In this document: positions 1 through 15,473 of the stretch, piece by piece
How the letters are laid out: each line of letters opens with the position of its first letter
Numbering within the stretch: the stretch's first letter is position 1
Source: Lachnospiraceae bacterium
GTDB lineage: Bacteria; Bacillota_A; Clostridia; Lachnospirales; Lachnospiraceae
Direction: 5' to 3'
DNA: 15,473 bases
NCBI GenBank assembly: GCA_017435025.1
Contig: JAFSFU010000077.1
Coordinates: 1 to 15,473, forward strand
The notes under the pieces: generated by a model
Seen by the model: only the letters and a program-made list of their open reading frames with translations
What the model was told of the DNA's origin: nothing
The model's database searches: none
Made by a program: the position numbers and the translations under genes

Positions 1-49
1 CGCCTGTACGACGATTGCGATAAATGCGCTTGCAATCTTTGTACAGGCG
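1..49. repeat. Nested hairpin at window edge
   Basis: A 9-bp perfect inverted repeat, CGCCTGTAC (1-9) and GTACAGGCG (41-49), encloses a second one, GATTGC (13-18) and GCAATC (32-37). Together they form a long hairpin. No T-run follows on the plus strand, and the minus-strand side lies outside the window, so its use as a terminator cannot be judged. It may belong to the same family of palindromic intergenic elements found further right, but no shared sequence is visible. Confidence 0.5.
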
Positions 50-83
50 AAAATCTTTGGAAGCTCAGTCGTCCAGCCTATCA

Positions 84-147
84 TTTTCAGAATATGGGAT
101 TTTCTAATAGACACTTTCAATCTTACTCAATCAAAATATCACAATAA
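84..147 (-). repeat. Half copy of palindromic element C (C')
   Basis: This stretch is nearly identical to the reverse complement of 8438-8504. The 29 bases at 119-147 match 8438-8466 exactly as reverse complement, and the arm CAGAATATGGGATTTT (88-103) matches 8482-8497. In the intact copy at 8444-8574 this arm pairs with a second arm 23 bases away. Here that partner is absent from 1-83, so only half of the palindrome remains within the window. It may have been truncated or replaced by other sequence. Confidence 0.7.
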
Positions 148-181
148 AAACGAACCTCTCATGTGTATGTCCCATGCATAG

Positions 182-455
182 TTCATTCAGATGTAAGTTT
201 CTTTCATTTTATTGTTGGATTATAAAAGTAAATGCAGTATTCTTCAAACGATTTGCAAGGCTTTCGAGATTTTGTCTGTGCTAATTTCAGCTGCGGCGCT
301 CTGTTTGAGCTCCGTAGGAGCGAGTTAGCAGAGCAGCTGATCATAGATGCACGGACGAAATCCGAAAACGAAGCATGTTTGAGGATACTGCATTTACTTT
401 ATAATCTTATAATTTAATGAACTGCTAAAACTTACATCACTGAATGAAATATCAA
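182..455 (-). repeat. Large imperfect palindrome, copy A
   Basis: The whole stretch folds on itself. The outer arm TTCATTCAGATGTAAG (182-197) pairs with 431-448. Arm 218-249 pairs with 377-406 over about 30 bp with two bulges. Arm 262-281, ending in GTCTGTGC, pairs with 349-367. CAGCTGC (288-294) pairs with GCAGCTG (333-339), GCTCTG (298-303) with CAGAGC (329-334), and GCTCC (309-313) with GGAGC (317-321) around a GTA loop. Copy B at 8142-8362 is the homologue in opposite orientation, with the same apical core but different, still complementary stems. The element begins directly after the stop codon of the M20 gene. A 61-codon open frame inside it (232-417) is judged to be a by-product of the palindrome. 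Whether it is a MITE, a structured RNA or a terminator-like 3' UTR is not known. Confidence 0.8.
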
Positions 456-456
456 A

Positions 457-1824
457 TCAATTCTTAAAATCCACACTCACATTTCCATCTTCGTCATACA
501 TCACGACGTCTTTATCCAGAATCAGTTCGTTGATGGATTCCAAATATTCAGAAATAGAAGTATATACCGGATGGTAGTTTGCGATGATTTCCTTTGCAGC
601 AGCCGCATCATTTCCAAGAAGGGCATCGGCTACGAAAAGCTGAGCTTTTGCGGAGTTGACGCAGAGGCGCTCCGGATCGGAAACCTGATAGTCGATTCCG
701 TGCACGGTGCCGGATGCGCCCATACAGTTGAACTGTACGCCCGGCATGACCTGAGTGACATCACCGAAGTCGGAAGTTCCGGTCTGCCATGCTTTGTAAT
801 CGAAAGCAACTTTATCGTCACCAACCAGATTTTTACAGCACTGTTCTGCCAGCTGCATGAATGCCGGATCGTGGTATGCTGGGGAATGTCCCGGACGGTC
901 AGAAATCTCAACGCCTGCCCCCATTGCGAGAGCAGCACCAGCCATTGCACGGTTCAGCTTCACGTTCTCTTTTTTGATCGCAGCGATGGTTTTTGCGCGA
1001 ACATGGCTCTCCAGAACGATCTCATCAGGGATGATGTTTACTGCACAGTTTGCACCCATTACGATCGGGTGGAAACGGATCATATCTTTTTCCTGGAAAG
1101 TCTCGCGAAGATTGTTTGCCGCCTGCATACCCAGCATCGCCGCGTACTGTGCGTTGATCCCGAGATGCGGAGAACCGCCGGCATGGGAGGATTTACCTTT
1201 GAATTTAACTGTTTTCATAATACAGCCGTTGTTGCCGGAAGTACAGGAAAATTCGGTATTCTTGCCCGGTCCTGCAACGCCGCCGTGTACCATAAATGCA
1301 AGATCTACACCATCATAGAAACCGCGGCGCATCAGCTCGATCTTGCCGCCGAAGAATGCGATAGTACCTTTTTTGCGGAGATTCTCACGGAATCCCAGCT
1401 GGATCATCTCTTCTGCCGGAACCACCATCAGACGGATCTTACCGCACATACCATCCAGAGCACCCGGCTGTTTTAAGGCAGCTGCAACGCCGAGAAGTGC
1501 AGCGCACTGTGCATGATGACCACAGCAGTGTGTCATACCGTTTACGGATTCCGGATGATTGGCGATATCCAGAGCGTCCAACTCACCCATGATACAAAGG
1601 GTAGGTCCCGGTCTTCCGGTATCGAGATCTGTATAAAAACCTGGAATATTGCCGGCCTGTGTCAGGGTATATCCAAGACTTTCAAATTTTTCCGTCAGAT
1701 ATTCGTTTGCCTGCCACTCGGTAAAGCCGGTCTGCGGATGTGCCCACAGCCAACGCTCTGCTTCCAGGATCATATTTCGGTTGCAGTTTACATGTTCGAT
1801 CATACACTGCTGTCTCTCAGTCAT
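457..1824 (-). CDS. M20 family metallopeptidase / amidohydrolase
   Basis: Predicted zinc-dependent cytoplasmic amidohydrolase of the M20 (AbgA/AbgB, aminoacylase-like) group, which cleaves amide bonds of N-acyl amino acids or similar small substrates. The true substrate cannot be told. From the chosen start it is 455 aa, normal for the family. Visible motifs are GELDAL near residue 80 (conserved Asp), the metal-ligand segment CGHH near 101-104, the catalytic Glu pair in PAEE near 138, a ligand His in MVHGG near 180, the SSHAGGSPH lid-domain motif near 212, and the last ligand His in GTVHG near 375. The usual CGHDxH motif reads CGHHAQ here. The frame is open upstream to 1854, but ATG at 1824 has an AAGGAGGA ribosome binding site at 1832-1839 with good spacing, so it is preferred. 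No signal peptide is seen. The gene stands alone and is divergent from the histidine kinase operon; its stop abuts palindrome copy A. Confidence 0.9.
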   Translation of the reverse strand: MTERQQCMIEHVNCNRNMILEAERWLWAHPQTGFTEWQANEYLTEKFESLGYTLTQAGNIPGFYTDLDTGRPGPTLCIMGELDALDIANHPESVNGMTHCCGHHAQCAALLGVAAALKQPGALDGMCGKIRLMVVPAEEMIQLGFRENLRKKGTIAFFGGKIELMRRGFYDGVDLAFMVHGGVAGPGKNTEFSCTSGNNGCIMKTVKFKGKSSHAGGSPHLGINAQYAAMLGMQAANNLRETFQEKDMIRFHPIVMGANCAVNIIPDEIVLESHVRAKTIAAIKKENVKLNRAMAGAALAMGAGVEISDRPGHSPAYHDPAFMQLAEQCCKNLVGDDKVAFDYKAWQTGTSDFGDVTQVMPGVQFNCMGASGTVHGIDYQVSDPERLCVNSAKAQLFVADALLGNDAAAAKEIIANYHPVYTSISEYLESINELILDKDVVMYDEDGNVSVDFKN

Positions 1825-1863
1825 GTTATATTCCTCCTTGCGATTGAGATTCAATATACATGA

Positions 1864-1872
1864 ATTATACCA
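1864..1872 (-). promoter_or_regulatory. Extended -10 promoter of the M20 gene
   Basis: Read on the minus strand this is TGGTATAAT, a perfect -10 box with a TGn extension. No good -35 box lies 17 bases upstream (TTCTCT at best), as is common for extended -10 promoters. It would start transcription about 30 bases before the M20 ribosome binding site. Confidence 0.6.
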
Positions 1873-1925
1873 TTATTCACAGCAAAAGAGAAGATTTTAG
1901 AATTGTTTTATAAACGCAGCAGACG

Positions 1926-1940
1926 AAGTATGGTATACTT
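1926..1940 (+). promoter_or_regulatory. Extended -10 promoter of the histidine kinase operon, overlapping a 15-bp palindrome
   Basis: TGGTATACT (1931-1939) is an extended -10 element about 27 bases before the kinase ATG. It lies inside a perfect inverted repeat, AAGTAT-GGT-ATACTT (1926-1940), which could be an operator for a repressor or the cognate response regulator. That regulatory role is inference; such short palindromes also arise by chance around -10 boxes. Confidence 0.45.
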
Positions 1941-1965
1941 TATTATGAAAGAGAGGGCGATACGT

Positions 1966-3444
1966 ATGAAAATTCGTACAAGATTAATGATCGCATTTCT
2001 GATCATTACCGTTGTACCGATTTCGTTGATCTATATGTCGATCATGGCATTGAACAGTTATCAAGGAAAAGTGTTCAGTGAGACTTATGGAATCGAAGAA
2101 CGGGTAGATCTTTCTTCCGGTACATCGATTCGTATTTTCAGTCACTTGACCGAAACCGTACAGCTGGAGATTGACCGGGCGCTGAAAACAAACGCAGAGC
2201 AGTTCCTTGATCCGGCTTTTTTGGAAAATGTGAATGATCGATTACAGCAGAATCATTCCTTTATGGTGGTATTGAAGGAGCAGGAAGTAGTATTTACCGG
2301 AAATGCCAATACAACTTATGAACTGGCGCAGGAGATGGAAGGTTTTGATGAACTGGGCAGTACTGCTGCCTGGGGAAATTACCTGGATAGTGAGACAGAG
2401 CATCTGATCAAGCAGAGATCCTTTGCGTTTGCAGATGGGGCTGAAGGCAGTATTCTTCTGGTTACCAATGTAGTGGAAGTGGTGCCGGAAGTAAGATCCA
2501 TGTTCCTTGAAATGCTGGTTTCCGGCGTGATTATTCTTTTCATCACAGCGGCTATCATGGTGGCCTGGGTCTATCGTTCTATCTGGAAGCCATTGGAGCA
2601 GCTGCAGGAGGCGACCAGACAGATCCGCGATGGAAATCTGGACTTTACGCTGGAGGTGGAAGATGATGATGAACTTGGGCAGCTCTGTCAGAACTTTGAG
2701 GAGATGCGCATTCGTCTGAAAGAGACCACGGAAGAAAAGATTCAGTATGATAAGGAAAGCAAGGAGCTGATCAGCAATATTTCCCATGATCTAAAAACAC
2801 CGATCACAGCGATCAAAGGTTATGTGGAAGGTATTCTGGATGGTGTAGCATCTTCTCCGGAGAAGCTGGACCGTTATATCCGAACAATCTACAATAAGGC
2901 GAATGATATGGATCGTCTGATCGATGAACTGACGTTTTATTCCAAGATCGACACCAACAAAATTCCGTATGCATTTGCTAAAATCAACGTGGCAGATTAT
3001 TTTGGAGATTGTATCGATGAAGTTGGTCTGGATCTGGAGGCCCGGGGAATCGATCTGGGATATTACAATTACGTGGAAGAAGATGTGCTTGTTATCGCCG
3101 ATGCGGAGCAGCTGAAGCGTGTGATCAACAATATTATTGGCAATTCGCTGAAATATATGGATAAAAAACAGGGAATCATTAATATCCGGATTCTGGATGT
3201 GGGTGATTTTGTTCAGATTGAGATTGAAGATAACGGAAAAGGTATCGGACAAAAAGAACTGCCGTATATTTTTGACCGGTTTTACCGGACCGATTCTTCC
3301 AGAAATTCCTCCAAAGGCGGCAGTGGAATCGGTCTTTCCATTGTACGAAAGATTATTGAGGACCATGGCGGAAAAATCTGGGCAACAAGCAAACTGGGTG
3401 TCGGTACGGAGATCCATTTTGTACTGAGAAAGATCAATGCATAG
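1966..3444 (+). CDS. Membrane sensor histidine kinase (HAMP, HisKA, HATPase_c)
   Basis: Two-component sensor kinase that autophosphorylates on a histidine and passes phosphate to the response regulator encoded 12 bp downstream. From ATG 1966 it is 492 aa. A transmembrane helix at about residues 5-27 is followed by an extracytoplasmic sensing region of about 150 aa with no recognised fold. A second helix at about 182-203 leads into a HAMP linker at about 206-260. The H-box SHDLKTP places the phospho-acceptor His at 274. The N-box with NNIIGNSLKY is near 388, the G1 box DNGKGIG near 422 and the G2 box GGSGIGLSI near 451. The frame is open upstream to a TTG at 1903, but ATG 1966 is preferred because it follows AGAGGG and starts with a typical MKIRTR basic N-terminus; ATG 1945 is possible. 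The signal sensed is unknown. First gene of a probable four-gene operon. Confidence 0.93.
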   Translation: MKIRTRLMIAFLIITVVPISLIYMSIMALNSYQGKVFSETYGIEERVDLSSGTSIRIFSHLTETVQLEIDRALKTNAEQFLDPAFLENVNDRLQQNHSFMVVLKEQEVVFTGNANTTYELAQEMEGFDELGSTAAWGNYLDSETEHLIKQRSFAFADGAEGSILLVTNVVEVVPEVRSMFLEMLVSGVIILFITAAIMVAWVYRSIWKPLEQLQEATRQIRDGNLDFTLEVEDDDELGQLCQNFEEMRIRLKETTEEKIQYDKESKELISNISHDLKTPITAIKGYVEGILDGVASSPEKLDRYIRTIYNKANDMDRLIDELTFYSKIDTNKIPYAFAKINVADYFGDCIDEVGLDLEARGIDLGYYNYVEEDVLVIADAEQLKRVINNIIGNSLKYMDKKQGIINIRILDVGDFVQIEIEDNGKGIGQKELPYIFDRFYRTDSSRNSSKGGSGIGLSIVRKIIEDHGGKIWATSKLGVGTEIHFVLRKINA

Positions 3445-3456
3445 AAGGAGTACAGT

Positions 3457-4146
3457 ATGAGCAGGATTTTAATTGTAGAAGATGAAGTGAGTATTGCGGA
3501 ACTGGAGAAGGACTACCTGGAACTTTCCGGTTTTGAGGTGGAAATTGAAAATGACGGTACAGACGGATTGAAACGGGCACTGGATGAGGATTTTGATCTA
3601 GTGATTCTGGATTTAATGCTTCCGGGAGTTGATGGATTTGAAATCTGCAGAAAGATCCGTGAAGTGAAGAATACACCGATCATTATGGTGTCTGCAAAGC
3701 GGGATGATATCGATAAGATCCGAGGCCTTGGCCTTGGTGCGGATGACTATATGACAAAACCGTTCAGCCCGAGTGAGATGGTGGCTCGCGTGAAGGCCCA
3801 TATGGCCCGTTATGAGCGACTGATCAGCAGCGGCATGCCGGTTAATGATATTATCGAGATTCGTGGCTTAAAGATTGATAAGACAGCGCGGCGCGTGTAT
3901 GTGAACGGGGAGGAGCGCAACTTTACAACTAAGGAATTTGATCTTCTCACATTTCTGGCGCAGAACCCGAACCATGTCTTTACAAAAGAAGAACTGTTTT
4001 CCAAGATCTGGGATATGGAGTCTATCGGTGATATTGCGACTGTAACGGTTCATATTAAGAAAATCCGTGAAAAAATCGAGTTAAATACTGCGAAACCGCA
4101 GTATATCGAGACGATCTGGGGAGTCGGATACAGATTTAAGGTATAG
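3457..4146 (+). CDS. OmpR/PhoB-family response regulator
   Basis: DNA-binding response regulator, 229 aa, the expected length for the OmpR family. The receiver domain covers about residues 1-120, with acidic residues E8, D9 and E10 in the metal pocket, phospho-acceptor D52 in LVILDLMLPG, a switch Ser near 79 and conserved K101 in MTKPF. A winged-helix trans_reg_C domain covers about 128-229 and ends in the typical WGVGYRFKV. Start ATG 3457 has GAAGGAG seven bases upstream. It lies 12 bp after the kinase stop, so the pair is co-transcribed and almost certainly cognate. It may regulate its own operon, including the phosphatase and transporter downstream; this is inferred from position. Confidence 0.95.
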   Translation: MSRILIVEDEVSIAELEKDYLELSGFEVEIENDGTDGLKRALDEDFDLVILDLMLPGVDGFEICRKIREVKNTPIIMVSAKRDDIDKIRGLGLGADDYMTKPFSPSEMVARVKAHMARYERLISSGMPVNDIIEIRGLKIDKTARRVYVNGEERNFTTKEFDLLTFLAQNPNHVFTKEELFSKIWDMESIGDIATVTVHIKKIREKIELNTAKPQYIETIWGVGYRFKV

Positions 4147-4178
4147 AAAATTGTATGAGATGAAAAAGGGGCAGAATT

Positions 4179-5003
4179 ATGGATAAGCAGCAGTTGTTAA
4201 GAGAGACAGAACTTTTTGTTTTGGATATGGACGGAACCTTCTATTTAGATAATGATATTTTAGAGGGATCTCTGGAGTTTTTGGAGCAGGTGAAACGGCT
4301 GGGTAAACAGTTCGTATTTTTTACCAACAATTCTTCCAAATCACCGAAAACCTATATGGATAAGCTGGCGAAGATGAACTGTTTTATCGAGAGAAATCAG
4401 ATTATTACTTCCGGCGATGTGATGATCCAGTATCTGAAGGAATTCTATCCGGATAAGACAGTTTATCTGGTTGGAACACCGGATTTGGAAGCGAACTTTA
4501 TGGAAAATGGGATCAAGCTCACAAAGGATATGCCGGATGTGGTTGTGATCGGGTTTGATCTGACTCTGACCTATGAAAAACTGGAGCGAGCATGTACCTA
4601 TATTCGAAACGGTGCCGTATTCCTCGCAACACATCTGGATATCAATTGTCCGACAAAGGACGGATTTATCCCGGACTGCGGAGTCATGTGCGCGGCGATC
4701 GCGCTTTCCACAGGCAAAGAACCGAAATATGTGGGAAAACCGTTTAAGGAAACCGTGGATATGGTTCTTTCCATGACCGGTGCAAAGCGTGAACATGTGA
4801 CTTTTGTGGGAGATCGCCTTTATACGGATGTGAAAACCGGTGTGGCCAACGGAGCCCGCGGAATTTTGGTGCTCAGTGGTGAGACAAAGCTGGAAGATGT
4901 GCCGAAATCCGATACACATCCGGATGCAATCTTTAAAGATCTGCGAGAGATGGGCCTGTTGATGGAAAAAATGCAACTTGACAACGCCACAGTACAGGAT
5001 TAA
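4179..5003 (+). CDS. HAD-IIA family phosphatase (NagD / p-nitrophenyl phosphatase-like)
   Basis: Cytoplasmic haloacid-dehalogenase phosphatase of subclass IIA, which includes NagD, PNPase-type and phosphoglycolate or sugar phosphate phosphatases. The substrate cannot be assigned. The protein is 274 aa, normal for the group. Motif I is VLDMDGT with nucleophile D16 and acid/base D18. Motif II is FFTNNSS near 47-53. The IIA cap domain follows, with motif III K187 in VGKPFK and motif IV in FVGDRLYTD, where D212 and D217 bind Mg. The start ATG follows AAAGGGGC. It lies 32 bp after the response regulator with no terminator between, which supports one operon. A link to the signal or to the transporter's cargo is possible but unproven. 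Confidence 0.9.
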   Translation: MDKQQLLRETELFVLDMDGTFYLDNDILEGSLEFLEQVKRLGKQFVFFTNNSSKSPKTYMDKLAKMNCFIERNQIITSGDVMIQYLKEFYPDKTVYLVGTPDLEANFMENGIKLTKDMPDVVVIGFDLTLTYEKLERACTYIRNGAVFLATHLDINCPTKDGFIPDCGVMCAAIALSTGKEPKYVGKPFKETVDMVLSMTGAKREHVTFVGDRLYTDVKTGVANGARGILVLSGETKLEDVPKSDTHPDAIFKDLREMGLLMEKMQLDNATVQD

Positions 5004-5049
5004 ACTTAGGGGTGGACTTTTAGTACTAAAGAAAGAAAAGAGGATTGTC

Positions 5050-6246
5050 ATGAAGTACAAGACAAGATTTTTGGGCTTCTTTGCGTCTATGATTGTGTTC
5101 AACCTGGCTGCAAACTTTGCTCATCCGGTAACTCCGACCGTCATTCAGGAACTGAATCTGCATGATTATATGTTCGGTGTGGCACTTGCTGCGATGATGG
5201 TAACAAACTTTTTAATGTCACCGTTCTGGGGAAAAATCAATGTGTATATTTCCTCCAGATTATCTCTTTTGATCTGCTGTCTTGGTTATGGTATTGCACA
5301 GGTATGGTTCGCTTATGCGACAACGGAACTGATGATTATTCTGGCCCGCATGTTTGCAGGCTTGTTTACCGGCGGCATTTTCGTAAGCTTCTTAACTTAT
5401 GTGGTTAACGTGGCAAAACCGGAAGATCAGGCGAAATATCTGACTTACAGTGCGACGATCCAGAGTGTTGCCGCAGCTTTTGGCTATATGATCGGCGGTT
5501 TTATCGGCGAGTTTTCTGTGAAGGCTGCATTCCTGGTTCAGGCAGGTACATTATTTGTTGTTGCGATCGCATTCTTCCTGATCTGTGAGCCGGATGCACA
5601 TTCTGAGGTTAAGATTTCCGGCAGGCAGCTGGCAAAAGAGGCCAATCCGTTCCAGGCATTTATGGATGCCGGAAAGTTTATGACCGTTGCGTTTGCATTG
5701 CTGTTTGCAGTAAATATTCTGATCAACTTCGGTAATACTGGTTTTGATCAGGCGTTCAACTACTATTTAAAAGATCAGATGGGTCTTACTTCTTCCTATA
5801 ACGGAATTATTAAGGCAGCTGTTGGTCTTGTTTCCTTCGTATCCAATATGACTTTGTGCATCTGGATCATCAACAAGACAAATGTAAAGAAATCGATGGT
5901 AGTGCTTGTGTCTGTCTGCACACTGGCAGCGGTCGGAACTCTGATCGTTCCGAATATCGGTCTGTTTATCGCATTCAGTGTTCTGGTATATGCCGGATAT
6001 TCTGTAAGTATTCCGGTTCTTCAGGATATGGTTGCAAAACTGGCAGACCCGGCGCAGAAGAATCTGGTTATGGGTTTCTTTAACGCGACAAAATCTTTGG
6101 GAAGTATTGCAGGTTCTCTGATCGCAGGCTTTATTTATTCGGTTCATGCAAAGCTGCCGTTTGCGATCACGGTTGTGATCTACGGTCTCAGCGTGGTTGT
6201 TGCAGTAAGCTATATGACATACGGAAGAAAAACAAAGAGGGCTTAG
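5050..6246 (+). CDS. MFS transporter, 12-helix
   Basis: Major facilitator superfamily permease in the cytoplasmic membrane, 398 aa from ATG 5050, normal for a 12-helix MFS protein. Long hydrophobic segments run along the whole protein. A motif-A-like loop after helix 2 reads FWGKINVYISSR. A central loop near residues 180-210 (HSEVKISGRQLAKEANP) separates two six-helix halves. Glycine-rich helix segments such as GYMIGGFIGEF and GSIAGSLIAGFIY are typical. The frame is open back to 4978 inside the phosphatase gene, but ATG 5050 follows AAAGAAAAGAGGA and gives a normal short basic N-terminus before helix 1. The gap of 46 bp to the phosphatase has no terminator. Substrate unknown; efflux of drugs or metabolites is as likely as uptake. 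Last gene of the two-component operon. Confidence 0.9.
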   Translation: MKYKTRFLGFFASMIVFNLAANFAHPVTPTVIQELNLHDYMFGVALAAMMVTNFLMSPFWGKINVYISSRLSLLICCLGYGIAQVWFAYATTELMIILARMFAGLFTGGIFVSFLTYVVNVAKPEDQAKYLTYSATIQSVAAAFGYMIGGFIGEFSVKAAFLVQAGTLFVVAIAFFLICEPDAHSEVKISGRQLAKEANPFQAFMDAGKFMTVAFALLFAVNILINFGNTGFDQAFNYYLKDQMGLTSSYNGIIKAAVGLVSFVSNMTLCIWIINKTNVKKSMVVLVSVCTLAAVGTLIVPNIGLFIAFSVLVYAGYSVSIPVLQDMVAKLADPAQKNLVMGFFNATKSLGSIAGSLIAGFIYSVHAKLPFAITVVIYGLSVVVAVSYMTYGRKTKRA

Positions 6247-6285
6247 AAACCAGGATATTTCTGGAAGGATTGGAAATGATGCTTC

Positions 6286-6314
6286 TTGACAGAAAAGCCT
6301 GGAACTGATATAGT
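6286..6314 (+). promoter_or_regulatory. Strong sigma-A type promoter before the DEAD-box helicase
   Basis: A perfect -35 box TTGACA (6286-6291), a 17-base spacer and a -10 box TATAGT (6309-6314) form the best promoter in the window. Transcription would begin near 6321, only about a dozen bases before the terminator hairpin at 6332. This implies a leader of about 124 bases for the helicase gene. Confidence 0.75.
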
Positions 6315-6331
6315 TACATACGGATTTGAGG

Positions 6332-6367
6332 GGAAGATTCGGGAGAGAACCTGAATCTTCCTTTTTT
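6332..6367 (+). terminator. Intrinsic terminator between MFS gene and helicase gene
   Basis: GGAAGATTCGGG (6332-6343) pairs with CCTGAATCTTCC (6350-6361) around AGAGAA, followed by six T. It can end the two-component/MFS operon. Because it lies downstream of the 6286-6314 promoter, it would also act on transcripts from that promoter as an attenuator. Confidence 0.85.
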
Positions 6368-6398
6368 CTGTTTTGAAACGTGTTGAATCATGAGGGCA

Positions 6399-6415
6399 GA
6401 CCGGACTTACCGGTC
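6399..6415 (+). promoter_or_regulatory. Leader hairpin upstream of helicase start
   Basis: GACCGG (6399-6404) and CCGGTC (6410-6415) form a 6-bp hairpin with loop ACTTA. An alternative pairing, CGGAC (6402-6406) with GTCCG (6418-6422), is mutually exclusive with it. The hairpin lies about 20 bases before the AAAGGA ribosome binding site (6433-6438) and could affect translation of the helicase. Function is inferred only. Confidence 0.4.
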
Positions 6416-6444
6416 ATGTCCGACAAGTTCAGAAAGGAACATAG

Positions 6445-8139
6445 ATGGAAGCAGTAAGATTTGAAGAATTAAATTTAGATCCGCGTATCATGCGCGCGAT
6501 CACTGATATGGGATTTGAAGCCGCATCTCCAATTCAGGCGCAGGCGATTCCGGTGCAGATGGAAGGAAAGGACATGATCGGTCAGGCGCAGACAGGTACC
6601 GGCAAGACCGCGGCATTCGGTATTCCGATGTTGCAGAAGATCGATCCGGATAATCGTAAAACACAGGCGATTATTCTCTGTCCGACCAGAGAACTGGCAA
6701 TTCAGGTTGCAGAGGAGCTGCGAAGACTGGCAAAGTACATGGCCGGTATCAAGGTCCTCCCTGTTTACGGTGGTCAGGAGATCATCAAACAGATCCGTTC
6801 TTTAAAGGGCGGTGTGCAGATCATCGTCGGAACACCGGGACGTGTGATGGACCATATGAGAAGAAAAACCATTCGTACTGACGCGATCCATACGGCAGTT
6901 CTGGATGAGGCAGATGAGATGTTAAACATGGGCTTCTTGGAGGATATGGAGCTGATCCTGGGTGAGATGCCGGAGGAACGTCAGACTGTGATGTTCTCTG
7001 CAACCATGCCAAAGGAAATTGCAGAGATTGCAAGAAAGTTCCAGAAAGATCCGGAGAATGTTAAAGTAGTTAAAAAAGAGCTGACCGTTCCGGAAGTAAC
7101 CCAGTATTATTATGAAGTAAAGCCGAGAAATAAAGTGGAAGTTATGTGTCGTCTTCTCGACATGTATTCCCCCAAACTGTCCGTTGTATTCTGCAATACA
7201 AAAAATCAAGTGGATGAACTGGTACAGGCACTCCAGGGCCGAGGCTATTTCGCAGAAGGTCTTCACGGTGATCTGAAGCAGGAGCAGAGAGACCGAGTTA
7301 TGGATAGTTTCCGTAACGGCGCCACAGAAATCCTGGTTGCTACAGACGTGGCTGCACGCGGTATCGACGTGGATGATGTGGAGGCTGTGTTTAACTTTGA
7401 TATTCCGCAGGATAATGAGTACTACGTGCACCGAATCGGTCGTACCGGCCGTGCAGGCCGTGTGGGCCGTGCGTTCAGCCTGGCAGTAGGAAGCGAAGTT
7501 TACAAACTTCGTGATATCCAGCGTTTCTGTAAGACCAAGATCATTCCGCAGGCGATTCCGTCTCTCAACGATGTAACAGCCATCAAGGCAGAGAAGATTT
7601 TGGATGATGTAAAAGAGATTATTGAGAACGGCGGTCTGGAGCGTATGACCAGAATCGTGGAGAAGCGCCTTCTGGCAGAAGATTATACTTCTATGGAACT
7701 TGCTGCAGCATTCTTAAAGATGAACATGGGAGATGCCTACGAAGATATCGCCGATGAGGGAAGACCATTAAGAAGTCTGGACGAGTTAGAGCGCAGAGGC
7801 GGAAGAGATGGTCGCGGCAGCCGAGACAGCAGAGGTCGCGGCAGAGGTCGTGGACGTGACGATTATGACGATTTCGATGGCGGAAAAGGAAACCGCGGCG
7901 GCATGGTCAGACTGTTCATCAATCTGGGCAAGAACCAGAACATCAAACCGGGCGATATTGTAGGCGCTATCGCAGGCGAGACCGGTATGCCGGGCAAACT
8001 GATCGGAACCATCGATATGTACGATAAATATACCTTCGTGGATGTTCCGAAAGCACAGGCCGATATTGTGCTGGATGCCATGAATCGTGCAAAGATCAAA
8101 GGCAAGAACGTGCATGTGGAGAAGGCTAATAAGAGGTAG
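6445..8139 (+). CDS. deaD: DEAD-box ATP-dependent RNA helicase (DeaD/CsdA/CshA type)
   Basis: ATP-dependent RNA helicase that remodels structured RNA, typically in ribosome assembly, mRNA decay and cold growth. It is 564 aa. The Q-motif region SPIQAQAIP is near residues 28-36, Walker A AQTGTGKT at 48-55, PTREL at 80-84, TPGR at 130-133, DEAD at 154-157 and SAT at 185-187. In the second RecA domain ARGID is near 304 and HRIGRTGR at 329-336. A linker at about 450-472 is rich in Arg and Gly. A C-terminal DbpA-type RNA-binding (RRM-like) domain covers about 486-564. This layout is that of DeaD/CsdA-like helicases; CshA is an equally valid name in Firmicutes. The start ATG follows AGAAAGGA. It appears to be monocistronic with its own promoter and a leader containing a terminator hairpin, so autoregulation is plausible. 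Its stop is three bases from palindrome copy B. Confidence 0.95.
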   Translation: MEAVRFEELNLDPRIMRAITDMGFEAASPIQAQAIPVQMEGKDMIGQAQTGTGKTAAFGIPMLQKIDPDNRKTQAIILCPTRELAIQVAEELRRLAKYMAGIKVLPVYGGQEIIKQIRSLKGGVQIIVGTPGRVMDHMRRKTIRTDAIHTAVLDEADEMLNMGFLEDMELILGEMPEERQTVMFSATMPKEIAEIARKFQKDPENVKVVKKELTVPEVTQYYYEVKPRNKVEVMCRLLDMYSPKLSVVFCNTKNQVDELVQALQGRGYFAEGLHGDLKQEQRDRVMDSFRNGATEILVATDVAARGIDVDDVEAVFNFDIPQDNEYYVHRIGRTGRAGRVGRAFSLAVGSEVYKLRDIQRFCKTKIIPQAIPSLNDVTAIKAEKILDDVKEIIENGGLERMTRIVEKRLLAEDYTSMELAAAFLKMNMGDAYEDIADEGRPLRSLDELERRGGRDGRGSRDSRGRGRGRGRDDYDDFDGGKGNRGGMVRLFINLGKNQNIKPGDIVGAIAGETGMPGKLIGTIDMYDKYTFVDVPKAQADIVLDAMNRAKIKGKNVHVEKANKR

Positions 8140-8141
8140 AA

Positions 8142-8362
8142 TTGATATTTCATTCAGTAATTATATAACAAAAATCGGTGTACAAAGATAGCTTCGTTTT
8201 CGAAGTTCATCCGTGCGCTTATAAGCAACTGCTCCCGCAACTCATCCCTTCGGGACTCAAACACTGCTCCGCAGTTGCAGCTAGCACAGATGAACTTTAC
8301 GAAAGCCTCGCAATCATCTTTGCTACACCGATTTTGTTTTATAATACTGAATCAAATATCTC
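8142..8362 (+). repeat. Large imperfect palindrome, copy B
   Basis: Homologue of copy A (182-455) in opposite orientation. The ends GATATTTCATTCAG (8144-8157) and CTGAATCAAATATC (8347-8360) are inverted repeats. Arm 8161-8189, containing AATCGGTGTACAAAGAT, pairs with 8316-8345. The arm with GTTCATCCGTGC (8205-8216) pairs with GCACAGATGAAC (8284-8295). CAACTGC and GCAGTTG pair near the tip, and a short TCCC/GGGA stem closes on a three-base loop (GAA in element orientation). Compared with copy A the stem bases differ on both sides yet still pair, while unpaired motifs such as TTTGAG and GAGTT are kept. It starts directly after the helicase stop codon. The open frame 8178-8393 within it has no ribosome binding site and is not a gene. 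Confidence 0.8.
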
Positions 8363-8443
8363 TGATAAAAACACGAAATTTTACACATATTGATTTTGAT
8401 GAATTATACATGCAACATGCATACAAGAGATTTGTTCTTATTG
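8363..8443. other. Spacer between palindromes B and C
   Basis: AT-rich non-coding spacer. Its right-hand half (about 8400-8443) is homologous, as reverse complement, to 143-186 next to copy A, showing that the B-C pair is a composite unit. It holds a small imperfect hairpin around ATGCAACATGCAT. About 50 bases at its left have no counterpart near copy A. Confidence 0.5.
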
Positions 8444-8574
8444 TGATATTTTGATTGAGTAAGATTAAAAGTATATATTAAAAAATCCCATATTCTGAAA
8501 ATGGTAGTTAGCCGTATTTGCAGAACATGGGATTTTCTACATGAATAACTTTTTATTTACTCAACAAAATATCA
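8444..8574 (-). repeat. Palindromic element C, intact copy
   Basis: The ends are inverted repeats: TGATATTTTGATTGAGTAAG (8444-8463) on the left and its near complement at 8548-8574 on the right. A central 16-bp stem joins AAAATCCCATATTCTG (8482-8497) to CAGAACATGGGATTTT (8521-8536), with one G/T wobble. The right end lies three bases from the fucO stop codon. Half of the same element is found at 84-147. Confidence 0.75.
8479..8536 (-). terminator. Terminator of fucO (core of element C)
   Basis: On the minus strand the 16-bp stem of element C, with a 23-base loop, is followed by a run of six T (8484 down to 8479). It lies about 42 bases after the fucO stop. The A/T-rich flanks on both sides mean it may also stop transcripts from the helicase side. 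The loop is long for a classic terminator, so efficiency is uncertain. Confidence 0.6.
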
Positions 8575-8577
8575 ATC

Positions 8578-9726
8578 CTACTTCATAATCTTTCTGAACA
8601 GCATCTTGAAGTCTTCAATGCTTGCTTCTTTCGGGTTACCCGGTGCGCATGCATCTGCGTATGCGGACTCAGCAAGGAACTGTAAATCTTCTTCTTTCAG
8701 TGCTTCGAGTACAGTTGGGATTCCAACGTCTACGGAAAGCTGCTGAACTGCATTGATGGCGGCTTTTCTGTACTCTTCAACGGACATTTCGTCAACGCCT
8801 TTCACACCCATTACTCTGGCGATCTCACGGTATTTTTCGCCTGTGCATTCCTGGTTGTATTCCATAACGATCGGAAGCATCATTGCACATGCAACGCCGT
8901 GCGGAGTATCATATACAGCACCAAGTGTATGTGCCATGGAATGTGCAATACCGAGGCCTACGTTGGAGAAGCCCATTCCGGCGATATACTGGCCGAGAGC
9001 CATATCCTCACGACCCTTTGGTGTATTGGCAACTGCATCACGGAGAGATCTGCCGATGATTTCGATTGCCTTTAAGTGGAACATATCGGTCATTTCCCAT
9101 GCGGCCTTTGTTGTGTAACCTTCAATCGCATGTGTCAGGGCATCCATACCAGTGGAGGCTGTCAGGCCCTTCGGCATTGTGGACATCATATCCGGGTCAA
9201 CGATTGCAACGATCGGCATATCGTGCGGATCAACGCAAACGAATTTACGTTTTCTTTCCACATCTGTGATAACATAGTTGATGGTAACTTCTGCAGCAGT
9301 ACCTGCAGTTGTTGGAACCGCAATGATCGGAACGCACGGTTTCTTTGTTGGAGCCACGCCCTCCAGACTTCTCACATCTTCAAATTCCGGGTTAGCGATA
9401 ATGATACCGATTGCTTTTGCAGTATCCATAGAAGAACCGCCACCGATCGCTACGATATAGTCTGCGCCGGATTTTTTGAAGGATTCCACGCCGTTCTGTA
9501 CGTTTTCGATGGTCGGGTTTGCTTTGATATCGGAGTAGATTTCATATGCTAATTCATTGGCATCTAAAATATCGGTTACTTTGGAAGTAACACCAAATTT
9601 GATCAGATCCGGATCGGAACATACGAACGCTTTCTTAAAGCCGCAAGCTTTTGCTTCGTTGGCGATTTCCATAATCGCACCGGAGCCGTGGTAAGATGTC
9701 TGATTTAACATAATTCTGTTTGCCAT
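8578..9726 (-). CDS. fucO: Lactaldehyde reductase (iron-containing alcohol dehydrogenase, FucO type)
   Basis: Group III iron-dependent alcohol dehydrogenase, 382 aa. Long stretches match my memory of E. coli FucO, including NPEFEDVRSLEG near 112-123, TTAGTAAEVTINYVITD near 139-155 and KFVCVDPHD near 161-169. FucO interconverts L-lactaldehyde and 1,2-propanediol with NADH in fermentation of fucose or rhamnose. The NAD-binding motif GGGSSMD is at 95-101. Metal ligands are expected at D195, H199, H262 and H276. The start ATG has AGGAGG at about 9733-9738. No fucose or rhamnose catabolic genes lie next to it, so other aldehydes are possible substrates. Transcribed alone, divergent from the YheO-type regulator, with element C as likely terminator. 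Confidence 0.92.
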   Translation of the reverse strand: MANRIMLNQTSYHGSGAIMEIANEAKACGFKKAFVCSDPDLIKFGVTSKVTDILDANELAYEIYSDIKANPTIENVQNGVESFKKSGADYIVAIGGGSSMDTAKAIGIIIANPEFEDVRSLEGVAPTKKPCVPIIAVPTTAGTAAEVTINYVITDVERKRKFVCVDPHDMPIVAIVDPDMMSTMPKGLTASTGMDALTHAIEGYTTKAAWEMTDMFHLKAIEIIGRSLRDAVANTPKGREDMALGQYIAGMGFSNVGLGIAHSMAHTLGAVYDTPHGVACAMMLPIVMEYNQECTGEKYREIARVMGVKGVDEMSVEEYRKAAINAVQQLSVDVGIPTVLEALKEEDLQFLAESAYADACAPGNPKEASIEDFKMLFRKIMK

Positions 9727-9771
9727 AACAAATCCTCCTGTAAGGTGTGTCTAAAAGTTTACATCACTATC

Positions 9772-9780
9772 ATTATACCA
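9772..9780 (-). promoter_or_regulatory. Extended -10 promoter of fucO
   Basis: On the minus strand this reads TGGTATAAT, a perfect -10 box with TGn extension, about 45 bases before the fucO start. The region 17 bases further upstream is only T-rich (TTTTCT), so the extended -10 probably carries the promoter. The same arrangement is seen for the M20 gene. Confidence 0.6.
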
Positions 9781-9812
9781 CGTTACCGGAGAAAAGAAAA
9801 TATAAAACTACG

Positions 9813-9841
9813 TTGACCTCAGCAAGTCCTCATGATATATT
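9813..9841 (+). promoter_or_regulatory. Promoter of the YheO-type regulator
   Basis: TTGACC (9813-9818), 17 bases, then TATATT (9836-9841) preceded by a TGn extension. Transcription would start near 9848, about 47 bases before the TTG start. It is divergent from the fucO promoter, with about 33 bases between the two promoter cores, so one bound regulator could affect both. Confidence 0.65.
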
Positions 9842-9894
9842 TTTTGTATAAGATGGCAAGAAAAACAGGGGAATAGAAATTGTGGAGGTAGTTT

Positions 9895-10566
9895 TTGAGT
9901 ACAAATATTTTTAATAAATTTATCGATCGGTTTTTGTCGGATTTATCGAACCATATGGGAGAAAACTGCGAGATTGTTGTACATGATTTTTCCAATGGTT
10001 ATGAACATACCGTCGTAAAGATATATAATGGTCTTGTAGGAAGAAAGGTGGGTGATACACCGACCAACGTTTTCTTTGAGGCTTTGCAGAAAGAGGGACC
10101 GAAACTGGAAGATCTGGGTGCAGCGTATTATGATATGCCGGATGGAAGAACTTTCAAGTGCTTTACCACGTTTGTCCGTGACGAGGAGGGCAATGCGATC
10201 GGTGCAATCTGTGTCAACGAAGATATTACCGACATGGTTCGTGCGATCAACACTCTCGGTAAGCGTGTTGGTTTAAAAGAGAGCCAGGAGAAGAAGGTCA
10301 TCTACACACATACATTAGAAGAACTGATGGAATACTATCTGGTGCAGGTGGAGCAGATCATTGGCAAAAAGGCGGATGAGATGGATAAGACGGAGAAGCT
10401 GGAAGCACTGGATTACCTGGATCAAAAGGGCGTCCTTCACATGGCCAAAGCCAGTGTTCGTCTGTGCGAGTTTTTCTGCTTCTCCAAATTTACTCTGTAC
10501 AATTATCTGGAGGAAGTGCGAAGCCGACGGGAGCAAAAAGAGCGTTTCACGTTTACGGAGTTTTAG
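9895..10566 (+). CDS. YheO/DauR-family PAS and helix-turn-helix transcriptional regulator
   Basis: Predicted cytoplasmic DNA-binding regulator, 223 aa. Residues about 8-115 resemble the YheO-like PAS domain, with IVVHDFSNGYEHTVVKI near 27-43 and a GAICVNEDIT segment near 103-112. Residues about 160-212 fit the C-terminal HTH domain of the YheO/DauR family (HTH_22). The family includes the E. coli D-arginine sensor DauR; the ligand here is unknown. The start is a TTG, chosen because GGAGG at 9884-9888 lies six bases before it and no ATG stands near. Position suggests it may control fucO (divergent) or the downstream PFOR, but a terminator separates it from PFOR. It has its own promoter and terminator. 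Confidence 0.82.
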   Translation: MSTNIFNKFIDRFLSDLSNHMGENCEIVVHDFSNGYEHTVVKIYNGLVGRKVGDTPTNVFFEALQKEGPKLEDLGAAYYDMPDGRTFKCFTTFVRDEEGNAIGAICVNEDITDMVRAINTLGKRVGLKESQEKKVIYTHTLEELMEYYLVQVEQIIGKKADEMDKTEKLEALDYLDQKGVLHMAKASVRLCEFFCFSKFTLYNYLEEVRSRREQKERFTFTEF

Positions 10567-10591
10567 TTACATAAAAGAATGTGTATAAAAG

Positions 10592-10637
10592 GGATGTGCA
10601 TTTTGGTACTGCAAGGTCAAAATGCATATCCTTTTTT
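10592..10637 (+). terminator. Intrinsic terminator after the YheO-type regulator
   Basis: GGATGTGCATTTTG (10592-10605) pairs with CAAAATGCATATCC (10618-10631) over 14 bp with one G-U pair, followed by six T. It is 26 bases after the stop codon and separates the regulator from the PFOR gene. Confidence 0.9.
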
Positions 10638-10715
10638 GCTTTGAACTGTAACAGTGTAAAATTGGAAAATATTTTGATTATTATATAACAAAACAAGTTG
10701 AAGATGTGAAATTGA

Positions 10716-10745
10716 TTGACAAAATGGGGATAAATTCGGTATATT
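10716..10745 (+). promoter_or_regulatory. Promoter of the PFOR gene
   Basis: A perfect TTGACA (10716-10721), an 18-base spacer and TATATT (10740-10745). Transcription would start near 10752, about 30 bases before the ATG, giving a short leader with a GGAGGG ribosome binding site at 10772-10777. Confidence 0.7.
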
Positions 10746-10781
10746 GGAAGTAACATTCTGACGAAAAATATGGAGGGAACT

Positions 10782-13700
10782 ATGACAAAAAATAATTACA
10801 TGGTTGTCGATGGAAACGAGGCTGCGGCGTACGTATCCTATGCGTTTTCAGAGGTGGCAGCGATTTATCCGATCACCCCGTCCTCTCCGATGGCGGAAAA
10901 GACTGACGAGTGGTCTGCCAACGGAAAAAAGAATCTGTTTGGGCAGACAGTTTCTCTGGTTGAGATGCAGTCCGAAGCCGGCGCGATCGGTGCCGTTCAT
11001 GGTGCACTGGAGGCCGGTTCTCTTGCAACATCATTTACCTCATCTCAGGGTCTTATGCTGATGATTCCGGTTCTGCATCGAATCAGCGGCACAAGACAGC
11101 CGGCGGTGCTTCATGTGGCATCCCGTACGGTTGGTACCCATGCGATGTCAATCTTCGGTGACCACAGTGACGTTATGAACTGTCGTCAGACCGGTTTTGC
11201 AATGTTATCTACAGGCAGCGTACAGGAAGTTATGGATCTGGCCGGTGTAGCACATCTGGCAGCGATCAAGAGCCATGTTCCGTTTATGCATTTCTTTGAT
11301 GGATTCCGTACATCCCACGAGATTCAGAAGATTCGTGCGATCCCGTACGAAGAGTTTGGCAAGATGCTGGATTGGGAAGCCGTGGACCAGTTCAGAAAGG
11401 CAGCCCTGAATCCGGAGCATCCGACACTTCGAAATACGGTACAGAATCCGGATGTTTATTTCCAGTTCCGTGAGGCAAACAACCGTTTCTACGACAATCT
11501 TCCAAACGTGGTGGAAGAGTATATGGCGAAGATCAATGAAGTGACAGGCGAAGACTATCACCTCTTTAATTACTATGGTGCTCCGGACGCAACTCGCGTA
11601 ATCGTGGCGATGGGTTCCGTCAGCGGTGCAGCAAGAGAAGTTGTTGCGTACATGAACGCAATGGGTGAAAAGGTCGGTTATTTACAGGTGCATCTGTTTA
11701 ATCCGTTCTCCAAAGAACATTTCCTCAACGCACTTCCAAAGACGGTTGAGAAGATCGCAGTTCTGGATCGCTGCAAGGAGATGGGTGCAGCAGGTGAGCC
11801 GTTATATCTGGCTGTCTGTGCAGCATATACAAACCGCAAAGATGCTCCGTATCTCTGTGGCGGACGCTATGGCCTTTCCTCCAAAGATACGACTCCGGCT
11901 CAGATCAAGGCAGTATTCGATCATCTGAATCAGGAAGAACCGTTTACCGGCTTTACGGTTGGTATTGAAGATGATGTGACCCATCTTTCTCTTCCGGTGG
12001 GCGAAAGTGTTCCGTTGGAGCACAAAAAATTAGTGAGCTGTAAATTCTGGGGTCTTGGCAGTGATGGTACTGTCGGGGCCAACAAGAACTCCATTAAGAT
12101 CATCGGTGACAACACCGAGATGTATGCACAGGCATATTTCGAGTACGATACAAAGAAGTCTTTCGGTATCACAAAGAGCCATCTTCGTTTCGGTGACGAG
12201 CCGATCCTGGGTTCCTATCTGGTAAAGGACGCGGATTTCATTGCCTGTCATAATCAGTCTTTCTTACATAAATACGATATCGTTTCTGAGCTTAAGCAGG
12301 GTGGAACCGTACTTCTTAACTGTCGCTGGAATGCAGAAGAGCTTGGAAACAATTTAGCGGCAAATGTAAAACGTGACCTTGCTGCGAAGCAGGCAAAACT
12401 TTATATTATTGATGCCAATACGATCGCAAGAGAGCTTGGCCTCGGAAACCATGCGAGTATGGTATTGCAGGCTGCGTTCTTCAGTCTTGCAGATATCATT
12501 CCGATCGAGGAAGCTGTTTCTTACATGAAGAAGGCAGTAGAGAAATCCTTTGGAAAGAAGGGTGAGCAGGTGGTTCAGATGAACCAGGCTGCCATCGACA
12601 AGGGTATTGCAAATGTGACTGCAGTTGCAATTCCGGAAGATTGGAAGAATTGTGAAGATGCTCCGGCATGCGAAGGTTCTTGTGCATCTTGTGAAAAGGC
12701 AGTTCCTGATTTCATCAAGAATATTCTTCAGCCGTGTAATGCCCAGAAGGGTGACCTTCTTCCTGTATCTACATTTATCGGCTACGAAGACGGTACGATG
12801 CCGATGGGTACAACCGCATTTGAGAAACGCGGTATTGCAACACAGATTCCGGTTTGGGACAGCACCGCGTGTATCCAGTGTAACCGCTGTTCCTATGTAT
12901 GTCCGCATGCAGTAATCCGTCCGTACCTTCTGACAGAGGAAGAGGCAGCCAATGCACCGGCAGACTTTATTTCCGTTCCGGCCAACGGTGCGAAAGAGTA
13001 TAAATTCTCCTTACAGATCAGCGATATGGACTGTACAGGCTGTGGCAGCTGTGTAGCTTCTTGTCCGATGAGTGATAAGGCGCTTAAGATGGAACGCGTG
13101 GAGAAAGAATTGACTGTAACTCCGGCTTGGGAGTACGGTCTGACAATCCGCGACAAGGGCGTATTTAAGGCAAATTCCGTGAAGGGCAGCCAGTTCCGTC
13201 AGCCGCTCTGTGAGTTCTCCGGTGCCTGCGCAGGCTGTGGTGAGACTCCGTACGCGAAGCTTCTGACTCAGCTTTACGGCGATCGCATGTACTGGGCGAA
13301 TGCAACCGGTTGTTCCCAGGCGTGGGGTGCAGCAATGCCGTCTATCCCGTACACCGTGAACCATGATGGACATGGTCCGGCATGGAGTAATTCCTTATTT
13401 GAAAACAATGCGGAATTCAGCCTTGGTATGCTTCTCTCCATGAAACAGCAGAGATCAAAAGTTCGTGGCTGGGTGGAAGAGCTGATGAACCTGGAGCCGG
13501 CATGCGCAGAAACTGCAAAAGCATGGGCAGCGGCTTTCCAGGATGTCAATATTTCAAAAGAGATTTCCGAGAAACTGGCAGCAGAACTGGAGAGTATGGA
13601 ACTTTCCGGACGTTCCGGTGAGTTGAAGGCTCTGATCCTTCAGCATAAAGACCAGCTTTCTAAGAAGACCATCTGGATGTTCGGCGGTGACGGCTGGGCA

Positions 13701-14297
13701 TACGATATTGGTTACGGTGGACTTGACCATGTGATCGCGTCTGGTGAAGATGTAAATATCTTTGTTGTTGATACGGAAGTATATTCCAACACCGGCGGAC
13801 AGAGCAGTAAGGCGACTCCGCTTGGCGCTGTGGCACAGTTCCAGGCAGCAGGTAAGAAGACTGCGAAGAAAGACTTGGGCCGTATGATGATGGCTTATGG
13901 ACACTGCTATGTGGCAAGCGTAGCGATGGGTGCAGACCAGAACCAGCTTCTGAAAGCAATTACAGAGGCAGAGGCGTTCCGTGGACCGTCTATCATCGTT
14001 GCTTACGCTCCGTGTATCACTCACGGTATCAAAGCAGGTATGAACAAAGTACAGGATGAAATGAAGCGTGCCGTTGACGCTGGTTACTGGCCGCTGTACC
14101 GCTTCGACCCGACTAAGGAGAAGCCGTTCACACTGGATTCAAAGGCTCCGACGATGAGTTACAAAGAATTCCTTGACGGTGAGGTTCGTTATGCGTCCCT
14201 CTACCGCACATTCCCGGAGAATGCCAACGAGTTCTTCACACAGGCAGAAGAGCAGGCGATCAAGAGATATGAGGAATTTAAAAAGATGGCCGAATAG
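10782..14297 (+). CDS. nifJ: Pyruvate:ferredoxin (flavodoxin) oxidoreductase, single-chain
   Basis: Cytoplasmic enzyme converting pyruvate, CoA and oxidised ferredoxin to acetyl-CoA, CO2 and reduced ferredoxin with thiamine diphosphate and three 4Fe-4S clusters. From ATG 10782 it is 1171 aa, normal for single-chain PFOR. The N-terminal domain has YPITPSSPMAE near 29-39. A typical 4Fe-4S motif is CIQCNRCSYVCP near 697-708 and a second is CTGCGSCVASCP near 751-762. The proximal cluster and TPP domain begin with CAGCGETPYAK near 816-826. The TPP-Mg region has GGDGWAYDIGYGG near 968-980 and DTEVYSNTGGQSS near 997-1009. The frame is open 12 bases further up, but ATG 10782 fits the GGAGGG site. A short Cys-rich segment (CEDAPACEGSCASCEK, near 624-639) lies before the ferredoxin-like domain and seems extra. 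It sits alone between two terminators with its own promoter. Confidence 0.96.
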   Translation: MTKNNYMVVDGNEAAAYVSYAFSEVAAIYPITPSSPMAEKTDEWSANGKKNLFGQTVSLVEMQSEAGAIGAVHGALEAGSLATSFTSSQGLMLMIPVLHRISGTRQPAVLHVASRTVGTHAMSIFGDHSDVMNCRQTGFAMLSTGSVQEVMDLAGVAHLAAIKSHVPFMHFFDGFRTSHEIQKIRAIPYEEFGKMLDWEAVDQFRKAALNPEHPTLRNTVQNPDVYFQFREANNRFYDNLPNVVEEYMAKINEVTGEDYHLFNYYGAPDATRVIVAMGSVSGAAREVVAYMNAMGEKVGYLQVHLFNPFSKEHFLNALPKTVEKIAVLDRCKEMGAAGEPLYLAVCAAYTNRKDAPYLCGGRYGLSSKDTTPAQIKAVFDHLNQEEPFTGFTVGIEDDVTHLSLPVGESVPLEHKKLVSCKFWGLGSDGTVGANKNSIKIIGDNTEMYAQAYFEYDTKKSFGITKSHLRFGDEPILGSYLVKDADFIACHNQSFLHKYDIVSELKQGGTVLLNCRWNAEELGNNLAANVKRDLAAKQAKLYIIDANTIARELGLGNHASMVLQAAFFSLADIIPIEEAVSYMKKAVEKSFGKKGEQVVQMNQAAIDKGIANVTAVAIPEDWKNCEDAPACEGSCASCEKAVPDFIKNILQPCNAQKGDLLPVSTFIGYEDGTMPMGTTAFEKRGIATQIPVWDSTACIQCNRCSYVCPHAVIRPYLLTEEEAANAPADFISVPANGAKEYKFSLQISDMDCTGCGSCVASCPMSDKALKMERVEKELTVTPAWEYGLTIRDKGVFKANSVKGSQFRQPLCEFSGACAGCGETPYAKLLTQLYGDRMYWANATGCSQAWGAAMPSIPYTVNHDGHGPAWSNSLFENNAEFSLGMLLSMKQQRSKVRGWVEELMNLEPACAETAKAWAAAFQDVNISKEISEKLAAELESMELSGRSGELKALILQHKDQLSKKTIWMFGGDGWAYDIGYGGLDHVIASGEDVNIFVVDTEVYSNTGGQSSKATPLGAVAQFQAAGKKTAKKDLGRMMMAYGHCYVASVAMGADQNQLLKAITEAEAFRGPSIIVAYAPCITHGIKAGMNKVQDEMKRAVDAGYWPLYRFDPTKEKPFTLDSKAPTMSYKEFLDGEVRYASLYRTFPENANEFFTQAEEQAIKRYEEFKKMAE

Positions 14298-14323
14298 ATG
14301 AATCATTTATAATTTGATTTCAG

Positions 14324-14373
14324 ATGAGGTTGCCCCTTTATGACGAAAGTTGTAAGGGGGCAGCCTCATTTTA
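14324..14373 (+). terminator. Intrinsic terminator after PFOR
   Basis: An inverted repeat of about 15 bp joins ATGAGGTTGCCCCTT (14324-14338) to AAGGGGGCAGCCTCAT (14354-14369) with one bulge and one wobble. It is followed by TTTT and AT-rich sequence. It lies 26 bases after the PFOR stop codon. The T-tract is short, but the stem is strong. Confidence 0.75.
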
Positions 14374-14406
14374 TATAGTTTTTATAGAAAAACAACCACT
14401 GGTTCA

Positions 14407-14435
14407 TTGTATTTTATTTGCAGCAATGTTATAAT
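14407..14435 (+). promoter_or_regulatory. Promoter of the Rpn-family nuclease gene
   Basis: TTGTAT (14407-14412), 17 bases, then a perfect TATAAT (14430-14435) with a TGn extension. Transcription would start near 14442, leaving a leader of about 143 bases before the ATG at 14585, long for a simple gene. The leader includes a short direct repeat, TAAAATTC twice, near 14465-14480. Confidence 0.65.
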
Positions 14436-14555
14436 AATGACAAGCAAGATTTTCTGAATCATCTAAAATTCTAAAATTCTAATGTCGCGTGAAGCGGCTG
14501 TCTCGAAACTCTTTGCTTAAGAACTCATAAATCGAAATAGCAGGGAGGCGAGAGG

Positions 14556-14580
14556 ACCTTCCTGCATCTGAAAGGAAGGT
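14556..14580 (+). promoter_or_regulatory. Hairpin covering the ribosome binding site of the Rpn-family gene
   Basis: ACCTTCC (14556-14562) is fully complementary to GGAAGGT (14574-14580), with an 11-base loop. The right arm contains the only Shine-Dalgarno sequence, five bases before ATG 14585. In mRNA the site would be hidden, which should hold translation low. No T-run follows, so it is not a terminator. Confidence 0.6.
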
Positions 14581-14584
14581 TTAC

Positions 14585-15473
14585 ATGAAAAAAGAACAGA
14601 GAATGCAGAAATCTGTGCTGGATGGCATGGAAATGAATCTGAGCGACTTTGCTTTGTTTTTATCCGTTATGAGAAACAAAGAAGCGCATGAAATTACTTT
14701 AAGTATTATTATGGAAGATCCGAAATTCCGGCTGAATGAGATTCATGTGGAAGAAGTGGTGTTAAACAAAAGTGGAAAACGGGCAATCCGGCTGGATGCA
14801 TGGGCGAAAGATGTGGATGGAACTCAGTACAATATGGAGATGCAGAATGATGTACAGAGCGATGATATCAGAAAACGTTCCAGGTTCTATCAAGGCATGA
14901 TGGATTCGCCGATATTAAAATCAGGGAAAAAGACGAAGTATAAGGAGCTTCCATCTACAGTCATTATTTTTATTACACAAGATGATATATTTGGAGAGGA
15001 TCTAGCGAAATATACCTTTACAGAGCAATGCGAAGAGGTGGAAGGATTGCATCTGGATGATGGTACAACCAAGATATTCCTGAATATGGCCAGTAAAAAC
15101 GGATCGCCACAATTAGTGAGTTTGCTTCAGTATATGAAGAATACAAAATTGGATAATCCGGAAATTTTGGTACAGGATGAGAAAATCAAGAAACTGGATT
15201 CAATTGTAACAGAAGTCAAGGAATCAGAAGAATGGGAGTCGGTGAGTATGAGTATTTATTCCGTTGCGTTGGAACGCGGATATGCAGATGGCGAGGAAAT
15301 GGGAAGGAAAGCCGGTAAAGAAATCGGAGAAAAAATTGGAAAAGAGATTGGAAAAGAGATTGGAAAAGAGATTGGAAAAGAGATTGGAAAAGAAATTAAA
15401 CTAATTGAGATTGTCTGCAAAATGCTGAAAAAGGGAAATACAGAAGAAGCAATTACTGATACGCTGGAAGAAG
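14585..15473 (+). CDS. Rpn-family PD-(D/E)XK nuclease / putative transposase, partial at right edge
   Basis: 296 codons are present with no stop, so the C-terminus lies beyond the window. The protein resembles the Rpn recombination-promoting nuclease / PDDEXK_2 putative transposase family, which is multicopy in Lachnospiraceae. The conserved start is MKKEQRMQKSVLDGMEMNLS. A PD-(D/E)XK core has D71 in IRLDAWAKD and E85-x-Q87 in YNMEMQND, fitting the D...ExQ catalytic pattern. A following DIRKRSRFYQGMMDS segment near 94-108 is also typical. After about residue 228 comes a charged tail with five GKEI repeats, then a short helical end (VCKMLKKGNTEEAI). Family members cut DNA and promote recombination in a RecA-independent way; whether they truly move as transposons is debated. 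No terminal inverted repeats are visible near its start. Start ATG chosen by GGAAGG five bases upstream. Confidence 0.85.
   Translation, partial: MKKEQRMQKSVLDGMEMNLSDFALFLSVMRNKEAHEITLSIIMEDPKFRLNEIHVEEVVLNKSGKRAIRLDAWAKDVDGTQYNMEMQNDVQSDDIRKRSRFYQGMMDSPILKSGKKTKYKELPSTVIIFITQDDIFGEDLAKYTFTEQCEEVEGLHLDDGTTKIFLNMASKNGSPQLVSLLQYMKNTKLDNPEILVQDEKIKKLDSIVTEVKESEEWESVSMSIYSVALERGYADGEEMGRKAGKEIGEKIGKEIGKEIGKEIGKEIGKEIKLIEIVCKMLKKGNTEEAITDTLEE
15338..15397 (+). repeat. 12-bp tandem repeat coding for GKEI
   Basis: Five consecutive copies of GGAAAAGAGATT, the last with one change (GAA for GAG), inside the Rpn-family gene. Each unit encodes Gly-Lys-Glu-Ile. Related units (GGTAAAGAAATC, GGAGAAAAAATT) precede it. 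Gain or loss of units keeps the reading frame, so copy number may vary among strains. Confidence 0.9.

What the first reader, a model, noticed from the sequence alone, without database searches (positions are those of the whole stretch)
182..8362. Two large palindromes with the same tip but compensatory changes along their stems
Copies A (182-455) and B (8142-8362) share the apical core and unpaired motifs TTTGAG and GAGTT. Their stems differ and yet both pair. In element orientation A has GATTTTGTCTGTGC facing GCACGGACGAAATC, and B has AAGTTCATCTGTGC facing GCACGGATGAACTT. The tip stem is CAGCTGC/GCAGCTG in A and CAACTGC/GCAGTTG in B. The outer stems (218-249 with 377-406; 8161-8189 with 8316-8345) are unrelated in sequence but each is self-complementary over 28-30 bp. 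Such covariation implies selection on a folded RNA or cruciform rather than on sequence. I do not recognise the element as a named RNA family.
Basis: seen in the sequence. Interest (0 to 1): 0.78.

Follow-up and report, generated by a model that had tools for sequence, protein, structure and literature searches.

The report
Mobile palindromes with conserved folded core
The two hairpin-like sequences belong to a family of small gene-less DNA elements, evidently mobile, in gut-type bacteria; their paired arms change in step while a folded core stays the same, which hints at an unknown mobilising machinery.

Summary
A and B are two diverged copies, in opposite orientation, of one non-coding element. 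Model R1 (A, B and a copy from a relative) found strong copies in 5 of 145 relatives; R3 (48 sequences) in 53 of 397 Lachnospiraceae genomes. R2 hit 3 of 391 genomes of a class-wide draw, all also hit in the family draw. Rfam has no match at either copy. Compensatory change is strong: 382 double-changed cells against 114 in shuffles; arms outside the model pair with their own partner in 74 of 83 copies, with arms of other genomes in 5 of 830. The RNA reading is only partly supported: outer arms show no G.T over A.C bias (102 vs 94), the core a weak one-strand bias. Copies moved recently: eight identical cores in one genome; in another, direct repeats of 10-11 bp beside two of four copies. In one genome the element shares 24-bp palindromic boundary sites with other element types, in rows. 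Best reading: a MITE-like mobile family whose folded core is a cis signal for an unidentified recombinase or transposase.

The parts
178..452 (+). copy A, whole palindrome (element orientation = window +)
   Evidence: inverted repeats 178-190/440-452, 203-226/398-421, 225-243/382-400; fold
237..389 (+). copy A, conserved core covered by models R1-R3
253..260 (+). copy A, unpaired motif TTGCAAGG of the first internal loop, conserved in most members
   Evidence: alignment; letters
304..309 (+). copy A, apical motif TTTGAG
322..326 (+). copy A, apical motif GAGTT
363..374 (+). copy A, CGAAAACGAAGC (paired at both ends, 5-nt bulge)
78..186 (+). copy A, 5' part: one side of palindrome P1 and spacer, 85 percent alike in copy B
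   Evidence: inverted repeat I1; alignment
8142..8362 (-). copy B, whole palindrome (element orientation = window -)
8177..8328 (-). copy B, conserved core
8256..8261 (-). copy B, apical motif TTTGAG
8239..8243 (-). copy B, apical motif GAGTT
8399..8507 (-). spacer and one side of P1, matching 78-186
8440..8576 (-). palindrome P1 of copy B, with hairpin arms 8479-8502/8516-8539 flanked by A and T runs
8130..8587 (.). outermost inverted repeat of B (8130-8163 / 8554-8587), overlapping the stop codons of the two convergent neighbours (ends 8139 and 8578)

Best explanation
A and B are copies of a non-coding, MITE-like mobile element of Lachnospiraceae, roughly 240-450 bp long (ends estimated in a few genomes only). 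It has lineage-specific inverted ends, fast-changing complementary arms, and a rod-shaped core of about 150 nt with conserved unpaired motifs. No copy examined carries a gene of its own, so it is presumably moved in trans. Shown: the family, the covariation, recent copying in two genomes. Inferred: the core is a cis-acting signal recognised as folded DNA (single strand or cruciform) by an unidentified recombinase or transposase, and the arms stay complementary because the fold is needed, perhaps helped by template-switch correction of inverted repeats. Copies lie mostly behind genes, where P1-type hairpins could also serve as terminators.
For: Family: R1 strong in 5 of 145 relatives, one of them the source of copy C; R3 53 of 397. 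Covariation. Mobility: the seven G356 copies first found have the same 154-nt core at different places, four within 270 bases of a contig end, and an eighth lies in L381; three identical 151-nt cores in G302 and direct repeats of 10 and 11 bp outside two of four copies (the other two 5 and 2; mismatched pairs at most 5). Ends: a 24-bp palindromic site occurs 86 times (up to 1 mismatch) in G356 against 1 for the reversed pattern, bounding this element and others, with shared sites in rows. No gene: of the frames that overlap cores the four longest were examined, one is a radical SAM gene beside the core, three had no Pfam match and look like shadow frames; the 26 G356 units hold no frame over 76 aa. 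Context: 29 convergent, 39 same-direction, 3 divergent among 71 copies with both neighbours (no genome-wide baseline computed). Strand symmetry of arms.
Against: No mobilising enzyme was identified, and only neighbours of the copies were looked at: the largest shared protein cluster spans 8 of 35 genomes (ABC ATPase by its look), the next 4. The seven G356 copies show no direct repeat above control while two of four in G302 do, so one mechanism may not fit all. The core is more stable on one strand (65 of 72), which also fits RNA. Promoter-like sites exceed shuffles in 1-9000 (25 vs 15.8), some of them inside A and B. No clean empty site was found: relatives lack the element behind the same genes, but different genes follow there.
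Confidence: 0.6

Rival explanations
1. A structured non-coding RNA, spread by duplication or transposition, whose rod is selected as RNA.
For: Strong covariation and conserved unpaired motifs; element strand folds better as RNA in 65 of 72 cores; core columns G.T 19 vs A.C 8, or 35 vs 9 if wobble pairs count in the column filter; some G425 and G378 copies are followed on the same side by a terminator-like hairpin; promoter-like sites in both copies.
Against: Outer arms strand-symmetric; core bias weaker than in SRP RNA; no orientation preference between same-direction genes (18 sense, 21 antisense, counted by eye); no Rfam match. Promoter conservation and transcription were not tested.
Confidence: 0.25
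2. Bidirectional transcription terminators or 3' end structures kept between genes, covarying as hairpins.
For: Copies lie behind genes (only 3 of 71 divergent); relatives have short hairpins with the look of terminators behind the same genes; P1 of B is a hairpin with A and T runs.
Against: Does not explain the conserved loops, the lineage-specific ends or eight identical cores in one genome. The terminator scan found 7 sites in 1-9000 against 6.9 in shuffles, one of 5 pairs inside B; it allows loops of 3-8 only, so it could not see P1.
Confidence: 0.1
3. Compensatory changes are purely mutational (template switching between arms), with no selection on the fold.
For: Outer arms are strand-symmetric with few wobble pairs.
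Against: Asymmetric conserved internal loops persist although such correction would erase them; core stems keep position across the family. Not tested directly.
Confidence: 0.1

Closest known systems
MITEs such as BOX, RUP and SPRITE of Streptococcus pneumoniae
   Same: small, gene-less, dispersed, intergenic, highly base-paired, modular, inserting into one another (passages of PMC3049150 and PMC10969869)
   Different: rod with conserved unpaired motifs and covarying stems kept across a bacterial family; ends differ by lineage; no parent IS identified
REPINs (REP doublets thought to be moved by RAYT transposases)
   Same: palindromic, gene-less, extragenic; compensatory changes in the hairpin reported (passages of PMC3116915)
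   Different: REPs are 20-40 bp (abstract of PMC3733652 in the listing), this element some 240-450 bp; a RAYT link was not tested
Integron attC sites and cassette arrays
   Same: imperfect palindromes with poor sequence conservation and fixed unpaired bases (passages of PMC2727003); in G356 elements share boundary sites in rows
   Different: no gene in the units, no integrase searched for or found, boundary site is a 24-bp palindrome; attC sites are 57-142 nt
Palindromic structured-RNA candidates of human gut metagenomes (Fremin and Bhatt)
   Same: 250 of 3161 candidates are palindromic (passages of PMC8040213)
   Different: 230 of those 250 were predicted terminators; whether this family is among the candidates could not be checked (supplements not available)

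Membership tests
MITE | short, non-coding, dispersed multi-copy | tested here: met
   only the four longest frames overlapping cores were examined
MITE | terminal inverted repeats | tested here: met
   seen in G302, G356, G425 and window B
MITE | target site duplication | tested here: inconclusive
   2 of 4 copies in G302; none above control in 7 of G356
MITE | parent transposon with the same ends | not tested
   only neighbours of the copies were compared
Integron cassette / attC | cassette carries a gene next to attC | tested here: not met
   26 G356 units of 261-602 bases hold no frame over 76 aa
Integron cassette / attC | IntI integrase in the genome | not tested
   no search made
REPIN | two 20-40 bp REP palindromes as the repeat unit | tested here: not met
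   one long rod with a core of about 150 nt
REPIN | cognate RAYT gene | not tested
   no search made
Rfam RNA family | match to a covariance model | tested here: not met
   0 at gathering score; up to E 5 four weak matches, none at A or B; 0 up to E 0.1 in 20 member loci
structured RNA in general | wobble pairs favoured on the RNA strand | tested here: inconclusive
   arms no, core weakly

The most novel reading that the evidence does not exclude
A gene-less, integron-like recombination system of Lachnospiraceae: several unrelated families of folded DNA cassettes, of which this rod is one, are inserted, stacked and shared at common palindromic sites by a dedicated recombinase that reads the folded core as single-stranded DNA.
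Probability: 0.2. Interest if true: 0.85.

Novelty: new variant of a known kind. Interest (0 to 1): 0.6.

Why it matters
It would be a mobile element family, unnamed in the sources searched here, in a major family of gut bacteria, in which covariation, normally taken as a sign of functional RNA, at least in the arms reflects a DNA palindrome. That is a warning for RNA discovery pipelines and a lead to an unknown DNA-folding recombinase. The rows of elements in G356 make the question testable.

Tried and rejected
Phages and plasmids, with copy B as query: no match. Rfam. A 26-position pattern from the core found nothing in genome contigs, so the second scan used the neighbouring histidine kinase. 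Viral scans with short patterns: 120 and 11 stretches, of which a BLAST with A and B showed only short matches, and 0 for a third; a longer apical pattern gave one hit at the end of an 11.2-kb contig, not pursued. Autonomous copies: the four longest frames overlapping cores were not mobility genes. A recombinase between two G356 sites 3035 bp apart: the frames there look like housekeeping genes, by recall. Relation of the G356 site to dif: a consensus recalled from memory gave one match with 3 mismatches in one of seven genomes and two in the controls; inconclusive, idea dropped. A link between P1 of the window and the 321/326-bp elements of G356 through a shared ACTTGT was dropped after folding. 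The first strand test over whole arms (G.T 229, A.C 303, 72 copies) is superseded because fixed loops enter it; its SRP counterpart (G.T 133, A.C 44) suffers likewise. Literature: eight listings showed no paper recognisable by title or abstract as describing this family; passages of five papers were seen, none read whole.

Full report
What is there. P2 is a rod: variable outer arms; an internal loop with TTGCRAGG on one side and an ACGAA bulge on the other; a stem of about 13 pairs; a second internal loop; a tip stem; and an apical part T(T/C)TGAG-hairpin-GAGTT. B with its P1 fills the space between the stop codons of two convergent genes (6445-8139 and 8578-9726, a DEAD-box helicase and an alcohol dehydrogenase by their look); A abuts the stop of a gene at 457-1854 (names by recall, no family scan).

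Finding the family. No genome is held for the window. Relatives of the neighbouring kinase, at best 80 percent identical, are Lachnospiraceae. One of them, G001, held a third copy C with further compensatory changes. Model R1 from A, B and C found strong copies in 5 of 145 relatives: G001, G002, and G033, G035, G068; 9 of 145 at E 1. R2 (13 sequences) found 43 of 397 family genomes at E 0.01, R3 (48 sequences) 53 of 397 at E 0.001. Only 7 candidates per genome were scored in these, so counts are floors. In a class-wide draw of 391 genomes R2 hit 3, each also hit in the family draw; the same request with R3 did not complete.

Covariation. On 46 distinct sequences 85.6 percent of cells pair (59.8 in shuffles), 33 of 35 pairs have a double change (24.6), 382 cells are double-changed (114.4) and the covariation score is 0.599 (0.171; slid structures at most 0.115). 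That alignment was fitted to the structure, and related sequences can beat such shuffles. Independent of it, arms strictly outside the modelled positions were compared: 74 of 83 copies score 8 or more with their own partner (median 16), 5 of 830 with arms of other genomes (median 0, largest 29) and 65 of 302 with other copies of the same genome (median 3). In G341, nine copies score 0 to 25 with their own partner, and 66 of 72 cross pairings score under 9; the copy with 0 (L301) has an IS3-like sequence beside it (IS3 by recall).

RNA or DNA. If the folded molecule is RNA, G.U should outnumber A.C at changed pairs. Outer arms (with the 8 outermost core bases): G.T 102, A.C 94 over 81 copies in 34 genomes, p = 0.62. 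Core columns at least 80 percent Watson-Crick (25): G.T 19, A.C 8 among 1098 cells; letting wobble count in the filter (26 columns), 35 and 9. SRP RNA from 30 element-bearing genomes, 50 of 78 RNAalifold pairs: G.T 53, A.C 5. Folded as RNA the element strand is more stable than its complement in 65 of 72 cores and in 28 of 31 genome means (mean 6.8 kcal/mol; SRP 30 of 30, 22.3). Part of the core bias may come from fixed loop letters shared by descent. So the arms behave as DNA inverted repeats, and the core is undecided between RNA and one folded DNA strand.

Mobility. In G356 seven copies, and an eighth in L381, have the same 154-nt core; around the seven the flanks stay alike out to about 46-50 bases on the left and, with a few changes, 38 on the right, then differ. 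The ends lie in a 24-bp palindrome TTTCNNAANNTATANNTTNNGAAA, found 86 times with up to one mismatch against 1 for the reversed pattern. Such sites bound this element (spacings 237-250), two other palindromic types (321 and 326) and longer repeat arrays, and neighbours share a site, as in L381 with three units in a row. No direct repeat beyond control flanks the seven copies (matched 4-9, mismatched 4-11). In G302, three copies have identical cores; of four copies examined two carry direct repeats of 10 and 11 bp, three bases or fewer outside the end motif, where mismatched pairs give at most 5 and the other two copies 5 and 2. By eye, ends differ between G035, G166, G285, G302, G341, G356, G425 and the window.

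Context. Of 83 copies, some identical, 71 had a frame on both sides: 29 convergent, 39 same direction, 3 divergent; 12 incomplete (a simple frame caller that can pick shadow frames; no genome-wide baseline). Same-direction copies are 18 sense and 21 antisense, counted by eye. Behind the same genes in relatives there is a short terminator-like hairpin and no element (L133 for A; L134 and L136 for B), but other genes follow.

Judgement. The covariation and the family are well supported, mobility is supported by identical copies in two genomes. The mechanism, a folded DNA signal read by an unknown enzyme, is inference. The closest known kind is the MITE; the conserved covarying rod, the lineage-specific ends and the shared-site rows make it a variant that the searches listed here did not show as described.

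Noticed in passing
window 1-155 and 8440-8576; L212 1194-1365; L236 1172-1344: A second palindrome (P1) precedes P2 at A, B, C and in L236; its base stems also seem to differ between copies while still pairing (by eye).
   Followed up: partly
L380, L381, L384, L387, L390, L391, L393, L397 (G356): Two further palindromic element types (321 and 326 bp between sites) with different stems but similar inner motifs, bounded by the same 24-bp site.
   Followed up: partly
L382, L383, L385, L288, L397 (G356): Arrays of short palindromic repeat units (ACCTTCC.. and TTACGTACT..) bounded by the same 24-bp site or a version with up to 2 mismatches.
   Followed up: no
L290, L291 (G425); L410-L412, L414 (G378): Copies of two different genomes share an outer left motif GGCATCGGGCRTGGCG; L290 and L410-L414 also hold a hairpin GGGCTGT..ACAGCCC beyond the right end that looks like a terminator.
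   Followed up: partly
L301 near 1998 (G341): An IS3-like element (by recall) abuts the palindrome, whose outer arms no longer pair.
   Followed up: no
window 1-49: The window begins inside a small palindrome (arms 1-18 / 32-49); if this is a contig end, the assembly may have broken at a repeat.
   Followed up: no
L333 11125-11154: One contig of the viral collection ends near the apical motif of the family.
   Followed up: no
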